Below are positions 1 to 64,000 of a stretch of DNA of 64,000 nt, one piece after another. Position 1 is the first letter of the stretch. Each line of letters starts with the position of its first letter. The translations under genes and the position numbers were made by a program. The DNA is taken from assembly GCF_900114495.1 (NCBI RefSeq), contig NZ_FOZI01000002.1, forward strand, positions 930,001 through 994,000. Reading direction: 5' to 3'. Under the pieces are notes generated by a model. That model had not been told where the DNA came from. It did not search any database and worked only from the letters and a program-made list of their open reading frames with translations. Source of the stretch: Dyella sp. OK004. GTDB taxonomy: Bacteria; Pseudomonadota; Gammaproteobacteria; Xanthomonadales; Rhodanobacteraceae.

Positions 1-81
1 ATAAATCAACGCACCCGACGCATAAGCCAGGCATAACAGCAGCGCCAGCCGCACCTTCAGCGTATTCAGGCGACGCCACAC
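1..81 (-). CDS. Partial CDS: N-terminus of a probable membrane sensor (histidine kinase?)
   Basis: Only the first 27 codons lie in the window. A GTG at 79-81 opens a frame reading VWRRLNTLKVRLALLLCLAY, that is, a short basic head followed by a hydrophobic segment, as in inner-membrane sensor kinases. The stop of the upstream exported protein (83-85) is two bases away, so the two are probably translated together. The nearby response regulator at 1017-2357 makes a partner kinase plausible. No catalytic domain is visible, so the kinase call is inference; any small-headed membrane protein would look the same. No clear Shine-Dalgarno precedes the GTG. Confidence 0.4.
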   Translation of the reverse strand, partial: MWRRLNTLKVRLALLLCLAYASGALIY

Positions 82-82
82 G

Positions 83-403
83 CTAGCGGACCGATGCCGG
101 TTTGGTACTCGGAATCAGGCAGGACGACGCCGACGGATTCAACTCGCAGGTACGCTCCGGCCGCCCATACGTGCGCTTAGGCGACTGCATCTGAATGCGC
201 GACTTGTATGCCTTGTCGTCATCCTTGAACCGGAAACTCCCCGCCTGCTCGCGCGGCACACTGGCACTACTGCCATAGCTCACACTTCCCGCACGCGCCG
301 GCGCCGGCCAGCTATCACTCCCCGCCGGCACCGCCGACTGCCCCTGCGCCGCCGCCGCGAACAACAAGGCACAAACCATGCCCGTCACCACCATCGAACG
401 CAT
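83..403 (-). CDS. Small exported protein of unknown function (106 aa)
   Basis: I do not recognise this protein. It starts with a typical Sec signal peptide (MRSMVVTGMVCALLFAAAAQ) and ends with a Cys-bearing tail (CELNPSASSC) that could form a disulfide in the periplasm. The middle is rich in Ser, Pro and charged residues and looks largely unstructured. The ATG at 401-403 was chosen over an in-frame upstream start because AGGGA lies seven bases before it. It sits directly upstream of the partial membrane protein at 1-81 and could be its periplasmic accessory, but that is only suggested by position. Confidence 0.6.
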   Translation of the reverse strand: MRSMVVTGMVCALLFAAAAQGQSAVPAGSDSWPAPARAGSVSYGSSASVPREQAGSFRFKDDDKAYKSRIQMQSPKRTYGRPERTCELNPSASSCLIPSTKPASVR

Positions 404-518
404 GACAGATTCCCTGACCACCAGCAATGCCCGGCATCTTGATATGCCCCATCAACGACGGCAACCATCTTTCGGCATGCGTGAGTGAAGCTTGTGAAGT
501 AGCGACGTCGTATCGAGC

Positions 519-557
519 ACCCACCCCTCACCCCAACACTCTCCCCGGAGGGGAGAG
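519..557. repeat. C-rich interspersed repeat, copy 1
   Basis: A lead sequence (CCCCTCACCCCAAC) is followed by a perfect 8-bp inverted repeat CTCTCCCC-GGA-GGGGAGAG at 539-557. The same lead plus a shorter hairpin recurs at 940-976. These resemble intergenic palindromic (REP-like) repeats. Confidence 0.6.
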
Positions 558-679
558 GGAGGTGTGGCGCTTCGATGGGGAAATAGACGATCAGAGCAAA
601 AGAGAACTATCCCGACGCCTGACACTGGAAAAGGCGCCGCTACAAAGCCCGCCGCCTGCTCTTCAGGCCATTTCTCTTT

Positions 680-786
680 GGTTACTTTCTCTTTACTCCG
701 GGCATCCATGCCCTCCGCCCTTCGGGCCAGCTGCACTGTTCGCACCCGCTCCTGCGGGTGCGTGGGCCAGCAAAGAGAAAGTGACC
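680..786. repeat. Nested palindromic element (about 107 bp)
   Basis: The ends GGTTACTTTCTCTTT (680-694) and AAAGAGAAAGTGACC (772-786) are inverted repeats matching at 14 of 15 positions. Inside are two perfect smaller hairpins, GGGCAT-CC-ATGCCC (700-713) and GCACCCGC-TCCT-GCGGGTGC (742-761). The whole could fold as one branched structure. I recall similar TTACTTTCTCTTT palindromes scattered in xanthomonad genomes, but cannot search here. There is no transposase. Confidence 0.55.
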
Positions 787-939
787 CGGACCGCGGCAGC
801 GGTTCGGAAGCCCGCGGCAGGCGAGCCAGGGCACGCAGACGCGACAACCGAGCGATAAGGCACTGGATGACCAGCTTCGCTGTTGAAAAGCGCCTCCGGC
901 CTGCGCCGGAATGACGAAGTAGGAGGGAACATCGCAAGC

Positions 940-976
940 ACCCGCCCCTCACCCCAACCCACTCCCCGAAGGGGAG
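940..976. repeat. C-rich interspersed repeat, copy 2
   Basis: This shares the CCCCTCACCCCAAC lead with the copy at 519-557 and ends in the hairpin CTCCCC-GAA-GGGGAG (962-976). It lies just past the 3' end of the response regulator gene, which is on the minus strand. Confidence 0.55.
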
Positions 977-1016
977 GGGGAGCTAGTGCAAAACACTGAC
1001 CAGCTGCGCCGCGCTA

Positions 1017-2357
<1,341 letters not shown>

Positions 2358-2430
2358 CGGGCTCTTACGCATGCAGACATGGATGCATCCTGCCGGCAAA
2401 AGGTTGTAATGACCATCGGCCTAGTCAGGC

Positions 2431-4248
2431 TCATGGCGCCGCCACTGGGTGGGCCGACGCCTTGCCAGCCTGCACCGCGGCGATCCAGGCATCGGTGCGG
2501 GCTTCCAGCACGTCCAGCGGCAGTGCGCCACCGCCGAGGATTTCGTCGTGGAAAGCGCGGATATCGAACTTGTCGCCCAGCGTCTTCTTCGCCCGCTCAC
2601 GCAGCTCGAGAATCTTCAGCTGCCCCATCTTGTAAGCCAGCGCCTGGCCCGGCCAGGTGACGTAGCGATCGGTCTCGGCCTGCAAATCCGGCTCGTCCTG
2701 GCTGGAGTGTGCGTGGAAGAAATCCACCATCTGCTGGCGCGTCCAGTGCTTGTAGTGCACACCGGTGTCGAGCACCAGGCGGTTCGCACGCAGCAGCTCG
2801 TCGGACAGGCGGCCGTAGTCGGAGATCGGGTCCTTGTAGAAGCCGATATCCTTGCCCAGGCGCTCCGCATACAGCGCCCAGCCCTCGATGTAGGCGGTAT
2901 AGCCTGCCTGCTGGCGGAACGGCGGTAGCGCCGGCAAGGTCTGCGCGATCGAGATCTGCATGTGATGGCCGGGAATCGCCTCGTGATACGCGGTCGATTC
3001 AATCGTCGGCGTGGTGCGATTGGCGAAGTCGCCGGTGTTGACGTACACCTGCCCCGGCCGCGAACCGTCCGGCGTGCCCTGGTGGTATTCGGCACCGGGC
3101 GCTTCCTTCTCGCGGTACGCCTCGACCGGCAACACTTCCACCTTGGTCTTCGGCAGCAGGCCGAACAGCTTCGGCAGCTCCGGCTGCATCTGCGCGATAA
3201 AGCCGCGATAGCGGTTGAGGATGTCTTCGCGCGACGTCGGATGCACCTTCGGGTCGGTCTTCAGCGCATCGCGGAAGCTGACCAGGTCCTTGTAACCCTG
3301 CGCCTTGGCGATGGCGGTCATCTCCACCTCGATGCGCGTCACCTCGGCCAGGCCGAGCTCGTGGATGTGCTCCGGGCTCTCCTTGGTCGTGGTCATCTGC
3401 TCGACGTCGTAGCGATAGATGGCGTCGCCGTTCGGCAACTGCCAGATACCGGGCTGGGTACGGCCATGTGGCGCGTAATCCTTGGCCACGAACTCGCCGA
3501 GCTTGCGATACGCCGGACGCACCTGGTTGTCGATGGCGGCGACGATCGCATCGTGCAGACGCTTGCGGTCCGCCTGCGGCACCGCGTCAGGGAAATGCTT
3601 CAGCGGTTCGGCGAACGCATTCTCCTCACCCGCCGGCTTGGCGATGCTGTCGATCTGCGTCACCACTTTTTCCAGCAGATAGCGCGGCGGCATCATGCCG
3701 TCCTTCATACCCTGCCGCGCCACCGCGGTGGCCTGCTCCAGCACCTGCGGAATCGCGCGCAGGCGCGCCAGGTAATCCTCGTACTGCTTGGTGGTGTCGA
3801 AGGGAATCGAGCTGACAAAACCCGGCAACTGCAGATGCACGCCGCTCATCTGCTCCAGCGGCATCTCATATAGCTTGAGGTCGACGCCGCGCAGGTTGTC
3901 CTTGAGCTGGCGCACCATCAGTTGCTGGTTGAGCTTGTCCTCTTCCGGGAAGCCGGTGGTGTCGATGGCCTCGAAACGCTTGAGGAAACCCTCGGTGACC
4001 TTGCGCTCCGCCGCCACATGCGCCAGCGACGCATCGCTCCAGCGATCGTTGTAGCGCAGGTCGCCAAGGATGGTGGCGAACTCCGGCGCGTTCTGCAGCG
4101 AGTGCTGCCATTGCTCGGCGAGCAGCGCATTGAGGGCCTTCACCCGGGTTGCCACGTCAGCCTGGGCAGGCTTCGCCACCGGCTCAGCCAACGCCAGGGT
4201 GACCGAGCCCATCAAGCTCGCGCAGATCATCAACGACACCAACTTCAT
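2431..4248 (-). CDS. DUF885 family exported peptidase-like protein (605 aa)
   Basis: The protein has a Sec signal peptide (about 1-21, ending LALA) and a long helical domain typical of DUF885. The family's metal-binding signature HEAIPGHH is at 422-429, resembling the HExxH of gluzincin peptidases. It probably acts in the periplasm as a metallopeptidase; this is inferred from family resemblance, not shown. The start is supported by GGAG eight bases before the ATG. It follows the last permease after 80 bases and precedes the response regulator on the same strand, so it is probably part of the exporter regulon and could cleave the exported or sensed peptide. Confidence 0.85.
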   Translation of the reverse strand: MKLVSLMICASLMGSVTLALAEPVAKPAQADVATRVKALNALLAEQWQHSLQNAPEFATILGDLRYNDRWSDASLAHVAAERKVTEGFLKRFEAIDTTGFPEEDKLNQQLMVRQLKDNLRGVDLKLYEMPLEQMSGVHLQLPGFVSSIPFDTTKQYEDYLARLRAIPQVLEQATAVARQGMKDGMMPPRYLLEKVVTQIDSIAKPAGEENAFAEPLKHFPDAVPQADRKRLHDAIVAAIDNQVRPAYRKLGEFVAKDYAPHGRTQPGIWQLPNGDAIYRYDVEQMTTTKESPEHIHELGLAEVTRIEVEMTAIAKAQGYKDLVSFRDALKTDPKVHPTSREDILNRYRGFIAQMQPELPKLFGLLPKTKVEVLPVEAYREKEAPGAEYHQGTPDGSRPGQVYVNTGDFANRTTPTIESTAYHEAIPGHHMQISIAQTLPALPPFRQQAGYTAYIEGWALYAERLGKDIGFYKDPISDYGRLSDELLRANRLVLDTGVHYKHWTRQQMVDFFHAHSSQDEPDLQAETDRYVTWPGQALAYKMGQLKILELRERAKKTLGDKFDIRAFHDEILGGGALPLDVLEARTDAWIAAVQAGKASAHPVAAP

Positions 4249-4328
4249 GGGCGGATCTCCAATGCGGAATGCAAAAACCTATTGTGACCGCATCGGAGCC
4301 GTCCATCACGTGCCAGAGCGCACGTAAA

Positions 4329-5543
4329 TCACACCGATCGCGTCGCCACTACCGGCGGAACCGCCGCCGCCTTCAGTGCCGGCCCCAACACCGCCAGCTG
4401 CCCCAAAGCCCACAGCACCACTGCGCCAACCGGCAAGTAGAACAACGGCAGGCGTGGCAGTTCGTAGAACTTCATCAGCAGCAAATTGAGTGCGAATGCC
4501 ATCACCATGCCCAGTGCAATGCCACCAGTGACGATCAGGAAGTTCTCGGTCTGGAAATAGCTGAGAATGTCATGCCGCGTCGCGCCAATAGCGCGGCGGA
4601 TGCCGATCTGCTTGCGGCGCTGCTGCACCCAGAAGCTGGCCAGGCCGACGATACCGAGCGCTGTCACCATCAGCAACGCGACGATTACGCCGACTAGCAT
4701 GCCGGTCATGACACGATCCTGCTGAAAGAATTTTTCGCGTAGATCGCTGATGGTCTGCGTACCCTGCTGATCGAGCACAACATCCGGCGCCACTATAGCG
4801 ATGGCCTCGCGAGCATCGCGTAGCACGCGCTGGATATCAGCCGGTGCTGCCTTGATCAGATAGTTGCCCGAAAGCATCGGCCCCGGCTGCCCGGGGACGA
4901 AGACGGACCAACCCGAGGTGCCGGCGCCGCGCATGCCCGGATCAGGTGTTACCAGATGATCGATGATACCGACTACCTGATAACGCCATTTGTCCAGCCA
5001 AAATGGCTTACCCAGCGGGTCGGCGCCGGGCCACAAATGCTCAGCCAGCTCGCGTGTCATCAGCACAGGCGCGGAACTCGGGAAAACACCGGTGAACGGT
5101 TGATAGTCATCCGCCTGCAAGGCGCGGCCAGCGACCACATGCAATCCCAATGCCTCCGCACTGCCCGGGCCACCGAGATAAAACTCGATCACTCCGCCCA
5201 AATGCTGGCCCTCGGCATCTGTGGTGATGCCCGACGTGCCGCGCCGCTCACCAAACGGAATGGAGTTGAGCACGCTGACCGACTGCACGCCCGGGATAGC
5301 GCGAAGGCCTGCTGTCACCCTCGCATTGATATCTACAGACTGGCTGTCTTCGTAGCCGCTGATCTTCAATGACGCGAGCGAGGTCTCGTCGATACCGCTT
5401 TGAACATGTATGTCCTGGACGCGATTGGCGATCAGGAAACACGCGTTGCATAACACCGCGCAGGCCAGCGCGATCTCCAGGCCGATCAATAGCGAGGCGA
5501 GCCGGTGACGGCGAAGGGCCGCGAGTATGGGTTGTATCTGCAT
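4329..5543 (-). CDS. FtsX/MacB-like ABC permease, B type of pair 4 (404 aa)
   Basis: An inner-membrane permease of the MacB_PCD plus FtsX type: one N-terminal membrane segment (LLIGLEIALACAVLCNACFL), a periplasmic domain of roughly 220 residues, then three C-terminal membrane segments around the FtsX core (RKQIGIRRAIGATRHDILSY). It ends ATRSV like the other three B permeases. It has no ATP-binding domain and presumably uses the shared ATPase at 14791-15513. It begins seven bases after A4, with AGGA at the junction. Its N-terminus is closest to B3 at 6992-8221, suggesting these two arose by a late duplication. Substrate unknown. Confidence 0.88.
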   Translation of the reverse strand: MQIQPILAALRRHRLASLLIGLEIALACAVLCNACFLIANRVQDIHVQSGIDETSLASLKISGYEDSQSVDINARVTAGLRAIPGVQSVSVLNSIPFGERRGTSGITTDAEGQHLGGVIEFYLGGPGSAEALGLHVVAGRALQADDYQPFTGVFPSSAPVLMTRELAEHLWPGADPLGKPFWLDKWRYQVVGIIDHLVTPDPGMRGAGTSGWSVFVPGQPGPMLSGNYLIKAAPADIQRVLRDAREAIAIVAPDVVLDQQGTQTISDLREKFFQQDRVMTGMLVGVIVALLMVTALGIVGLASFWVQQRRKQIGIRRAIGATRHDILSYFQTENFLIVTGGIALGMVMAFALNLLLMKFYELPRLPLFYLPVGAVVLWALGQLAVLGPALKAAAVPPVVATRSV

Positions 5544-5550
5544 AAGATCC

Positions 5551-6873
5551 TCAGAGCGTCTTCAACTGCAGGCCTGGTGCTACGCGGCTTGCCCGTGCCG
5601 CAGGCAGCAAGCCGGCGACAAGACTGGTGGCAATGGCGAGCGCGAAAGTGAGCAGGAACATGCTGCCGTCCAGATGGGCCAGATCGGCGAAGGCCACTGG
5701 CTGGCTGCGCACCACCCATAGTCCGGCCAAGGTCAGCAACAGGCCACCGAGGCCACCCAGCAATCCCACTATGCCTGCCTCGACCAGGCATTGCGCGAAG
5801 ATGGCGCCGCGGCTGGCACCCAGCGCCCGGCGCACGCCAATCTCACCCGAACGCCGCAGGAATTTCGCGAGCAGAAGACCAATGGTGTTGAACAGGCAGA
5901 TCGCAAGGAAGGCAAAGGCGAGCCAGGTCTGCAAGCGCACATCGCTCGGCACTACCCCATTGAAATCCAGCCATTCCATCAAGCTGCGCAGCCGGGTGTT
6001 CTGCGGCCTCACCACACGCCCCAGCGCATGCTGTTGCGCTGCATAGCCATCGAGAAAGCGTTTGAACGCCGCTACTTTCGTCGGATTGTTGAGCTGCACC
6101 CATACGCCGAGCCACGCACACGGCGCGTTCTGCAAGTGCCCCGGCGTCGGCGCGGGATGCCAACAGGTGTACTGATAGAAATTGCCGTCGTTAATTTCGA
6201 GACCGCTGGTGAACGGAGTGAATACATCCTGCGTCTTGCTGTAGAAATCGGCCGTCTTGCCCGCCGCGAAGCGGCCGCCGGCAACGGTGTAGAACTGCGG
6301 CGCGGGGCGCCATGGCGCCAATACGCCGACGATACGCACGTCCGTATCACGCAGGCGCAAAGTACGACCCACACTATTGGCGCCATTGAAAAGCTTGGCA
6401 TTGAGGTCCGATGAAATCACCGCCACACGCGCGTGCTTATCGTCATCCTCGGCATGCCACGCGCCGCCGTACCGGAACGGCACATCGAACATGGCGAAGA
6501 AATCGGACGTGGTAGATAGCATCGAGGGAATCAGTGGCGGCAGTTGCGTATCCGGCGCGCGCAACTTCACCGGACTATCGACCACCACCGTCTGCCGATC
6601 GGCCAGATGTGCGTTCAATATGTCCATAGCCGTCGGATAGTCGAGCTTGTCCAGCGGCTCCTTGTAGTTACCTGGTGTGGGATTCGAGTCGACCTGCGGA
6701 TAGAACAGCGACCCGCTTCGCCCCGGCAGCGGATCACCCGATAGCAAATGCATCACCGTCAGCGTGGTCATGCTCGCACCGATACCTACGGCGATAGCCA
6801 GCACCATCAGCGCCGTGAGTACCTTGTTGCGCTTGAGACTGCGCAAGGCAAGGTCGAGGTAGTAACCAAACAT
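5551..6873 (-). CDS. FtsX/MacB-like ABC permease, A type of pair 4 (440 aa)
   Basis: This has the same four-segment permease architecture but belongs to the A subtype, which begins MFxYYLxLALRSL and ends LQLK. The FtsX core reads EIGVRRALGASRGAIFAQ. Its periplasmic domain carries two cysteines (YTCWHP and NAPCAW) at the place where all four A permeases have a Cys pair just before a WVQL-like segment, so a conserved disulfide is likely. Its N-terminus is nearly the same as that of A3 (LDLALRSLKRNKVLTALMV). It is preceded by a 118-base gap containing a large inverted repeat, the widest gap between permease genes. Confidence 0.88.
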   Translation of the reverse strand: MFGYYLDLALRSLKRNKVLTALMVLAIAVGIGASMTTLTVMHLLSGDPLPGRSGSLFYPQVDSNPTPGNYKEPLDKLDYPTAMDILNAHLADRQTVVVDSPVKLRAPDTQLPPLIPSMLSTTSDFFAMFDVPFRYGGAWHAEDDDKHARVAVISSDLNAKLFNGANSVGRTLRLRDTDVRIVGVLAPWRPAPQFYTVAGGRFAAGKTADFYSKTQDVFTPFTSGLEINDGNFYQYTCWHPAPTPGHLQNAPCAWLGVWVQLNNPTKVAAFKRFLDGYAAQQHALGRVVRPQNTRLRSLMEWLDFNGVVPSDVRLQTWLAFAFLAICLFNTIGLLLAKFLRRSGEIGVRRALGASRGAIFAQCLVEAGIVGLLGGLGGLLLTLAGLWVVRSQPVAFADLAHLDGSMFLLTFALAIATSLVAGLLPAARASRVAPGLQLKTL

Positions 6874-6901
6874 GTCTCACTCCATCGACAGAATGACTCA
6901 C

Positions 6902-6975
6902 CGGTAGGAGCGCACCCTGTGCGCGACCGCTCTGCGTGCGACAAAGAGCATCGTGCACAGGGTGCGCTCCTACCG
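6902..6975. repeat. Inverted repeat with GGTAGGAGCGCACCCTGTGC arms
   Basis: Two arms, 6903-6922 and 6955-6974, are perfect 20-base reverse complements around a 32-base spacer; the match extends by one more base pair outward. It lies in the gap between B3 and A4. One arm reappears at 55813-55829, so this is a dispersed repeat family. In mRNA it would form a strong hairpin that might stabilise upstream message or limit read-through into pair 4. Confidence 0.8.
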
Positions 6976-6991
6976 AATCACGAAACGCATA

Positions 6992-8221
6992 TCACACCGA
7001 GCGAGTCGCCACTACCGGCGGCACGGCGGCCGCACGCATGGCCGGCCCAAGCACTGCGGCCTGCCCAATCAACCACAGCAACACCGCCCCGACCGGGAAA
7101 TAGATGGCGGGCAAACGCGGCAGCTCGTAATGCGTCATCAGGAACAGATTGATGCCATAGGCGAGCACCATGCCGATCGCAATGCCAATGGTGGCGAGCA
7201 GGAAGTTCTCGGTCTGGAAGTAATGAAGAATGTGACGACGGGTCGCGCCAAGCGCGCGCCGCACACCGATCTGCCGGCGACGCTGCGCCACCCAGAAGCT
7301 GCCGAGACCGACGATGCCCAGTGCAGTAACCACCAGCAGCGCAATACATACACCCACCAGCAGGCCGGTCATGGCGCGATCGTTCTGGAAGAATTTTTCG
7401 CGGACTTCGTCCCACGTGCGCTTCTTCAACACCACGCGGTTCGGATTGATCAGCTTGAGTTTCTCCAGCGCCGTTTTGAGCACGCGGTCGCGATCCTGCG
7501 GCGCCGTGCGAATCACGTACTGACCGCTATTGACGCGGATGGGAATGACCATGCTGTATTGCGCCGCGCTGTCATCCCAAATGGAAGGCCGCACCAGAGT
7601 CTTCATCAGGCCGACCACGGTCAAAGGCAGTTCGCTTCCCATATACAACTGCTTACCCAGGGCCTGCTGCCCCGGCCAGAGACGTTCGGCCATCGCCTGG
7701 GTAATCACCACCGAATGGGGTAGCGCCTTGCTATTGCTTTCACCGGCGGCAAAGGCCTTGATCGCGTCTTCAAGGTCCACGTACTCATCCGACTGCAGAA
7801 AACGGCCAGCAACGAGCTGCACGCCAAGGGTCTCTGCGACGTTCTCGCCGAAATAATTGGTGGCGTTCAAGGTCGACTTGTTTTGCTTCGGATCGATCTT
7901 GATGCCGCTGTTATTCGAGGAGTTGCCGAACGGCACCTGCTCTACCGCCGCCACCGCCGTCACTCCGGGGATCTGCCGGATGGCGGCCATGTCCGCCGCG
8001 GTGCGCGCTTTCTCATCCGCCTTCGCGCCGATATTGGCCAGCTCGATATGCAACAGCTCGTGTTCGGCGATGCCACTGGGCATATGGATGCGATCGATGC
8101 GCTGACTGATCAGGAACACTGCGTTGCAAACAATGGCGCAGGTCAGGGCGATCTCAAGAATTACCAGCAAGGCGGTGATCTTGTGCCGGCGTAAGGTAGA
8201 TAGGATCGGAAGGATGTCCAT
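6992..8221 (-). CDS. FtsX/MacB-like ABC permease, B type of pair 3 (409 aa)
   Basis: B-type permease with N-terminal membrane segment LLVILEIALTCAIVCNAVFL, the PSGI motif shared by B proteins, a periplasmic domain and the C-terminal FtsX core (RRQIGVRRALGATRRHILHY). It ends VVATRSV. A GTG start at 8233 would overlap A3 by four bases, but the ATG at 8219-8221 has AGGA five bases upstream and gives the same N-terminal length as its relatives, so I prefer it. It presumably pairs with A3 as a heterodimer, by analogy with two-permease LolCE-type transporters. Confidence 0.87.
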   Translation of the reverse strand: MDILPILSTLRRHKITALLVILEIALTCAIVCNAVFLISQRIDRIHMPSGIAEHELLHIELANIGAKADEKARTAADMAAIRQIPGVTAVAAVEQVPFGNSSNNSGIKIDPKQNKSTLNATNYFGENVAETLGVQLVAGRFLQSDEYVDLEDAIKAFAAGESNSKALPHSVVITQAMAERLWPGQQALGKQLYMGSELPLTVVGLMKTLVRPSIWDDSAAQYSMVIPIRVNSGQYVIRTAPQDRDRVLKTALEKLKLINPNRVVLKKRTWDEVREKFFQNDRAMTGLLVGVCIALLVVTALGIVGLGSFWVAQRRRQIGVRRALGATRRHILHYFQTENFLLATIGIAIGMVLAYGINLFLMTHYELPRLPAIYFPVGAVLLWLIGQAAVLGPAMRAAAVPPVVATRSV

Positions 8222-8229
8222 GGCGTTCC

Positions 8230-9534
8230 TCACTGGCTCTTCAGTTGCAGCGCTGGGGTGATCTGGCAGGCACGCCAGGCCGGCAACAGACCCGCAAGCA
8301 GACTGGAGATAAGCGCTAGCATGAAGGTCACCAGCAACATCGAAATATCGAGATGGGCCAGCGAGGCATAGTCCGCCGGTTGCAATCGCACCAACCAGAG
8401 ACCAAGGAAGGCCAGCACCAAGCCACCTACGCCACCCGCCAGGCCGATCACGCCAGCCTCCACCAGCAGCTGCACGAACACCTCGCGCTTGGAAGCGCCC
8501 AGGGCCCGGCGGACACCGAGCTCACCGGCGCGGCGCAGAAACTTCGCCAGCATCAGCCCCACCGTATTGACCAGACACACCAGCAGGAAGCCCAGGGCCA
8601 GCCAGCTCTGCAGACGCACGTCGCTGGGCACCACCTTGTTGACGTCCATCCACTCCATCACGTTCGACAGACGCACATTGGACGGCCGCTGGAAACGTCC
8701 CAGCGCTTTCTGCTCTTTCGAGTAGTTGTCCAGGAAAGTGCGGTAGTCAGCAGCCTTGTCCGCGCTTTCCAGCTGCACCCAGAACTGCAGCCAGACGCAG
8801 GTGGCGGTCTCGATATGCTCGTTGTCGCCACCGCCCCTGCCCCAGCAGTTCATACTGCCGTTGCGTTCGAAACGCAGGTCGCGCGCCGTGGTCAGCGGCA
8901 CGAAGACATCCTCCGTGGCGGAGTAGTTACCCATATTGAGATCGTAGAAGTGCGGGTTCGGCCGCCAAGTGTCGAGCACGCCGATCACACGGAACGCCGT
9001 GTCTTTCATGCGCAGAATCTTGCCGGTGCTGTCGTTGCCGCCGTACAGCTTGTCGTTGAGCGAGCGGGTAATCACCGCCACCCGGGCTTTGCCGTTGTCT
9101 TCCGCTTCGCTCCAGCCGCGGCCGAAGAGAAACGGCGTCTCGAACATCGGGAAGAAATCGGCGGTGGTGAAGCGCGCATCGCTGAAGAAGGGATCCATGC
9201 CCGACTGCGCCGGCTGCACCGGCACGGCACCGCCGGTCATCAGCGCCTGGCGCTCGCCGCGCTTGGCCTTGAGCAGGTTCATGCCGTCGATCCAGGTCAC
9301 CTGCCGCGCCGGCTCCTTGTTCGGCTCGTAACCATCCATGTCCTCCGGGTCGATCTGCGGATAGAACAACCGCGCGCTCTTGCCCGGCAACGGATCGCCG
9401 GAAAGCACATGCAACACGGTGAATGTGGTCATACAGGCGCCAATGCCCAGTGCGATGGCAATCACCATCAGCGCGGTGAGCACCTTGTTGCGTTTGAGGC
9501 TGCGTAGTGCCAGATCCAGGTAGTACGAAAACAT
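8230..9534 (-). CDS. FtsX/MacB-like ABC permease, A type of pair 3 (434 aa)
   Basis: A-type permease beginning MFSYYLDLALRSLKRNKVLT and ending LQLKSQ. The FtsX core reads ELGVRRALGASKREVFVQ. The periplasmic Cys pair of the A subtype is present (SMNCWG and TATCVWL). It is closer to A4 than to A1 or A2 at both ends, which fits an ancestral pair having duplicated into two lineages and each duplicating again. It follows B2 after 32 bases and precedes B3 with its stop codon next to the B3 ribosome-binding site. Confidence 0.88.
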   Translation of the reverse strand: MFSYYLDLALRSLKRNKVLTALMVIAIALGIGACMTTFTVLHVLSGDPLPGKSARLFYPQIDPEDMDGYEPNKEPARQVTWIDGMNLLKAKRGERQALMTGGAVPVQPAQSGMDPFFSDARFTTADFFPMFETPFLFGRGWSEAEDNGKARVAVITRSLNDKLYGGNDSTGKILRMKDTAFRVIGVLDTWRPNPHFYDLNMGNYSATEDVFVPLTTARDLRFERNGSMNCWGRGGGDNEHIETATCVWLQFWVQLESADKAADYRTFLDNYSKEQKALGRFQRPSNVRLSNVMEWMDVNKVVPSDVRLQSWLALGFLLVCLVNTVGLMLAKFLRRAGELGVRRALGASKREVFVQLLVEAGVIGLAGGVGGLVLAFLGLWLVRLQPADYASLAHLDISMLLVTFMLALISSLLAGLLPAWRACQITPALQLKSQ

Positions 9535-9566
9535 GCGACCTCCCCCTTATCGTTCTGGTGCCCGGA

Positions 9567-10796
9567 TCACACCGAGCGCGTAGCCTCAACCGGCGATACC
9601 CTCGAGGCACGGATGGCCGGTGCCAGCACCGCCCCCTGCCCCAGCAACAGCAACAGCAACACGCCTGCCAATACATAAAACAGCGACAACCGATGCATCT
9701 CGAACCGGGTGACCATCCATAGGTTCATGGCGATCGCCAGCAGCACGCCGACCACGGCACCACCGACGCTGATCAACAAGTTCTCAGTCATGAAGTAGCC
9801 GAGGATGTCGCCCCGCGTCGCGCCCAGTGCGCGGCGCACGCCAATTTGTTTGCGGCGCTGGCCCACCCAGAAACTGGTGAGACCGACGATGCCGGCGGCA
9901 GTGATGGCCAGCAGCACCACGCAGATGACGCCCATCAGCACCGCCATGCCGTAATCGCTGTCGTAGGCTTTCTGGCGTACTTCCGCGTAGCCCATCACTC
10001 CGTCGTCGTTGATCACGCGCATGCGATTCTGCGCATAGAGCGCTTTGACCGCTTCTTTCCGAAGCATGGCGAGTTGACCGGGCTTGGCCCGCAGGATGTA
10101 GTAGGCATTTCCCACCAGGCGCATCGGCCAGATCAGCGATTGGTAGGCATTGCGCATCTGCCAGTCGGCCAGACTCTGTGTCTGCAACACATCCACGATG
10201 CCGATAATGGTCGTGGGTGTGTTGCTCATCGCGTAGATCGGCTTGCCCAGTGCCGAACCGTCGGGAAACAACTTGTCCGCCAGCGTCTTCGTAACAATGG
10301 TCACCGGCGGCATGACATTTTCGCGATTGGCGATCGGGCGGATCTCATCCGGGCGGAAGTTGCGCCCCGCGATCAGCTTTACTCCGAGCGTGTCCATGAA
10401 GTGCTCGTCGCCGAGATAGACCGCTGCATCACCGACCGCCGTGGTCTGATCCGGCGTCAAGGTGATGAACTGGTCCCAGCCGCCACCGCGCATGGGATAG
10501 GAATTACTGGCGACGGCGTCTTGCACGCCGGGTAGCCGACGCAACACCATCAGATCCGCGCGCTGCTGAGCGTCGGCGTCCTCCTTGCTCAACTTGTCCG
10601 CCCAGCTGTTTTCGATCACCAGCAGGTTCGCCTCATCAATGCCGCTGGGTGCGGAAAGGTGGGCGACCCGCTGCTGGATGATGAATAACGCATTGCAGAC
10701 GATCGCCAGGGTCAGCGCGGTCTGCAACGCAATCAGCACAGCGCCAGCCTTGTGACGACGCAATGCGGAAAGGATGGGCTTGATCTGCAGCATCAT
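9567..10796 (-). CDS. FtsX/MacB-like ABC permease, B type of pair 2 (409 aa)
   Basis: B-type permease with N-terminus MLQIKPILSALRRHKAGAVL, an almost exact match to B1, then IALTLAIVCNALFIIQQRV-type first membrane segment, periplasmic domain, and FtsX core RKQIGVRRALGATRGDILGY. It ends VEATRSV. Two adjacent ATGs are available at the start (10796 and 10793). It begins seven bases after A2. No Walker motifs are present, so it depends on a separate ATPase. Confidence 0.88.
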   Translation of the reverse strand: MMLQIKPILSALRRHKAGAVLIALQTALTLAIVCNALFIIQQRVAHLSAPSGIDEANLLVIENSWADKLSKEDADAQQRADLMVLRRLPGVQDAVASNSYPMRGGGWDQFITLTPDQTTAVGDAAVYLGDEHFMDTLGVKLIAGRNFRPDEIRPIANRENVMPPVTIVTKTLADKLFPDGSALGKPIYAMSNTPTTIIGIVDVLQTQSLADWQMRNAYQSLIWPMRLVGNAYYILRAKPGQLAMLRKEAVKALYAQNRMRVINDDGVMGYAEVRQKAYDSDYGMAVLMGVICVVLLAITAAGIVGLTSFWVGQRRKQIGVRRALGATRGDILGYFMTENLLISVGGAVVGVLLAIAMNLWMVTRFEMHRLSLFYVLAGVLLLLLLGQGAVLAPAIRASRVSPVEATRSV

Positions 10797-10803
10797 TGCG
10801 ACC

Positions 10804-12117
10804 TCAATTGGATTTGAGCTGCCACGCCGGCTGCACCTGGGCTGCGCGCCAGGTGGGATACAGCGCGGCTACGACGGTGGCAAAGACGGAAACCAGCAGA
10901 GTCAGCCCCACCAGCGCGACGTCGAGGTGCGCCAGGCGCGCAATCTGCGGCTGGAACAACAACCCGACGCCGGAGATGCCCAGGGCCGTCAGCAGCAGGC
11001 CAAGGAAGCCGCCGGCCAGGCCCACCGAGCCGGCCTCGATCAGGTACTGCATGTAGATTTCCCTACGCGACGCCCCTAGCGCACGGCGCACGCCGATCTC
11101 GCTGGCACGACGCAGGAACTTGGCCAGCAACAGGCCGATGGTATTGATCAGGCAGATCGCGAAGAAGCCCAGCGCTACCAGCAGTGAAACGCTGCTTTCC
11201 TGCGGCACTACCTGCATGTAATCCAGCCACTGCATGACATTGCGCAGACGCACATTGGGCGCCCAGCCGTAACGCCCGGCGCGCTGCTGGTCGGAGGCAT
11301 AGCCTTCGAGGAACTGGCGGTACTGCGCAACCTCTGCCGCGCTGTCCAGCTGAACCCAGGGAGTCACCCATACGCAGTTGCTTTGCAGCCATCCATCCCA
11401 GTCGCCGTAATCAATACGGCCACGGCAACTGTTGTTGCCCGCGGTATCGATCTTCAGATCGAGCGCACGGCTGATGGGAATATAGATGTCCGAGGGCTCG
11501 CCGAAGCTGGAGCCGCCCCAGACCGCGAAGAAACGCGGCTTGGGATTCCAGTTCTCGGTGACACCCACCACGCGGTAGTTATGCCCGCTCAGCGTGATCT
11601 CGCGACCCAGGCTGTTGGCGCCGCCAAACAGCTTGTCGTTGAGCTTTCGGCTGATCACCACCACGGCCGCGCGTTGCTCATCCTCAGCGGTACCCCAGGC
11701 ACTGCCGTAGAGGAAAGGCACGTCGAACATTGCAAAGAAATCACTTTGCGCCGTAAAGCCCTGCACGGTGAATGGTATGGACTGGCCGCCCAGCGGCAAT
11801 GCCGACATCCCGATCGGATACAGCATGGTTTGCCGCTTGGCCTTGTGCTCACGCATCAGCGCCATGGCATCCACATAGTTCAGCGCGTAGGGCGGCTCAT
11901 TACCCGTCAGGTTGTACTTCGGCCCCCAACTGTCGACCTGTGGAATGAACAGCTGCTCCGACTTTTCCGGAATAGGATTGCCCGAAACCGCCCGGAACAC
12001 CGAGTAGGTGATCATCGACGCGGCCACGCCAAAGCCGATCGCCATGACCATCAGGGCAGTCAACAAAGGGTTGCGACGCAGACTGCGCAAACCAAGTTGG
12101 AGGTAGTAAGAAAACAT
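10804..12117 (-). CDS. FtsX/MacB-like ABC permease, A type of pair 2 (437 aa)
   Basis: A-type permease, the same length as A1 and very like it at the N-terminus (LGLRSLRRNPLLTALMVMAI) and C-terminus (VQPAWQLKSN). FtsX core EIGVRRALGASRREIYMQ. The Cys pair is present (NNSCRG and QSNCVW). The ATG at 12115-12117 starts at the conserved MFSYYLQLGLRS; an in-frame upstream start would run into B1 and is not used by relatives. It is separated from B1 by 46 bases. Confidence 0.88.
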   Translation of the reverse strand: MFSYYLQLGLRSLRRNPLLTALMVMAIGFGVAASMITYSVFRAVSGNPIPEKSEQLFIPQVDSWGPKYNLTGNEPPYALNYVDAMALMREHKAKRQTMLYPIGMSALPLGGQSIPFTVQGFTAQSDFFAMFDVPFLYGSAWGTAEDEQRAAVVVISRKLNDKLFGGANSLGREITLSGHNYRVVGVTENWNPKPRFFAVWGGSSFGEPSDIYIPISRALDLKIDTAGNNSCRGRIDYGDWDGWLQSNCVWVTPWVQLDSAAEVAQYRQFLEGYASDQQRAGRYGWAPNVRLRNVMQWLDYMQVVPQESSVSLLVALGFFAICLINTIGLLLAKFLRRASEIGVRRALGASRREIYMQYLIEAGSVGLAGGFLGLLLTALGISGVGLLFQPQIARLAHLDVALVGLTLLVSVFATVVAALYPTWRAAQVQPAWQLKSN

Positions 12118-12163
12118 CGGCAAAAGATCCTTCGTCCTTATGTCGTCTGGCAGCCGTGCGGCA

Positions 12164-13402
12164 TTACACCGACCGTGTTGCCTCAACCGGCGGCACCTTC
12201 GCCGCGCGCATGGCCGGCGCCAATACCGCCGCCTGACCGAGCAGCAGCAATGCGATCACGCCGGCAAACACGTACACCGCCGACAGCCGCGCCATCTCGA
12301 ACTGCGTGACCATCCACAGGTTCAAACCCACCGCCAGTCCCGCACCGATCACCACGCCGGCGATGCCGATCATCAGGTTCTCGGTGAGGAAGTAGCTGAG
12401 AATGTCGTGCTTGGTGGCGCCCAGCGCACGGCGCACGCCGATCTGCTTGCGGCGCTGGCCGACCCAGAAGCTGGTGAGACCCACGATGCCGGCCGCCGTG
12501 ATGGCGAGCAGGATCACGCAGATCACGCCCATCAGGATCGCCATGCCGCGGTCGTTTTTGTAGGCGTCTTCGCGCACCTTCTCGTAGGTGCGGATCGCGC
12601 GCTCGCCGGAGATCACACGCATGCGGTTGGTCTTGAGCAGCGCTTCCGGTGCGCTCTTGGTCACCGCGGCGAGCTGACCGGGCTTGGCACGGATCAGGTA
12701 GATCCCGTAGGAGCCGGTGAGCTGCACTGGCAGCAGCGTGGCGTTCTCCACGAAGTCGTTGGCCCAGATGCCCGACCACGGCACCTGCAATTGCTTGACG
12801 ATGCCGATGATGGTGCTGGGTGGCACGTCCTTGCCTGAGAGGTACATCTGCTTGCCCAAGGCGTCGCCCTTCGGGAACAGCTTGTCGGCAAGCGCTTTGG
12901 TCACAATCACCTGCGGCGTCGACTTGATGTCCTTGGGATCGGCGACGATCACCTCGTCGGCGGTGAAATTGCGGCCGGCGATCAACTGGGCGCCGTAGAC
13001 GGCGAGCGCGTGCTCATCCACAAAGTAGAGCGTGGTCTGCCCCGCCGGCTTTCCGTTCTCCTTGGGCACAAGATTCACGCCCGTGGACCAGCCGCCGCCG
13101 CGCAGCGGGAAGGAGTTGGTGTTCATCGCGTCCTCCACCCCGGGCAGCTGGCGCAGCGCCTGCACGTCGGTCTTGGTCAGCGAGGCGGTGTCTTTGTCGT
13201 TCACCGCCACCCAGCGATTGGTGATCGCCAGTACGTTGCTTTCATTCATGCCGCTGGGGCGCGACAGGCGTTGTACGCGCTGCTGGATGATGAACAGTGC
13301 GTTGCACACGATCGCCAAGGTCAGCGCGATCTGCAGTGCAATGAGGATGGTGCCAGCCTTGTGGCGCTTGAGAGCGGCGAGAATGGGTTTGATCTGCAGC
13401 AT
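12164..13402 (-). CDS. FtsX/MacB-like ABC permease, B type of pair 1 (412 aa)
   Basis: B-type permease: MLQIKPILAALKRHKAGTIL head, first membrane segment IALTLAIVCNALFI, periplasmic domain of about 230 residues, and FtsX core RKQIGVRRALGATKHDILSY. It ends VEATRSV. It lies ten bases after A1. Together with A1 it forms the pair nearest the ATPase and adaptor and is the likely original exporter unit; this is inference from gene order. Confidence 0.88.
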   Translation of the reverse strand: MLQIKPILAALKRHKAGTILIALQIALTLAIVCNALFIIQQRVQRLSRPSGMNESNVLAITNRWVAVNDKDTASLTKTDVQALRQLPGVEDAMNTNSFPLRGGGWSTGVNLVPKENGKPAGQTTLYFVDEHALAVYGAQLIAGRNFTADEVIVADPKDIKSTPQVIVTKALADKLFPKGDALGKQMYLSGKDVPPSTIIGIVKQLQVPWSGIWANDFVENATLLPVQLTGSYGIYLIRAKPGQLAAVTKSAPEALLKTNRMRVISGERAIRTYEKVREDAYKNDRGMAILMGVICVILLAITAAGIVGLTSFWVGQRRKQIGVRRALGATKHDILSYFLTENLMIGIAGVVIGAGLAVGLNLWMVTQFEMARLSAVYVFAGVIALLLLGQAAVLAPAMRAAKVPPVEATRSV

Positions 13403-13412
13403 AGTCGTCGCC

Positions 13413-14726
13413 TCAGTTGGATTTCAGCTGCCAGGCCGGCTGCACCTGTGCAGCGCGCCAGGTGGGATAGAAGGCCGCGATCACCGTGGCCAGGATCGCC
13501 ACCAGCAGGGTCAGCAACACCAGCGGCACATCCAGCGTGGCCAGGCGCGCGACCTGCGGGTCGAAGATCAGCGAGATGCCGTACACGCCCACGCCGGTCA
13601 GCAACAGGCCGAGCAAGCCACCTGCCAGCCCGACCGCGGCGGCTTCGATCAGGAACTGCATGTAGATCTCACTACGTGCCGCGCCCAGCGCACGACGTAC
13701 ACCGATCTCCGACGAGCGGCGCATGAATTTGGCCAGCAATAGACCGATGGTGTTGACCAGGCAGATGATCAGGAAGCCCAGCGCCACCAGCAGCGAGATC
13801 TTGGCTTCCGCCGGCACTACTTTCTCGAAGTCCAGCCACTCCACGACGTTGCGCAGGCGCACGTTCGGTGCCCAGCGGAAGCGACCGGCCCGCTGCTGTT
13901 CGGCGGCGTAACCACTGAGATAGCTGCGATAGGCATCGGCCTCAGCCTTGCTGGGCAGCTCGGCCCAGAAACCCAGCCAGATGCATTCGGAATGCAACCA
14001 GTTGTCCCAACCCTGGCCGGGATCCTTGTTGCAGTTGTTGTTGCCATTGGTGGGCACCTTCAACTCGATCATGCGGGTAAACGGCACGAACAACTGCGTC
14101 GGGTCGTCGAAGCCGCCGGTGTTGACCGCGTCGAAGAACAGCGGCTGCGGATCCCAGTGGTCCATCACACCGGTGATGCGGTAGCTGCGGCCGTCCAGAT
14201 TGATCTCGCGGCCGACGCTGTTCTCACCGTGGAACAGCTTGTCGTTGAGGGTCTTGCCGATCACCGCGACCGCTGCGCGCGAATCATCCTCGGCTGCCGT
14301 CCAGCCACCGCCATAGCGGAAAGGGATGTCGAACATGGCGAAGGCGTCGGCATAAACGGCATACGTGTTCTCGTGGAACGGTAGCTGATTGGCATCGGCC
14401 GGCACGATCGACAGGCCGGCGGGGTACAGCGCGGTCTGTCGCTTGGCACGATGGTCGCGCATCAGCCCGATAGCGTCGGTGTAGGTGATCGCCTGCGGCG
14501 GCTCGCCGTTGTTGCGCTGGGCATCCTCCGGACCCCAGTTGTCGATCTGCGGCACAAACAACTGTGAGGACTTCTGCGGGATCGGGTTATTGGACGTCGC
14601 GCGGAACACCGAATAGGTGGTCATCGATGCCGCCACGCCGAAGCCGATCGCCATCACCATCAAGGCGGTGAGCAATGGATTCTTGCGGAGACTGCGCAAG
14701 CCGAGCTGGAAGTAATAGGCGAACAT
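13413..14726 (-). CDS. FtsX/MacB-like ABC permease, A type of pair 1 (437 aa)
   Basis: A-type permease beginning MFAYYFQLGLRSLRKNPLLT, with a large periplasmic domain containing the Cys pair (NNNCNK and HSECIW), FtsX core EIGVRRALGAARSEIYMQ and C-terminus VQPAWQLKSN. The start at 14724-14726 is chosen because all A proteins begin at this MF motif. It is the first permease after the ATPase, from which it is separated by 64 bases carrying a strong hairpin (14752-14771). Confidence 0.88.
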   Translation of the reverse strand: MFAYYFQLGLRSLRKNPLLTALMVMAIGFGVAASMTTYSVFRATSNNPIPQKSSQLFVPQIDNWGPEDAQRNNGEPPQAITYTDAIGLMRDHRAKRQTALYPAGLSIVPADANQLPFHENTYAVYADAFAMFDIPFRYGGGWTAAEDDSRAAVAVIGKTLNDKLFHGENSVGREINLDGRSYRITGVMDHWDPQPLFFDAVNTGGFDDPTQLFVPFTRMIELKVPTNGNNNCNKDPGQGWDNWLHSECIWLGFWAELPSKAEADAYRSYLSGYAAEQQRAGRFRWAPNVRLRNVVEWLDFEKVVPAEAKISLLVALGFLIICLVNTIGLLLAKFMRRSSEIGVRRALGAARSEIYMQFLIEAAAVGLAGGLLGLLLTGVGVYGISLIFDPQVARLATLDVPLVLLTLLVAILATVIAAFYPTWRAAQVQPAWQLKSN

Positions 14727-14751
14727 CGAGGGCGTCCGTCGAAGGGAGGGA

Positions 14752-14771
14752 CCTCCCGCCACAGCGGGAGG
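14752..14771 (-). promoter_or_regulatory. Intercistronic hairpin between ATPase and first permease
   Basis: A perfect 8-bp stem CCTCCCGC/GCGGGAGG with a four-base loop lies in the 64-base gap. There is no T-tract, so it is not a classic terminator; it may stabilise the upstream mRNA and set a different ratio of ATPase to permease. Function is inferred. Confidence 0.5.
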
Positions 14772-14790
14772 AATCCAGAGCTAGCTGCAG

Positions 14791-15513
14791 TTACGCCGGC
14801 GTACCCGTGTGTGCGGTGTGCTGCGCGTGGTGGAAGCGCGGATCTTCAGCGAGATCGACCACCTGACCGTCGATGATGTGCACGTTGCGCTGGGCGCGTG
14901 CGGCGAGTTCCGGATCATGCGTCACCATCACGATGGTGGCGCCTTCGCGATGGATCTCTTCCAGCAGCTCCATCACGCCACGAGCCATCTGCGTGTCCAG
15001 GTTGCCGGTCGGTTCGTCGGCGAGCAGCAGGCGCGGCGAGCCGGCCAATGCACGGGCGATGGCGACGCGCTGCTGCTGACCGCCAGAGAGTTCGGCCGGA
15101 TAGTGCTTGGCGCGCGAAGCCAGACCCACGCGCTCCAGCGCATCCATGATGCGCTGCTTGCGCTCGGCGGCCTTCATGCCGCGATAGCGCAGCGGCACTT
15201 CGACGTTGTCGAACACGTTGAGGTCGGGAATCAGGTTGAACGCCTGGAAGATGAAACCGATTTTCTCGTTGCGGATCTTGGAGCGCGCGTTGTCGTTGAG
15301 GTTGCTCACCTCCACGCCGTCCAGGTGGTATTCGCCGCCAGTGAAGGTTTCCAGCAGGCCGGCGATGGTGAGGAAGGTGGTTTTGCCGGAACCAGACGGA
15401 CCGGTGACGGCGACGAACTCGCCTTCTTTCACGTCAATGTTGAAATCGCGCAGCGCGTAGGTCTCCACCACTTCGGTGCGGTAGACCTTGGACAGGTGAG
15501 TCATCTTGAGCAT
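14791..15513 (-). CDS. ABC transporter ATP-binding protein, LolD/MacB type (240 aa)
   Basis: A single nucleotide-binding domain: Walker A GPSGSGKT (38-45), signature LSGGQQQ (142-148), Walker B LLLADEPTGNLD (162-173), and the switch His in VMVTHDPE. The sequence is of the LolD/MacB/FtsE group that powers FtsX-type permeases by mechanotransmission from the cytoplasm. It is the only ATPase in a cluster with eight permease genes, so it probably serves several or all of them. It follows the adaptor gene by 36 bases on the same strand. A second in-frame ATG is three codons in (MTHLSK). Confidence 0.93.
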   Translation of the reverse strand: MLKMTHLSKVYRTEVVETYALRDFNIDVKEGEFVAVTGPSGSGKTTFLTIAGLLETFTGGEYHLDGVEVSNLNDNARSKIRNEKIGFIFQAFNLIPDLNVFDNVEVPLRYRGMKAAERKQRIMDALERVGLASRAKHYPAELSGGQQQRVAIARALAGSPRLLLADEPTGNLDTQMARGVMELLEEIHREGATIVMVTHDPELAARAQRNVHIIDGQVVDLAEDPRFHHAQHTAHTGTPA

Positions 15514-15549
15514 GGTTATGCGTCCTTCGGTGATGAGCGTGGTGGTGAA

Positions 15550-16821
15550 TCAGCGACTGATGGCGACGCGCGCCGCATTTTTGAAACTGTCGGTACCGGA
15601 GATCACAATGCGGTCGCCTTCTTTCAGACCGTCGAGGATCTCGACCTTGTCGATGCTGCTGGCGCCGACGCGGATCGGGTGCTTCTCGGCGATGCCGTCG
15701 CGCACCAGGTAGGCATAGGCGCCGCCGGATTCGTCGACGAAGGAGCCGCGCTGCACGGTGAGTACGTTGTCGCGCTTGTCGAGCAGGATGCGCACGGACA
15801 GGCGCTGGTTCTGGCGCAGCTGCTTGGGCGTGTCGCCTTCAAAGCGCAGGCGTGCGGCTACTTCGCCATTCACCACTTCCGGCGAGATGGCGCTGACCAG
15901 GCCCTTCCAGGTGTTGCCGTTGCCGGTGATCTCGCCACCCATGCCAATGCCCAGGTCGCGGGCGAAGCTTTCCGGCACCTTCATTTCCACTTCGAGCGCG
16001 GAGAGGTCGATGACGCTGAGCAGCTGCGCGTCCTTGGCCACGGTGGCGCGCTCGGCGATGAACAGCTGGCCTACCTGGCCATCCACCGGCGACTTCACAT
16101 TGAGGTCGTCGACCTGGCGCTTCAGATCTTCCACCAGCAGCACCTGGCGATCATGCGCGAGCTTCTTCGACTTGATGTCGAAGTTGAGGCTGTCGCTGTC
16201 AGTGCCGAGGTCGGCTTTCGCGTGCAGCGTGGTGATCTTGGACTTCTGCAACTCATCCTTCGCCTTGTCCACATTCATGCTGGGTACGGCGCCTTGGGCG
16301 AAGGCCTTCTGGTAACGCGCCAGGTCGCGCTCGGCGCCCTGCTGGTCGATCTGCGCGTTGTCGAAGGCCTTTTGCAGTTCGCCGCGCTTCTTGCGAGCGT
16401 CGATCTGCGCTCGCAGGTAGTCCACTTCCATCGCGTCGGCGGCGCTCTGTTCCTGCGCGAGCTTGTTGGTGAGCTCGGGGCTGACGATGGTGGCTAGCGC
16501 CTGGCCCTTCTTCACCGCATCGCCGGCGTGCACCTTCAAGGTGACCGCGCCGCCGGAAGTGGCGTAGAGCGTGGGGCTGACGGCGGCGACGACCTTGCCT
16601 TCGGCGGCGATGTCGCGCACGAAGAGGCCGCGTTCCACCACGGCGAAGGCGAGGCGGGAGGCGCTGACCGAAGCATCGGCCGAGAACAGTCGGCTGGCTT
16701 GCGGCAACACGAAGGCCAGTACAGCCACCGCAGCCACGCCGGCCCCGATCAACATCAGGCGGCGCTTGCGGTTGGGTTTGACCTCGACCAGGCGGTCTTG
16801 AGCAGAGGTATCGCGAATCAT
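15550..16821 (-). CDS. HlyD/AcrA-type periplasmic adaptor (membrane fusion protein, 423 aa)
   Basis: The first gene of the exporter cluster. One N-terminal membrane anchor (LIGAGVAAVAVLAFVLPQ) is followed by a barrel-sandwich half (TLKVHAGDAVKKGQALATIV), a long Ala/Lys/Gln-rich coiled coil (about 110-210), the second biotinyl-lipoyl half (VKSPVDGQVGQLFI), and a beta-barrel region. Such proteins bridge the inner-membrane transporter to an outer-membrane TolC channel; no TolC gene is in this window. The ATG at 16819-16821 is preceded by AGGGA at good spacing; an upstream GTG in frame is less likely. A sigma-54 promoter lies 45 bases upstream of it. Confidence 0.9.
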   Translation of the reverse strand: MIRDTSAQDRLVEVKPNRKRRLMLIGAGVAAVAVLAFVLPQASRLFSADASVSASRLAFAVVERGLFVRDIAAEGKVVAAVSPTLYATSGGAVTLKVHAGDAVKKGQALATIVSPELTNKLAQEQSAADAMEVDYLRAQIDARKKRGELQKAFDNAQIDQQGAERDLARYQKAFAQGAVPSMNVDKAKDELQKSKITTLHAKADLGTDSDSLNFDIKSKKLAHDRQVLLVEDLKRQVDDLNVKSPVDGQVGQLFIAERATVAKDAQLLSVIDLSALEVEMKVPESFARDLGIGMGGEITGNGNTWKGLVSAISPEVVNGEVAARLRFEGDTPKQLRQNQRLSVRILLDKRDNVLTVQRGSFVDESGGAYAYLVRDGIAEKHPIRVGASSIDKVEILDGLKEGDRIVISGTDSFKNAARVAISR

Positions 16822-16865
16822 GGAGCGGTCCCTGGCCACAAACCGTGTGGCCCCGAACCTGTTTC

Positions 16866-16882
16866 AGCAAGCTGCGTGCCAA
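16866..16882 (-). promoter_or_regulatory. Sigma-54 (-24/-12) promoter of the exporter operon
   Basis: Read on the minus strand the sequence is TTGGCACGCAGCTTGCT, which matches the sigma-54 consensus TGGCACG-N4-TTGC at every defined position, with the essential GG and GC ten bases apart. It is 45 bases upstream of the adaptor start. With a sigma-54 activator in the same cluster, the assignment is strong. Confidence 0.88.
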
Positions 16883-16935
16883 GCATCGCGAAGCTTTCAA
16901 TTCAACAACTTGGCGATGATTTTCGCACCGCATGC

Positions 16936-16990
16936 GTTGTCCGCGGACAACCGCACGGACAGGCGGACAAGTGTCCGGTCAGTCTGTCCG
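16936..16990. promoter_or_regulatory. Upstream activator sites: six TGTCCG/CGGACA half-sites
   Basis: A perfect 16-bp palindrome GTTGTCCGCGGACAAC (16936-16951) is followed by CGGACA (16956-16961), an inverted pair CGGACA-AG-TGTCCG (16964-16977) and a further TGTCCG (16985-16990). The array is 54-124 bases upstream of the -24/-12 promoter, the usual position for enhancer sites of NtrC-type activators. The regulator at 1017-2357 is the likely ligand; that is inference. Confidence 0.75.
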
Positions 16991-17003
16991 GCCTAAAGCC
17001 TGC

Positions 17004-17567
17004 TCATAGTTCCAGAGCTTCCGCTCTGGCGACTTCGCGCGCGATGCCCTGCCCCAGGGCCGACAAGCGCACAGCCTCCGTGCAGCTCAACACCTCAAAG
17101 CCACCCATGCGTTTGTGACGGAAGCCGAACAGACGCGCGCAGGCGGCGCGGAACGGCCGCTGCACACGACCGAACGGCGGCGCGGCCATCGGCTCGCCGG
17201 CGGACAGCAATACGTCCCAGGCAAGATAGTCGGTGTCCGGCAACAGATGCAGGCGGGCACGCAGACAGCCATTGGCGTCGATACATTCGATCCATTCGCG
17301 CGGCCCGTCGGAACCGATCACGCAGGTCGCGAGCAGCCAGCGCGTATGCAGCAGAGGCATCAGCTCCACCCGGTCGGCCAGCCAGCCGCGCGCACCGTGT
17401 TCGGCCGAGGCGTCGCCAGCGTGCATGGGGAGGTAGAGCACGCTGCCGAGCAGAGGCAGGCGGGAGACCAGCGCATCGGGCGCGATCCGCAGCCAGCGCG
17501 GCTGGCCGGCCGGTGGGTGGAAGTGGGGACAGACGGTCGCGAGGGCGTGGGTCAGCCAGCCGAACAT
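17004..17567 (-). CDS. Protein of unknown function downstream of hemP (187 aa)
   Basis: I do not recognise this protein. It has no signal peptide or membrane segment. It is rich in Trp, His, Cys and Arg and has a central stretch with acidic turns (GPREWIECIDANG, LLPDTDYLAWDVLL) followed by a basic segment (LFGFRHKRMGGFEVL). The start is supported by AAGGAG five bases before the ATG. It is the next gene after hemP on the same strand, 112 bases away, so it may be iron-regulated with hemP and could have a role in haem handling; that rests only on position. Confidence 0.65.
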   Translation of the reverse strand: MFGWLTHALATVCPHFHPPAGQPRWLRIAPDALVSRLPLLGSVLYLPMHAGDASAEHGARGWLADRVELMPLLHTRWLLATCVIGSDGPREWIECIDANGCLRARLHLLPDTDYLAWDVLLSAGEPMAAPPFGRVQRPFRAACARLFGFRHKRMGGFEVLSCTEAVRLSALGQGIAREVARAEALEL

Positions 17568-17641
17568 GAGCGCTCCTTGGGCTAAGGAGACCTGGCTGGC
17601 GTAATGGGAACGACGCTGGCGATAGGCCTTTGTAATTGAAG

Positions 17642-17659
17642 AGCGGGCTTCATCGCCCG
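17642..17659 (-). terminator. Weak hairpin between hemP and the next gene
   Basis: A GCGGGC/GCCCGC stem with six-base loop follows the hemP stop by about 20 bases on the minus strand, then TCTTCAATT. The T-content is low, so it may be an attenuator or a processing site. Confidence 0.3.
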
Positions 17660-17679
17660 CGGGGCATGCCGGCCCGGAC

Positions 17680-17895
17680 TTACTTGGTGAGGATGAGCTT
17701 GTCGTTGCGGGTCAGGCGCAAGTGGTACTCGCTGCCCTGATGGGTGATGACCAGCTCGCGCTCGCCTTCCAGCAAGAGCTGGCTGGAGATGCGGCGGGTG
17801 GTAGCGGCAGGTGCCACGGGTTTCAGGCGCAGAAGGCTGAGCGGCCGGGCGAGCAGGTCGACTGGCTGCGACAGGGAAAGGGTAGACATCGGCAT
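17680..17895 (-). CDS. hemP: Hemin uptake protein HemP family (71 aa)
   Basis: The C-terminal half matches the HemP family pattern: ISSQLLLEGERELVITHQG then YHLRLTRNDKLILTK. HemP proteins are small and usually lie in Fur-controlled haem-uptake loci; some act as regulators of haem-receptor expression. The start at 17895 has GGAG seven bases upstream; the second ATG two codons in is possible. A Fur-like box covers the promoter region at 17927-17948. No haem receptor or HmuTUV genes are in the window, so hemP is separated from the transport genes here. Confidence 0.88.
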   Translation of the reverse strand: MPMSTLSLSQPVDLLARPLSLLRLKPVAPAATTRRISSQLLLEGERELVITHQGSEYHLRLTRNDKLILTK

Positions 17896-17926
17896 GAGCG
17901 GGCTCCGCGATTGGTCAATGGGCGGA

Positions 17927-17948
17927 GTTGATGATAATCATTCTCATC
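17927..17948 (-). promoter_or_regulatory. Fur box upstream of hemP
   Basis: The plus-strand sequence GATGATAATCATTCTCATC contains the Fur core ATGATAATCATT exactly and sits 32-53 bases before the hemP start, inside the expected promoter. Iron-replete repression by Fur is the expected outcome. Confidence 0.8.
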
Positions 17949-17978
17949 TGAGAGTCAACTGATCGATACCTCACTTCT

Positions 17979-18081
17979 CCCTCCCCTGTTCACTGGGGAG
18001 GGCTGGGGAGGGGTGGGTACTTGAGGAGGCGCTGCGGGGGAGGTTGTCTCAAGGGCCTCCCCCTCTGCGAGCAGAGGGAGG
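17979..18081. repeat. Two C-rich palindromic repeats
   Basis: CCCTCCCC-N8-GGGGAGGG occupies 17979-18002 and a second hairpin with GCAGAGGGAGG as its right arm occupies 18056-18081. They lie between the hemP promoter and the 3' end of the aldo/keto reductase gene and belong to the same family as the copies at 26599, 26687 and 49301. Confidence 0.6.
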
Positions 18082-18088
18082 AGCAGAG

Positions 18089-19057
18089 CTACGCCACAGC
18101 CTGCTCGATCTTCGCCAGCACCGCCTTATCCAGCTTCGGCAAAAGCTCCAGCGCATCCAGGTTGTGTTCCAGTTGCTCCAGCCGGCTTGCGCCCAGCATC
18201 ACCGTGGACACATGCGGGTTCGCCAGGCACCAGGCGATCGCCAGCTGCGCCTGCGTTGCGCCGAGTTCCTCAGCGATGGGTTGCAGACGGCGCACCTTGG
18301 CGATGCGGTCACCGCCCTGCTCCAGCAACGCCCTGCGCAGCCATTCGTAACCGGGCTGCCCCAGTCGCGCGTCGTCCGGTACGCCATCGTTGTATTTACC
18401 GGTGAGCAGGCCCGAGGCGAGGGGCGACCAAATGGTGGTGCCCATACCGAAGTCGCTGTAGAGCGAGGCGTACTCCACTTCCACGCGCTGACGATGCAGC
18501 AGGTTGTATTCCGGCTGCTCCATGGTCGGTGCGTACATATGGTTCTCGCGCGCGACCTTGTGCGCTTCGCGGATCTCGTCCGCCGACCATTCGCTGGTGC
18601 CCCAATACAACACCTTGCCCTGGCGCACGAGCGTATCCATCGCCGCTACGGTTTCCTCGATCGGCGTATCCGGATCGGGGCGATGGCAGAAGTACAGATC
18701 CAGGTGCTCCACACGCAGACGCTGCAGGGCCTGATGGCAGGCTTCGATCACATGCTTGCGCGACAGGCCGCGCTGCGTGGGCAGCGGATTGTTGCGCGCA
18801 CCGAAGAACACCTTGCTGGATACGCAGTAGCTGTCGCGCGGAAAGCGCAGATCGGCCAGCACGTCGCCCATCAGCGTCTCGGCGACACCATGGTTATAGA
18901 CCTCGGCGTTGTCGAAGAAATTGACGCCGCGGTCATGCGCCAGCGCGAGCAGATCGCGCGCCAGCGAACGCCCCACCTGCTGCCCGAAGGTGACCCAGGC
19001 GCCGAACGACAGCGCGGAAAGCTGCAAGCCACTCTTGCCAAGACGACGGTATTGCAT
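18089..19057 (-). CDS. Aldo/keto reductase, potassium-channel beta-subunit-like (322 aa)
   Basis: A complete TIM-barrel NADPH-dependent oxidoreductase. The catalytic tetrad is Asp49, Tyr54 (DNAEVY), Lys82 (SSKVFF) and His125 (YFCHRPD). The C-terminal cofactor segment reads STVMLGASRLEQLEHNLDAL. The sequence is closest to the Kv-beta/YghZ group. Its physiological substrate cannot be read from sequence. It stands alone, divergent from the SRPBCC gene at 19216 with about 158 bases between them and no obvious operator. Confidence 0.9.
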   Translation of the reverse strand: MQYRRLGKSGLQLSALSFGAWVTFGQQVGRSLARDLLALAHDRGVNFFDNAEVYNHGVAETLMGDVLADLRFPRDSYCVSSKVFFGARNNPLPTQRGLSRKHVIEACHQALQRLRVEHLDLYFCHRPDPDTPIEETVAAMDTLVRQGKVLYWGTSEWSADEIREAHKVARENHMYAPTMEQPEYNLLHRQRVEVEYASLYSDFGMGTTIWSPLASGLLTGKYNDGVPDDARLGQPGYEWLRRALLEQGGDRIAKVRRLQPIAEELGATQAQLAIAWCLANPHVSTVMLGASRLEQLEHNLDALELLPKLDKAVLAKIEQAVA

Positions 19058-19215
19058 AGGGAAGGCTCCAGTCCGGGGAATGGGTCAGCATGCCAAGAGC
19101 GCGGCATCAGCGTCCATGCCTGCATCCAAACCAGCGGTGCGATCGGTTCGCTTGACCGCCGTATCGCCAGCTACCCACGATACGCGCTCGCCAGCTCGCC
19201 GGGAGATACGTCATC

Positions 19216-19629
19216 GTGTGGACTTACGAACACAGCACCGACATCAACGCATCGCCTGCGCGCATCTGGGCGCTGTTCTCCGATGTACCCGGATGGAAGC
19301 ACTGGAATGCCGGGATCGAAGATATCCGCATGCATGGCCCTTTCGCCGTGGGCACCACGTTCACCATGAAGCCGCCGGGCGAAGACGCCTTCACCAGCAC
19401 GCTGATTGAGGTCGTCGCGCAGGAAGTATTCACCGATGAAACCATCATCGATGGCACTCGCGTGGTGGTAACGCATCGCATCCTGCCGCTGGCGCCTGAC
19501 CGCGCCAAAGTCAGCTACAACACCCGAATCACTGGGCCGGCGGCAGAGGATTTCGGGCCCATGGTGACCGCCGACTTCCCCGATGTATTGAGGGCCCTGA
19601 AGCGCCTGGCGGAGCAAACCACCGGCTGA
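19216..19629 (+). CDS. SRPBCC/polyketide-cyclase-like protein (137 aa)
   Basis: A START-like small-ligand-binding fold: N-terminal TDINASPARIWALFSDVPG and WKHWNAGIEDI are the family hallmarks, with a C-terminal amphipathic helix (FPDVLRALKRLAEQTTG). Such proteins bind hydrophobic ligands or act as cyclases; no catalytic residues can be assigned. The start is GTG at 19216 with GGGAG upstream. The metallo-hydrolase gene follows 100 bases downstream on the same strand. Confidence 0.8.
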   Translation: MWTYEHSTDINASPARIWALFSDVPGWKHWNAGIEDIRMHGPFAVGTTFTMKPPGEDAFTSTLIEVVAQEVFTDETIIDGTRVVVTHRILPLAPDRAKVSYNTRITGPAAEDFGPMVTADFPDVLRALKRLAEQTTG

Positions 19630-19729
19630 GCCATCGGACGGCCGCGCCACTACTGCCATTGAGTCGCCACCGTTCGCCCCCAGCTCTGCCCGCATGCGCT
19701 CAAGCGCACCACGTCCAGCGAGGCAGGTC

Positions 19730-20815
19730 ATGGCGATGTTTTCCCGGGAAGCCACGGGGCTCCGGCTCGAGCGCATGCGCGCTTCCACGCAGTACGCCGA
19801 CGGCCATTTCGTAAACACCTATCGCAGCAGCGCGCCACCCGCTACCGGGGAGCGGCCGACGCTGCGCGATTTCTTTTTCCGCACCGAAGGTCGTGAGCCG
19901 GCGCAGCCGTTGCCTGCGCTCGATCCACGCGCGGTCTGGACGCGACCGGTTACGACCGGCCTACGCACGACCTGGCTCGGCCATTCCACCGTGCTGCTGG
20001 AAATCGACGGCGTGCGCGTGCTGACCGACCCAGTGTGGGGTGAGCGTGCTTCGCCGTTTTCGTTCATGGGTCCGAAGCGATTCCAGCCGGTGCCAGTCGA
20101 CATCAACGCCCTGCCCCCGCTCGACGCGATCCTGATTTCGCACGACCACTACGACCATCTGGACTATTCGAGCATCCGCGCGCTCGCCGCGCTGCGCGTG
20201 CCGTTCATCACCTCGCTCGGTGTCGGCATGCACCTGGAGGCGTGGGGTGTGCCGGCCGATCGCATCATCGAACTCGACTGGTGGGAGCACGTTACCTTGC
20301 CGCGCGGGCTGACCATCACCGCAGCGCCGTCGCATCATTTCTCCGGGCGCGGCCTGCGTGATCGCAACACGACGTTGTGGTCTTCCTTCGTCTTGCGCGG
20401 CGAACAACACTCGGTGTTCTTCAGTGGCGACACTGGGCTATCGCCCGCGTTCGAGGAGATCGGCCGCAAGCTCGGGCCGTTCGATCTGGTGATGATCGAA
20501 GTCGGCGCCTTCCATCCTTCATGGGGCAACGTGCATCTGGGACCGGAGAACGCCTTGCAAGCCTGGTCGCAGCTGGGCAGCGGCCGCTTGCTGCCGGTGC
20601 ACTGGGGCACCTTCAATCTCGCCATGCATCCCTGGGAAGAGCCGGCGGAAGTGCTGCTGGCAAATGCACCCGAAGGTTTGCTGATGCCGCGGCTGGGCGA
20701 AGCGGTCGAACCCGCGCTGGTGGAAACGGTGCAGCCGTGGTGGCGTGGTGCCGTCGAACATCGCAACAGACCTGTGATGCCACACGCCACGGATTTACTA
20801 GCGCAGAAGGACTAA
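19730..20815 (+). CDS. Metallo-beta-lactamase-fold hydrolase, UlaG/NAPE-PLD-like (361 aa)
   Basis: The metal site HxHxDH is present as SHDHYDHLD (His138, His140, Asp142, His143), followed by the downstream His/Asp ligands (SHHFSGRG, FSGDTGLS, VHWGTF). The arrangement, with TTWLGHSTVLLEIDG leading in, is that of the NAPE-phospholipase D/UlaG-like subgroup, which may act on phospholipid or other phosphodiesters. The ATG at 19730 has an AGG-rich ribosome site directly before it; an upstream ATG at 19694 would add 12 residues. No signal peptide is evident. Confidence 0.87.
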   Translation: MAMFSREATGLRLERMRASTQYADGHFVNTYRSSAPPATGERPTLRDFFFRTEGREPAQPLPALDPRAVWTRPVTTGLRTTWLGHSTVLLEIDGVRVLTDPVWGERASPFSFMGPKRFQPVPVDINALPPLDAILISHDHYDHLDYSSIRALAALRVPFITSLGVGMHLEAWGVPADRIIELDWWEHVTLPRGLTITAAPSHHFSGRGLRDRNTTLWSSFVLRGEQHSVFFSGDTGLSPAFEEIGRKLGPFDLVMIEVGAFHPSWGNVHLGPENALQAWSQLGSGRLLPVHWGTFNLAMHPWEEPAEVLLANAPEGLLMPRLGEAVEPALVETVQPWWRGAVEHRNRPVMPHATDLLAQKD

Positions 20816-20825
20816 GCGCGCGCTG

Positions 20826-21323
20826 TCATAACCACGCCAGCGCGAGGCCCAGCACGACGGCCGCGAACACACCTGCCACGACATCATCCACCATCACGCC
20901 CAACCCGCCTTTCATGCGTCGGTCGAGCCAGCCGATCGGCCACGGCTTCCATACGTCGAACAGGCGGAACAGCGCGAAACCGGCAACGACAGCCCACCAC
21001 GGCGCCACCAATGCGGGAATCAGCGCAATCCACTGGCCGATAAATTCGTCCCACACAATACTGCGATGATCGTCCACGCCCAGCGCACGACCGGCGACGT
21101 TGCACGCCCACACACCCAACGCAAAACCAAGCACGATCACCAGCACATACAGCGGTAGGCTCAGTTGCCGCAGCAGCAGCCACGGCAGCAAGGCGGCGAG
21201 CGAGCCGAAGGTGCCTTGCGCCACTGGCGCCAGGCCGGAGCCGAAGCCACAGGCGATCCATCCTGCAGCGGATGAAGTCAGCGCGCGGCGCTGGGTATCG
21301 GTGAGGGTCTTCTTATCGTTCAT
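20826..21323 (-). CDS. pgpA: Phosphatidylglycerophosphatase A (165 aa)
   Basis: Removes phosphate from phosphatidylglycerol phosphate in the inner membrane, the last step of PG synthesis. Recognised by GFGSGLAPVAQGTFGSLAA near the N-terminus, the acidic WDEFIGQW motif and the C-terminal DDVVAGVFAAVVLG helix, with several membrane segments. The start at 21321-21323 gives the usual PgpA length and overlaps the thiL stop by four bases, so the two are translationally coupled. Confidence 0.93.
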   Translation of the reverse strand: MNDKKTLTDTQRRALTSSAAGWIACGFGSGLAPVAQGTFGSLAALLPWLLLRQLSLPLYVLVIVLGFALGVWACNVAGRALGVDDHRSIVWDEFIGQWIALIPALVAPWWAVVAGFALFRLFDVWKPWPIGWLDRRMKGGLGVMVDDVVAGVFAAVVLGLALAWL

Positions 21324-22300
21324 ACGGCGAAATGATCCCAGCCACGCCGCGCCGGTTCCAGCCATGAGCCATCCGGCTCGCGCACACGCACACCCTCGCC
21401 TTCGACGATGCGGCCGATGCGCGCGGCGCCGCAGCCAAGACGAGCCAGATCAGCCTGCACGTCGGCAACGCGCGCGGCGGGCACGGTGAAACACAGTTCG
21501 TAATCGTCGCCGCCGCTCAGTGCGAAATCGCGCGCACTGGTTTCGTCGAACAGACCGAGCAAGGCCGGTGAGCGAGGCAACCATGCGCTGTCGATCTCCG
21601 CACCGACGCCGCTTTGCGCGCAGATATGGCCAAGATCGGCGAGCAAACCATCGGAGATGTCCTGACACGCATTCGCGCGCTCGCGCAGAGCCACGCCCAC
21701 CGCCAGACGCGGCATCGGACGGTTCAGACGCTCGACCAGGTAATCACGCCGCGCATCGCCCGCTTCGACACGCGATGCGTGTTGCAGCAAGTACAAGCCA
21801 GCCGCTGCATCACCCAGCGTGCCGGTGACCAGCACCACATCGCCGACCTTGGCCCCCGCGCGAGTCAACGCTTTGCCCGGCGGCACGAAGCCATGCACGG
21901 CCACACTGATGGTGAGCGGCCCGCTGGTGGTGTCGCCGCCGACCAGGGCAAGCCGATGCGGCTGCGCCAGCTGCGCGAAGCCTTCGGCGAAGCCGTCGAT
22001 AAAGCTCTGCGTGGCCTGGACATCGGCCTTGGGCAAAGTCAGCGCCAGCAGCGCCCAGGCTGGTGTGGCGCCCATCGCTGCCAGATCGGAAAGATTCACC
22101 GCCAGCGACTTCCAGCCGATATCAGCGGGCGCCGTGTCGCGCGGGAAGTGCACGCCTTCGACCAAAGTGTCGATTGTCACCGCCAATTCCTGCCCTTCAG
22201 GCACGGCCAGCAGAGCGGCGTCGTCGCCAATGCCAAGCCGTACATCATCGCGGCCTTGCGCGGTGCGCTCGCGGATGCGGTCGATCAGACGAAATTCCAT
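21320..22300 (-). CDS. thiL: Thiamine-monophosphate kinase (326 aa)
   Basis: Phosphorylates thiamine phosphate to thiamine diphosphate with ATP. The N-terminal MEFRLIDRIRERT, the Mg-binding GIGDDAALL, the TLVEGVHF segment and the GDTTSGPL loop are all typical AIR-synthase-superfamily ThiL features. The ATG at 22298-22300 is the canonical start. It is followed by pgpA with ATGA overlap. In related genomes thiL usually follows nusB; here a GNAT gene and an opposite-strand gene separate them. Confidence 0.95.
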   Translation of the reverse strand: MEFRLIDRIRERTAQGRDDVRLGIGDDAALLAVPEGQELAVTIDTLVEGVHFPRDTAPADIGWKSLAVNLSDLAAMGATPAWALLALTLPKADVQATQSFIDGFAEGFAQLAQPHRLALVGGDTTSGPLTISVAVHGFVPPGKALTRAGAKVGDVVLVTGTLGDAAAGLYLLQHASRVEAGDARRDYLVERLNRPMPRLAVGVALRERANACQDISDGLLADLGHICAQSGVGAEIDSAWLPRSPALLGLFDETSARDFALSGGDDYELCFTVPAARVADVQADLARLGCGAARIGRIVEGEGVRVREPDGSWLEPARRGWDHFAV

Positions 22301-22442
22301 AGGCTTCAGGCATCGGCAAAACAGGGGCAAGCAGACCATCTGGCGCCGCGCGGCGCAAGTTCGTCTAGGTCCATCGTCATGCAGTCACGGCTAAACCACC
22401 TCGATAGAATCGCTCGATCCCGAACGGTCCGGAGGTTTTGCC

Positions 22443-22919
22443 ATGGTTCGCCTGTCGTCCATGTTTCGCCACACCGCCGCGCCGCTCGGCGCCGCCCTGA
22501 TCGCCCTGATGTCAGCCGCGCCGGTTCACGCCGCCAGCCCGGAAGAACAGGCCGTACTCGCTCCGTTCCAGTCCATTCTCGACGCCATCGCCAAGCGCGA
22601 CCGCAACCTGATGCGCGACAACCTGCTGCCTGGTGGCATGGTCACGCTCAAGCGCGGCGACAAGATCACTCAGCTGCATTTCGATGCGTTTATCGATCAC
22701 ATCCCGGTGACCGGCACACAGCAGTTGCAGGAGCGCATCTACAACCCGCTGGTGAAGATCGACGACGACATCGCCGTGATCTGGACGGAGTATCAGTTCT
22801 TTATCGACGGCAAGGTGGACCACTGCGGCACCGACATCGCGCATCTGGTCAAGCGCGACGGCCGCTGGCTGGTGGCTGGCATCGCCGATACGCAGCGCAA
22901 GGATTGTCCGGCGAAATAA
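22443..22919 (+). CDS. Exported SnoaL/NTF2-like protein (158 aa)
   Basis: A Sec signal peptide (ends VHAASPEE, about residue 31) is followed by an NTF2-like cone domain: helix AVLAPFQSILDAIAKRD, strands around VTLKRGDKITQLHF, and IAVIWTEYQFFIDGKVDHCG with KRDGRWLVAGIADT near the end, as in DUF4440 proteins. It is probably periplasmic; function unknown. GGAGG lies seven bases before the ATG. It is transcribed divergently from thiL. Confidence 0.8.
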   Translation: MVRLSSMFRHTAAPLGAALIALMSAAPVHAASPEEQAVLAPFQSILDAIAKRDRNLMRDNLLPGGMVTLKRGDKITQLHFDAFIDHIPVTGTQQLQERIYNPLVKIDDDIAVIWTEYQFFIDGKVDHCGTDIAHLVKRDGRWLVAGIADTQRKDCPAK

Positions 22920-22937
22920 GCGCCGGGCCGCGAAAAC

Positions 22938-23480
22938 TCAGCGGCTGAAAACGATGGTCGGGCTGCCGTGGTAGGTGGTGCGCTGCCACTCGCGAAAGCC
23001 CGCCTTCTCCGCCACGCGGATCGACAGCGCGTTCTCGGGCGAGATGATGCATACGGCACGCAAATGGCTGAGATGCTCCTCGCTCCAGGCAGTGACAGCG
23101 GCAACGGCCTCGCTCGCATAACCCTTGCCGTGCGCATGGGGTGCGAGCACCCAACCGAATTCCAGCATGCCTTCGAGTGAAGGAACCATATCGCGCTTCA
23201 GGTCGGCATAACCGATGTCGCCGATATAACGGCCGCCGTCCTTTTCCTCGACCGCCCAGTAGCCGTAGCCGAGCAGACTCCATAGGCCGGCATAGCGCAG
23301 GATGCGATCCCATACCTGCTCGCCATTGAACGGCACACCGCCAATGAAGCGAATGACGGCCGGATCCGACCAGATCGCCAGACAGGTGGCGTAATCGTCG
23401 GCCCGATGCGCGCGCATGCGCAGACGATCGGTTTCAAGCACGGGCGCGGAAGCCAGTGCGCCGACCGTCCGCGCCGACAT
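22938..23480 (-). CDS. GNAT N-acetyltransferase, RimJ/RimL type (180 aa)
   Basis: The opening TDRLRMRAHRADDYATCLAIWSDPAV and the acetyl-CoA-binding segment HGKGYASEAVAAVTAW, followed by NALSIRVAEKAGF, identify the RimJ/RimL-like GNAT family. The acceptor (ribosomal protein N-terminus, antibiotic or other amine) cannot be told. The start ATG at 23478-23480 shares one base with the nusB stop (TGATG), so translation is coupled to the rib/nus operon. Confidence 0.88.
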   Translation of the reverse strand: MSARTVGALASAPVLETDRLRMRAHRADDYATCLAIWSDPAVIRFIGGVPFNGEQVWDRILRYAGLWSLLGYGYWAVEEKDGGRYIGDIGYADLKRDMVPSLEGMLEFGWVLAPHAHGKGYASEAVAAVTAWSEEHLSHLRAVCIISPENALSIRVAEKAGFREWQRTTYHGSPTIVFSR

Positions 23481-23926
23481 CAACCTTTCTTCTCCGCCGC
23501 GCGCAGCTGCGCAGCCAGCTTGTCCAGCACGCCGTTGACGTAGCTGTGGCCGTGGTCGGCACCGAAGCGCTTGGTGACCTCGATAGCCTCGTTGATCACC
23601 ACGCGGTACGGCACATCCGGGCGGTACTTCAGCTCATAGGCGGCGAGGCGTAGCGCGGCGCGCTCGATCGGGTCGATCTGGCCGACTTCGCGATCGACGT
23701 ACGGCTTGAGCGAGTCGTCGAGTTCGTCGATGTGCTTCTCGACACCGTGCAGCAGATCCTCGAAGTACTCGAGGTCGGCCACTTCCATGTCCTGCTCATG
23801 CCGGAACTGGTCGATCACCGCGTTCATGTGGCTGCCGCTGAGCTGCCACGCATACAGCGCCTGCAGCGCGCGGCGGCGGGCGCGTGAGCGCGCGGCGAGA
23901 TCGATGCCCTCGGGACGCTGGCTCAT
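23480..23926 (-). CDS. nusB: Transcription antitermination factor NusB (148 aa)
   Basis: All-helical RNA-binding factor for rRNA antitermination with NusE (S10). Recognisable segments are RSRARRRALQALYAWQLSG at the N-terminus, IDPIERAALRLAAYEL and VPYRVVINEAIEVTKRFG towards the C-terminus. The ATG at 23924-23926 overlaps the ribH stop by one base (TGATG), giving tight coupling in the common ribH-nusB order. Confidence 0.96.
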   Translation of the reverse strand: MSQRPEGIDLAARSRARRRALQALYAWQLSGSHMNAVIDQFRHEQDMEVADLEYFEDLLHGVEKHIDELDDSLKPYVDREVGQIDPIERAALRLAAYELKYRPDVPYRVVINEAIEVTKRFGADHGHSYVNGVLDKLAAQLRAAEKKG

Positions 23927-24387
23927 CACAGCTTTCCGTACAGGTTGACCATCTCGAGTGCAGCGATGGCAGCATCGGCACCCTTGTTGCCGGCCTTGGT
24001 ACCGGAGCGCTCGATGGCCTGCTCGATGTTGTCGGTGGTCAACACACCGAAAGCCACCGGCACGCCGGATGCGTAGGCGGCCTGGGCCAGACCCTTGGCG
24101 CATTCGCCGGCCACGTAATCGAAGTGCGGGGTGGATCCGCGGATCACCGCGCCCAGCGCGATCACCGCGGCGTACTTGCCAGAGTTGGCCAGCTTGTGCG
24201 CGGCCAGGGCGATTTCCCAGGCACCGGGCACACGGATCAGCTCGATGTTGTCGTCTTTCACGCCATGGCGCACCAGTGCGTCACGCGCACCGGCCACCAG
24301 CGGCTCCACGACAAAGCCGTTGAAACGGCCGGCGACGATGGCAAAACGGCCCTTGGGCGCGGCGAAATCGCCTTCGATGATCTTCAT
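23926..24387 (-). CDS. ribH: 6,7-dimethyl-8-ribityllumazine synthase (153 aa)
   Basis: Condenses 5-amino-6-ribitylaminouracil with dihydroxybutanone phosphate to give lumazine. Signature segments are [54 protein letters not shown] and [20 protein letters not shown]. The ATG at 24385-24387 is preferred over a TTG two codons upstream. It lies between ldcA and nusB and is downstream of the FMN riboswitch at 27497-27688. Confidence 0.96.
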
Positions 24388-24435
24388 GGTCAATGTGTTC
24401 CTGGGTGGACCGCGGGCCCGTAGCGGCCGGGTATT

Positions 24436-25401
24436 TTACGAGATTTCGGGAATCCTGCCCGGATCGGGCCGGGGGGCGCCTCCGGACAGGTGAGGGTAGC
24501 CACTGAACGACAGCGTCGCCTGCCCCGCCGCCACGCGTAGCCGCGCCGGCACGCCGAATGGCAGGGTCAGCTTGTCCGGCTCGTGCCCGAAGGGCATGCC
24601 ATGCACCACCGGCACCCGGGTCAACCGACTGATCTGGGCAAAACCCGAGTCCAGGTCATAACCGTTGTCGTAGGCGCTGGGCCGGCACTGGCTGAAATCG
24701 CCAAGCACGAGGGCGCGCTGGCGATCCAATACGCCCGACAAGTGCAGTTGGTACAGCAGGCGTTCGATGCGGAACGGCGGCTCGCCAATGTCTTCCACGT
24801 AGAGGATGCCGCCTTCGATGGCCGGGAAATACGGCGTACCGATCAGGCTGCACAGCACGGCAAGGTTGCCGCCCCACAGCGGGCCTTCCACATCCAGCTC
24901 GGCGTCGCCCGGCGTTTTCCAGCTCCCGCTCGCCTGGGACGAGGTCAGCGTCTGCCAGAAGTGCTGCCAGGTGAAGGCGCTGGGTTCGGCCGCGCCAAAA
25001 TCCGGCCCCAGCATCGGGCCGCCGAAGGTGGTGAGGCCGGCGCGCTTGTACAGCGCCAGCTGGAGTGCAGTGAAATCGCTATGGCCGACCAGCAGCGTGG
25101 ACGAACCCGCGAGCCGTTCGCGCAGCGCGTCGTAGTGAAGCTGTTCCAGCAAACGGGTGGCGCCATAACCGCCACGGATCGCCAGCGCGATATCCGGCAG
25201 TACCTCGGCCGTCGCCAGTGCATTGATATCGGCCACGCGCTCCGGGTCGGCGCCGGCATAGCGCAGCTCGGCGCGATCCAGCACTTCCAGACCATCTACC
25301 GCACAACCTGCCGAACGCAACCGCGCCACGCCCCGCGTCACGGCGGGACGGTCATGCGGGTAACCGGAAGGAGCGATCAGGCGGATGGTGGTAGCGATCA
25401 T
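24436..25401 (-). CDS. ldcA: LD-carboxypeptidase, S66 family (321 aa)
   Basis: Cytoplasmic serine peptidase that trims the terminal D-Ala from recycled murein tetrapeptide. The nucleophile is Ser108 in LLVGHSDFTAL; the Glu/His partners are in ILYVEDIGEPP and VVHGMPFGH. The fold begins IRLIAPSGYP and has RGGYGATRLL as usual. It sits in the riboflavin operon between ribBA and ribH, which is unusual for a murein gene. The microcin-C-degrading relatives (MccF) share these motifs, so that role is the alternative. Confidence 0.9.
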   Translation of the reverse strand: MIATTIRLIAPSGYPHDRPAVTRGVARLRSAGCAVDGLEVLDRAELRYAGADPERVADINALATAEVLPDIALAIRGGYGATRLLEQLHYDALRERLAGSSTLLVGHSDFTALQLALYKRAGLTTFGGPMLGPDFGAAEPSAFTWQHFWQTLTSSQASGSWKTPGDAELDVEGPLWGGNLAVLCSLIGTPYFPAIEGGILYVEDIGEPPFRIERLLYQLHLSGVLDRQRALVLGDFSQCRPSAYDNGYDLDSGFAQISRLTRVPVVHGMPFGHEPDKLTLPFGVPARLRVAAGQATLSFSGYPHLSGGAPRPDPGRIPEIS

Positions 25402-25473
25402 GGCGTGTCGTCGTTGAAGGTAGCCGGCAGTATGCCGGCTACGACATGGCGAGGTCGTGGCGAAGCCATGGCC

Positions 25474-26565
25474 TCACACGTGCTCGACTACCTCCAGACC
25501 GAAGCCAGCCAGTCCGACCAATTTGCGCGGCGTGCCCAAAACACGCAGGCGATGCACGCCGAGGTCGGCCAGCATCTGCGCGCCCAGACCAAGCTGGCGC
25601 CACTCCTGCTGCTGCACTTCTTCCGGCGCCTGCGTGGTCGGCTGACGGCTCAGGCGGCGCAGCAGCGCATCGGGCGTGTCCTCGCCGGATAGCACCAACA
25701 GCACGCCGCGATCTTCATCCGCAATGCGGCGAAGCGCAGAAGTCACCGTGAGGCCAAGATCGTCGCGCTGCAGATGAAGCACATCGGAAAGCGTGTTGCG
25801 CACATGCACGCGCGACAGCACCGGCGCACCGTCATTCACCTTGCCGCGTACCAGCGCGAAATGCAGACCGTGGTGAATCGCGTCGCGGTAGGCCACCAGG
25901 CGGAACGGGCCAAACTCGGTCTCCACCTGCTCCTCGTGCACGCGCTGCACGGTCTTCTCGGTTTCCAGGCGGTAACGGATCAGATCCGCGATGCTGCCGA
26001 TCTTCAGGCCGTGCTTCTGCGCGAAAATTTCCAGCTCGGGGCGCCGCGCCATCGAACCATCTTCGTGCAGGATTTCGATCAGCACGGCAGAGGGCTCCAG
26101 GCCCGCAAGCGCAGCCAGATCGCAGCCGGCTTCGGTGTGGCCAGCGCGCGTCAGCACACCGCCCGGTTGCGCGGTCAGCGGGAAGATATGGCCAGGCTGC
26201 GACAGATCATGCGGCTTCGCATCCGACTTCACCGCGACCTGGATGGTGCGCGCGCGGTCGTGCGCCGAGATGCCGGTGGTGACACCTTCCGCCGCTTCGA
26301 TCGAAACGGTGAAGTTGGTGTGGTACGGCGACGTGTTGTCGCTGACCATCGGACGCAGGCCGAGCTGGCGCGTGCGCTGCTCGGTCAAGGTCAGGCAGAC
26401 CAGGCCGCGCGCTTCGCGCACCATGAAGTTGATGTCCTCCGGCCGCACCATTTGCGCAGCCATGATCAGATCGCCTTCGTTCTCGCGATCTTCGTCATCG
26501 AGGATCACCACCATGCGGCCGGCACGGATGTCTTCGAGGATTTCGGGGATGGTGTTGAAAGCCAT
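25474..26565 (-). CDS. ribBA: 3,4-dihydroxy-2-butanone 4-phosphate synthase with degenerate RibA-like domain (363 aa)
   Basis: The N-terminal RibB domain (1 to about 205) is complete: DDEDRENEGDL metal/acidic loop, HTEAGCDLA and ISAHDRARTI. It converts ribulose 5-phosphate to the four-carbon unit. The C-terminal domain (about 210-363) has the RibA fold (TEFGPFRLVAYRD) but lacks the zinc cysteines: where active RibA has SECLTGD and RCDCG this protein has VRNTLSD and QRDDLG, and the GTP-binding EGRNIGL region is not recognisable. So it is very probably only a RibB enzyme. A genuine RibA must be encoded elsewhere. Confidence 0.92.
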   Translation of the reverse strand: MAFNTIPEILEDIRAGRMVVILDDEDRENEGDLIMAAQMVRPEDINFMVREARGLVCLTLTEQRTRQLGLRPMVSDNTSPYHTNFTVSIEAAEGVTTGISAHDRARTIQVAVKSDAKPHDLSQPGHIFPLTAQPGGVLTRAGHTEAGCDLAALAGLEPSAVLIEILHEDGSMARRPELEIFAQKHGLKIGSIADLIRYRLETEKTVQRVHEEQVETEFGPFRLVAYRDAIHHGLHFALVRGKVNDGAPVLSRVHVRNTLSDVLHLQRDDLGLTVTSALRRIADEDRGVLLVLSGEDTPDALLRRLSRQPTTQAPEEVQQQEWRQLGLGAQMLADLGVHRLRVLGTPRKLVGLAGFGLEVVEHV

Positions 26566-26598
26566 AACGGTGTCCCGGTGTGATGTTCTGTTTTTGCC

Positions 26599-26713
26599 CC
26601 TCCCCCTGCACGCAGGGGGAGGCTGTGAGGGGGTAAGCCCTTGAGCCGAGCTTCACTATTTAGTGCGGGGCTTGACCCCACCCCAGCCCTCCCCTGCTGC
26701 ACGCAGGAGAGGG
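26599..26713. repeat. Two C-rich palindromic repeats between ribBA and ribE
   Basis: A perfect 11-bp inverted repeat CCTCCCCCTGC-AC-GCAGGGGGAGG covers 26599-26622. A second, CCCTCCCCTGC...GCAGGAGAGGG, covers 26687-26713 and has exactly the same arms as the copy at 49301-49327. They would form strong mRNA hairpins inside the rib operon without T-tracts. Confidence 0.65.
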
Positions 26714-26718
26714 AGTTC

Positions 26719-27360
26719 TTAGGCGAAGCCGTGCTGCTTGAGAAACGCCTCATCAATACGCGGCGCCTCACCGCTACCAATCAGCCGCTCGATATAGCGC
26801 GCCACCACATCCACCTCGATATTCACCGCATCGCCCGCGCGACGCGCATGGAATGCGGTGTGCTCGACGGTATGCGGAATCAGGTTGACGCCGAAGCGGC
26901 TGCCGGTGACTTCGTTGACGGTAAGGCTGGTGCCGTCGATGCAGATGGAGCCCTTGGCGGCGATGTAGCGCGCCAGCGACGCCGGCACTTCGAACACCCA
27001 GCGCAACGAGCGTCCGTCCGGCGTGATCGACACCACCTTGCCCACACCATCGACATGGCCGGACACCAAATGGCCGCCCAAACGATCGGCAAGGCGCAGC
27101 GCTTTCTCAAGGTTCACCGGGTCGCCCGCCTTGTGCTTGCCCAGTGTGGTAAGCGAGAGCGTTTCGTTGGAAACGTCGGCGCTGAAACCGCGCGGTTCCA
27201 GTGTCACAGCCGTAAGGCACACGCCGGAGACGGCGATGCTGTCGCCCAGTTGCACGTCGGCGAGATCAAGATCGCCTGTATCGACATACAGGCGCACATC
27301 GCCGCCGCGCGGTTCGAGCCGCGCGATACGGCCCACGGTCTGGATGATGCCGGTGAACAT
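26719..27360 (-). CDS. ribE: Riboflavin synthase, alpha chain type (213 aa)
   Basis: Converts two lumazines to riboflavin plus the ribityl-uracil substrate. Two lumazine-synthase-like barrels are visible, each with its repeat signature: MFTGIIQTVGRI with SIAVSGVCLTAV in the first and ISGHVDG-type (LVSGHVDGVG) with SICIDGTSLTVNEV in the second. The start at 27358-27360 has GGGAGG at ideal spacing; that site is buried in a hairpin (27366-27383). First enzyme gene behind the FMN riboswitch. Confidence 0.96.
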   Translation of the reverse strand: MFTGIIQTVGRIARLEPRGGDVRLYVDTGDLDLADVQLGDSIAVSGVCLTAVTLEPRGFSADVSNETLSLTTLGKHKAGDPVNLEKALRLADRLGGHLVSGHVDGVGKVVSITPDGRSLRWVFEVPASLARYIAAKGSICIDGTSLTVNEVTGSRFGVNLIPHTVEHTAFHARRAGDAVNIEVDVVARYIERLIGSGEAPRIDEAFLKQHGFA

Positions 27361-27413
27361 CAGCGCACCTCCCGCTGGAGGTGGATAAAAAAGATCTTCT
27401 TGATAGCAGGCAT
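27360..27413 (-). CDS. Possible 17-codon leader ORF coupled to ribE
   Basis: ATG at 27411-27413 has GGAGA eight bases upstream and opens MPAIKKIFFIHLQREVR, stopping at TGA whose last base is the first base of the ribE ATG (TGATG). Translation of it would open the hairpin that hides the ribE ribosome site. Its own ribosome site lies in the right arm of another hairpin (27418-27448). It may be fortuitous. Confidence 0.3.
   Translation of the reverse strand: MPAIKKIFFIHLQREVR
27366..27383 (-). promoter_or_regulatory. Hairpin masking the ribE Shine-Dalgarno
   Basis: CACCTCC and GGAGGTG form a perfect 7-bp stem around a four-base loop, and the right arm contains the ribE Shine-Dalgarno. This is the expected OFF-state expression platform of a translational FMN riboswitch. 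Confidence 0.72.
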
Positions 27414-27417
27414 GAAA

Positions 27418-27448
27418 CGTTCTCCGCGTGGAGCCAATAGAGAGAACG
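27418..27448 (-). promoter_or_regulatory. Second leader hairpin CGTTCTC/GAGAACG
   Basis: A 7-bp stem in the riboswitch-ribE leader whose right arm (minus strand) includes the Shine-Dalgarno of the possible leader ORF. It could be part of the switching region; no T-tract of a terminator follows. Confidence 0.4.
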
Positions 27449-27496
27449 CCCCAAGGCATGAGGCAGACGCACGGCCGCGAAGCCGTTCGCCATGCC

Positions 27497-27688
27497 GTCT
27501 TCTTTCATCCGGACTGTGAGGAAGCTGCTGCCAGCTTCCAACCGTCGGCTCCGGCATTCGACCGGATCTGCTGACCCTTCGCGACCGAGATCGGCGAAGG
27601 CGCTCGCGGGCTCGTTGCCGGCACATCCCAAACATGGGTTGCCCTTCAACCTACCGCCGGTGGGGAATTTCACCCCGCCCTGAAGACG
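27497..27688 (-). ncRNA. FMN riboswitch (RFN element)
   Basis: On the minus strand the conserved RFN blocks appear in order: P1 arm GTCTTC, then GGGGTGAAATTCCCCACCGG and CGGTAG, a variable arm, GAGCC near GCCGGAGCCGACGG, and the 3' block CAGTCCGGATGAAAGAAGAC that closes P1 (GTCTTC 27682-27687 with GAAGAC 27497-27502). It senses FMN and here controls ribE and the genes behind it (ribBA, ldcA, ribH, nusB). ribD is 5 kb upstream and is not under it. Confidence 0.95.
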
Positions 27689-27866
27689 CTATGGATAGTT
27701 GCCGGCATAGCCGGCCCGCGGATTCTAGCACTCCGTCCTGCGGCTTCCGCCGGCATCACTAGGCTCACGCACCGAACGCTGCGTTCCCGGCGGCCCTCCG
27801 AAAACGGCGTCATGCATGTGGCGCGACCCGCCTACCGGGCATTGTCCTTCGCACGCGATCCGCATA

Positions 27867-27889
27867 CTATTGCGAATCATTCTCGTTTG
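27867..27889 (+). promoter_or_regulatory. Fur box upstream of the TonB-dependent receptor
   Basis: TTGCGAATCATTCTCGTTT is close to the Fur consensus (AATGATAATCATT family; here GAGAATGATTCGCAA on the other strand). It lies about 70-90 bases before the receptor start. Iron repression is expected. Confidence 0.7.
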
Positions 27890-27957
27890 ATCGACCGCGC
27901 GACAGGCACGCCACACCAGGCCAACCCAGGGCGCCGGAACCCCACCAAGGAAAATCC

Positions 27958-30042
27958 ATGCGCTACCCCGTTGGCCTGTCGGCCCTGGGTCTGGTCGCGG
28001 CGTGCGCGCACGCCCAAGCCGGCCAAGTCGAGCCCACCGTTTCCACACTGCAGTCGATCGACGTGCAGGGGCATACGGACAAGGGGCTGGTGGGTCAACG
28101 CGTCGGTGTCGGCGCGTTCCGCGATCAATCCATCATGGACGTGCCCGCCACCATCAACGTCGCTACCCGCGACCTGCTCGATGCGCAGGCCGACGTGAGT
28201 CTCTACGACGTGCTGCGCAACACCGCTGGCGTCACCAGGCAGCAGCTCAGCGGCGAGGTGTTCGACAACCTGTCTATGCGCGGCGTCACCCTCGACAACC
28301 GCAGCAACTACCGGCTCAACGGATCGCTGCCCTTACTCAACCTCACCGAGCTGCCGCTGGAAGACAAAGAACGCGTGGAAGTGCTCAAGGGCGTGTCCGC
28401 GCTCTACTACGGCTACACCGCACCCGGCGGCGTGGTGAACATGGTGACTAAGCGCGCCGGCAACCAGCCGGTGACCACGCTCGGCCTCAGTATCGACAAC
28501 AACGGCGGCACCATCGGCCAGCTCGACGTCGGCCGCCGCTTCGGTGACCACCAGCAATACGGCGCGCGTTTCAACCTGGCCGGCGGCAGCCTGCAATCGC
28601 CGGTGGACGGCATCGACGGTGACAAACGCATGGCCAGCGCGGCGCTCGACTGGCGCGTCAACGACCGGCTGAACCTGCGCGCTGACCTGGAGTATTTCCG
28701 TAAGAAGCTCGGCGAGCAGAGCGTGATCACCCAGCCCGCCGCGAAAAACGGCAGCATCGAGCTACCGCGCATGCCTGATCCCAGCAAGCGCCTGTCGCCC
28801 GACTGGGCCGACTTTGTCGCGCATGGCGGCAACGTGCTGCTGCATGCCGACTACGCAGTGAGCGCGCAATGGCTGGCAACGCTCGAAGCCGGCCGCGCTG
28901 ATCTCACTCGCGATCGACGTGCCTTTACGGAGATCAGGAACTACAACCCGCTCACCGGCCGGGGCACGCTCGCCGGCAATCGCCAGAGCGCCGCCAGCTG
29001 GAACAACCAGAATCTGCGCGCCGAACTGTTCGGCAGCTTCGCCACCGGCGCGGTGGGGCATGAACTGACCATTGGCGCGGCGCAGACCAAGTCGAACCAG
29101 GACCAGACCGTAACCGGCCAGTTCACCGGCGCGCAGAATCTCTACGATCCGATCACGGTACCGTGGCTGCCGGTCACCAAGACCACCGTCACGCCCGCCT
29201 TGAACGCGGTGGACCGCGGTCTGTACGTCACCGACCGCATGAGCTTCTCCGAGCATTGGCAGACCATTCTCGGCGCGCGCTATACCCGCTACACCAGCGA
29301 CCAGGGCAGCAATCACTACAAGGCGAGCAAGACCACGCCGCTCGCCGCGCTGATCTACAAGTTCAACCCGCGCCTGATGGCTTACGCCTCGTATGCCACT
29401 GGCATCGAACAGGGCGACCGCGCGCCGAATACCGCGATCAACGTCAACGAGGCCCTGCCCCCGTCGATCAGCAAGCAGAAGGAAGTCGGCCTGCGCTGGC
29501 AGCCCAGCGATCGGCTGCTGCTTTCCAGTGCCGTGTTCGATATCGATCGCGCAGCCAGCTACGTCAATGACAGCGGCCTGTTCGTGCAGAGCGGCCGCCT
29601 GCGCTACCGTGGCATCGAACTGAATGCGCAAGGCCAGCTATCGCATGACTGGTCGCTGCAGTTCTCCACGCAGTATCTGCAGGCGCGCTTCCGCGACATC
29701 AGCACCGCGCTGGAAGACAAGACACCGGAAAACACGCCCGCCGTCACTGCCAGCCTGTTCGCCGAATACGCCGTGCCGGTTGTGCCTGGCCTTGCGCTCA
29801 ACGGCGGCCTCTACTTCACCGGACGCCGACCGCTGAACAACGCCAACCAGGGCTACATCGACAATTACACGCTAGTTGGCCTGGGCGCGCGCTACGCCAC
29901 GCAGATGCTCGGCAAGCGAGTGCTGTGGCAGCTCAACGTCGAAAACGCTACGGACAAGCGCTACTGGGCGGCTACCGGCAATAACCGGCTCGCCATGGGG
30001 TTGCCGCGCACGGCCAAGCTGACTGTGAAGATCGACCTGTGA
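27958..30042 (+). CDS. TonB-dependent siderophore receptor (694 aa)
   Basis: Outer-membrane gated porin for an iron complex. After a signal peptide (about 1-20) come a TonB-box-like region, a plug domain (about 55-165: MDVPATINVATRDLL, DVLRNTAGVTRQ, ERVEVLKGVSALYYG, PGGVVNMVTKRA) and a 22-strand barrel ending in a terminal aromatic-type strand (TAKLTVKIDL). The siderophore specificity cannot be told. AAGGA precedes the ATG. It is followed, 11 bases on, by an exported partner gene. A Fur-like box precedes it. The pair is inserted between the FMN riboswitch and ribD. Confidence 0.92.
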   Translation: MRYPVGLSALGLVAACAHAQAGQVEPTVSTLQSIDVQGHTDKGLVGQRVGVGAFRDQSIMDVPATINVATRDLLDAQADVSLYDVLRNTAGVTRQQLSGEVFDNLSMRGVTLDNRSNYRLNGSLPLLNLTELPLEDKERVEVLKGVSALYYGYTAPGGVVNMVTKRAGNQPVTTLGLSIDNNGGTIGQLDVGRRFGDHQQYGARFNLAGGSLQSPVDGIDGDKRMASAALDWRVNDRLNLRADLEYFRKKLGEQSVITQPAAKNGSIELPRMPDPSKRLSPDWADFVAHGGNVLLHADYAVSAQWLATLEAGRADLTRDRRAFTEIRNYNPLTGRGTLAGNRQSAASWNNQNLRAELFGSFATGAVGHELTIGAAQTKSNQDQTVTGQFTGAQNLYDPITVPWLPVTKTTVTPALNAVDRGLYVTDRMSFSEHWQTILGARYTRYTSDQGSNHYKASKTTPLAALIYKFNPRLMAYASYATGIEQGDRAPNTAINVNEALPPSISKQKEVGLRWQPSDRLLLSSAVFDIDRAASYVNDSGLFVQSGRLRYRGIELNAQGQLSHDWSLQFSTQYLQARFRDISTALEDKTPENTPAVTASLFAEYAVPVVPGLALNGGLYFTGRRPLNNANQGYIDNYTLVGLGARYATQMLGKRVLWQLNVENATDKRYWAATGNNRLAMGLPRTAKLTVKIDL

Positions 30043-30053
30043 GGACTTGGACC

Positions 30054-30755
30054 ATGACCGCTTCTTTCCTGCGCAGCATTGCTGCCCTCGCCCTGCTCTG
30101 CTTGTGTGTCGTATCGGCACAAGCTGTGGCCGCCAGCCACGGCAAGAACGTGTTGCTAGTGGTGCGCAAGGACGGCAAGAGCCTCGCCTACGATCAGAAG
30201 ATCGAACAGCATCTGGCGGCACGCGGCTTCACCGTCACGCTGTATGACCAGTATCAGCCGGCCGCCAAGGCCAAGGATTTCGATCTGGTGGTGCTCTCCT
30301 CCACAGTGCGTTCGCGCGACCTGCTCGGTGCGTACCGCGATACGCCGGTGCCGTTGGTGACCTGGGAAAGCGATCTGCTCGACGACATGGGCATGAGCGG
30401 CAAACATCCCGACACCGACTTCGGCAAGACCGACAAGCAACACGCCCTATGGCTAGTCAATGCCCCACACCCACTGGCGGCCGGTTTGCCGGCCGGCATC
30501 GTCAACGTGTACGTGAAGAATGCCCCGATGAACTGGGGCAAGCCCGGACTGGGCGCCAGCATCATCGCCACGCTGGCCGGCGAACCCGAGAAAGTTGCCA
30601 TCTTCGGCTACGAGAAAGGCGCCACGATGGACTACGAAACGCTGGCGCCCGCGCGGCGGGTGATGTTCTTTCTCGACAACGAGACCTTCGACAACCTCAC
30701 GCCCGAAGGCTACAAGTTGTTCGATGCAGCGATCGACTGGGCGCTGGCGCGCTGA
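30054..30755 (+). CDS. Exported protein of unknown function paired with the TonB receptor (233 aa)
   Basis: The signal peptide (LALLCLCVVSAQAVAASHG) is clear. The mature part begins NVLLVVRKDGKSL, has an alternating fold with DFDLVVLSSTVRSRDLLG and PVPLVTWESDLLDDMGM, and KVAIFGYEKGATM, reminiscent of ThuA/glutamine-amidotransferase-like flavodoxin folds but without a catalytic Cys that I can assign. It starts with GAGGA before the ATG, 11 bases after the receptor stop, so it is in the same operon and probably assists with the imported iron complex. Confidence 0.72.
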   Translation: MTASFLRSIAALALLCLCVVSAQAVAASHGKNVLLVVRKDGKSLAYDQKIEQHLAARGFTVTLYDQYQPAAKAKDFDLVVLSSTVRSRDLLGAYRDTPVPLVTWESDLLDDMGMSGKHPDTDFGKTDKQHALWLVNAPHPLAAGLPAGIVNVYVKNAPMNWGKPGLGASIIATLAGEPEKVAIFGYEKGATMDYETLAPARRVMFFLDNETFDNLTPEGYKLFDAAIDWALAR

Positions 30756-30773
30756 GCCTCGCTCAGCGCTTTA
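30749..30773 (+). terminator. Terminator-like hairpin at a convergent gene junction
   Basis: A perfect 9-bp stem GCGCTGAGC-CTC-GCTCAGCGC followed by TTTAA begins inside the last codons of the exported protein gene and separates it from the convergent oxidoreductase gene. It may work for both strands; the T-run is short. Confidence 0.6.
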
Positions 30774-31778
30774 AGCAGTAGCTCGCGACCGGTATTCCCG
30801 CAGCACTTGATCCATCACCCAACTGGTACGCGCACCCGTTTCGGCGGTGGACGGACAGGCACCGGCCTGGCCAGTAAGTTCGGCGACGATGGTCTCGATC
30901 AGCGGCTGCTGGATATGCCGTGGGTTCTCGACATGGAACTCCCTGCTGCCGTCCGCGTTCTCCACGCGGATCGCACCGTCGCCGAACGTGGCGAAACTGA
31001 TCCGCCCCCGATCGCCCACCACTTCGATGCAGTCGTGATGCTTGAAGCTATCGAAATTCCACAGACCCGTGCCGAGCACGCCGTTGCCGAAAGCAAACGA
31101 CATAGCCACGGTATCCTCCGGCGGATACGCCTTGAGCTGATTGCTCGCATGACCGGTCACCGACACGATCGGTCCGAACAGCCAGTCGAGGATATCCAGC
31201 GTGTGGCAGCCGATATCCATGAACACGCCACCGCCGGAAATCTCGGGAACGACGTGCCACGGCAAATTGTTCCTGTCGTGATAACGCGGATGGTGCGGCT
31301 CATACAGCACGGTGTTGACGATACGTGGCGTGCCGATCACCTTCGACTCGAACAGCAGCTCGCGCACCTTGTGGAAGCGCGGCAGCATGCGGCGGTAATA
31401 CGCTACGAACACTGGCACCTTCGCCTCGCGTCCGGCGCGGATGATCGCCTCGCATTCGGCGTGGTCCATCGCCATCGGCTTTTCCACATACACCGGCTTG
31501 CCCGCGGCGATGCTCATCAGCGCGTACTGCTTGTGGGTGGAAGGCGGTGTCGCAACGTAGACGGCGTCCACATCCGGATCGGCGATCAGCAAGGCAGCAT
31601 CGTCATACCACTTCGGTACGCCGTGGCGCTGCGCGTAATCGCGCGCCTTGTCGCCATCGCGGCGCATCACCGCCACCAGCGCGGAATGCGGTGCCTTCTG
31701 GAAGCCCGGGCCGCTCTTCAGCTCGGTAACGTTGCCGCAGCCGATGATGCCCCAGCGAATGGTTTTCGCGTTGCTCAT
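30771..31778 (-). CDS. Gfo/Idh/MocA family oxidoreductase (335 aa)
   Basis: The N-terminal Rossmann domain has WGIIGCGNVTELK and the conserved EKP segment (YVEKPMAM) used in catalysis of this sugar/inositol dehydrogenase family; the C-terminal domain carries GGGVFMDIGCHTLDILDWL with the usual His. It oxidises or reduces a polyol or sugar with NAD(P). Its start overlaps the stop of the upstream PhyH gene by four bases, so the two enzymes very likely act in one pathway. Substrate not assignable. Confidence 0.9.
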   Translation of the reverse strand: MSNAKTIRWGIIGCGNVTELKSGPGFQKAPHSALVAVMRRDGDKARDYAQRHGVPKWYDDAALLIADPDVDAVYVATPPSTHKQYALMSIAAGKPVYVEKPMAMDHAECEAIIRAGREAKVPVFVAYYRRMLPRFHKVRELLFESKVIGTPRIVNTVLYEPHHPRYHDRNNLPWHVVPEISGGGVFMDIGCHTLDILDWLFGPIVSVTGHASNQLKAYPPEDTVAMSFAFGNGVLGTGLWNFDSFKHHDCIEVVGDRGRISFATFGDGAIRVENADGSREFHVENPRHIQQPLIETIVAELTGQAGACPSTAETGARTSWVMDQVLREYRSRATA

Positions 31779-32617
31779 TTGATGACGAATTCCTTGCTGA
31801 TGAACTGCTGGTGCCAGGCATGGTACTGGTCGACTTGCGGATGACGCTCGCGCTCGGCGATATGCGCCTCTAGCGCAGCGCGCACATCCGGCGCCAGACC
31901 GCCGAGATATTCCGGTGTGTACTCACGGTGATCGAGCACGCCAAAGTGGCAGGTTGGCTCGTACTGGCTGGAGTGGAAACCGAGATGGATGGTGATGCGC
32001 CGTTCCGCGAGGACACCGGCGTAGCCGCGATGCACCGCGTAGTTGTTGTAGAACACCGCCTGTCCCGGCTGCAGCAGCAGCTGGCGACCTTCATCCAGCT
32101 CCGGCTGCGCATCCACCGGTGCGATACGTAGATCATTGCCAAAGATGTGCTGCTCGGCCTCGTTGAGCGGGCGCCGATGACTGCCCGGCACGATCCACAG
32201 ACAGGGATCGAGCGTCAGCGAGATGTTCGCCTGCACGTAGTTGTAGTGGTAGTCGGCACTGAACCAGTGCGGGTCGATTTGCTCGTCCGGCACCTGCATC
32301 AGGTCGCGGTGCCACCCCTGGCGATAGTCGACACCGGCATCCGCGTAGAACAGTGAGGCACCGTCGATGATGATGCCGTCGCCGAGCAGATCGGCAGCCA
32401 TGTCCCGGATGGCCGGCTGGCAGATGATGTCCTGCACCGCGCGGACATCTTTGCCCGGCTGCAGGAATTGCAGATTCATCATCTTGCCGTGTTCGCCGCG
32501 CTCGCGGCGTGCCGTCTCGACGGCGTCCACATATCGCGCGATATCGCCGGCATCCAATACCTGGCGGATCACATAACCCTGGGTCCGGAACTGCTCCAGC
32601 TCCGTCTTGGCAAGCAT
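31775..32617 (-). CDS. Phytanoyl-CoA dioxygenase (PhyH) family Fe(II)/2-oxoglutarate oxygenase (280 aa)
   Basis: A jelly-roll oxygenase with facial triad His103-x-Asp105 (WHRDLM) and His196 (YAVHRGYAG) and a basic residue two positions on for 2-oxoglutarate. Members hydroxylate varied small molecules (acyl-CoA, ectoine, mycosporine-like and others). It overlaps the downstream Gfo/Idh/MocA gene by four bases (ATGA). A hydroxylation followed by dehydrogenation is a sensible combined reaction, but this is inference. Confidence 0.88.
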   Translation of the reverse strand: MLAKTELEQFRTQGYVIRQVLDAGDIARYVDAVETARRERGEHGKMMNLQFLQPGKDVRAVQDIICQPAIRDMAADLLGDGIIIDGASLFYADAGVDYRQGWHRDLMQVPDEQIDPHWFSADYHYNYVQANISLTLDPCLWIVPGSHRRPLNEAEQHIFGNDLRIAPVDAQPELDEGRQLLLQPGQAVFYNNYAVHRGYAGVLAERRITIHLGFHSSQYEPTCHFGVLDHREYTPEYLGGLAPDVRAALEAHIAERERHPQVDQYHAWHQQFISKEFVIK

Positions 32618-32640
32618 GTCGGTCCCCTATGCCTGGTTGT

Positions 32641-33762
32641 CTAAACTTTGTTGTCGCGGGCCATCGGCGCGGGACGCAGCCGCAGCCGGATATCCGATCC
32701 CAGCATACGCTGGTCGAGCAGCTGCAGATTCCAGCGTTCGCTCATGTCACTCAGTGCGGGCAGCTGCAGCAACGGACGCCCTTGGTCGCCCAGCAGCAGA
32801 GGTGCCACATAGATCAGCAGCTCGTCCGCGAGACCGGCCGCCACCAACGCACCGCAAAGCGTCGCGCCGGCTTCCACGTGCACCTCGTTGCAGCCGCGTT
32901 CGGCAAGCAGGCGGAGTACCGCCGCTAGATCCAGTTGGCCGTTCTTTTCTGCCACCGCCGTGTACTGGACGTTGTCGGCCTGCGTCAGCGCCTTCGCGCC
33001 TTCAGCGTGCAGCACCAGGGTGGGCGCGTCGCCGTCGAAAACGTGGCTCACCACAGGCGTGCGTAGCTGGCGATCCAGCACCACGCGCAGCGGCGGAGCG
33101 AATGCCTCGTCGTTCGGTAGACGCACGGTCAGATGCGGGTTATCCGCCAACACCGTGCCACTGCCTGTAAGGATCGCGGAACAGCGCGCACGCCAGCGCT
33201 GCACGTCCGCACGCGCGGCCTCACCGGTGATCCACTTCGAGGTGCCGTCCGCCAATGCGGTGCGCCCATCCAGACTCATCGCCAGCTTCACGCGCAGCCA
33301 CGGACGGCCGCGCTCGATGCGGCTGAAGAAACCGATATTGAGTTCGCGCCCGGCCTCGCGCATCAGGCCCGAGTCAACGGTAATGCCGGCGTCGCGGAGT
33401 TTGCCGATACCGCGTCCCGCCACTTGCGGAAAAGGATCTTCGGTCGCGATCACCACACGGGACACACCCGCGGCGATCAGCGCATCCGCGCACGGCGGCG
33501 TGCGTCCGTGATGCGCGCAGGGTTCCAGCGTCACATAGGCCGTCGCACCGCGCGCACGTTCGCCCGCCGCGCGCAATGCGAACACTTCCGCATGCGGCTC
33601 ACCGGCGCGCTGGTGCCAGCCCTCACCCACCGCTTCTTCGCCATGCGCGATAACGCAACCGACACGCGGATTTGGTTGGGTGGTGAACAGGCCGCGTTCG
33701 GCCAGGCGCAAGGCCTGCGCCATGTGCTGATGATCGAGAACGCTGAAATGGGAGATCGTCAT
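32641..33762 (-). CDS. ribD: Bifunctional pyrimidine deaminase/reductase RibD (373 aa)
   Basis: N-terminal deaminase (about 1-145) with zinc motif HAE at 58-60 and PCAHHGRTPPC (Cys82, Cys91); C-terminal reductase (about 150-365) with LRVKLAMSLDGRTA, GTVLADNPHLTVR and VHVEAGATLCGALV. It performs steps 2 and 3 of riboflavin synthesis. It lies just after nrdR on the minus strand, but about 5 kb from the rest of the rib genes and on the wrong side of the FMN riboswitch, so its control must differ. Confidence 0.95.
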   Translation of the reverse strand: MTISHFSVLDHQHMAQALRLAERGLFTTQPNPRVGCVIAHGEEAVGEGWHQRAGEPHAEVFALRAAGERARGATAYVTLEPCAHHGRTPPCADALIAAGVSRVVIATEDPFPQVAGRGIGKLRDAGITVDSGLMREAGRELNIGFFSRIERGRPWLRVKLAMSLDGRTALADGTSKWITGEAARADVQRWRARCSAILTGSGTVLADNPHLTVRLPNDEAFAPPLRVVLDRQLRTPVVSHVFDGDAPTLVLHAEGAKALTQADNVQYTAVAEKNGQLDLAAVLRLLAERGCNEVHVEAGATLCGALVAAGLADELLIYVAPLLLGDQGRPLLQLPALSDMSERWNLQLLDQRMLGSDIRLRLRPAPMARDNKV

Positions 33763-33801
33763 GCGGGCATTCTCGCAGAACGCGTGGCCCGCGGAAAAAC
33801 G

Positions 33802-34323
33802 TCAGCCTTTCTTACTGCGCTTGATGCCGCCTTCGCCGAGCAGCGACAGCTGCAGGTTCTCGAGGCCCGGCAGATCGCGCTCGAGCTTCTCGATTTCCTC
33901 GCGGAACGCCTGCACGTCCTCGAACTTGCGGTAGACCGAGGCGAAGCGCACATAAGCGACCTGGTCGAGCTTCTTCAGTTCGCGCATCACCAATTCGCCG
34001 ATCTGGCGCGACGGCACTTCGCGATCGCCGCTCTTGCGCAGGTCGTTGATGATGGTGCGCACGGAGACATCCACCGCATCGCTCGCTACCGGCCGCTTCT
34101 GCAAGGCGCGCTCGAAACTCACGCGCAGCTTGCGCTCGTCAAAACTCTCGCGCCGTTCACCGCTCTTTACGATCGCCGGCAGCTTTAACTCTGCCGTCTC
34201 GAAGGTATTGAAGCGCTCGCCGCATTGCGGACACTCGCGACGACGGCGCACGGTGGCGCCGTCCTCGGCAAGGCGTGAATCGATCACGCGCGTGTCTTCA
34301 TGCTGGCAGAAGGGGCAATGCAT
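33802..34323 (-). CDS. nrdR: Transcriptional repressor NrdR (173 aa)
   Basis: Zinc-ribbon (Cys3, Cys6, Cys31, Cys34) plus ATP-cone regulator of ribonucleotide reductase genes. The text [18 protein letters not shown] at the N-terminus and the ATP-cone [14 protein letters not shown] are unmistakable. The tail is a little basic and extended ([13 protein letters not shown]). It lies between glyA and ribD on the same strand, the usual order in many proteobacteria. Confidence 0.96.
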
Positions 34324-34343
34324 GGTGGGCGACTAGAAGCCTG

Positions 34344-35597
34344 TCAGCCGTAGACCGGGAATTTCTTGCACTGCACCGTGACCTTCTCGCGCACCTTGGC
34401 GAGTACCGACTCATCGGCCGGCGCATCGAGTACGTCGCAGATCCACTGGGTCAGTTCCACCGTGTCGGCCTCTTTATAGCCGCGAGTGGTGATGGCCGGG
34501 GTACCGACGCGCAGGCCGGAGGTGACGAAGGGCTTGCGCGGGTCGTTCGGCACGGCGTTCTTGTTGACGGTGATGTGCGCCTTACCCAGCGCCTCTTCCG
34601 CGTCCTTGCCGGTCACGTCGCGGCCGATCATATCGACCAGCATCAGGTGATTCTCGGTGCCGCCGGAGACGATCTTGTAGCCGCGTTCGATGAAGGTCTT
34701 GGCCATCGCCTTGGCGTTCTTCACCACTTGTGTCTGGTACTCCTTGAACGACGGCTCCAGCGCTTCCTTGAACGCCACGGCCTTGGCCGCGATCACGTGC
34801 ATCAGCGGGCCGCCCTGGATACCGGGGAACACGATCGACTGCAGCTTCTTCTCAATCTCTTCGCCGGCATCCTTGGCGACGATGATCCCGCCGCGCGGGC
34901 CGCGCAGGGTCTTGTGCGTGGTCGAGGTGACGACATGTGCGTGCGGCACCGGATTCGGATACACACCCGCGGCGATCAGGCCGGCGACGTGCGCCATATC
35001 CACGAACAGATAGGCACCAACCTTGTCGGCGATGGCGCGGAAGCGCGCCCAGTCCATCACTTGCGAGTAGGCGCTGAAACCCGCCACGATCATCTTCGGC
35101 TTGTGCTCCAGCGCAAGGCGCTCGACTTCGTCGTAGTCGACCAGGCCCTGGTCGTTCACGCCGTACTGGATCGCGTTGAACAGCTTGCCGGAGATGTTGA
35201 CCTTGGCGCCGTGGGTCAGGTGGCCGCCGTGCGCCAGGCTCATGCCGAGGATGGTGTCGCCCGGAGTCAGCAGCGCGAAGTACACCGCTTGATTGGCCTG
35301 CGAGCCGGAATGCGGCTGCACATTGGCGTAGGTGGCGCCGAACAGCTGCTTGAGGCGGTCGATGGCGAGCTTCTCGGCCACGTCCACGTATTCGCAGCCG
35401 CCGTAGTAGCGCTTGCCCGGATAACCCTCGGCGTACTTGTTGGTGAGCACGCTGCCCTGCGCTTCCATCACGCGCGGGCTGGCGTAGTTCTCCGAAGCAA
35501 TGAGTTCGACGTGGTCTTCCTGACGGCGCGCTTCATCGGCCATGGCCTGGGCCAGTTCAGCGTCGTAACCGGCGATCGTCTCGTTCTTCGGGAACAT
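34344..35597 (-). CDS. glyA: Serine hydroxymethyltransferase (417 aa)
   Basis: PLP enzyme interconverting serine and glycine with tetrahydrofolate. The PLP lysine is Lys229 in [24 protein letters not shown] and the [15 protein letters not shown] segment are signature. The ATG at 35595-35597 gives the standard length; an upstream in-frame start would add a non-conserved tail. First gene of the glyA-nrdR-ribD set, transcribed away from the hydrolase/TetR operon. Confidence 0.97.
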
Positions 35598-35687
35598 TCG
35601 GGCCTCGTCGTGGCAAGCGGGGGAAAGACTCCGGAGTGTAACGGTCATGGGCTATGGCCGGCCACCGGCGGGGCTCTTGTCCGCACA

Positions 35688-35718
35688 TTGCGTACAATGT
35701 ACCGTACATTGCACGCAA
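35688..35718. promoter_or_regulatory. Large palindromic operator between glyA and the hydrolase/TetR operon
   Basis: Two 15-base arms, TTGCGTACAATGTAC (35688-35702) and GTACATTGCACGCAA (35704-35718), are inverted around one base with a single mismatched pair. It is 26 bases before the hydrolase ATG and is the likely binding site of the TetR protein at 36847-37455. It could also influence glyA. Confidence 0.7.
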
Positions 35719-35743
35719 CCTGGCCGCGAAGGGGACATAGCTC

Positions 35744-36835
35744 ATGGGGATTCGTTTTCCACGCGCTGAAAAGCGCCTCGCCGCGCACTCGCGATGGCTC
35801 GCCGCGCTGCTGTGGCTGCTGCCGCTGGCGCTTTCAGCCCAATCCGCGACCGGCGTGGGCATGGTGTCCATCCGCATTCCCGATCCGGTGAGTGGCGGGC
35901 AAACCGATGGCTATGTGTTCTATCCGTCTTCGCAACCGGTCCACGGTGCCACTGCGATCGGGCCCTACGAAGTCGCCGCCGTACCGGATGCTCCGGCGCT
36001 CCCCGGCACCAGGCCGCTGGTGGTGATCTCCCATGGCAACGGCGGCAGCCGCCTCGGCCATCACGACCTCGCAACCTACCTGGCCAGCCACGGCTTCATC
36101 GTGGCAACGCTCAATCACCCCAAGGACGATTTCCAGGACACCAGCGGCGTGGGGCATGCCGAAGTACTCGCCGGCCGACCGCTGCAGGTCAAATCCACCA
36201 TCACCACCCTGCTCGCCGATCCGCACTGGAAGAACCTGATCGACCCGGAGCGTATCGGCGTCGCCGGTTTCTCGGCGGGCGGGTATACGAGCTTGATGCT
36301 GCTCGGCGCGCGCCCGAAGTTCGAACGCTTCATCGACTTTTGCGATCAGCATCCGGAGGTCAAGGACGTCTGCGGTACGCGCGCCAAACTGGAAGCCGAG
36401 ATGGCCAAACAAGGCCGGACCATCAGGGATTACCTCGCCGACGTGCAGAACGACATGGGCCACTGGGGCGACACCGCTGATCCGCGCGTGAAAGCCGCCT
36501 TCGTCATGGCGCCGCTCAGCCTGGTGTTCGATGAAGCAGGTCTCGCCCCGATACACGCACCGATGTTCCTGTACTACGGCCAGAACGATCACGTGCTGCC
36601 GCCAGCGGATAACGCGAAACACATCCGGCCTTTGCTCAAGAACCTGATGGCCGTGAAAGAAGTGCCGAAAGCGGACCACTGGGTTTTCATCGCACCTTGC
36701 TCAACGGCACTCGCGAAAGAAGCCCCCACTATCTGCACCGATCCGGCAGGCGTGGACCGCGCCAAAGTTCACGCGCAGATCAACGCCGATGCCCTGGCCT
36801 TCTTCCGCAAGACGCTCAAGCTGCCCGGCCACTAA
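35744..36835 (+). CDS. Exported alpha/beta-hydrolase, PAF-acetylhydrolase/dienelactone-hydrolase-like (363 aa)
   Basis: A signal peptide (LAALLWLLPLALSAQS) precedes a hydrolase fold: oxyanion region LVVISHGNGG, nucleophile Ser177 in VAGFSAGGYTS, acid Asp in YGQNDHVLPP, and His in KADHWVFI. Predicted periplasmic esterase/lipase; the substrate is unknown. Strong GGGGA ribosome site. It shares an operon with the TetR-type regulator 11 bases downstream and carries a large palindrome in its promoter. Confidence 0.88.
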   Translation: MGIRFPRAEKRLAAHSRWLAALLWLLPLALSAQSATGVGMVSIRIPDPVSGGQTDGYVFYPSSQPVHGATAIGPYEVAAVPDAPALPGTRPLVVISHGNGGSRLGHHDLATYLASHGFIVATLNHPKDDFQDTSGVGHAEVLAGRPLQVKSTITTLLADPHWKNLIDPERIGVAGFSAGGYTSLMLLGARPKFERFIDFCDQHPEVKDVCGTRAKLEAEMAKQGRTIRDYLADVQNDMGHWGDTADPRVKAAFVMAPLSLVFDEAGLAPIHAPMFLYYGQNDHVLPPADNAKHIRPLLKNLMAVKEVPKADHWVFIAPCSTALAKEAPTICTDPAGVDRAKVHAQINADALAFFRKTLKLPGH

Positions 36836-36846
36836 GGAAACCCCAC

Positions 36847-37455
36847 GTGCCCAAAGCCCTTCGCGAAGACGAAACCGAAGCTTTCCGCGCGCGCATCTGC
36901 GAAGCCGCCGCGCGCCTCTACGTGGAGGAAGGCCCGGCCGCGGTCACCATGCGCCGCATCGCCAGCGAACTGGGCTGCGGCACGATGACGCCGTACCGCT
37001 ACTTCGGTAACAAAGACGACATCATCACCGCCGTGCGTACACGTGGCCTGCATGAGTTTTCCGCCGCACTGGAACGGGCGCTCGCATCGCCGGGCGACGG
37101 CCGTGCACGTAGCCGCGCGGTGCGCGATGCCTATATCGCTTTCGCCCGCGCCAACACCGCCACCTACCGGCTGATGTTCGAATTCCCCGAACAGAACCGC
37201 GCCAACCCCGCGTATCGCGAGGCGCACGAACGGATGTGGCAGACCATCGCCGCGCATGTCGATGTGATGGTTGCCGAAGGCGTGGTCGAGGCCGAGGCGC
37301 CCATCCTCGGCCATCAGATCTGGGCCGCCCTGCACGGCGCCGTGATGCTGGAAATCGCGGGTCTGTTGCCGCCCGGTTACGACGCCGCCTCGCTGCATAC
37401 GCGCACCGCTGGCACTCTGTTCGATGCGGCGCGTCCGAAGCCCGATCGCGACTGA
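36847..37455 (+). CDS. TetR-family transcriptional regulator (202 aa)
   Basis: N-terminal helix-turn-helix [22 protein letters not shown] with the typical GNKDDI that follows, then a helical ligand domain of about 150 residues. The GTG at 36847 has AAGGA seven bases upstream and starts right before the DNA-binding domain. It follows the hydrolase gene by 11 bases and probably represses the operon through the 15-bp-arm palindrome at 35688-35718, with the hydrolase substrate or product as inducer (inference). Confidence 0.9.
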
Positions 37456-37519
37456 GGCAGTTGGCTTCCGCCATGCCGGAAGCGCACCATGCGCATTCCC
37501 TTTCGGTGGAGCGCTTCCC

Positions 37520-38515
37520 ATGAAGTTCCGCACCCTCGGCAGGCACAACCTGCATGTCTCCGCGCTCGGCCTTGGCTGCATGGGCATGTCCGACATGTAT
37601 GGCGCCACCGACCGCAGCGAAAGCATCGCTACGATCCACGCCGCACTCGACGCTGGCATCAACCTGCTCGATACCGGCGACTTCTACGGTATGGGCCATA
37701 ACGAAATGCTGTTGGGTGAAGCGCTGGCTGGGCGCTCACGCGACAGCTATCTGCTCAGCGTGAAATTCGGCGCGCAACGCGGCCCCGGCGGCGAATGGCT
37801 CGGCTACGACGCCCGCCCCGCCGCCGTCAAAGCCGCCCTCGCCTACTCCCTCAAGCGCCTGCGCACCGACTACGTCGACATCTACCGCCCCGCGCGACTC
37901 GACCCCAACGTGCCCATCGAAGACACCGTCGGTGCCATCGCCGACCTGGTCAAAGCCGGCTACGTGCGCCACCTCGGCCTGTCTGAAATGGGCGTCGACA
38001 CCATCCGCCGCGCCTCCAGCGTGCTACCCGTCGTCGACCTGCAGATCGAATACTCGCTGATCTCGCGCAGCATCGAACAAGCCATCCTTCCCGCCTGCCG
38101 CGAACTCGGCACCGGCATCACCGCCTACGGCGTCCTCTCACGCGGCCTCATCAGCGGTCACTGGTCAAAAGACCGCAGCACCGATGCCCGCGATTTCCGC
38201 ACCCACAGCCCCCGCTTCCAGGGCAACAACCTCAATCACAACCTGGCCTTGGTCGATCTCCTGCGCGAACTGGCCGAGGCGCGTGGTGTCAGCGTGGCGC
38301 AGCTGGCCATCGCCTGGGTGTTGGCGCGTGGAGAAGACATCGTGCCCCTGGTCGGTGCACGCACACGCTCACGCCTGACTGAAGCCCTGGGCGCACTCGA
38401 CATCACCCTCGGTATGGAAGATCTCGCCACCATTGAACGCGCCATCCCATCCGGCGCGGCAGCCGGCGATCGCTATAGCGCACAGGGCATGGCATCGCTG
38501 GACAGCGAGCGCTAA
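37520..38515 (+). CDS. Aldo/keto reductase with non-canonical catalytic position (331 aa)
   Basis: TIM-barrel reductase with Asp51 and Tyr56 (DTGDFYG) and Lys82 (SVKFG). At the fourth tetrad position, where the reductase at 18089 has CHRPD, this one has PARLD, so the catalytic His is Ala125. PxRxD in this place occurs in a subgroup of aldo/keto reductases, so it is not necessarily inactive. GGTGGAG lies before the ATG at 37520. It follows the TetR gene by 64 bases and may be in the same regulon. Confidence 0.87.
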
Positions 38516-38527
38516 AGGCAGATGGCA

Positions 38528-39412
38528 TCAGCCACCTGTGCCGCCTCGCCGCCTCGCCACTGCCGACACCATCACATAGCTGATGATCATCAGCAGCAAC
38601 CACGCCCCCAGCTTGCCCACCGGCACCATGCTCCAGCCGTGCCGCTGCGCGGGATAGCGCCAGGCGGAGGTGAACGTACCGATGTTCTCCGCCAGCCAGA
38701 TGAAACCCGCCACCAGCACGAAGCCGAGCAACAACGGCATCCGGCGATACGTGTCGCGCACCCGGAAGAAGATCCAGGTCCGGCCGAACAGGACCACCAC
38801 CGCGGCAAACAGCAAAAAGCGGGCATCCGGCAGGTAGTGGTGTGCAAAGAAATTGAGATAGATCGCCAGCGCCAGCCACACCGTCGCGCCGAACGACGGG
38901 TGGCGTACGAAGCGGAACCCGAACAGGCGCCAAGCCCTCGCGATGTAACTACCGACCGAAGCGTACATAAAGCCGGTGAACAACGGCACGCCGCCGACGC
39001 GCAGCACCGACGCCTCGGGATACGTCCATGAACCCACCGCTGTCTTGAACACCTCCATCGCTGTGCCAACCAGATGGAACAACAGGATGAGCCAGGCCTC
39101 CTCACAGCTCTCCAACCGGAGCGCCAGCAGCACCACCTGGATCCCCAACGCGGCCAGCGTCAGAAAGTCGTAGCGGGCCAGCCACGCATCCCCCGGGTAG
39201 AAAGCCCAGGTCACAACCAGCAGGGCCACCATGCAGCCGCCGAAAAGGCAGGCGGAAGCTTGCTTCACCCCGAAGCAGACAAATTCGTGAAGCGCCACGG
39301 CCCAACGGCCGCGCCGCGCCGCCAGCCCCGCCGCCCGTGCGTCCAGCCGCGCCACTCCGCGTATCAATGGCCCATCCGTCCCCAGTCGCTCCATGCCACG
39401 CGCTCCGTCCAT
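38528..39412 (-). CDS. DUF817 family membrane protein (about 294 aa)
   Basis: A multi-spanning membrane protein, with about eight hydrophobic segments, containing the DUF817 hallmark FHLVGTAMEVFKTAVGSWTYPE-like core (positions about 130-150) and RFVRHPSFGATVW. Function unknown; it may bind or transport a small molecule. The start is uncertain: ATG at 39410-39412 (chosen), 39428-39430 or a TTG at 39509-39511, none with a good ribosome site. It faces the aldo/keto reductase gene tail-to-tail. Confidence 0.78.
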   Translation of the reverse strand: MDGARGMERLGTDGPLIRGVARLDARAAGLAARRGRWAVALHEFVCFGVKQASACLFGGCMVALLVVTWAFYPGDAWLARYDFLTLAALGIQVVLLALRLESCEEAWLILLFHLVGTAMEVFKTAVGSWTYPEASVLRVGGVPLFTGFMYASVGSYIARAWRLFGFRFVRHPSFGATVWLALAIYLNFFAHHYLPDARFLLFAAVVVLFGRTWIFFRVRDTYRRMPLLLGFVLVAGFIWLAENIGTFTSAWRYPAQRHGWSMVPVGKLGAWLLLMIISYVMVSAVARRRGGTGG

Positions 39413-39630
39413 CACAGGAACCGCAAGCATGGGGGGCGGGCATGGCGCACCAGCAACGGAATAGGGCGACAAGAGGGCGGCAGCCGAAAAAAACCGGGCA
39501 CGACGCCGCAAGATAGTCCCGGCCTGTCACCGAGACGATCCGCCAACCCGCTATAATGCGCGGTTTGATACCCACGCCCAGCGCATTGCCCGCCTTCCGG
39601 GCCAGCGCCGCGCACGCCTCCGGAGGCTCC

Positions 39631-41298
<1,668 letters not shown>

Positions 41299-41312
41299 CA
41301 CCATTGAGACAA

Positions 41313-41340
41313 CGTCATTCCGGCGCAAGCCGGAATGACG
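41313..41340. repeat. 28-bp perfect palindrome with GCAA loop between ettA and pyrF
   Basis: CGTCATTCCGGC-GCAA-GCCGGAATGACG is a 12-bp perfect stem with a GNRA tetraloop and no T-tract. A related half is at about 890-914. Likely a REP-type element that stabilises the upstream mRNA end. Confidence 0.65.
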
Positions 41341-41365
41341 AACGCAAAGATCACCGGAGACCACG

Positions 41366-42178
41366 ATGCACTTCATGCAATCACTGCAACAGGCATGGAT
41401 CCGCAACAACTCACTGGTCTGCGTCGGTCTCGATCCAGAACCCGCGAAATTCCCGGCGCACCTGCAAGGGCGCCCGGACGCTGTTTTCGAATTTTGCAGC
41501 GCCATCGTCGACGCCACTGCCGACCTGGTCTGTACCTACAAGCCGCAGATCGCGCACTTCGCCGCGCTGCGTGCGGAAGATGCGCTCGAGCGCCTGATCA
41601 CGCATATCCACACCAAGCATCCGAACGTGCCGGTGATCCTCGACGCGAAACGCGGCGATATCGGCAGTACGGCGCAGCATTACATCACGGAAGCCTTCGA
41701 TCGTTTCGGCGCCGATGCGGTGACGCTCAATCCGTACCTCGGCCGCGACTCCGTGCAGCCATTCCTTGATCGCGCCGACAAAGGCGTGATCCTGCTTTGC
41801 CATACCTCCAACCCCGGCGCCGCTGACCTGCAGGATCTGGACGTCGGCGGCAAACCGCTCTACCAGCACGTTGCGCAGATCGTCGCGCGCGACTGGAACA
41901 CCCACGGCAACTGCGCCCTGGTCACCGGCGCCACCTGGCCGGAGCAGCTGGCCGAAGTGCGCGCGCTGGTTGGCGATGTGCCGCTGCTGGTGCCAGGCAT
42001 CGGCGCCCAGGGCGGCGACGTGGGAGCCGTGGTACGCAACGGCCGCACGGCCAGCGGCACTGGCCTGATGATCAGCTCCTCGCGCGCCATTCTGTACGCG
42101 GGCAACGGCGAAGACTTCGCCCAGGCCGCGCGCAAGGCCACGCTGGAACTGCGCGACACCATCAACCGCTATCGCTGA
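41366..42178 (+). CDS. pyrF: Orotidine 5'-phosphate decarboxylase, type 2 (270 aa)
   Basis: Forms UMP from OMP, the last step of pyrimidine synthesis. The catalytic network is [10 protein letters not shown] (Asp93, Lys95, Asp98). The 270-residue length and [15 protein letters not shown] at the N-terminus place it in the longer type 2 family. GGAGA precedes the ATG. Single gene after ettA, from which it is separated by a 28-bp palindrome. Confidence 0.95.
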
Positions 42179-42241
42179 GCGGTACTTTCCGGGCAGCCAC
42201 ACACGCGGCATAGTCGTGGCTCGCATCCGGATGGTGTGCTC

Positions 42242-43210
42242 ATGCAAGAAGCCGACGAAAGCCGCATCGATCTTCGCCGCCGGCGCCTGTTGCAGACAGC
42301 GGGCTTTTCATTGGGCGCCATTGCCTGCGGCGTCCTGCCGACAACGCTGCGCGCCGCCCCGGCTTCCCGCTCGCGCCTGATCCTGCTCGGCACCGCCGGT
42401 GGGCCGACACCGAAACCCGATCGTTCCGCACCTGCGCAGGCTATTGTGATCGATGGCGTGATCTACGTGATCGATTGCGGCAATGGCGTCGCGCGCCAGA
42501 TGGTAAAGGCCGGACTGGACCTCGGCGCAATCCGCCAGGTCTTCATCACCCATCAGCATTCCGACCACAACGCCGACTACGGCAATCTGTTGTGGCTGGC
42601 CTGGGCCGCGAAGCTGCATACGCGTGTGGATACGTGGGGGCCGCCGCCGCTGAGCGAGATGACGCGTCAGTTCCTGGCGATGAACGACTACGACATCCGC
42701 ACTCGCATCTCCGATGAAGGTCGACCGCCGCTCGCGCCATTGATCGTGCCGCACGACATCACACAAGGCGGTGTGGTGATGCAGGACGAGCGGGTCAAGG
42801 TGACGGCCGCGCTGGTCGAACACCCGCCCGTCACACCGGCCTTCGCCTATCGCTTCGACTGCCCGGACCGCTCTATCGTGATCTCCGGCGATACACGCCC
42901 TTCAGAACACCTGATCAAGCTCGCTCATGGTGCCGATGTGCTGGTGCATGAAGTGATGTATCTGCCCGCGCTGGAGAAGCTGATCGCCACCGAGCCGAAT
43001 GCCGCCCGCCTGCGCGAACACCTGCTGGCCAGTCACACCACGACCGAACAGGTGGGCCGCATCGCGACCGAAGCCGGTGTGAAAACCCTCGTGCTCTCGC
43101 ATTTCGTGCCGGGCGGTTATCCGCCCATAACGGACGAGGTATGGCGCGATGCCGTTGCCCCGCATTTCAAGGGACGCCTGATCGTGGGCCACGACTTGCT
43201 GGAAATCTGA
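42242..43210 (+). CDS. Tat-type exported metallo-beta-lactamase-fold hydrolase (322 aa)
   Basis: N-terminus RIDLRRRRLLQTAGF is a twin-arginine-like signal followed by a hydrophobic stretch to about 40. The metal motif HxHxDH is THQHSDHNAD (His104, His106, Asp108, His109), with later ligands VISGDTRPSEH, HEVMY and HFVPG, as in the RNase Z/arylsulfatase-like subgroup. Export through Tat with bound metal would suit a periplasmic zinc enzyme. A GTG two codons earlier is an alternative start. Stand-alone gene. Confidence 0.85.
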   Translation: MQEADESRIDLRRRRLLQTAGFSLGAIACGVLPTTLRAAPASRSRLILLGTAGGPTPKPDRSAPAQAIVIDGVIYVIDCGNGVARQMVKAGLDLGAIRQVFITHQHSDHNADYGNLLWLAWAAKLHTRVDTWGPPPLSEMTRQFLAMNDYDIRTRISDEGRPPLAPLIVPHDITQGGVVMQDERVKVTAALVEHPPVTPAFAYRFDCPDRSIVISGDTRPSEHLIKLAHGADVLVHEVMYLPALEKLIATEPNAARLREHLLASHTTTEQVGRIATEAGVKTLVLSHFVPGGYPPITDEVWRDAVAPHFKGRLIVGHDLLEI

Positions 43211-43225
43211 CGCCCCTATCGCACC

Positions 43226-44404
43226 TCAATCCATCAATACCCCGATGGGGGCTGCCTCACTTCTTCCCGACACCGCCCAACGCGCGCGCAGCCATCGCTC
43301 GCACGGCACAGACACAAAGCGCTCTACCGCCACGCCGAGCAGCCAGCACAATGGCACCGCCGGCAAGTACCACAGCCAGCCCATGCGCATATCGCCGCCA
43401 AGCGCGTGAAACAACCGCACCACCGCGTACACCACGAACATATGGGTGAGGTAGATCTCGTAACTCAGCCGTCCCCAGCGGCGTAGCCAGCCGAAGCCCG
43501 GCAAGGGATGCGATATCCCCTCGCGCACCCGCAACTGGCAGGCGATCAACACACAGACGGCTGAAAAAGTGAGCAGCAACATCACACCGTCCTGTAAAAG
43601 CGGCCAGAACCAGGGCATGCCGATAAAAATCCCCACCAGTCCACATGTTCCCACCCATTGCAGGACATGCACGGCCCAGCGCGGCGCACGCCAATGCGCG
43701 ACCAGCACCGCGCCGAGCACGCCCATGGCGATGGCCGCCATGCCGGGCAGATAGGCCTTCTCCTTCCAGATCTCATTGCCCTCGATCGCGGCCAGTGTCC
43801 ACGGCAGGCTCATGGCAAAAAGCAGCAGCACCGGCATCAGCAGCCAGCTACGCCGCAGCAGCAGGCATGCCAGCGGAAAACCGAGATAGAACATCTCTTC
43901 GATCGATAGCGACCACAACACGTCCCAGTTGCCTGGCAGATAACCTGTCTGCCCTTCGTACCAGTTCAAGTGCAAGCCCAGCGCAGCAAGGATGGCGCGT
44001 GGCAGCGACTGCCCTTCGCCTTTGATGGTGTAGTCCTGCACGCCCAACAGATGAAGCACGCTCAGCACACCAATCAGTGCCAGCAGGCACGGCACGATGC
44101 GCGCGAAGCGACGCGCATAGAACGCTTTCATGTCGATCTGATCCAGACTGCCCCACCGTCGCAGGGCGTTACCCGCGATCAGGAAGCCTGAAATTACGAA
44201 GAACACGAACACTGCTTCGTAACCGTTGAAGTTGAGTGCACTCAACAAACGCGTCGGAAACACATCGGCCAACGCCGTTTTCTTCAGCGGTATGCGCAGG
44301 CCGAGGTGATGCAGCACCACCAGCAGAATGGCGATGCCGCGCAGCAGATCGATGCCGGGATTGCGCCCAGCGGGTTCAGGCCGCAAAAGCTTTGACGATG
44401 GCAT
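43226..44404 (-). CDS. Acyltransferase 3 (OafA-type) membrane enzyme (392 aa)
   Basis: Polytopic O-acyltransferase with the family landmarks: GIDLLRGIAILLVVLHHLG (His for catalysis), FVFFVISGFLIAG, FYARRFARIVPCLL, and SLSIEEMFYLGFPL. It moves acetyl or other acyl groups onto extracytoplasmic sugars or lipids. Its 5' end overlaps the 3' end of the threonine-aldolase-like gene by 29 bases in another frame, so it is translated in the same transcript. The acceptor (LPS, exopolysaccharide or peptidoglycan) is not known. Confidence 0.9.
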   Translation of the reverse strand: MPSSKLLRPEPAGRNPGIDLLRGIAILLVVLHHLGLRIPLKKTALADVFPTRLLSALNFNGYEAVFVFFVISGFLIAGNALRRWGSLDQIDMKAFYARRFARIVPCLLALIGVLSVLHLLGVQDYTIKGEGQSLPRAILAALGLHLNWYEGQTGYLPGNWDVLWSLSIEEMFYLGFPLACLLLRRSWLLMPVLLLFAMSLPWTLAAIEGNEIWKEKAYLPGMAAIAMGVLGAVLVAHWRAPRWAVHVLQWVGTCGLVGIFIGMPWFWPLLQDGVMLLLTFSAVCVLIACQLRVREGISHPLPGFGWLRRWGRLSYEIYLTHMFVVYAVVRLFHALGGDMRMGWLWYLPAVPLCWLLGVAVERFVSVPCERWLRARWAVSGRSEAAPIGVLMD

Positions 44405-45536
44405 CGGGCGATTTGCGCAGCAGGGTTTCGTTGAAGGTCAGCGCCACGCGCCCCTCGTGTAGATCGCCAATCATGACGTCCGCCTTGCGCAGGCGCTCCG
44501 CCAGACCTTGCCGGCGCCCTTCGGCCACCTGCAGGAAATGGATGTTGGTGCCCTGCTCCACCCGCTGCACTGTATAGCCGTCCAGAGTCGCCAGTCCGGC
44601 CAGCACGCGGTCGCCCGCTGCGCGCACCTTGGCGAAGCGCTGCTCGAAACCGTCGAGACTATCCATCGCGAGCAATGCGGACTGCCAGCCGTGGAAGATG
44701 GTGCCGCCAAAGATATGCCGCGTATCGCGCGCCTTGGCCATGGTCGCTTTGTTGCCCGCCAGGATCGCACCGAACGGCGCATCCAGATACTTGTAGAGCG
44801 ACACATAGACCGTATCGAACGGCGCCGCGTACTTCGCCGCGCTGAAGCCATCGGCGCCACTGTTGAGCAACAGGCGCGCGCCGTCCAGATGCATGCCGAT
44901 GCCTTTGACACGCGCGCGCTCGGCGATCGCCTGCACCGTCTCGAACGGCACCATCGCGCCGTCGGCGCGGCGCACCGGACTCTCCAGTGAAATCGCGCCG
45001 ATCGGCAGTGGATAGGCCGCTTTCTCGGAAACCGTGATCGCTGCGTCCACTTCGGCCAGCGTCGGCGCGGCGCGGCCCGGCGCCAGCGGCACCAGATTGA
45101 TCGCACTCAGCGTGGTGACCGCATCGCTCTCGTCGCAGTACACATGGCTTTCCTGTTGCACCAGCGCACGCCGCTTCTCCCCACACAGCAAACGCAGCGC
45201 CACCTGGTTGGCCAGGGTACCGGTGGACAGGAAGGCGGCGTCCTCCTTGCCTAGCAACTTCGCGAAACGCTGCTCAAGCTCTTCCACCGCCCCGCCGCGA
45301 AGATAGAAATCGCTGGCCTTGTCGCGCTTCTGCAAAATCGTATCCAGCCGCGCCAGCACATCGCGCCCGTAATGGGGCACGTTGTCGCCCTGCAGGATCA
45401 CGGCCCGGTTAATGCTCTGCGGGTCTTGCGGACTCTTGGGCGAACCGGCCGCGAATGCCGCCGGCATCGCGCCAGACCACAGCGCGGTAGCCGCGCCCAC
45501 ACTCAACGATGACCGGAGAAAATCGCGACGATCCAT
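44376..45536 (-). CDS. Exported threonine-aldolase/beta-eliminating-lyase-like PLP enzyme (386 aa)
   Basis: The core is a fold-type I PLP enzyme of the low-specificity L-threonine aldolase family: FLSTGTLANQVALRLL, HLDGARLLLNS, and PLP lysine Lys249 in SLYKYLDAPFG. Remarkably the protein begins MDRRDFLRSSLSVG followed by a hydrophobic run ending AFAAGSP, a textbook twin-arginine signal peptide, so the mature enzyme would be exported folded with its cofactor. The region VQQESHVYCDES is the usual active-site lid. Its product or substrate is unknown. The acyltransferase gene overlaps its 3' end. Confidence 0.88.
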   Translation of the reverse strand: MDRRDFLRSSLSVGAATALWSGAMPAAFAAGSPKSPQDPQSINRAVILQGDNVPHYGRDVLARLDTILQKRDKASDFYLRGGAVEELEQRFAKLLGKEDAAFLSTGTLANQVALRLLCGEKRRALVQQESHVYCDESDAVTTLSAINLVPLAPGRAAPTLAEVDAAITVSEKAAYPLPIGAISLESPVRRADGAMVPFETVQAIAERARVKGIGMHLDGARLLLNSGADGFSAAKYAAPFDTVYVSLYKYLDAPFGAILAGNKATMAKARDTRHIFGGTIFHGWQSALLAMDSLDGFEQRFAKVRAAGDRVLAGLATLDGYTVQRVEQGTNIHFLQVAEGRRQGLAERLRKADVMIGDLHEGRVALTFNETLLRKSPDAIVKAFAA

Positions 45537-45633
45537 TAGTGCCTCCGCTGGATGGGCTTGCGTGTCCGGCTTCGACGCCGGGCTCCGGAGCGGAACCCTA
45601 GCACTCAGCGACGCGCCGCCTATCGGCCGGAGG

Positions 45634-46413
45634 TCATGGGGCCGCTGGCAAATCCATGATCATCTGCCGCGCCAGTCCTTCGTAGTTGTAGTCGAAGTGA
45701 TGATCGCCCGGCTTCTGGTACACCTTTATCCAGGCCGGCAGACCCTGCTCGGCGCAGATGGTGTCGTCTTCGTCATCCTTGCCGTAGTAGCACACCACTG
45801 GCGGCTTGCCCTGCAGGGCGAGTAGCGGCGGATGGGCGTCGTAGTGCTTCACCGGATTGAGCCACTGGAAGAAGTCCTGCGTGTAGGTCTTCCACCAGCC
45901 CTCCCGCATATAGCCTTCCATTTCAATCTCGAAGTTGACGTCCTTGCTCGGCGACAACAGCACCACCTGCGCTACGCGCGCACGGTTTTCCGGTGAGAGC
46001 CGATCGACGACGGACGGCACTACATCGGCGCCGAAGGAGAAGCCGATCAGCCACACACGCTTCTTGCCAAGCTGCGCACCGTACTTGGTGATTATCGCGT
46101 CAAGTTCAGCGGCGGAAGCTTCCGGTGAGCGCTCGCGCCAGTAGTACTGCAGCAAGCTGACGCCCAGCACGGGAATGCCATGATCGGCCAGGATGGCGCC
46201 GAGCTGCTTGTCGAGATCGCGCCAACCGCCGTCACCGGAATAGAAAATCGCGACCACATCGTCACGACCAGCCAGCGGTTTCACGCCCGCCTTGGCCGGC
46301 AGCACGATCAATGATTCTTCCATCGTCGCGTGATGCCACGGCCGCCATACGAACAGGCCTACCACAGCGGCAATCAGGATCAGCACAGCAAGGATCTTTA
46401 CGATTCGCTTCAT
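45634..46413 (-). CDS. virJ: VirJ/AcvB family serine hydrolase (259 aa)
   Basis: An N-terminal membrane anchor or signal (VKILAVLILIAAVVGLFVW) is followed by an alpha/beta hydrolase with FYSGDGGWRDLD, nucleophile Ser126 in WLIGFSFGAD, and Asp/His partners near YYGKDDEDD and PGDHHFDYNYEG. It corresponds to AcvB/VirJ. In Agrobacterium, AcvB is reported to hydrolyse lysyl-phosphatidylglycerol and is needed for virulence (recalled literature). The start at 46411-46413 overlaps the mprF stop by four bases. The mprF-virJ order reproduces the lpiA-acvB/atvA operon. Confidence 0.9.
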   Translation of the reverse strand: MKRIVKILAVLILIAAVVGLFVWRPWHHATMEESLIVLPAKAGVKPLAGRDDVVAIFYSGDGGWRDLDKQLGAILADHGIPVLGVSLLQYYWRERSPEASAAELDAIITKYGAQLGKKRVWLIGFSFGADVVPSVVDRLSPENRARVAQVVLLSPSKDVNFEIEMEGYMREGWWKTYTQDFFQWLNPVKHYDAHPPLLALQGKPPVVCYYGKDDEDDTICAEQGLPAWIKVYQKPGDHHFDYNYEGLARQMIMDLPAAP

Positions 46414-49019
46414 CGACGCACCATACCCGAGAGTCCGCCGGAGATGAGGCTGGCGACATTGGCCAGCACCAGCGGCAGGGCGATGCCCCCGGGTACGGCG
46501 AGATAACGTGGTTCCCATTCGGGATCGAATTTGTCTTTGTACTTGTGCAAACCGCGGAAGTTGTAGAAGCGCTCGCCGCGACCGAACAGCAACGCACCCA
46601 GCCGGCTCCATAGCGGTGCGCTGCGCCGGTTCTGCATACCAGAGAACGGTGCCATGCCCAGGTTGAACCAGCGATAGCCCTGCTGCTTCGACCACTGCAT
46701 GAGTTCGATAAACAGGAAATCCATGATGCCCGCGGGGCCGTCCGGCAAGTGGCGCATCAGATCGAGCGATGCCTCTTCCTTGCTATCGGTGAGGAACAGA
46801 TTGGCGAAGGCCACCATCTGCTCGCCCTGCCACACCACCGCCATCGGCGTGCGCGCGAGGTAATACGGATCGAAGCTGCCCAGCGAGAAGCCCTTCTCGC
46901 GCACGCCCTTGTCGCGCATCCACGCATCAGAGATCAGCTTGAGCCGTGGCAGCAGCGCCGGCACGGCTTCGGCCGGCACGATCTCCATGCGCAGGCCGTC
47001 GCGGGTGAGTTTGTTGACGGTGTTGCGCAAGACCTTCTTCGACTTGCCGTCGAGGTTGAAGGTGTCCAGGCGCACGCGCGCCTCCTCGCCGATCTTGAGC
47101 AGGTTCATGCCCACTTCGAGGTAAAGATCGAGGTCTTCGGGGCGCACCTGATAGAACAGCGGCCAGCCTCCGGCGCGCTCGCATTGTTCGCGGAAGGTCC
47201 ACACCAGCTCGCGGCGCGCTTCGTCGTCCTCGCCCACCGGATCGCCCATGGCGACCCAGCTGCGGCCTTCCACGTCGTACATGATGAAAGCCTTGCCCTC
47301 GGTATCGAACAGCAAGGTCTTGTCGCCCATCAAAGCCAGGTGCGCCTGCGCCGAGGAATAGTGCTTGATCAGCGGCAACGCCTTGGCCAGATCGTCTTCA
47401 TCTGGCAGACGCAAATCGGGACGCACCGGGCGGATCAGATTGGCCAGCGCAAACAGCATGCCCACCGCCGTCGCACCCACCAGCGCGCGCAAAGCGCGCG
47501 GCGCGCCGCCGTGATAAAAACTGAATTCCCACCACAAGTTGGTGCTGTATTCGACGTGCTTGTAGCTGAAAGACACCAGCCAGCCGGCGCAGCCCAACAC
47601 GGCAAGGATGGCGATGATCCAGCCCACCGAGAAAGTGGCGCTGAACAGTGAAGCGCGGCGGTAGAACAACCGGTGCGCCGGCGCCAACCCCAATGCCAGC
47701 AGCGACAGCAGGGTCGCTTCCTCGTAGTCGATGCCCTTGAGCAGCGACAGCACCGCGCCCAGCAGCAGCAAAACGAGAGTCAACACATAGGCCGCATCGA
47801 GCCGGCGCTGCAAACCGCGCGCAAGGATCAACAGCAGCATGCCGACCATGCTGGCAAGGAAGTGCGAGAACTCCAGCACCGGCAACGGCAGCACGTGACG
47901 CAGGATCTCCATGCGTCCCGGCAGGGCCGACGTGGCACCCGAGAACAACAGCACCGCGCCGGAGACCAGGGTCAGCCCGGCGAAGAACGGCGGCAGCAAA
48001 CCGGTGAACCACGGCGCAAGCGGCACCTTGCCGGCAAGGCCGCGCGCTTCGCGCCCCAGCACCACGACGGTGGCGGCGCACAGCGGCAGGAAGTAGTAGA
48101 TCAGGCGATACGCGGCGAGCGCGCCAAGGATCGGCGCTTCAAGACCCTGGTTGCCGGTGGCGCCGAAGCCGGCCAGCATCACCGCCTCGAACACACCCAG
48201 GCCGCCGGGCACATGGCTGATCAGGCCGGCGATCTGCGCCAGCACAAAGATCGCCATGAAGTGGCCGAAGCCGGTGTCGACCTCGTTCGGCATCAGCAGG
48301 TACAGCACCCACGCCGCCAGGCCCCAGTCCACCGCGCCGGTAAGGATCTGCCGCGCCGCGGTAGCGGTCGACGGCATGCTCAGCCGCCAGCGCCACACAT
48401 GCAGCGGACGACGCAACAACTTGTTGCCGGTCAGCCATAGCAACGGGATCAAGGTCAGCACGATCGCCACCGGCAGCCGCAGCCCAGCCATCGGCACGTA
48501 AGTCGGCACCGGCACCAGCATCAAGGTGATGCCGGTCAGCGCGAGCAGGCCCAGCCAGAAACTGGCGGTGCAATACAGCACCACCTTGGCCACCTCAATC
48601 GTGGACAGGCCGGCCTGGATATAGAAGCGATAGCGGATCGAACCGGAGATCAGCAGCGCCATGCCCAGTGCATTGCTGAAGGCGTAGCTGATGAAGGAGA
48701 TCAGCGTTACTTGCGCGCGCGGCAACTTGCGACCGATGGAAGCCAGGCCGAACCAGTCGTACAGGGTCATCACGCCATAGCTGGCCGCAGTGAACAGCAC
48801 GGCGAGCACGATGCGGTGGTTTTCGAGTCCGTGGACGTACCGCGTGACTTCGCGATAGCTCACCTGGCTGGCGAGCGAGTGCAACGCCCATAGCGCCAGG
48901 CACAGCATGCCCACCGACAACAGCGGGCCGGCGAGCCGGCGCAGCCATACGGCGCTCAGGCCAGGGCGTGCCAGGGCATCTCCCGGATCCGGGGCGTCCG
49001 CCCCTTTCTGCTCCACCAC
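46410..49019 (-). CDS. mprF: Lysylphosphatidylglycerol synthase/flippase MprF (869 aa)
   Basis: N-terminal flippase of about 14 membrane segments (to about residue 510), then the cytoplasmic synthetase domain (DUF2156: GWPLFYQVRPEDLDLYLEVG, LGMAPFSG near the end). It makes and translocates lysyl-PG, reducing negative surface charge and sensitivity to cationic peptides. Start GTG at 49017-49019 with GGAGG ten bases before. Its stop overlaps the virJ ATG. The preceding 319 bases hold only a hairpin and a C-rich repeat. Confidence 0.94.
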   Translation of the reverse strand: MVEQKGADAPDPGDALARPGLSAVWLRRLAGPLLSVGMLCLALWALHSLASQVSYREVTRYVHGLENHRIVLAVLFTAASYGVMTLYDWFGLASIGRKLPRAQVTLISFISYAFSNALGMALLISGSIRYRFYIQAGLSTIEVAKVVLYCTASFWLGLLALTGITLMLVPVPTYVPMAGLRLPVAIVLTLIPLLWLTGNKLLRRPLHVWRWRLSMPSTATAARQILTGAVDWGLAAWVLYLLMPNEVDTGFGHFMAIFVLAQIAGLISHVPGGLGVFEAVMLAGFGATGNQGLEAPILGALAAYRLIYYFLPLCAATVVVLGREARGLAGKVPLAPWFTGLLPPFFAGLTLVSGAVLLFSGATSALPGRMEILRHVLPLPVLEFSHFLASMVGMLLLILARGLQRRLDAAYVLTLVLLLLGAVLSLLKGIDYEEATLLSLLALGLAPAHRLFYRRASLFSATFSVGWIIAILAVLGCAGWLVSFSYKHVEYSTNLWWEFSFYHGGAPRALRALVGATAVGMLFALANLIRPVRPDLRLPDEDDLAKALPLIKHYSSAQAHLALMGDKTLLFDTEGKAFIMYDVEGRSWVAMGDPVGEDDEARRELVWTFREQCERAGGWPLFYQVRPEDLDLYLEVGMNLLKIGEEARVRLDTFNLDGKSKKVLRNTVNKLTRDGLRMEIVPAEAVPALLPRLKLISDAWMRDKGVREKGFSLGSFDPYYLARTPMAVVWQGEQMVAFANLFLTDSKEEASLDLMRHLPDGPAGIMDFLFIELMQWSKQQGYRWFNLGMAPFSGMQNRRSAPLWSRLGALLFGRGERFYNFRGLHKYKDKFDPEWEPRYLAVPGGIALPLVLANVASLISGGLSGMVRR

Positions 49020-49338
49020 TCGACCAAGGCCTCCACAACACGATTCAAGGCATGCGGCGCATGCCGGACACCATCGGCACGATCAGCCGTGACCCTACCG
49101 GTCCCGCCCTGCGCCGAAGGGCGCATTAAGCAAGACGGACGGACAGCGGATTGCTGCAACGGTAAAGAATAGCCTGTCGAACCCGCATCCGTTCATAACG
49201 ACGCAAGTTCGCCCCCTTGCCGGCGTGGGCCGGACGCGCCGCAGTGTACGGCCAGCCCTTTCACGGGAGGTGACACCGGAATGTCAGCGGGCAGGGGCAG
49301 CCCTCCCCTGCTTCACGCAGGAGAGGGAGTACGCGTTA
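49020..49338. other. Gene-free interval upstream of mprF
   Basis: Between mprF and the OPT transporter gene, both on the minus strand, I see no gene. It has a TGCGCC/GGCGCA hairpin at about 49111-49126 and the C-rich repeat at 49301-49327. The mprF promoter should be here but no strong -35/-10 pair was found. Confidence 0.5.
49301..49327. repeat. C-rich palindromic repeat
   Basis: Arms CCCTCCCCTGC (49301-49311) and GCAGGAGAGGG (49317-49327) are identical to those at 26687-26713, with a different loop. One of at least seven related copies in this window. Confidence 0.65.
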
Positions 49339-51333
49339 TCAGGCGCCGCTGCGCCCCTGGCGCGCCACCCAGCGATACAGCACGACCACCAGAGCGGCGA
49401 AGGCGGCACCGCCGACCCACTCAGCGGTCGCGGCGAAGCTCTCGCCCACCAGCGCCAGCGGTGCGCCCTTGCCGGAGAAAGCCACGACAGCGGCGATCAC
49501 TACGCCGATCACGCTCTCGCCCACGAGCAGGCCGGAGGCCAGCAGCACACCCAACTGCTTGGTCGCCTCGGGCTTGGGACCGCGCTCGGCGCGCTTGTCG
49601 AAGAACCAGCCGACCACCGAGCCGACCACCACCATCAGCGTGCTCGCGGTGGGCAGATAGATGCCCAGACCCACGGCCAGCGGCGGAATGCGCACGTGCT
49701 TGGTGGTGCGCGCCAGCACTTCGTCCACCACGATGATTGCCACACCGATCCAGATGCCGGTGATGATCAAGCCCCAGTCGATATTGTTGGTGATCACACC
49801 CTGTGCCAGCGCCGAGATCAGGCCAGCCTGCGGCGCAGGCAGCGCCTTGGGACCAGCGCCGGGCACGCCGGCGAAGCCATAGGCATGGTTGAGCAGGTCC
49901 AGCACCGGCGGAATCACCGCTGCGCCGGCGATCACGCCGATCACCAGGGCCACCTGCTGCCGCCATGGCGTGGCGTCCACCAGCTGGCCGGTCTTCAGAT
50001 CCTGCAGGTTGTTGTTGGCGATGGCCGCCACGGTGAAGACCACCGCCGTGGTGAACAACGCGAACGCCACCAGCGCCTTGCCAGCCTCGGCCGGCACGTA
50101 AGGTTTCACGCCCGCCACCAGCAGCAGCGCCGCGCCGATCACCACCAGGATGCCCACGCCCGACAGCGGGCTATTGGACGAACCGATCAGGCCGGCCATG
50201 TAGCCGCACACGGTCGACACAAAGAAACCCATCAGCACCACGTAAGCCACACCGCCCACCGCCAGCACGGCCATGTGGTCGCCCAGGCCGCTGGTGTTGG
50301 CGAAGTAACCGAGCAGCCAGGCGATCGGCACAAAGCAGACCAGGGTGATCAGGCCGACGATGCCAATCGGGATGTCCTGCTCAGTGCGCGGCAGCGTGTC
50401 CGCCTTGCCGGCCTTGCGCACACGCGAAGCGGCTATGGCCGAAGTCAGGCCGCTGATCACCGGTTTCACCAGCTTGGCCAGGGTCCAGATCGCCGAGACA
50501 CCGATGGAACCAGCACCGACGAAACGCACCTTATGGCTCCAGGTGCCCAGGGCCAGGTCGGCCACCGCACCGGCGGCATCTCCCGCCAGCGCCGAAAAGT
50601 GCGGCACGCCCCAACCCCAGCCGATCAGCGCGCCGACCAGCATCGCGATGCCGACCGACAGGCCCACCAGGTGGCCAATCGCGAACAGCGCAAACGAAAG
50701 ATTGAAGTCGAAGCCGCTGACCGCGCCTTTGTCGCCCACGCGGAAGTAGCTGACCACGTCGGCGGCGAACACCTGGGTCGCCACCACCACCGCGAACACG
50801 GCCGAGGTGATCGAGCCCCACAGCACCGCCATCAGGCCGGCCTTGCCCTCTTCCACACTGCCAGCGTGTTCGTCGTCGCTGCTGCCGACCTTCAGCACCT
50901 CGGCGCAGGCGATGCCTTCCGGGTACGGCAGGTCGGAGTTGGTCACCAGCGCGCGGCGCAGCGGGATCGAATACATCACGCCGAGCACGCCGCCGAGCGC
51001 GCAGACGGCGAATGAGGTCCAGAACGGAAAGCCGGTCCACCACCCGATCATGATCATGCCGGGCAGCACAAAGATGATCGACGACAAGGTGCCCGCCGCC
51101 GAAGCGATGGTCTGCACCACGTTGTTTTCCTGGATGGTCGAGTCCTTGAAGCTGCGTAGGATCGCCATCGAGATCACCGCCGCGGGGATCGAGGTGGCGA
51201 AGGTGAGACCCGCCTTGAGGCCGAAGAACACATTGGCCGCAGTGAATACGAGGGTGATGATCACACCCAAAATGACGCCGCGCAGCGTCAGCTCCTTGCG
51301 CACATCCGCGCCCGTCGCGAGATTGGCGCTCAC
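49339..51333 (-). CDS. OPT family oligopeptide/metal transporter (664 aa)
   Basis: A large inner-membrane carrier with roughly 15 or more membrane segments. Signature regions are ELTLRGVILGVIITLVFTAAN, FGLKAGLTFATSIPAAVIS, RALVTNSDLPYPEGIACAEVL and, near the C-terminus, YLPTASTLMVVVGSVVGW. Prokaryotic OPT proteins import oligopeptides or metal chelates. It stands alone, followed by nothing on the same strand for 319 bases. A hairpin-like AAACCT/AGGTTT sequence lies in its upstream region. Confidence 0.92.
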   Translation of the reverse strand: MSANLATGADVRKELTLRGVILGVIITLVFTAANVFFGLKAGLTFATSIPAAVISMAILRSFKDSTIQENNVVQTIASAAGTLSSIIFVLPGMIMIGWWTGFPFWTSFAVCALGGVLGVMYSIPLRRALVTNSDLPYPEGIACAEVLKVGSSDDEHAGSVEEGKAGLMAVLWGSITSAVFAVVVATQVFAADVVSYFRVGDKGAVSGFDFNLSFALFAIGHLVGLSVGIAMLVGALIGWGWGVPHFSALAGDAAGAVADLALGTWSHKVRFVGAGSIGVSAIWTLAKLVKPVISGLTSAIAASRVRKAGKADTLPRTEQDIPIGIVGLITLVCFVPIAWLLGYFANTSGLGDHMAVLAVGGVAYVVLMGFFVSTVCGYMAGLIGSSNSPLSGVGILVVIGAALLLVAGVKPYVPAEAGKALVAFALFTTAVVFTVAAIANNNLQDLKTGQLVDATPWRQQVALVIGVIAGAAVIPPVLDLLNHAYGFAGVPGAGPKALPAPQAGLISALAQGVITNNIDWGLIITGIWIGVAIIVVDEVLARTTKHVRIPPLAVGLGIYLPTASTLMVVVGSVVGWFFDKRAERGPKPEATKQLGVLLASGLLVGESVIGVVIAAVVAFSGKGAPLALVGESFAATAEWVGGAAFAALVVVLYRWVARQGRSGA

Positions 51334-51446
51334 GAATGCTTACCCGTCATGGTGGATCTCCCCGACCGTTGTTGTTCAAAACCTTCCTAGGTTTGCCACA
51401 CTTTTGCCTCCGAGCAAAGCGCGGTGCAGCAGAGCCGTGCATTTTC

Positions 51447-52337
51447 CTATGCTTCCGCCACCCAGCGCGAGGCGACAAAGTCGATGAAGGCGCGCGTGCG
51501 GGCGGGCAGCTGTTTACTGGCCGGCCACACGATATGCACTGGCATGCTGGGCAAACCGTAGGGCGCCAGCACCTGCTCCACCAGGCCCTGGTCGATCAGC
51601 CCGCGCACCTGCCATAGCGGTGCGAGACCGATACCCAGACCACCGGCGACCGCGGCATTGCACGCGGCGGCATTGTTGGCGCTGAAACGGCCGCTGACTT
51701 CCACCGGCAGCGGCTTGCCGTGGCGACGGAAAGTCCAGGTCTGCGCATCTCTGGCGGAACGGCGCAGGACGCATTGATGTTTGGCGAGTTCCGCCGGCTT
51801 GCGCGGTCGCCCGTGTGCCGCGAGATAACCCGGCGAAGCGAAAGCGATCTGGTGCAGGCGACCCAACAGGCGCGCCTGCAAGCGGCTGTCCGGCAACTCG
51901 CCAAGGCGCACGGCGGCATCCAGGCCGTCGCGCAGCAGGTCGGCATGACCGTCGTCCACCACCAGTTCAATGTCGACATCGGGGTAGCGCTCCATGAAGG
52001 CCGCCATCAACGGCATCACATACACCGGCGCGTATTGAGTCGAGCCGCCGATGCGCAGGCTGCCCTCGATTCTCGCGCCGTGTTCGGCGAGTGAGGAGCG
52101 CGCCAGGTCGATATCCGCCAGGGCCGTCTTGATGCGCGCATGGAAGGCCAGCCCCGCCGCGCTCGGTTGCGCGCGGCGTGTAGTGCGATGGATCAGCTCC
52201 ACGCCCAGCTCGCGCTCCAGCGCGGCGAGCACACGGCTCACCGTCTGCAGGGAACAATGCAGATGCCGCGCGGCGGCGCTCAGGTTGCCCTGCTCCACCA
52301 CAGCAATGAAGACACGGTAATCGTCGATGCTGGCCAT
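51447..52337 (-). CDS. LysR-type transcriptional regulator (296 aa)
   Basis: N-terminal winged HTH (FIAVVEQGNLSAAARHLHCS with LQTVSRVLAALERELGVEL) and a substrate-binding domain of type 2 periplasmic fold. Near the effector pocket are LRIGGSTQYAPVYVMPL and RDGLDAAVRLGELPDS. It is divergent from the SnoaL-like/MFS pair at 52444, with a 106-base gap containing two inverted repeats, so it likely controls that pair and itself. Confidence 0.92.
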   Translation of the reverse strand: MASIDDYRVFIAVVEQGNLSAAARHLHCSLQTVSRVLAALERELGVELIHRTTRRAQPSAAGLAFHARIKTALADIDLARSSLAEHGARIEGSLRIGGSTQYAPVYVMPLMAAFMERYPDVDIELVVDDGHADLLRDGLDAAVRLGELPDSRLQARLLGRLHQIAFASPGYLAAHGRPRKPAELAKHQCVLRRSARDAQTWTFRRHGKPLPVEVSGRFSANNAAACNAAVAGGLGIGLAPLWQVRGLIDQGLVEQVLAPYGLPSMPVHIVWPASKQLPARTRAFIDFVASRWVAEA

Positions 52338-52348
52338 ACGTCATTCTC

Positions 52349-52387
52349 ACTAGATACGTGATAGTACCTACTTTGAATCGTCGATTC
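52349..52387. promoter_or_regulatory. Two inverted repeats in the LysR/SnoaL-MFS divergent promoter
   Basis: ACTA-N9-TAGT at 52349-52365 (a T-N11-A-like LysR motif is included) and GAATCG-T-CGATTC at 52375-52387 are candidate binding sites for the LysR protein. The surrounding DNA is noticeably less GC-rich than the flanking genes. Confidence 0.5.
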
Positions 52388-52443
52388 TCTCTTCGCCCAA
52401 CCAGTCCAATACTCGCTGCTCCCATCTCATTCCGGAGCAGCGC

Positions 52444-52905
52444 ATGAGCTTCGTACTTCCACAGACCATCGATGGCATCGACACACGCTTCGCACCCGAT
52501 CACCCCATCGCCGCGCTGACCGCTTTCTATCGTGCTTTCAACCAGCGCGATCTCGACGCGATGGCGCGCAACTGGGCGGACGATGAAACCGTATCGATGA
52601 GCAATCCGCTGGGCGGCATCCGCCGAGGTTGGCCGGCGATCCGCGCGGTGTACGAGCGCATCCTTAGCGGCACGGCGCACGTGCAGGTAGTTTTCCACGA
52701 CTACACGCTGCATCAGGCTGACGACTATTTTCTCGTCGTGGGCCGTGAGCGCGGCATGCTGGAACACGGCAACGCCCGGCTCGAACTGGCGATCCGCACC
52801 ACCCGTTTCTATGGCCGCGTCGACGGTGCCTGGCGCCAGTTCCATCACCACGGTTCGTTCGACGATCCTGCGCTGCTCGAGGCGTATCGGGACATCCTGT
52901 CGTGA
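52444..52905 (+). CDS. SnoaL/DUF4440-like NTF2-fold protein (153 aa)
   Basis: A cytoplasmic NTF2-like domain with the family opening HPIAALTAFYRAFNQRDLDAM, ETVSMSNPLGGIRRGW, and the closing GAWRQFHHHGSFDDPALLEAY. Members isomerise or bind small hydrophobic molecules, or are of unknown role. GGAG precedes the ATG. Its stop overlaps the GTG of the MFS gene (GTGA), so the two are an operon, and both are divergent from a LysR gene. Confidence 0.82.
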   Translation: MSFVLPQTIDGIDTRFAPDHPIAALTAFYRAFNQRDLDAMARNWADDETVSMSNPLGGIRRGWPAIRAVYERILSGTAHVQVVFHDYTLHQADDYFLVVGRERGMLEHGNARLELAIRTTRFYGRVDGAWRQFHHHGSFDDPALLEAYRDILS

Positions 52906-54104
52906 GCGTGATGGCAAGCGAAGCGCGCGGACAGCACGTGCCGCCGGTGCGCCTGTTCGCACTCGCCACTGCGGTGATCGTGCTTAGTCTCTATCTGGCG
53001 CAGCCGCTGGTGGGGATGATCGGTCCGTCGCTCGGGCTTTCTCCTGCCGCCGCCGGACTGATCGCCACGCTGACTCTCGGCGGCTACGCGCTCGGCCTGT
53101 TCCTGCTGGTGCCGTTATGCGACGTGGTGGAGAACCGCGCATTGGTGCTGACAACGCTGAGCGTGCACGTCGTCGCGCTGATCGCCGCAAGCTGCATCGC
53201 TGCGCCGTCCGCCTTCCTGCTTGCCAGCCTGCTCGTGGGCATGAGCGCCTGCGCGATCCAGATGCTGATCCCCATGGCGGCGGCGATGACGCTGGAAGCG
53301 CAGCGCGGTCAGGTGATCGGCAACATCATGAGCGGACTGTTGCTGGGGGTGATGCTGTCGCGTCCGTTGGCCAGTCTGGTGGCAGGACGCTTCGGCTGGC
53401 ATGCCGTGTATGCCTTGCTTGCCGCCGCCGTCGCGCTGTTGCTGCCGGCCTTGATGCGCACGCTGCCAGTGCATCGGCCGGCTGGTGGACGCAACTATTT
53501 TCAGCTGATCGCATCCCTGTGGCATCTGCTGCGCGAAGAACCGGTACTGCGCCGACGCGCGATCACCGCGGCACTGTGCTTTGCTGCCTTCAATGCGTTC
53601 TGGAGCACGGTTGCGCTGTTGCTGGCACGCGCGCCGTTCTCACTTGGAAGTACTGGCATCGCGGTGTTCGCGCTGGTGAGTGTCAGCGGCGCAGTCAGCG
53701 CGCCTATCGCCGGCCGGCTGGGTGATCGCGGTCATGCGCGGCTCGCCACTCGCGCGGCGCATATCTGCGTTGTCGCGGGGCTGTTGCTGGCCTGGCTCGC
53801 CGGTTCGCCATGGGCCATGACGCATATCGCACCCATGCTGTCGCTGGCGCTGTTGAGCGCAGCAGCGATTCTGCTCGATGCCGGCACTATCGCCGATCAG
53901 GCGTTGGGACGGCGCGCGATCAATCTGCTGCGCCCCGAGGCGCGCGGCCGCGTCAATGGCCTGTATACCGGCGTGTTCTTTGTCGGTGGCGCTGCCGGCT
54001 CTGCTTTGGCGGGGCCGGCCTGGGCCATGGCGGATTGGAATGGCGTGGCCGTGATGGCGTTGATCTTTGCCTGCGCCGCCAGCGTGTCTGGCGCACGCCG
54101 GTAA
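52902..54104 (+). CDS. MFS efflux transporter (400 aa)
   Basis: Twelve predicted membrane segments. Motifs include GGYALGLFLLVPLCDVVENR (the MFS D-x-x-x-x-R loop, after segment 2), and GRLGDRGHARLATRAA after segment 8. It resembles drug/sugar efflux MFS proteins. GTG start shared with the stop of the SnoaL-like gene. It could export a compound that the partner or the LysR protein recognises; this is inference. Confidence 0.88.
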   Translation: MSVMASEARGQHVPPVRLFALATAVIVLSLYLAQPLVGMIGPSLGLSPAAAGLIATLTLGGYALGLFLLVPLCDVVENRALVLTTLSVHVVALIAASCIAAPSAFLLASLLVGMSACAIQMLIPMAAAMTLEAQRGQVIGNIMSGLLLGVMLSRPLASLVAGRFGWHAVYALLAAAVALLLPALMRTLPVHRPAGGRNYFQLIASLWHLLREEPVLRRRAITAALCFAAFNAFWSTVALLLARAPFSLGSTGIAVFALVSVSGAVSAPIAGRLGDRGHARLATRAAHICVVAGLLLAWLAGSPWAMTHIAPMLSLALLSAAAILLDAGTIADQALGRRAINLLRPEARGRVNGLYTGVFFVGGAAGSALAGPAWAMADWNGVAVMALIFACAASVSGARR

Positions 54105-54110
54105 GAGGAG

Positions 54111-54578
54111 CTACAGCGGCAACTCGCCTTTCGCACGGCTCTCGTCCGACCAGCCACGCGCGCAAATGCTCGCGTGCCGCGGATGCGTGAGATAAAGCGC
54201 TGCATGCTCGGCCAGATGCCGCCAGCGCAGGCATTCTTCATGCAGATGAAACACGTGATCGCGGACGGTCCGGCCAATCGGTATTTCCAGCCAGCTGGAA
54301 GCCACCTTCAGCTTCATCACGCAGCGTAAGGCGCTCTCCGCTTCCCATGCGGCGGCGGCCTGCGCCAGCGCATTGGCGCGGATCTCACGCAGACGTTCGC
54401 CGCACAGACGGGAAAGACCCTCATCGTGAATCATCAACAGTCCGTTGCCCTGCAGATCGTTCAACAGGCGGTCGAGTGGGCTTAGCGGATATTTCGCATG
54501 CGTCGCACGGACGGCGGCGGGGAGCCTGCCGGTGAACTCATAACCGCGAAACCTCGGAGCGATCTTCTTGCCATCCAT
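54111..54578 (-). CDS. Protein of unknown function (155 aa)
   Basis: I do not recognise this protein. It is a soluble, mostly helical and Arg/Leu/Ala-rich sequence with a His/Cys-bearing segment (DHVFHLHEECLRWRHLAEH) and GLLMIHDEGLSRLCGERL. The ATG at 54576-54578 is chosen; a TTG 16 codons upstream would add a Phe-rich head. It lies opposite the HTH regulator at 54768, sharing a promoter region with an operator-like palindrome. It may be controlled by that regulator. Confidence 0.55.
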   Translation of the reverse strand: MDGKKIAPRFRGYEFTGRLPAAVRATHAKYPLSPLDRLLNDLQGNGLLMIHDEGLSRLCGERLREIRANALAQAAAAWEAESALRCVMKLKVASSWLEIPIGRTVRDHVFHLHEECLRWRHLAEHAALYLTHPRHASICARGWSDESRAKGELPL

Positions 54579-54635
54579 GCGTGTGATGCCGTCGTCGCGG
54601 CCTCGTCCTGCCGCAAAAAAATACAATCATAAATA

Positions 54636-54661
54636 GCCAGCCTATGCAACCATAGATTGGC
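54636..54661. promoter_or_regulatory. Operator-like palindrome in AT-rich divergent promoter
   Basis: GCCAGCCTATG (54636-54646) and CATAGATTGGC (54651-54661) are inverted around four bases, matching at 9 of 11. The region 54615-54720 is much AT-richer than the flanks. It sits between the unknown gene and the HTH gene and is a likely site for the latter. Confidence 0.55.
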
Positions 54662-54767
54662 ATTACCGAGGGATAGATAAACAACAATACGGACTCATCT
54701 TTTTGCGCCTGCGGGCGATGCCAGACCTATCTCTGGCGCGCACCGCGCAGCGAGGACGGAGTCTCCT

Positions 54768-55151
54768 TTGGTATCGACCCCGCACGGGTTTGCCCAGCGC
54801 CTACATGTCGCCATGGATTTGGCTGGCATGAAGAAAGGGCGATCCCGTACGAGCGAGCTCGCTGCTGTCTTCGACGTCTCCCGCGAAACCGCCCGCAAGT
54901 GGCTCAACGATCTCGCCATGCCGGAGATGGAACGCATGACAGAGATGGCTGGCCGCTTTGGCGTGAGCTTCGAATGGCTGGCGACGGGCCGTGGTGCCCC
55001 CAAGGGTTTCCATATGGTGCAGGACGCCACCGTGCCCTATCGGGTGGAAAATCGTGAACAGGCGCGTTTGATCGGCCTGGTCGGCCGTTTGCCGCGCGAT
55101 CAACGCAAGGCGCTACTGGTCTTGCTGGAACAGCTGGTCGATAAATCCTGA
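54768..55151 (+). CDS. HTH (Cro/CI-like) transcriptional regulator (127 aa)
   Basis: The N-terminus (about 8-70) is a Cro/CI-like DNA-binding domain with GRSRTSELAAVFDVSRETAR as the helix-turn-helix and FGVSFEWLATGRG closing it, like phage or plasmid repressors. The C-terminal part is short (LIGLVGRLPRDQRKALLVLL) and lacks a peptidase domain. The start is TTG at 54768, with GGAG upstream; the domain needs this early start. It probably represses the divergent unknown gene through the palindrome at 54636-54661. No other phage gene is nearby. Confidence 0.82.
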   Translation: MVSTPHGFAQRLHVAMDLAGMKKGRSRTSELAAVFDVSRETARKWLNDLAMPEMERMTEMAGRFGVSFEWLATGRGAPKGFHMVQDATVPYRVENREQARLIGLVGRLPRDQRKALLVLLEQLVDKS

Positions 55152-55191
55152 GTGCAGCGCTCGAAGACCGCGCACTCAGGACGTTTTCATC

Positions 55192-55731
55192 TTACTCGTC
55201 CGCGCCCGGGTCCATGCCCGGAAACAGCACTTCGGTGTAACCGAACTTGCTGAAGTCAGTCATACGTGACGGATAGAGCCGACCGATCAGGTGATCACAT
55301 TCGTGCTGCACCACGCGCGCGTGAAAACCTTCCGCCGTGCGGTCGATGCGCTCGCCCTTGGGGCCAATGCCTTCATAGCGGATCAAGGTGTAGCGGCTGA
55401 CCGCGCCGCGCAGCCCCGGGACAGAAAGACAACCCTCCCAGCCTTCCTCCATGTCTTGCGACAGTGGCGTGATCACCGGATTGAGCAGAATGGTCTGCGG
55501 CACCGCCGGTGCATCGGGGTAACGCTCCGAACTGTCGAAACCGAAGATCACCAATTGCAGGTCCACGCCGATCTGCGGCGCAGCCAGCCCCACGCCGCCA
55601 GCGTCGTGCATGGTGTCGAACATGTCGGCAATCAGCGCATCCAGCTCGGCGGTGCCGATCATGGCGTCAGGCACTGGCGGCGCAATGCGCAACAAGCGTG
55701 GGTCACCCATCTTCAGGATTTCGCGGATCAT
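55192..55731 (-). CDS. def: Peptide deformylase (179 aa)
   Basis: Removes the N-formyl group from new proteins. The three motifs are [10 protein letters not shown] (Gln53), EGCLSVPG (metal Cys101) and QHECDHL (metal His143, His147; catalytic Glu144). The start fits [13 protein letters not shown]. It stands apart from fmt and topA-type neighbours, so it may be a second deformylase of the cell. C-terminus is acidic and ends DPGADE. Confidence 0.95.
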
Positions 55732-56059
55732 GGAAGCCTCGCTGGCGACATCGTTGCCCTACTGATTGTGGCCCGCTACGTGTTAAAGCAAGAGCCACGG
55801 CGGATGATCCTTGTAGGAGCGCACCCTGTACCCCGGGTGCTCCGCCGGCCGAAGCCGTCAGCTTAACGGGAGGCAGGTTGGCCATGCGGAGTCGTGACTC
55901 CTAGAACAACAACCCGCCGTGCGATGGGGCATCATCGCCCGTGGTCCATGCCGGCCACTCGCCGCCGGCTTCCGGCCCACCCGCCCGAAAGCCAGTGCCG
56001 ATGCCGCCCCGAACCCACGTGACAGCTCAGACGCCACGCGCCGCCAAGGAGACCGCACC
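55732..56059. other. Intergenic interval between def and the hybrid kinase
   Basis: No gene is evident. It contains a half-copy of the GTAGGAGCGCACCCTGT repeat (55813-55829), a palindrome GGAGTC-GT-GACTCC (55888-55901) and, before 56060, the ribosome site AAGGAG of the kinase gene. Open frame upstream of 56060 in the kinase frame is judged untranslated. Confidence 0.5.
55813..55829. repeat. Single arm of the GTAGGAGCGCACCCTGT repeat
   Basis: Identical to 17 bases of the arms at 6904-6920, followed by an imperfect complementary stretch (CCGGGTGCTCC). Another copy of the dispersed repeat family. Confidence 0.6.
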
Positions 56060-59000
56060 TTGCTTTCCGCATTGATGCTCCAAGCGCTGCTGGCCGCGGC
56101 CAGTGCGTCACCACCGGCATGGGTCGATCCAAGTTTCCGCAACTACGGTATGGCCGAGGGGCTGCCCAGCAGCAGCATCGACGTGCTGGCGCAGGATCGC
56201 GACGGCTATCTGTGGATCTCTACCGAATCCGGGCTTGCGCGCTACGACGGCAGCAGTTTCAGAGTGTGGCGGCACGACCCGCGCGACCCCCATTCCCTAT
56301 CCGCGCAACCCTTGGCGACGCTGATGGTGGACCAGGAGGGACAGCTGTGGGGCGGCAGCCGCGAAGGGCTGGTGCGTTACGACTCGGTCCACGAGAACTT
56401 CCTTCACTGGAGCCACCACCCGGCCGATCCATCGTCCCCGGGCAGCGACGACGTCACCGCGCTAGCGCGTGCGGGCAAAGGGCCGTTGTGGGTCGGGCAC
56501 TTCGATGTCGGCATCGACCGCCTTCGCGATGATGGGCGCGGCTTCGACCATATCCGCCACGATCCCGCCGATGCCGGGAGCCTGGCGTCCGACACGGTGT
56601 ATTCGCTGCTGGCCGAAGACCATGGAACGCTCTGGATCGGTACCGGCCATGGCCTCGACCGGCGCACGCCGGACGGCAAGATCAGCCATGTTGCTTTTGA
56701 CCGCCCCGACGACGCTTTCCACGACAAGCCACTGCGCATCTATCGGCTGGCGCGTATCGGCGAGCTGCTCTACATCGGCAGCAACTTCGGGCTGTATCAA
56801 CTAAGCCCGGCAGCATCCGCAGCCACGCTGGTAGCCCCGGATATCCTGCCCCGCAAGGCCGTGCTCTCGGTGGCCGGCGATATCCAGGGCCGGCTGTGGA
56901 TCGGCACCAACGATGACGTGTACGTGCGCGACGCCGACGGCCGCTATCACCGCCTCGAGGCACAACCGTTATTGCGCCAGGGCCTGCCGAACGGCTACGC
57001 CGCCAATCTGCTGAGCGACCACGAAGGAGGGCTGTGGATCGGCACCATGAACGGCCTCGCCTATCTGTCACCAAGCTGGGCCGACTTCCGCTTCATCACC
57101 CATACGCCGGAAAGTCCGGACAGCATCTTGCCCGGTGTCTATCGTGCGGTAGCTACACGCAGCGACGACCATGTCTGGATCGCCGGCAAAAACGGCGCTA
57201 TCGATCGCCTGGACCTGCTCACCGGCAAGGCTCGCCATGCCCCGTTCCAGATACCGCAGGGACGCAACGTCAACAGCATGGCCGAGGATGCGCGCGGTCG
57301 CTTGTGGCTGAGTTCGGTGAGCGGAAGCTTCGTGCTCGACGGCGACAAGGTCACCGAGCTCAAGGCGCCGATGGCCGAACGCATCGTGTTCGGCGACGAC
57401 GGCACCGCTTACCTGCAGGCCGACGACGGCGTGTTCGCCTACGACCCGGACACCTTCAAGGCTCGTCCGCTCGCCTTCGATGAACGCGCCAAGGATGTCG
57501 CCATCAACGACATGCGCCTGCAGGGTCACGCGCTCTGGTTTGCAACCAACGCTGGCGTGATGCGCTGGGCGCCGGGCGACGCTCGGGCGACTTTTGTCGG
57601 TGGCGTGAAAGCCATCGCCTATAGCGCGCTGGATCTGCGCGACGGCCATTTATGGCTGCTCGACGACGAGAACCTCTACGACTACCGGCTGGAGAGCCAA
57701 CAGGCCGTGCTGGCCAGCGCGTTCCCGATCTACCGGCAGCGCACACTCAGCGACATTCTGAGTATTCACGCCGATGGGCTGGGCCGAGTCTGGTTCTTCT
57801 CGCGCAGCGGGCTGTGGCGCTACGACCCCGCCAGCGGCACCGTGCAAGAACAAGGACTGGCACAGGGTCTGCCGGAAGGCCAGTTCACCAATGTATCTAA
57901 TACCGAGACACCCGACGGTCGCGTGTTGGCGGCAACCAATAGCGGTATCGCGATTTTCGTCCCAGAGACCATCCGCGAGCTTGCCCGCGAACCGCGCGTC
58001 CGCCTGGAGGGCGGCAATGTCCGTCGCCACGGCGCCATGCTGCGACTCGCCTCCGCCGAGCAGCCCTGGCGGCTGGACTGGAACGACCGCGACCTCACCA
58101 TCACGGTCCGTGCGCTGACCTACATGGCGCCGGAACGCACGCACTACCGCTTCCGCCTGGACGGCCTGGACAGCGGCTGGGTCGATACTGGCGTTCGCGG
58201 CGATCGCACCTTTAACCAGTTGCCTGGCGGCGACTACAGCCTGCATGTGCAGGCTGCCGGTCCCGATGGTGTTTGGGGCGAACTGCCCGCGCCTCTGCGT
58301 ATTCATGTGGATAGCCCACCGTGGCTGCGCTGGTGGGCCTGGCTGGGTTATGCCGCCCTGCTCGCGTTGCTGTTCGCCGCGCTGCTGGCCGCCATGCGCC
58401 GCCGGCAGGCGCAGCGCCATCGCCTGGAGCTGATTACCCAGGAACACCAGCTGGCACAGTCCGCCAACCTGGCCAAGACCGAGTTCCTCGCCGAGCTCGG
58501 CCATGAAATCCGCACACCGATGACCGGCGTGCTGGGCATGGCCGAACTGCTGCTCAGTCGTCCGCTGGAGGCCACCGAGCGCGGTTATGTACAGACCATC
58601 CGCAACTCCGGCGAAGTCTTGCTGACCCTGGTCAATGACGCCCTCGATCTGGCGCGCATCGAAGCCGGCAGACTGCAGTTGGCGCCCGCACCGTTCGATC
58701 CGCGTGCCCTGCTGCACGACGTCGCCGAACTGCAACACGGCAAGGCCGTCGGCAAAGGACTCGCACTGCGCGTCACTATCGATGATGCCGTGCCCGCCAG
58801 GGTCCTGGGCGATGCCGTTCGCATCAAGCAGATCCTGCTCAACCTCAGCGGCAATGCGCTGAAGTTCACCGAGCGTGGCGAAGTGTGCCTGGCGCTCACG
58901 GTGAAGGGGGAAGGGTTGCAGTTCACCGTCAGCGACACCGGTCCGGGCATCGCCACGGCGGATCAGGCGAAGCTGTTCCAGCGCTACCAGCAACTCGACA

Positions 59001-59557
59001 GTCCGCAGCGCGGCTCGGGCAGCGGCCTCGGTCTGGCCATCTGCCGCGAACTGACCACGCTAATGCACGGCACCATCACCCTGAATTCGGCCACTGGGCG
59101 CGGCAGCGAATTCCGCGTCGTCCTGCCGTTGCCGGCGGTTGCCAACGGCGGCGAAACGACGCGCGCATCCCGTACGGACCAAGGCCCTTACTGGCGCCTG
59201 CTATTGGTGGAGGACGAGCCGACCGTCGCCGCGGTGATCGTGGGACTCCTGGAAGTACAGGGGCATGTCGTCGAGCACGCGCTGAACGGCCTGAAGGCGA
59301 TGGAGCTGCTGGAAGGCGAGCGCTTCGACGCCGCGCTGGTCGACCTCGACCTGCCCGCGCTGGACGGCTTCCAGTGGGCGCGCCTGGTGCGCTCGCGCGA
59401 ATCCGGCCAGCGTCTGCCGATGATCGCCATCACCGCGCGCTCCGGCGGCGACGAGGAAGCCCAGGCCAAAGAGGCGGGCATGGATGGTTTCCTGCGCAAG
59501 CCTTTGCAGGGCGAACAGTTGGCGCAAGCCTTGGCGGCGCTGCTGCCACACGCCTGA
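56060..59557 (+). CDS. Hybrid sensor histidine kinase with periplasmic two-component propeller (1165 aa)
   Basis: Order: signal peptide (LLSALMLQALLAAASA), a long propeller of Reg_prop repeats (DRDGYLWISTESGLARYDG and similar, about 20-690), a Y_Y_Y-type beta domain (about 700-760), one membrane segment (WAWLGYAALLALLFAALLAA), HisKA (His815 in GHEIRTPM), HATPase (NALKF, DTGPGIA, GSGLGLAI) and a C-terminal receiver (Asp1095 in LVDLDLP; Lys in LRKPL). Start is TTG at 56060 with AAGGAG at good spacing; an ATG at 56075 would be within the signal. The ligand of the propeller is unknown. No output DNA-binding domain is attached, so a separate regulator is needed. Confidence 0.9.
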   Translation: MLSALMLQALLAAASASPPAWVDPSFRNYGMAEGLPSSSIDVLAQDRDGYLWISTESGLARYDGSSFRVWRHDPRDPHSLSAQPLATLMVDQEGQLWGGSREGLVRYDSVHENFLHWSHHPADPSSPGSDDVTALARAGKGPLWVGHFDVGIDRLRDDGRGFDHIRHDPADAGSLASDTVYSLLAEDHGTLWIGTGHGLDRRTPDGKISHVAFDRPDDAFHDKPLRIYRLARIGELLYIGSNFGLYQLSPAASAATLVAPDILPRKAVLSVAGDIQGRLWIGTNDDVYVRDADGRYHRLEAQPLLRQGLPNGYAANLLSDHEGGLWIGTMNGLAYLSPSWADFRFITHTPESPDSILPGVYRAVATRSDDHVWIAGKNGAIDRLDLLTGKARHAPFQIPQGRNVNSMAEDARGRLWLSSVSGSFVLDGDKVTELKAPMAERIVFGDDGTAYLQADDGVFAYDPDTFKARPLAFDERAKDVAINDMRLQGHALWFATNAGVMRWAPGDARATFVGGVKAIAYSALDLRDGHLWLLDDENLYDYRLESQQAVLASAFPIYRQRTLSDILSIHADGLGRVWFFSRSGLWRYDPASGTVQEQGLAQGLPEGQFTNVSNTETPDGRVLAATNSGIAIFVPETIRELAREPRVRLEGGNVRRHGAMLRLASAEQPWRLDWNDRDLTITVRALTYMAPERTHYRFRLDGLDSGWVDTGVRGDRTFNQLPGGDYSLHVQAAGPDGVWGELPAPLRIHVDSPPWLRWWAWLGYAALLALLFAALLAAMRRRQAQRHRLELITQEHQLAQSANLAKTEFLAELGHEIRTPMTGVLGMAELLLSRPLEATERGYVQTIRNSGEVLLTLVNDALDLARIEAGRLQLAPAPFDPRALLHDVAELQHGKAVGKGLALRVTIDDAVPARVLGDAVRIKQILLNLSGNALKFTERGEVCLALTVKGEGLQFTVSDTGPGIATADQAKLFQRYQQLDSPQRGSGSGLGLAICRELTTLMHGTITLNSATGRGSEFRVVLPLPAVANGGETTRASRTDQGPYWRLLLVEDEPTVAAVIVGLLEVQGHVVEHALNGLKAMELLEGERFDAALVDLDLPALDGFQWARLVRSRESGQRLPMIAITARSGGDEEAQAKEAGMDGFLRKPLQGEQLAQALAALLPHA

Positions 59558-59663
59558 ACCACCTTTATTCGACCAATGGCTAATGCCGGCGGGCGCACAA
59601 TGGCATTGACCCCCGCAGTGACGGGGACGACCCTTGCGGATGACTTTCAGAGGGAGTCCGTTC

Positions 59664-61739
59664 ATGCAAACCGCCGTTACCCAACCCAGCCCGGCAGGCA
59701 AAATCCTGTGGGTCGCCATCGCCATCGTGGGCGCGTGGTGTCTAGGCGTCGTGGCCTTGCGCCGCGGCGAGCCGATCAACGCCATCTGGCTGGTAGCGGC
59801 GGCGATCGCCGTGTTCGTGATCGGCTACCGCTTCTATAGCAAGTTCATCGCTAACAACGTGCTGCAGATGGATGCCAGCCGCGCGACGCCGGCCGTACTG
59901 CGTAACGATGGCCTGGACTATGTGCCCACTGATAAATGGGTGGTGTTCGGCCATCACTTCGCCGCCATTGCCGGTGCCGGCCCACTGGTAGGCCCTGTGC
60001 TCGCTGCGCAGATGGGTTATCTGCCCGGCACGCTGTGGATTCTGTTCGGTGTGGTGTTTGCCGGTGCGGTGCAGGACTTCATGATCCTCGGCCTGTCGAT
60101 CCGCCGCGATGGCCGCTCCCTCGGCAACATGCTGCGCGACGAACTGGGCCCGGTGGCCGGCGTGGTCGCGATGTTTGGCGTCCTGGTGCTGATGATGATC
60201 GTGCTGGCGGTGCTGGCGCTGGTGGTGGTGAAGGCACTGACGCATAGCCCGTGGGGTACGTTCACGGTGGCCTGCACGATTCCGATCGCGCTGTTGATGG
60301 GTGTGTATCTGCGCTGGTTCCGCCCGGGCAAGATTCTTGAAGTGTCGATCATCGGCCTGGTGCTGCTGCTCGCCTCGATCTGGTTCGGCGCGCACGTCGC
60401 CGCTTCGCCGAGCTGGGCTGCCGCGTTCGACTTCGATGCAAAGGCGCTGGCCTGGCTGTTGATTGCCTATGGCTTCTGCGCCTCGGTGCTGCCGGTGTGG
60501 TTGCTGCTGGCGCCGCGCGATTACCTCAGCACCTTCCTCAAGATCGGCACCATCGCGCTGCTGGCACTGGCGATCTTCCTGGCCGCGCCGACCTTGCAGA
60601 TGCCTGCGGTCACCAAGTTCATCGACGGCACCGGCCCGGTGTTCCAGGGCAACCTGTTCCCGTTCCTGTTCATCACCATCGCCTGCGGCGCGGTTTCCGG
60701 CTGGCATTCGATCATCGCCTCCGGCACCACGCCCAAACTGCTCAGCAGCGAAGGCGAGGCACGCATGGTCGGCTACGGCGGCATGCTGATGGAGGCCTTC
60801 GTCGCGATCATGGCGCTGATCGCCGCTGCCTCGTTGCATCCGGGCGTGTACTTCGCGATGAACTCGCCGGCGGCGCTGATCGGCACCACCGCGCAGAGCG
60901 CGGCTACCGCGATCAGCCAGTGGGGATTCGTGGTAACGCCGGATGAGCTGCTCAACACTGCCAAGAACATTGGCGAAGGCAGCATCCTCAGCCGCGCCGG
61001 TGGTGCACCGACCTTGGCGGTGGGCATGGCCCAGCTGCTGCACGGAATCATTCCTGGCGAGGGCATGATGGCGTTCTGGTACCACTACGCCATCTTGTTC
61101 GAAGCGCTGTTCATCCTCACCACGGTGGATGCCGGCACGCGTGTGGGCCGCTTCATGATCCAGGAGATCGCCGGCCTCATCCACGAGCCGCTGAAGCACA
61201 CCGAATCGTGGGCCGGCAACCTGATCGCCACCGCCATCTGCGTGGGCCTGTGGGGATACTTCCTCTATCAGGGTGCCGTCGATCCGCTGGGCGGCATCAA
61301 CACCTTGTGGCCGCTGTTCGGCATTGCCAACCAGATGCTGGCCGCGGTGGCGCTGATGCTGGCGACGGTGGTGACAGTGAAGCTCAAGCGCGAGCGCTAC
61401 GTGTGGGTGCCGGGCATTCCGGCGATCTGGCTGGTGGTGTGCACGCTCACCGCGGGCTGGTACAAGCTCAGCGGCTCGATCAGCTTCACCGCCGCCGCGC
61501 AGAAATACGCCCAGGCCATCGCCGACGGCAAGGTGCTGGCGCCGGCGAAGAATGCCGCGGAAATGCAGCGTATCGTCACCAACAACTATGTCGACGCCGC
61601 GCTCACCGCGATCTTCATGCTGCTGATCGTGACTATGGCGGGCTTTGCCATCAACGCGATCCTCAAGGCATGGCGCATCAACCACCCGACCGCGCACGAG
61701 GAACCGTACGTGGCACTGGGAAGCGTGCCCACTCAATGA
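59664..61739 (+). CDS. cstA: Carbon starvation protein CstA (pyruvate/peptide transporter family, 691 aa)
   Basis: Large inner-membrane carrier of the CstA family, related to pyruvate (BtsT) and peptide uptake. Landmarks are KWVVFGHHFAAIAGAGPLVGP, FGVVFAGAVQDFMILGLSIR, CGAVSGWHSIIASGTTPK and GGAPTLAVGMAQLLH. The ATG at 59664 has GAGGGAG just before it; an earlier in-frame ATG would add ten residues. It is followed by the YbdD-like gene, whose 5' end touches the cstA stop, as in many enterobacteria and xanthomonads. Confidence 0.95.
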   Translation: MQTAVTQPSPAGKILWVAIAIVGAWCLGVVALRRGEPINAIWLVAAAIAVFVIGYRFYSKFIANNVLQMDASRATPAVLRNDGLDYVPTDKWVVFGHHFAAIAGAGPLVGPVLAAQMGYLPGTLWILFGVVFAGAVQDFMILGLSIRRDGRSLGNMLRDELGPVAGVVAMFGVLVLMMIVLAVLALVVVKALTHSPWGTFTVACTIPIALLMGVYLRWFRPGKILEVSIIGLVLLLASIWFGAHVAASPSWAAAFDFDAKALAWLLIAYGFCASVLPVWLLLAPRDYLSTFLKIGTIALLALAIFLAAPTLQMPAVTKFIDGTGPVFQGNLFPFLFITIACGAVSGWHSIIASGTTPKLLSSEGEARMVGYGGMLMEAFVAIMALIAAASLHPGVYFAMNSPAALIGTTAQSAATAISQWGFVVTPDELLNTAKNIGEGSILSRAGGAPTLAVGMAQLLHGIIPGEGMMAFWYHYAILFEALFILTTVDAGTRVGRFMIQEIAGLIHEPLKHTESWAGNLIATAICVGLWGYFLYQGAVDPLGGINTLWPLFGIANQMLAAVALMLATVVTVKLKRERYVWVPGIPAIWLVVCTLTAGWYKLSGSISFTAAAQKYAQAIADGKVLAPAKNAAEMQRIVTNNYVDAALTAIFMLLIVTMAGFAINAILKAWRINHPTAHEEPYVALGSVPTQ

Positions 61740-61750
61740 GGGCTGCGATC

Positions 61751-61945
61751 ATGAAACCGAACCTGCAATCCATCCGGAAATGGGCGGTGCAAACTGCCCG
61801 CCTCTGCTGCGGCGTGCCCGACTACGACGTGTACGTGAAGCACCTCCGCGAACACCACCCCGAGCGGGAGGTGCCGACCTACGCGGAATTCTTCCGCGAG
61901 CGGCAGGTGGCCCGGTATAAAGGGACGGGCGGGCGCTGCTGCTGA
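61751..61945 (+). CDS. YbdD/YjiX family small protein (64 aa)
   Basis: A short protein typical of the cstA/btsT partner: ARLCCGVPDYDVYVKHLREH, PEREVPTYAEFFRERQVARY and a Cys-ending tail GRCC. Members are needed with the CstA-type carriers, role unclear. The ATG at 61751 has GAGGG eight bases before and gives the normal length; an ATG at 61736 overlapping the cstA stop is the alternative. A strong terminator follows at 61971. Confidence 0.9.
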   Translation: MKPNLQSIRKWAVQTARLCCGVPDYDVYVKHLREHHPEREVPTYAEFFRERQVARYKGTGGRCC

Positions 61946-61970
61946 TTGCGCCTACAGCTTGGCGACAGGA

Positions 61971-62004
61971 GGCCATGTCCCCATATGGACATGGCCTTTC
62001 TGTT
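61971..62004 (+). terminator. Rho-independent terminator after cstA-ybdD
   Basis: Perfect 10-bp stem GGCCATGTCC-CCATAT-GGACATGGCC followed by TTTCTGTTTCT. It lies 26 bases after the YbdD-like stop and ends the carbon-starvation operon. Confidence 0.9.
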
Positions 62005-62047
62005 TCTGCTGCCTCTAGACTTTGCCTCCCATCCCGCCTCCCTGACC

Positions 62048-62566
62048 ATGACCCACAGCGACCACCACCTCACGCAGCCGAGTTCCGAGATTGAGGCCCA
62101 GCACAGTCTTGGCCTGCGCATCATTGCGATTTACAAGGCCATCAAGACGGTGTGCCTGATCGTGGTGGCGGTTGCCGCGTTCCGCCTGATCCAGCCGGAT
62201 CGCTTCCATCACCTGCTGCACTGGCTGGAGCATCTGCCGTTGACCGACAGTAATGGCCTGCGCTGGAAGCTGGTGGATCTGCTGGAACAGATGGGGCCGA
62301 GCAAGTTTGTCGCCGTCGGCATCGTGGCCCTGGGCTATGCGGCGATCTTCGCCACCGAAGGTATCGGACTGTGGCTGCGCAAGCATTGGGCGGAATGGTT
62401 CACGGTGATCGCCACGGGCTCGCTGATTCCGCTGGAACTGTACGAGTCGGTGGCGCACTTCACCTGGCTGAAGCTGGCGGCGCTGGTGGCGAACGTCGCC
62501 ATCGTGGTCTATCTGGTACGCATCGCCATGCAACCGCGGCCACCCAAGCACACCTCAGACACCTGA
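62048..62566 (+). CDS. DUF2127 family membrane protein (172 aa)
   Basis: Four hydrophobic segments and the DUF2127 pattern: GLRIIAIYKAIKTVCLIVVAV, FVAVGIVALGYAAIFATEGIGLW, LRKHWAEWFTVIATGSLIPLELYE. Function unknown. The ATG at 62048 starts MTHSDHHL; no clear ribosome site is present, and longer in-frame readings would cross the cstA terminator. Convergent with the EamA gene, stops five bases apart. Confidence 0.82.
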   Translation: MTHSDHHLTQPSSEIEAQHSLGLRIIAIYKAIKTVCLIVVAVAAFRLIQPDRFHHLLHWLEHLPLTDSNGLRWKLVDLLEQMGPSKFVAVGIVALGYAAIFATEGIGLWLRKHWAEWFTVIATGSLIPLELYESVAHFTWLKLAALVANVAIVVYLVRIAMQPRPPKHTSDT

Positions 62567-62570
62567 CCAC

Positions 62571-63482
62571 TCACACGTCGTGATGCGCGGCCTCGGCATG
62601 CAGCGCCGACGCATCGCCTTGCCGTCGCGGCACCAGCTCCACCAGATACATCGCCGCCAGCACCAGCGCACCACCGGCGAGCATGCGCCAGGTCAGTGCC
62701 TCGCCACCGAGCACCACCGCAAACGCAGCGGCAAATACCGGCTCGGTAGTCATCACGATGGCCGCGCGGGTGGCACTGAGGTGCGACTGCGCCCAGGTCT
62801 GCATCAGCATCGCGCCCGCGCCGGCCGCCAGCGCCATGTACAGCACCGCCAGCCATGCACCGCTATCGGGCGGCAAGGTCGGACCGCGTGGCAAGGTGGC
62901 GAGCAGGCAGATCAGTGCGATGGCCAGCATCTGCACGGTCGATAACGCAAACGCGCTGCCGGGCCGCGACCACAAGCCAAGACCCACGATGTGCAGTCCG
63001 TAGAGCAGTGCCGAAACCAGCGTGATCCACACGCCATAGCCCAGGCTCATGCCGCGCAGCGCCAGCAAGGCGAGCCCACCCACTGCAAGCAGTACCGCCA
63101 CCCACGTCACCGTCGGCAGGCGCTGGCGCAACAGCACCGTGCCGAGCAGCGGAGTGAACACCACGTACATGCCGGTGGCGAAGCCGCTGATGCTGGCTGA
63201 GGTGTGTTCCAGGCCTGCGGTCTGCAGCAGTTGTCCAACGCCATACACCACGCCGAGCAATAAGCCTTGCCACCATTCGGACTTCGACAGTCGCCACAGA
63301 TGACGATGGAACAGAATCAGCATCGACAGCGCCGCGATAGCAAAGCGCACCGCCAGGAAATCGGCCACCGGCATGCGGCCGAGCAGATCCTTGATCAGGA
63401 AAAAAGTGGAGCCCCAGATCGTGGTGACTGAAATCAGCCCCAGCGTGGCGAGCGTCGACAGGCGCGATGCCTGCGCACTCAT
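62571..63482 (-). CDS. EamA/DMT family transporter (303 aa)
   Basis: Ten membrane segments in two EamA repeats: TTIWGSTFFLIKDLLGRM opens the first, LGLWSRPGSAFAL and ALAAGAGAMLMQTWAQ are in the second, with TTEPVFAAAFAVVLGGE near the end, all typical of drug/metabolite exporters of the RhaT/YdcZ group. Probably an efflux or exchange carrier for amino acids or metabolites. The ATG at 63480-63482 overlaps the stop of the upstream glycosyltransferase by four bases. Confidence 0.9.
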   Translation of the reverse strand: MSAQASRLSTLATLGLISVTTIWGSTFFLIKDLLGRMPVADFLAVRFAIAALSMLILFHRHLWRLSKSEWWQGLLLGVVYGVGQLLQTAGLEHTSASISGFATGMYVVFTPLLGTVLLRQRLPTVTWVAVLLAVGGLALLALRGMSLGYGVWITLVSALLYGLHIVGLGLWSRPGSAFALSTVQMLAIALICLLATLPRGPTLPPDSGAWLAVLYMALAAGAGAMLMQTWAQSHLSATRAAIVMTTEPVFAAAFAVVLGGEALTWRMLAGGALVLAAMYLVELVPRRQGDASALHAEAAHHDV

Positions 63483-64000
63483 GCGTTGACCGAAGTCGCG
63501 CGACGCTTGAGCAGGCGCCACCATTGTCCCGGCACTTGCAGCAGGAAATGCACCCAGATGCCACACCAGACAACCAGCGCGAACCACGGCTTGCGTGCCG
63601 CCGGATCGAACTTGCGGAACCAGCGCCACATACCGCGATGCTTGTGCCAGCTCACAAACACCGGCCTGTGCCGGCTGGAACCGCCCTTGCCATGCAGCAC
63701 GCGTACATCGCCGGCCAGCCACACCTGATAGCCGGCGTCGCGTGAGCGGCGGCACAGGTCGAGATCCTCGCAATGCAGGAAATAGGTTTCGTCGAAACCC
63801 TTCAGGTATTCGAAGGCGCGGCGCGGCATCAGCATCAATGCGCCCGAGACGTTCTCCGCCTCCACCGGCTCTGACGGCATTTGGCCATCCATATTCACGC
63901 CTTCGCCGGCGCCGCCCAACATGCTGCGCAACGCGCGGCGCATCAGGGGATCACGACGGTACGACGCCGGATCCGGCACACCCTGCGCATCGCACACGAC
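63479..64000 (-). CDS. Partial CDS: C-terminal part of a family 2 glycosyltransferase
   Basis: The first codons are beyond the right edge; 173 codons are visible. The text VSGALMLMPRRAFEYLKGFD and FLHCEDLDLCRRSRDAGYQV is the acceptor/DxD-ED region of rhamnosyltransferase-like GT2 enzymes (WbbL/RfbF type). A C-terminal hydrophobic segment (ALVVWCGIWVHFLLQV) suggests membrane association. Involved in polysaccharide or LPS assembly, precise sugar unknown. It is followed by the EamA gene with ATGA overlap. Confidence 0.85.
   Translation of the reverse strand, partial: VVCDAQGVPDPASYRRDPLMRRALRSMLGGAGEGVNMDGQMPSEPVEAENVSGALMLMPRRAFEYLKGFDETYFLHCEDLDLCRRSRDAGYQVWLAGDVRVLHGKGGSSRHRPVFVSWHKHRGMWRWFRKFDPAARKPWFALVVWCGIWVHFLLQVPGQWWRLLKRRATSVNA

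Follow-up and report, generated by a model that had tools for sequence, protein, structure and literature searches.

Array anatomy and recurrence

How might a single ATPase and a single adaptor serve eight permeases? The question arises from a 64,000-nucleotide stretch of DNA, here called the window, from the soil bacterium Dyella sp. OK004. In it, ten genes on the minus strand follow one another in the order adaptor, ATPase, A1-B1-A2-B2-A3-B3-A4-B4, with intergenic gaps of -4 to 118 nt. The earlier note on this DNA had described such an alternating array behind one adaptor and one ATPase, and all ten genes are present as it claimed. The first gene (15550..16821) encodes a MacA-like periplasmic adaptor of the HlyD/RND_mfp type, which scored above the cut-off of TIGR01730 and has MacA as its nearest solved structure; a GTG at 16839 is an alternative start. 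The second (14791..15513) encodes the sole ATPase of the array, a member of the LolD/MacB class whose best model, DarD, remained below its cut-off. The permeases follow as A1 (13413..14726) and B1 (12164..13402), of pair type B; A2 (10804..12117) and B2 (9567..10796), of pair type F; A3 (8230..9534) and B3 (6992..8233, with its start at GTG 8233 or ATG 8221), of pair type C; and A4 (5551..6873) and B4 (4329..5543), of pair type A. Pfam and NCBIfam identified A1 and B1, together with structure models, and A2, B2, A3, B3, A4 and B4, together with pair-type comparison. Pfam placed an FtsX domain in all eight proteins and MacB_PCD in seven, B4 giving no match at an E-value of 0.001.

Downstream on the same strand lie a DUF885 gene (2431..4248), whose product carries the motif HEAIPGHH and is probably a secreted metallopeptidase; a sigma-54 response regulator with receiver, AAA+, and Fis-type HTH domains (1017..2399); and the 5' end of the gene for its partner histidine kinase (1..81; HAMP, PAS, and HATPase), which continues beyond the window edge (L064:8699-10081). 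Inside the array, neither sigma-70 promoters (1 against 3.3 in shuffles) nor terminators (11 against 10.6) were in excess, so nothing argues for separate transcripts.

We compared the arrays of 52 genomes from the same GTDB family. A search of 147 genomes had given an adaptor match in 140, and the 52 were picked from these for spread. All 52 arrays have one adaptor and one ATPase, and the number of permease pairs per cluster, which the earlier note had proposed counting, ranges from 1 to 9, the counts of G038 and G051 being lower bounds. Because the same alternating array recurs in relatives, it is not a product of chance. Walker A, LSGGQ, and Walker B are kept in every array ATPase (52/52). 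A TolC-like gene lies inside seven arrays, and the six tested by model were all above the cut-off; none lies within the window's own array. A DUF885 gene stands between the last B gene and the regulator in 23 of the 52 arrays, including three that have a single pair, and a relative of the sigma-54 regulator follows the array, within the stretch read, in 48 of the 52.

The varying number of pairs, together with an A gene split over two frames in G032, would fit a reading in which only the first pair works with the ATPase, the others being spare copies that are being lost or kept for dosage. We regard this as improbable. Of 462 A/B matches, 459 cover more than 90% of the profile in one open frame, pair lineages are retained across genera, and the coupling segments are conserved between pair types. 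Furthermore, the pairs are only 38-63% alike, which argues against dosage copies.

Permease pairs as evolutionary units

A1 and A2 are 63% identical and A3 and A4 53%, the remaining A-A comparisons giving 43-46%. Correspondingly, B1 and B2 are 58% identical, B3 and B4 51%, and the remaining B-B comparisons 38-44%. The identity between A and B proteins is 18-23%. These values bear out the sorting into A and B types, and the grouping of pairs (1,2) and (3,4), made in the earlier note. Its suggestion that an A/B unit had doubled twice is too local, and we reject a simple double duplication within this species: the four window pairs represent four lineages, each present in several genera, so the duplications are old. 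The lineage of pair 2 differs from that in slot 2 in four of the five congeners examined. Compared with four other permeases of the window genome, the pairs are far closer to their neighbours: A proteins scored 298-556 bits among themselves and no more than 43 against those four, and for B proteins the scores were 234-454 and no more than 37.

Trees of the A and B proteins, built with homologues from the relatives, agree with an adjusted Rand index of 0.87, indicating that the A-B pair is an evolutionary unit. Pair types vary between close relatives, and they do so as whole units. The paired genes and the agreement of the trees suggest that each A and B form a heterodimer. Alternatively, A and B might mix freely, since one operon and similar membrane domains are common to all; four A and four B proteins would then give up to sixteen pumps. 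Free mixing is disfavoured by the agreement of the trees and by one natural fusion of A and B into a single chain, found among the pairs encoded away from the arrays. Each of the 18 unlinked pairs described below consists of one A with one B, and pairs differ between genomes as units. We therefore give free mixing little credence. Comparing up to three rows per pair type, we found that the coupling segment is more alike between pair types (identity 0.66 for A and 0.72 for B) than the periplasmic part (0.39 and 0.30).

A sigma-54 site, unlinked pairs, and the single ATPase

Upstream of the adaptor gene, the window carries a sigma-54 promoter on the minus strand (TGGCACG-CAGC-TTGCT, 16866..16881), with no mismatch to the consensus, and a 12-nt palindrome, TGTCCGCGGACA (16938..16949). 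The promoter recurs before the adaptor gene, within two mismatches, in 52/52 arrays, and an exact copy of the palindrome in 45/52. Across 2.12 Mb of loci we counted 61 copies of the palindrome, against 0.25 expected from base composition, and each of the 61 lies no more than 110 nt from a sigma-54 site. The joint pattern of palindrome and promoter occurs in 112 of the 147 genomes, and its reversed control in none. TGTCCGCGGACA is thus a candidate enhancer site, to which the sigma-54 regulator would bind.

The palindrome sites inspected were 30 among the matches listed, plus hand-picked ones away from adaptors. In relatives, this site is found ahead of hydrolases with the beta-lactamase fold (AmpH-like) and ahead of an NlpC/P60 protein, in the latter case with a small protein in between. 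These genes, and the DUF885 gene in the operon, would suit FtsEX-like transmembrane signalling, in which ATP-driven changes activate periplasmic peptidases or cell-wall hydrolases and nothing is pumped. However, signalling of this kind needs neither the MacA-like adaptor found in all 52 arrays nor the TolC-like gene of seven. The structure models, built for A1 and B1 only, have MacB as their nearest solved structure, a better match than FtsX, with LolC, LolE, and LolF among the next nearest. On this evidence, we hold signalling without transport to be unlikely.

Four relatives were selected for a known unlinked pair (L061, for a short array), and they contain 18 unlinked A-B pairs, a count that gives no rate because of that selection. 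On each side of these pairs we read 7-11 kb and encountered no LolD-class ATPase. In the trees they nest among the array pair types, and 9/18 share the palindrome and promoter; the other nine are without them. A partial survey of their neighbours, with no random control, encountered NRPS genes at two of the 18, a C39 exporter at one, radical SAM genes at two, and peptidases at L160, L162, and L164; among the neighbours tested at L165, L168, L169, L172, L173, and L175, no clear peptide link was found. One NRPS gene adjoins an unlinked pair of D. mobilis (L059), whose array ATPase lies on another contig. Arrays of one to nine pairs, in some relatives joined by unlinked pairs under the same switch, suggest a single motor shared by many interchangeable exporters. 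The unlinked pairs probably borrow the array ATPase; they could also be served by other ATPases of the same genomes.

A hidden second ATPase dedicated to the array pairs was sought in the window genome and not found. Seven other FtsX domains there each adjoin their own ATPase, and three weaker ATPase matches, located away from FtsX domains (35-42% identical, in longer frames), were set aside. With this result and the scores against other permeases, neither of the outcomes that the earlier note had named as fatal to its shared motor was observed; that all pairs use the one ATPase is what we infer from sequence.

In comparisons with eight genomes, the array ATPase shares 93-97% identity with its counterparts and the essential LolD 79-94%. 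In the more distant G084, with three pairs, the values are 79% for the ATPase and 68% for LolD, and in the likewise more distant G021, with one pair, 79% and 78%. The ATPase of the one-pair array of G149 changes as slowly as the rest. Slow evolution of the ATPase would fit a shared motor, and it can also have other causes.

The proposed exporter and known systems

The array shares with the macrolide/peptide exporter MacAB-TolC the MacA-like adaptor and the MacB fold, with four TM helices and a large periplasmic domain in the A1 and B1 models; a TolC-like gene is present in the arrays of some relatives (7/52) and absent from that of the window. It differs in that the ATPase of MacB is fused to the permease while that of the array is a separate gene (14791-15513), and in having many permease pairs per ATPase and a probably heterodimeric permease. 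BceAB-type transporters have a single 10-TM permease, whereas the A1 and B1 models each show four long membrane helices. Among NCBIfam models, the ATPase is matched best by DarD of the darobactin exporter DarBCD (257.4 bits against a cut-off of 375), and DarC ranks third for the adaptor (81.4 against 450 bits); DarBCD has a single permease chain, unlike the A-B pairs of the array.

LolCDE, with the stoichiometry LolCED2 (PMC8277102), likewise joins two distinct 4-TM permeases to an ATPase that is a protein of its own. This likeness, and the Lol proteins among the next nearest structures, could suggest an extractor of lipoproteins that passes its cargo to a periplasmic carrier. LolCDE, however, has one pair only, no adaptor, and lipoprotein cargo. 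The array ATPase scored 221.5 bits against the LolD cut-off of 307.75, and the genome has another permease/ATPase pair resembling LolC/LolD. With the model scores, the adaptor, and the TolC-like gene of relatives, we exclude a Lol-type extractor as highly improbable.

The ADOP model (TIGR03434) matches A with its N half (positions 6-401) and B with its C half (410-801) in all eight proteins, at 157-190 bits per half against a full score of 622 bits. ADOPs, the acidobacterial duplicated orphan permeases, hold both halves in one chain, whereas the array has two genes, plus an ATPase and an adaptor. As their name implies, ADOPs are orphans with no ATPase nearby, and so are the relatives' unlinked A-B pairs. 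Fused ADOPs also occur in a second cluster type within the same family.

We think it likely, though by some distance not certain, that the array specifies a tripartite exporter of the MacAB-TolC kind, probably for peptides, whose permease heterodimers are exchangeable and run on one motor and adaptor. Each A and B would form one MacB-fold heterodimer, comparable to LolC-LolE. All four would be able to dock on the single ATPase, present as one homodimer, by way of their conserved coupling segment in the cytoplasm; each would also dock on one MacA-like adaptor leading to TolC, and the variable periplasmic domains would select the cargo. This cargo would be taken from the periplasm and is probably peptides, antimicrobial or self-made, because of the DUF885 gene in the operon and the peptide-related genes near some unlinked pairs. 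The sensor kinase and sigma-54 regulator would activate the array; in relatives, unlinked A-B pairs with no ATPase nearby would come under the same control.

Shared-motor designs are known for importers, among them the ECF transporters. MceG is one ATPase serving several mycobacterial Mce permease pairs encoded elsewhere (PMC9947336); Mce systems are importers of another family, not adaptor-TolC exporters. We found no description of this system, or of any shared-motor tripartite exporter, in the literature searched, which left out most subscription papers.

To our knowledge, no power source has been described for orphan MacB/FtsX-type permeases. These can be very numerous, with 102 'acidobacterial orphan permeases' reported in one acidobacterial genome (PMC10564751). 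In the family studied here, a single ATPase has a DNA site in common with pairs inside the array and with unlinked ones. Tentatively, and with distinctly less confidence than for the exporter itself, we can imagine a genome-wide plug-in export network. A motor and adaptor under one sigma-54 switch would serve changing pairs, held in the array or, in relatives, scattered and in part within peptide-related clusters. That switch would also make a family of hydrophobic small proteins of 45-73 aa, acting either as cargo or as AcrZ-like helper subunits. Pair cassettes would be gained, lost and swapped like cartridges, and ADOP-type orphans might find an ATPase by the same solution. If the shared motor is real, adding a permease pair would change the specificity of the exporter without a new motor.

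Architecture of the array and its distribution

The array occupies the minus strand of the window (4329-16821), in a genome of 4.96 Mb, in the order adaptor, ATPase, A1-B1-A2-B2-A3-B3-A4-B4, with neighboring genes spaced by -4 to 118 nt. Encoded 3' of the permeases are a DUF885 protein, a sigma-54 response regulator and a histidine kinase whose gene crosses the window edge. Pairwise identities bore out the earlier sorting of these FtsX/MacB-like permeases into A and B types and into groups 1/2 and 3/4: A1/A2 share 63% and A3/A4 53% (remaining A-A, 43-46%), B1/B2 58% and B3/B4 51% (remaining B-B, 38-44%), while A-B identity is 18-23%. The eight permeases scored 234-556 bits against their own kind and ≤43 bits against four other permeases of the same genome. 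The nearest named matches of B1 were from Dyella marensis (85%) and Dyella sp. SG609 (84%).

The model of the acidobacterial duplicated orphan permease (ADOP, TIGR03434) was matched in its N-terminal half by every A and in its C-terminal half by every B. The best model for the ATPase was DarD; the adaptor passed TIGR01730, with the DarC and MacA models below cut-off. In AlphaFold models of A1 (pLDDT 90.1) and B1 (pLDDT 92.0), built with 55 relatives each as input, a large periplasmic domain is preceded by one membrane helix and followed by three. Among solved structures, both permeases came closest to MacB and the adaptor to MacA; lower-ranked neighbors were, by fold, S. pneumoniae 5xu1, LolCDE and HrtBA and, by sequence, LolF. 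The MacB/type VII fold and the parts are already known (Chem Rev PMC8277102).

Of 147 genomes searched in the same GTDB family, Rhodanobacteraceae, 140 contain the adaptor (E 1e-45), in single copy except for two in one genome. The earlier note had proposed counting permease pairs per cluster; in 52 of these 140 genomes, selected for spread, the array held 1-9 pairs and always one adaptor and one ATPase. One pair occurred in 9 arrays, two in 3, three in 4, four in 11, five in 7, six in 8, seven in 5, eight in 4 and nine in 1, a total of 230 pairs in which the counts for two genomes (G038 and G051) are lower bounds. The second ATPase match in G004 belongs to a neighboring cluster, and that in G098 is a 27-bit fragment next to the main match. 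Walker A, LSGGQ and Walker B were kept in 52/52 ATPases, and 459 of 462 A/B matches covered >90% of the profile in one open frame. In G032 (locus L079), A2, in the second of five pairs, spans two frames, as a broken or misassembled copy would. One-pair arrays, with the layout adaptor, ATPase, A, B, DUF885 in some, regulator and kinase, probably represent the ancestral plan.

In seven of the 52 arrays, the genes for the ATPase and A1 are separated by another that encodes about 445-450 aa. By model, six of the seven scored above cut-off as TolC-family outer-membrane genes (L092:2849-4195, L090:2784-4124, L088:2820-4157, L096:2935-4278, L097:15842-17176 and L101:15758-17101); the seventh (G105) starts alike by its first residues. 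In those relatives at least, this makes the system tripartite. Because of the adaptor and, in relatives, TolC, a signaling function resembling that of FtsEX and a role resembling that of Lol are both less likely than export.

The pair as a unit

At the sequence level, the A-B pair is the evolutionary unit. Separate trees of the A and the B proteins, 229 of each after one of the 230 pairs was dropped, gave orthologous groups agreeing with an adjusted Rand index of 0.87, and the joined A+B tree contained 32 pair groups, defined as the largest clades holding each genome at most once. The order of pair types, lettered as clades on this tree, is B-F-C-A in the window, B-E-C-A in four of the five congeners examined and B-F-D-T-C in the fifth. 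Window pair 2 shares 92/82% identity (A/B) with pair 2 of G004 and 91/87% with pair 2 of G025, a genome of another genus, but only 60-67/65-70% with slot 2 of G001, G002, G003 and G005, and thus the pairs have separate histories. Pair 1 shares 78-92/75-85% with pair 1 of those four congeners, and the window pairs other than pair 2 share 75/74, 74/74 and 59/53% with G025. Exchange and differential loss would both fit these histories.

With ≤3 rows per pair type, between-type identity was 0.66 (A) and 0.72 (B) in the cytoplasmic coupling segment around IGVRRALGA, and 0.39 (A) and 0.30 (B) in the periplasmic part. Across pair types, the predicted motor-facing surface is common and the predicted cargo-facing surface varied. 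Within window:4329-17000, DNA stretches of the A/B membrane domains, ~250-1000 bp long, are roughly 71-79% identical between pairs and genomes; these islands could be sites where unequal crossing-over adds or removes pairs.

A common DNA site and unlinked pairs

A sigma-54 promoter lies 5' of the adaptor in 51/51 loci of a first set (≤2 mismatches; chance expectation 0.13 per region at ≤3 mismatches) and in 52/52 of a second, the two sets overlapping and some loci standing twice in the first. The exact palindrome TGTCCGCGGACA precedes this promoter in 45/52 arrays; the other seven are all one-pair arrays, one with a single-mismatch copy and six without any. Base composition predicts 0.25 copies of the palindrome in the 2.12 Mb of fetched loci, which were selected for arrays and pairs; 61 copies are present, all with a sigma-54 site ≤110 nt away. 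The joint pattern was found in 112/147 genomes and its reversed control in 0. The operon's own regulator may bind this candidate site.

Eighteen A-B pairs away from any array were read in four relatives, G147 (containing the D. mobilis locus L047) and G148-G150 (Luteibacter loci); the choice of these genomes followed from pairs already seen in them, so the numbers are counts, not rates. The unlinked pairs nest among the array pair types on the tree. No LolD-class ATPase or adaptor was found in the 7-11 kb read on each side, where the top ATPase-profile matches, at 51-60 bits, fell in frames 558 to 1123 aa long. A single adaptor match was obtained in each of the four genomes, and the arrays read for three of them hold 7, 1 and 2 pairs. 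The exact palindrome with a sigma-54 promoter (≤1 mismatch) stands directly 5' of 9/18 pairs; the other 9/18 lack it. One of the 18 is a natural A-B fusion, an 857-aa chain with an A-type N half and a B-type C half (L165:9292-11862). Pattern search yielded twelve additional A genes; among the six read, one is a row of three pairs, and the best ATPase-profile match was 77 bits (about 8-10 kb covered downstream, ~1 kb or less upstream).

Among the 88 unique joint-pattern sites read, not a random sample, 41 precede small proteins, 13 adaptors, 12 A genes and 22 others. The two sites of the window genome lie at the array and in front of a 67-aa protein (L206:4774-4974 = C8:999773-999973), with 40 similar sites in relatives. 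This small-protein family (45-73 aa) has a conserved hydrophobic N-terminus, MKFExLMLRGLFVACLLVCGL, and a variable tail; one member queried against Pfam and two against NCBIfam gave no match. The gene often 3' of it resembles trmL. The 22 others include alpha/beta peptidases and beta-lactamase-fold hydrolases. Hydrolases of this fold stand behind the shared site in L215, L220, L233, L234, L239, L243, L256 and L259 (in L259 after a small protein); those of L220, L243 and L259 were called by Pfam and the remaining five are alike by first residues; the nearest model of L220 was AmpH, far below cut-off.

Proposed shared motor and putative cargo

The earlier note had proposed one ATPase for all pairs, and no dedicated second ATPase was found in the window genome: of its 15 PF02687 domains, 8 lie in the array and each of the 7 elsewhere adjoins its own ATPase. 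Three weaker ATPase matches (35-42% identity), in open frames spanning 347-494 aa, have no FtsX domain nearby. Between the window genome and eight others that carry several pairs in the array or pairs outside it, identity is 93-97% for the array ATPase and 79-94% for LolD; the values are 79% and 78% for the more distant one-pair G021, and 79% and 68% for the more distant three-pair G084. Such slow change would be expected of a motor with many partners, although ten genomes prove little.

The same family contains a second cluster type with the same plan, in which adaptor and ATPase are followed by fused ADOP chains rather than separate A and B genes; the ten clusters read have from 1 to about 12 such chains for each adaptor (L106-L107, L109-L110, L113-L114, L118-L124, L126, L127 and the end of L068). 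A regulator and kinase are mostly next, 10/10 have their own sigma-54 site, and three long clusters (G009, G021 and G047) carry a further ATPase gene behind the permeases. This repetition of the plan means that the design either arose or spread on two occasions. Mce importers are known to share one ATPase (PMC9947336); the pairs here would be exporters. In open-licence papers, we found no description of one motor that serves 2-9 permease pairs of an exporter together with unlinked ones.

There are indications that the cargo is probably peptides. These include the DUF885 gene inside the operon and, near unlinked pairs, NRPS genes (L059/L157 and L156), radical SAM genes (L170 and L174), an exporter with a C39 peptidase (L166), an X-Pro dipeptidyl-peptidase (L160), BlaR1-type M56 and DPP4-type peptidases (L164), a pro-kumamolisin protein (L162) and two-component genes (L158, L159 and L163). 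Among the neighbors tested, those at L165, L168, L169, L172, L173 and L175 gave no clear peptide link. In Dyella mobilis (L059:8668-21176), an unlinked pair with the shared site and a phosphopantetheinyl transferase gene are convergently oriented, and a frame for a 2431-aa NRPS lies nearby.

The array most likely encodes a MacAB-TolC-like exporter of cartridge type, in which A-B heterodimers would serve as cartridges on one common ATPase dimer and one adaptor.
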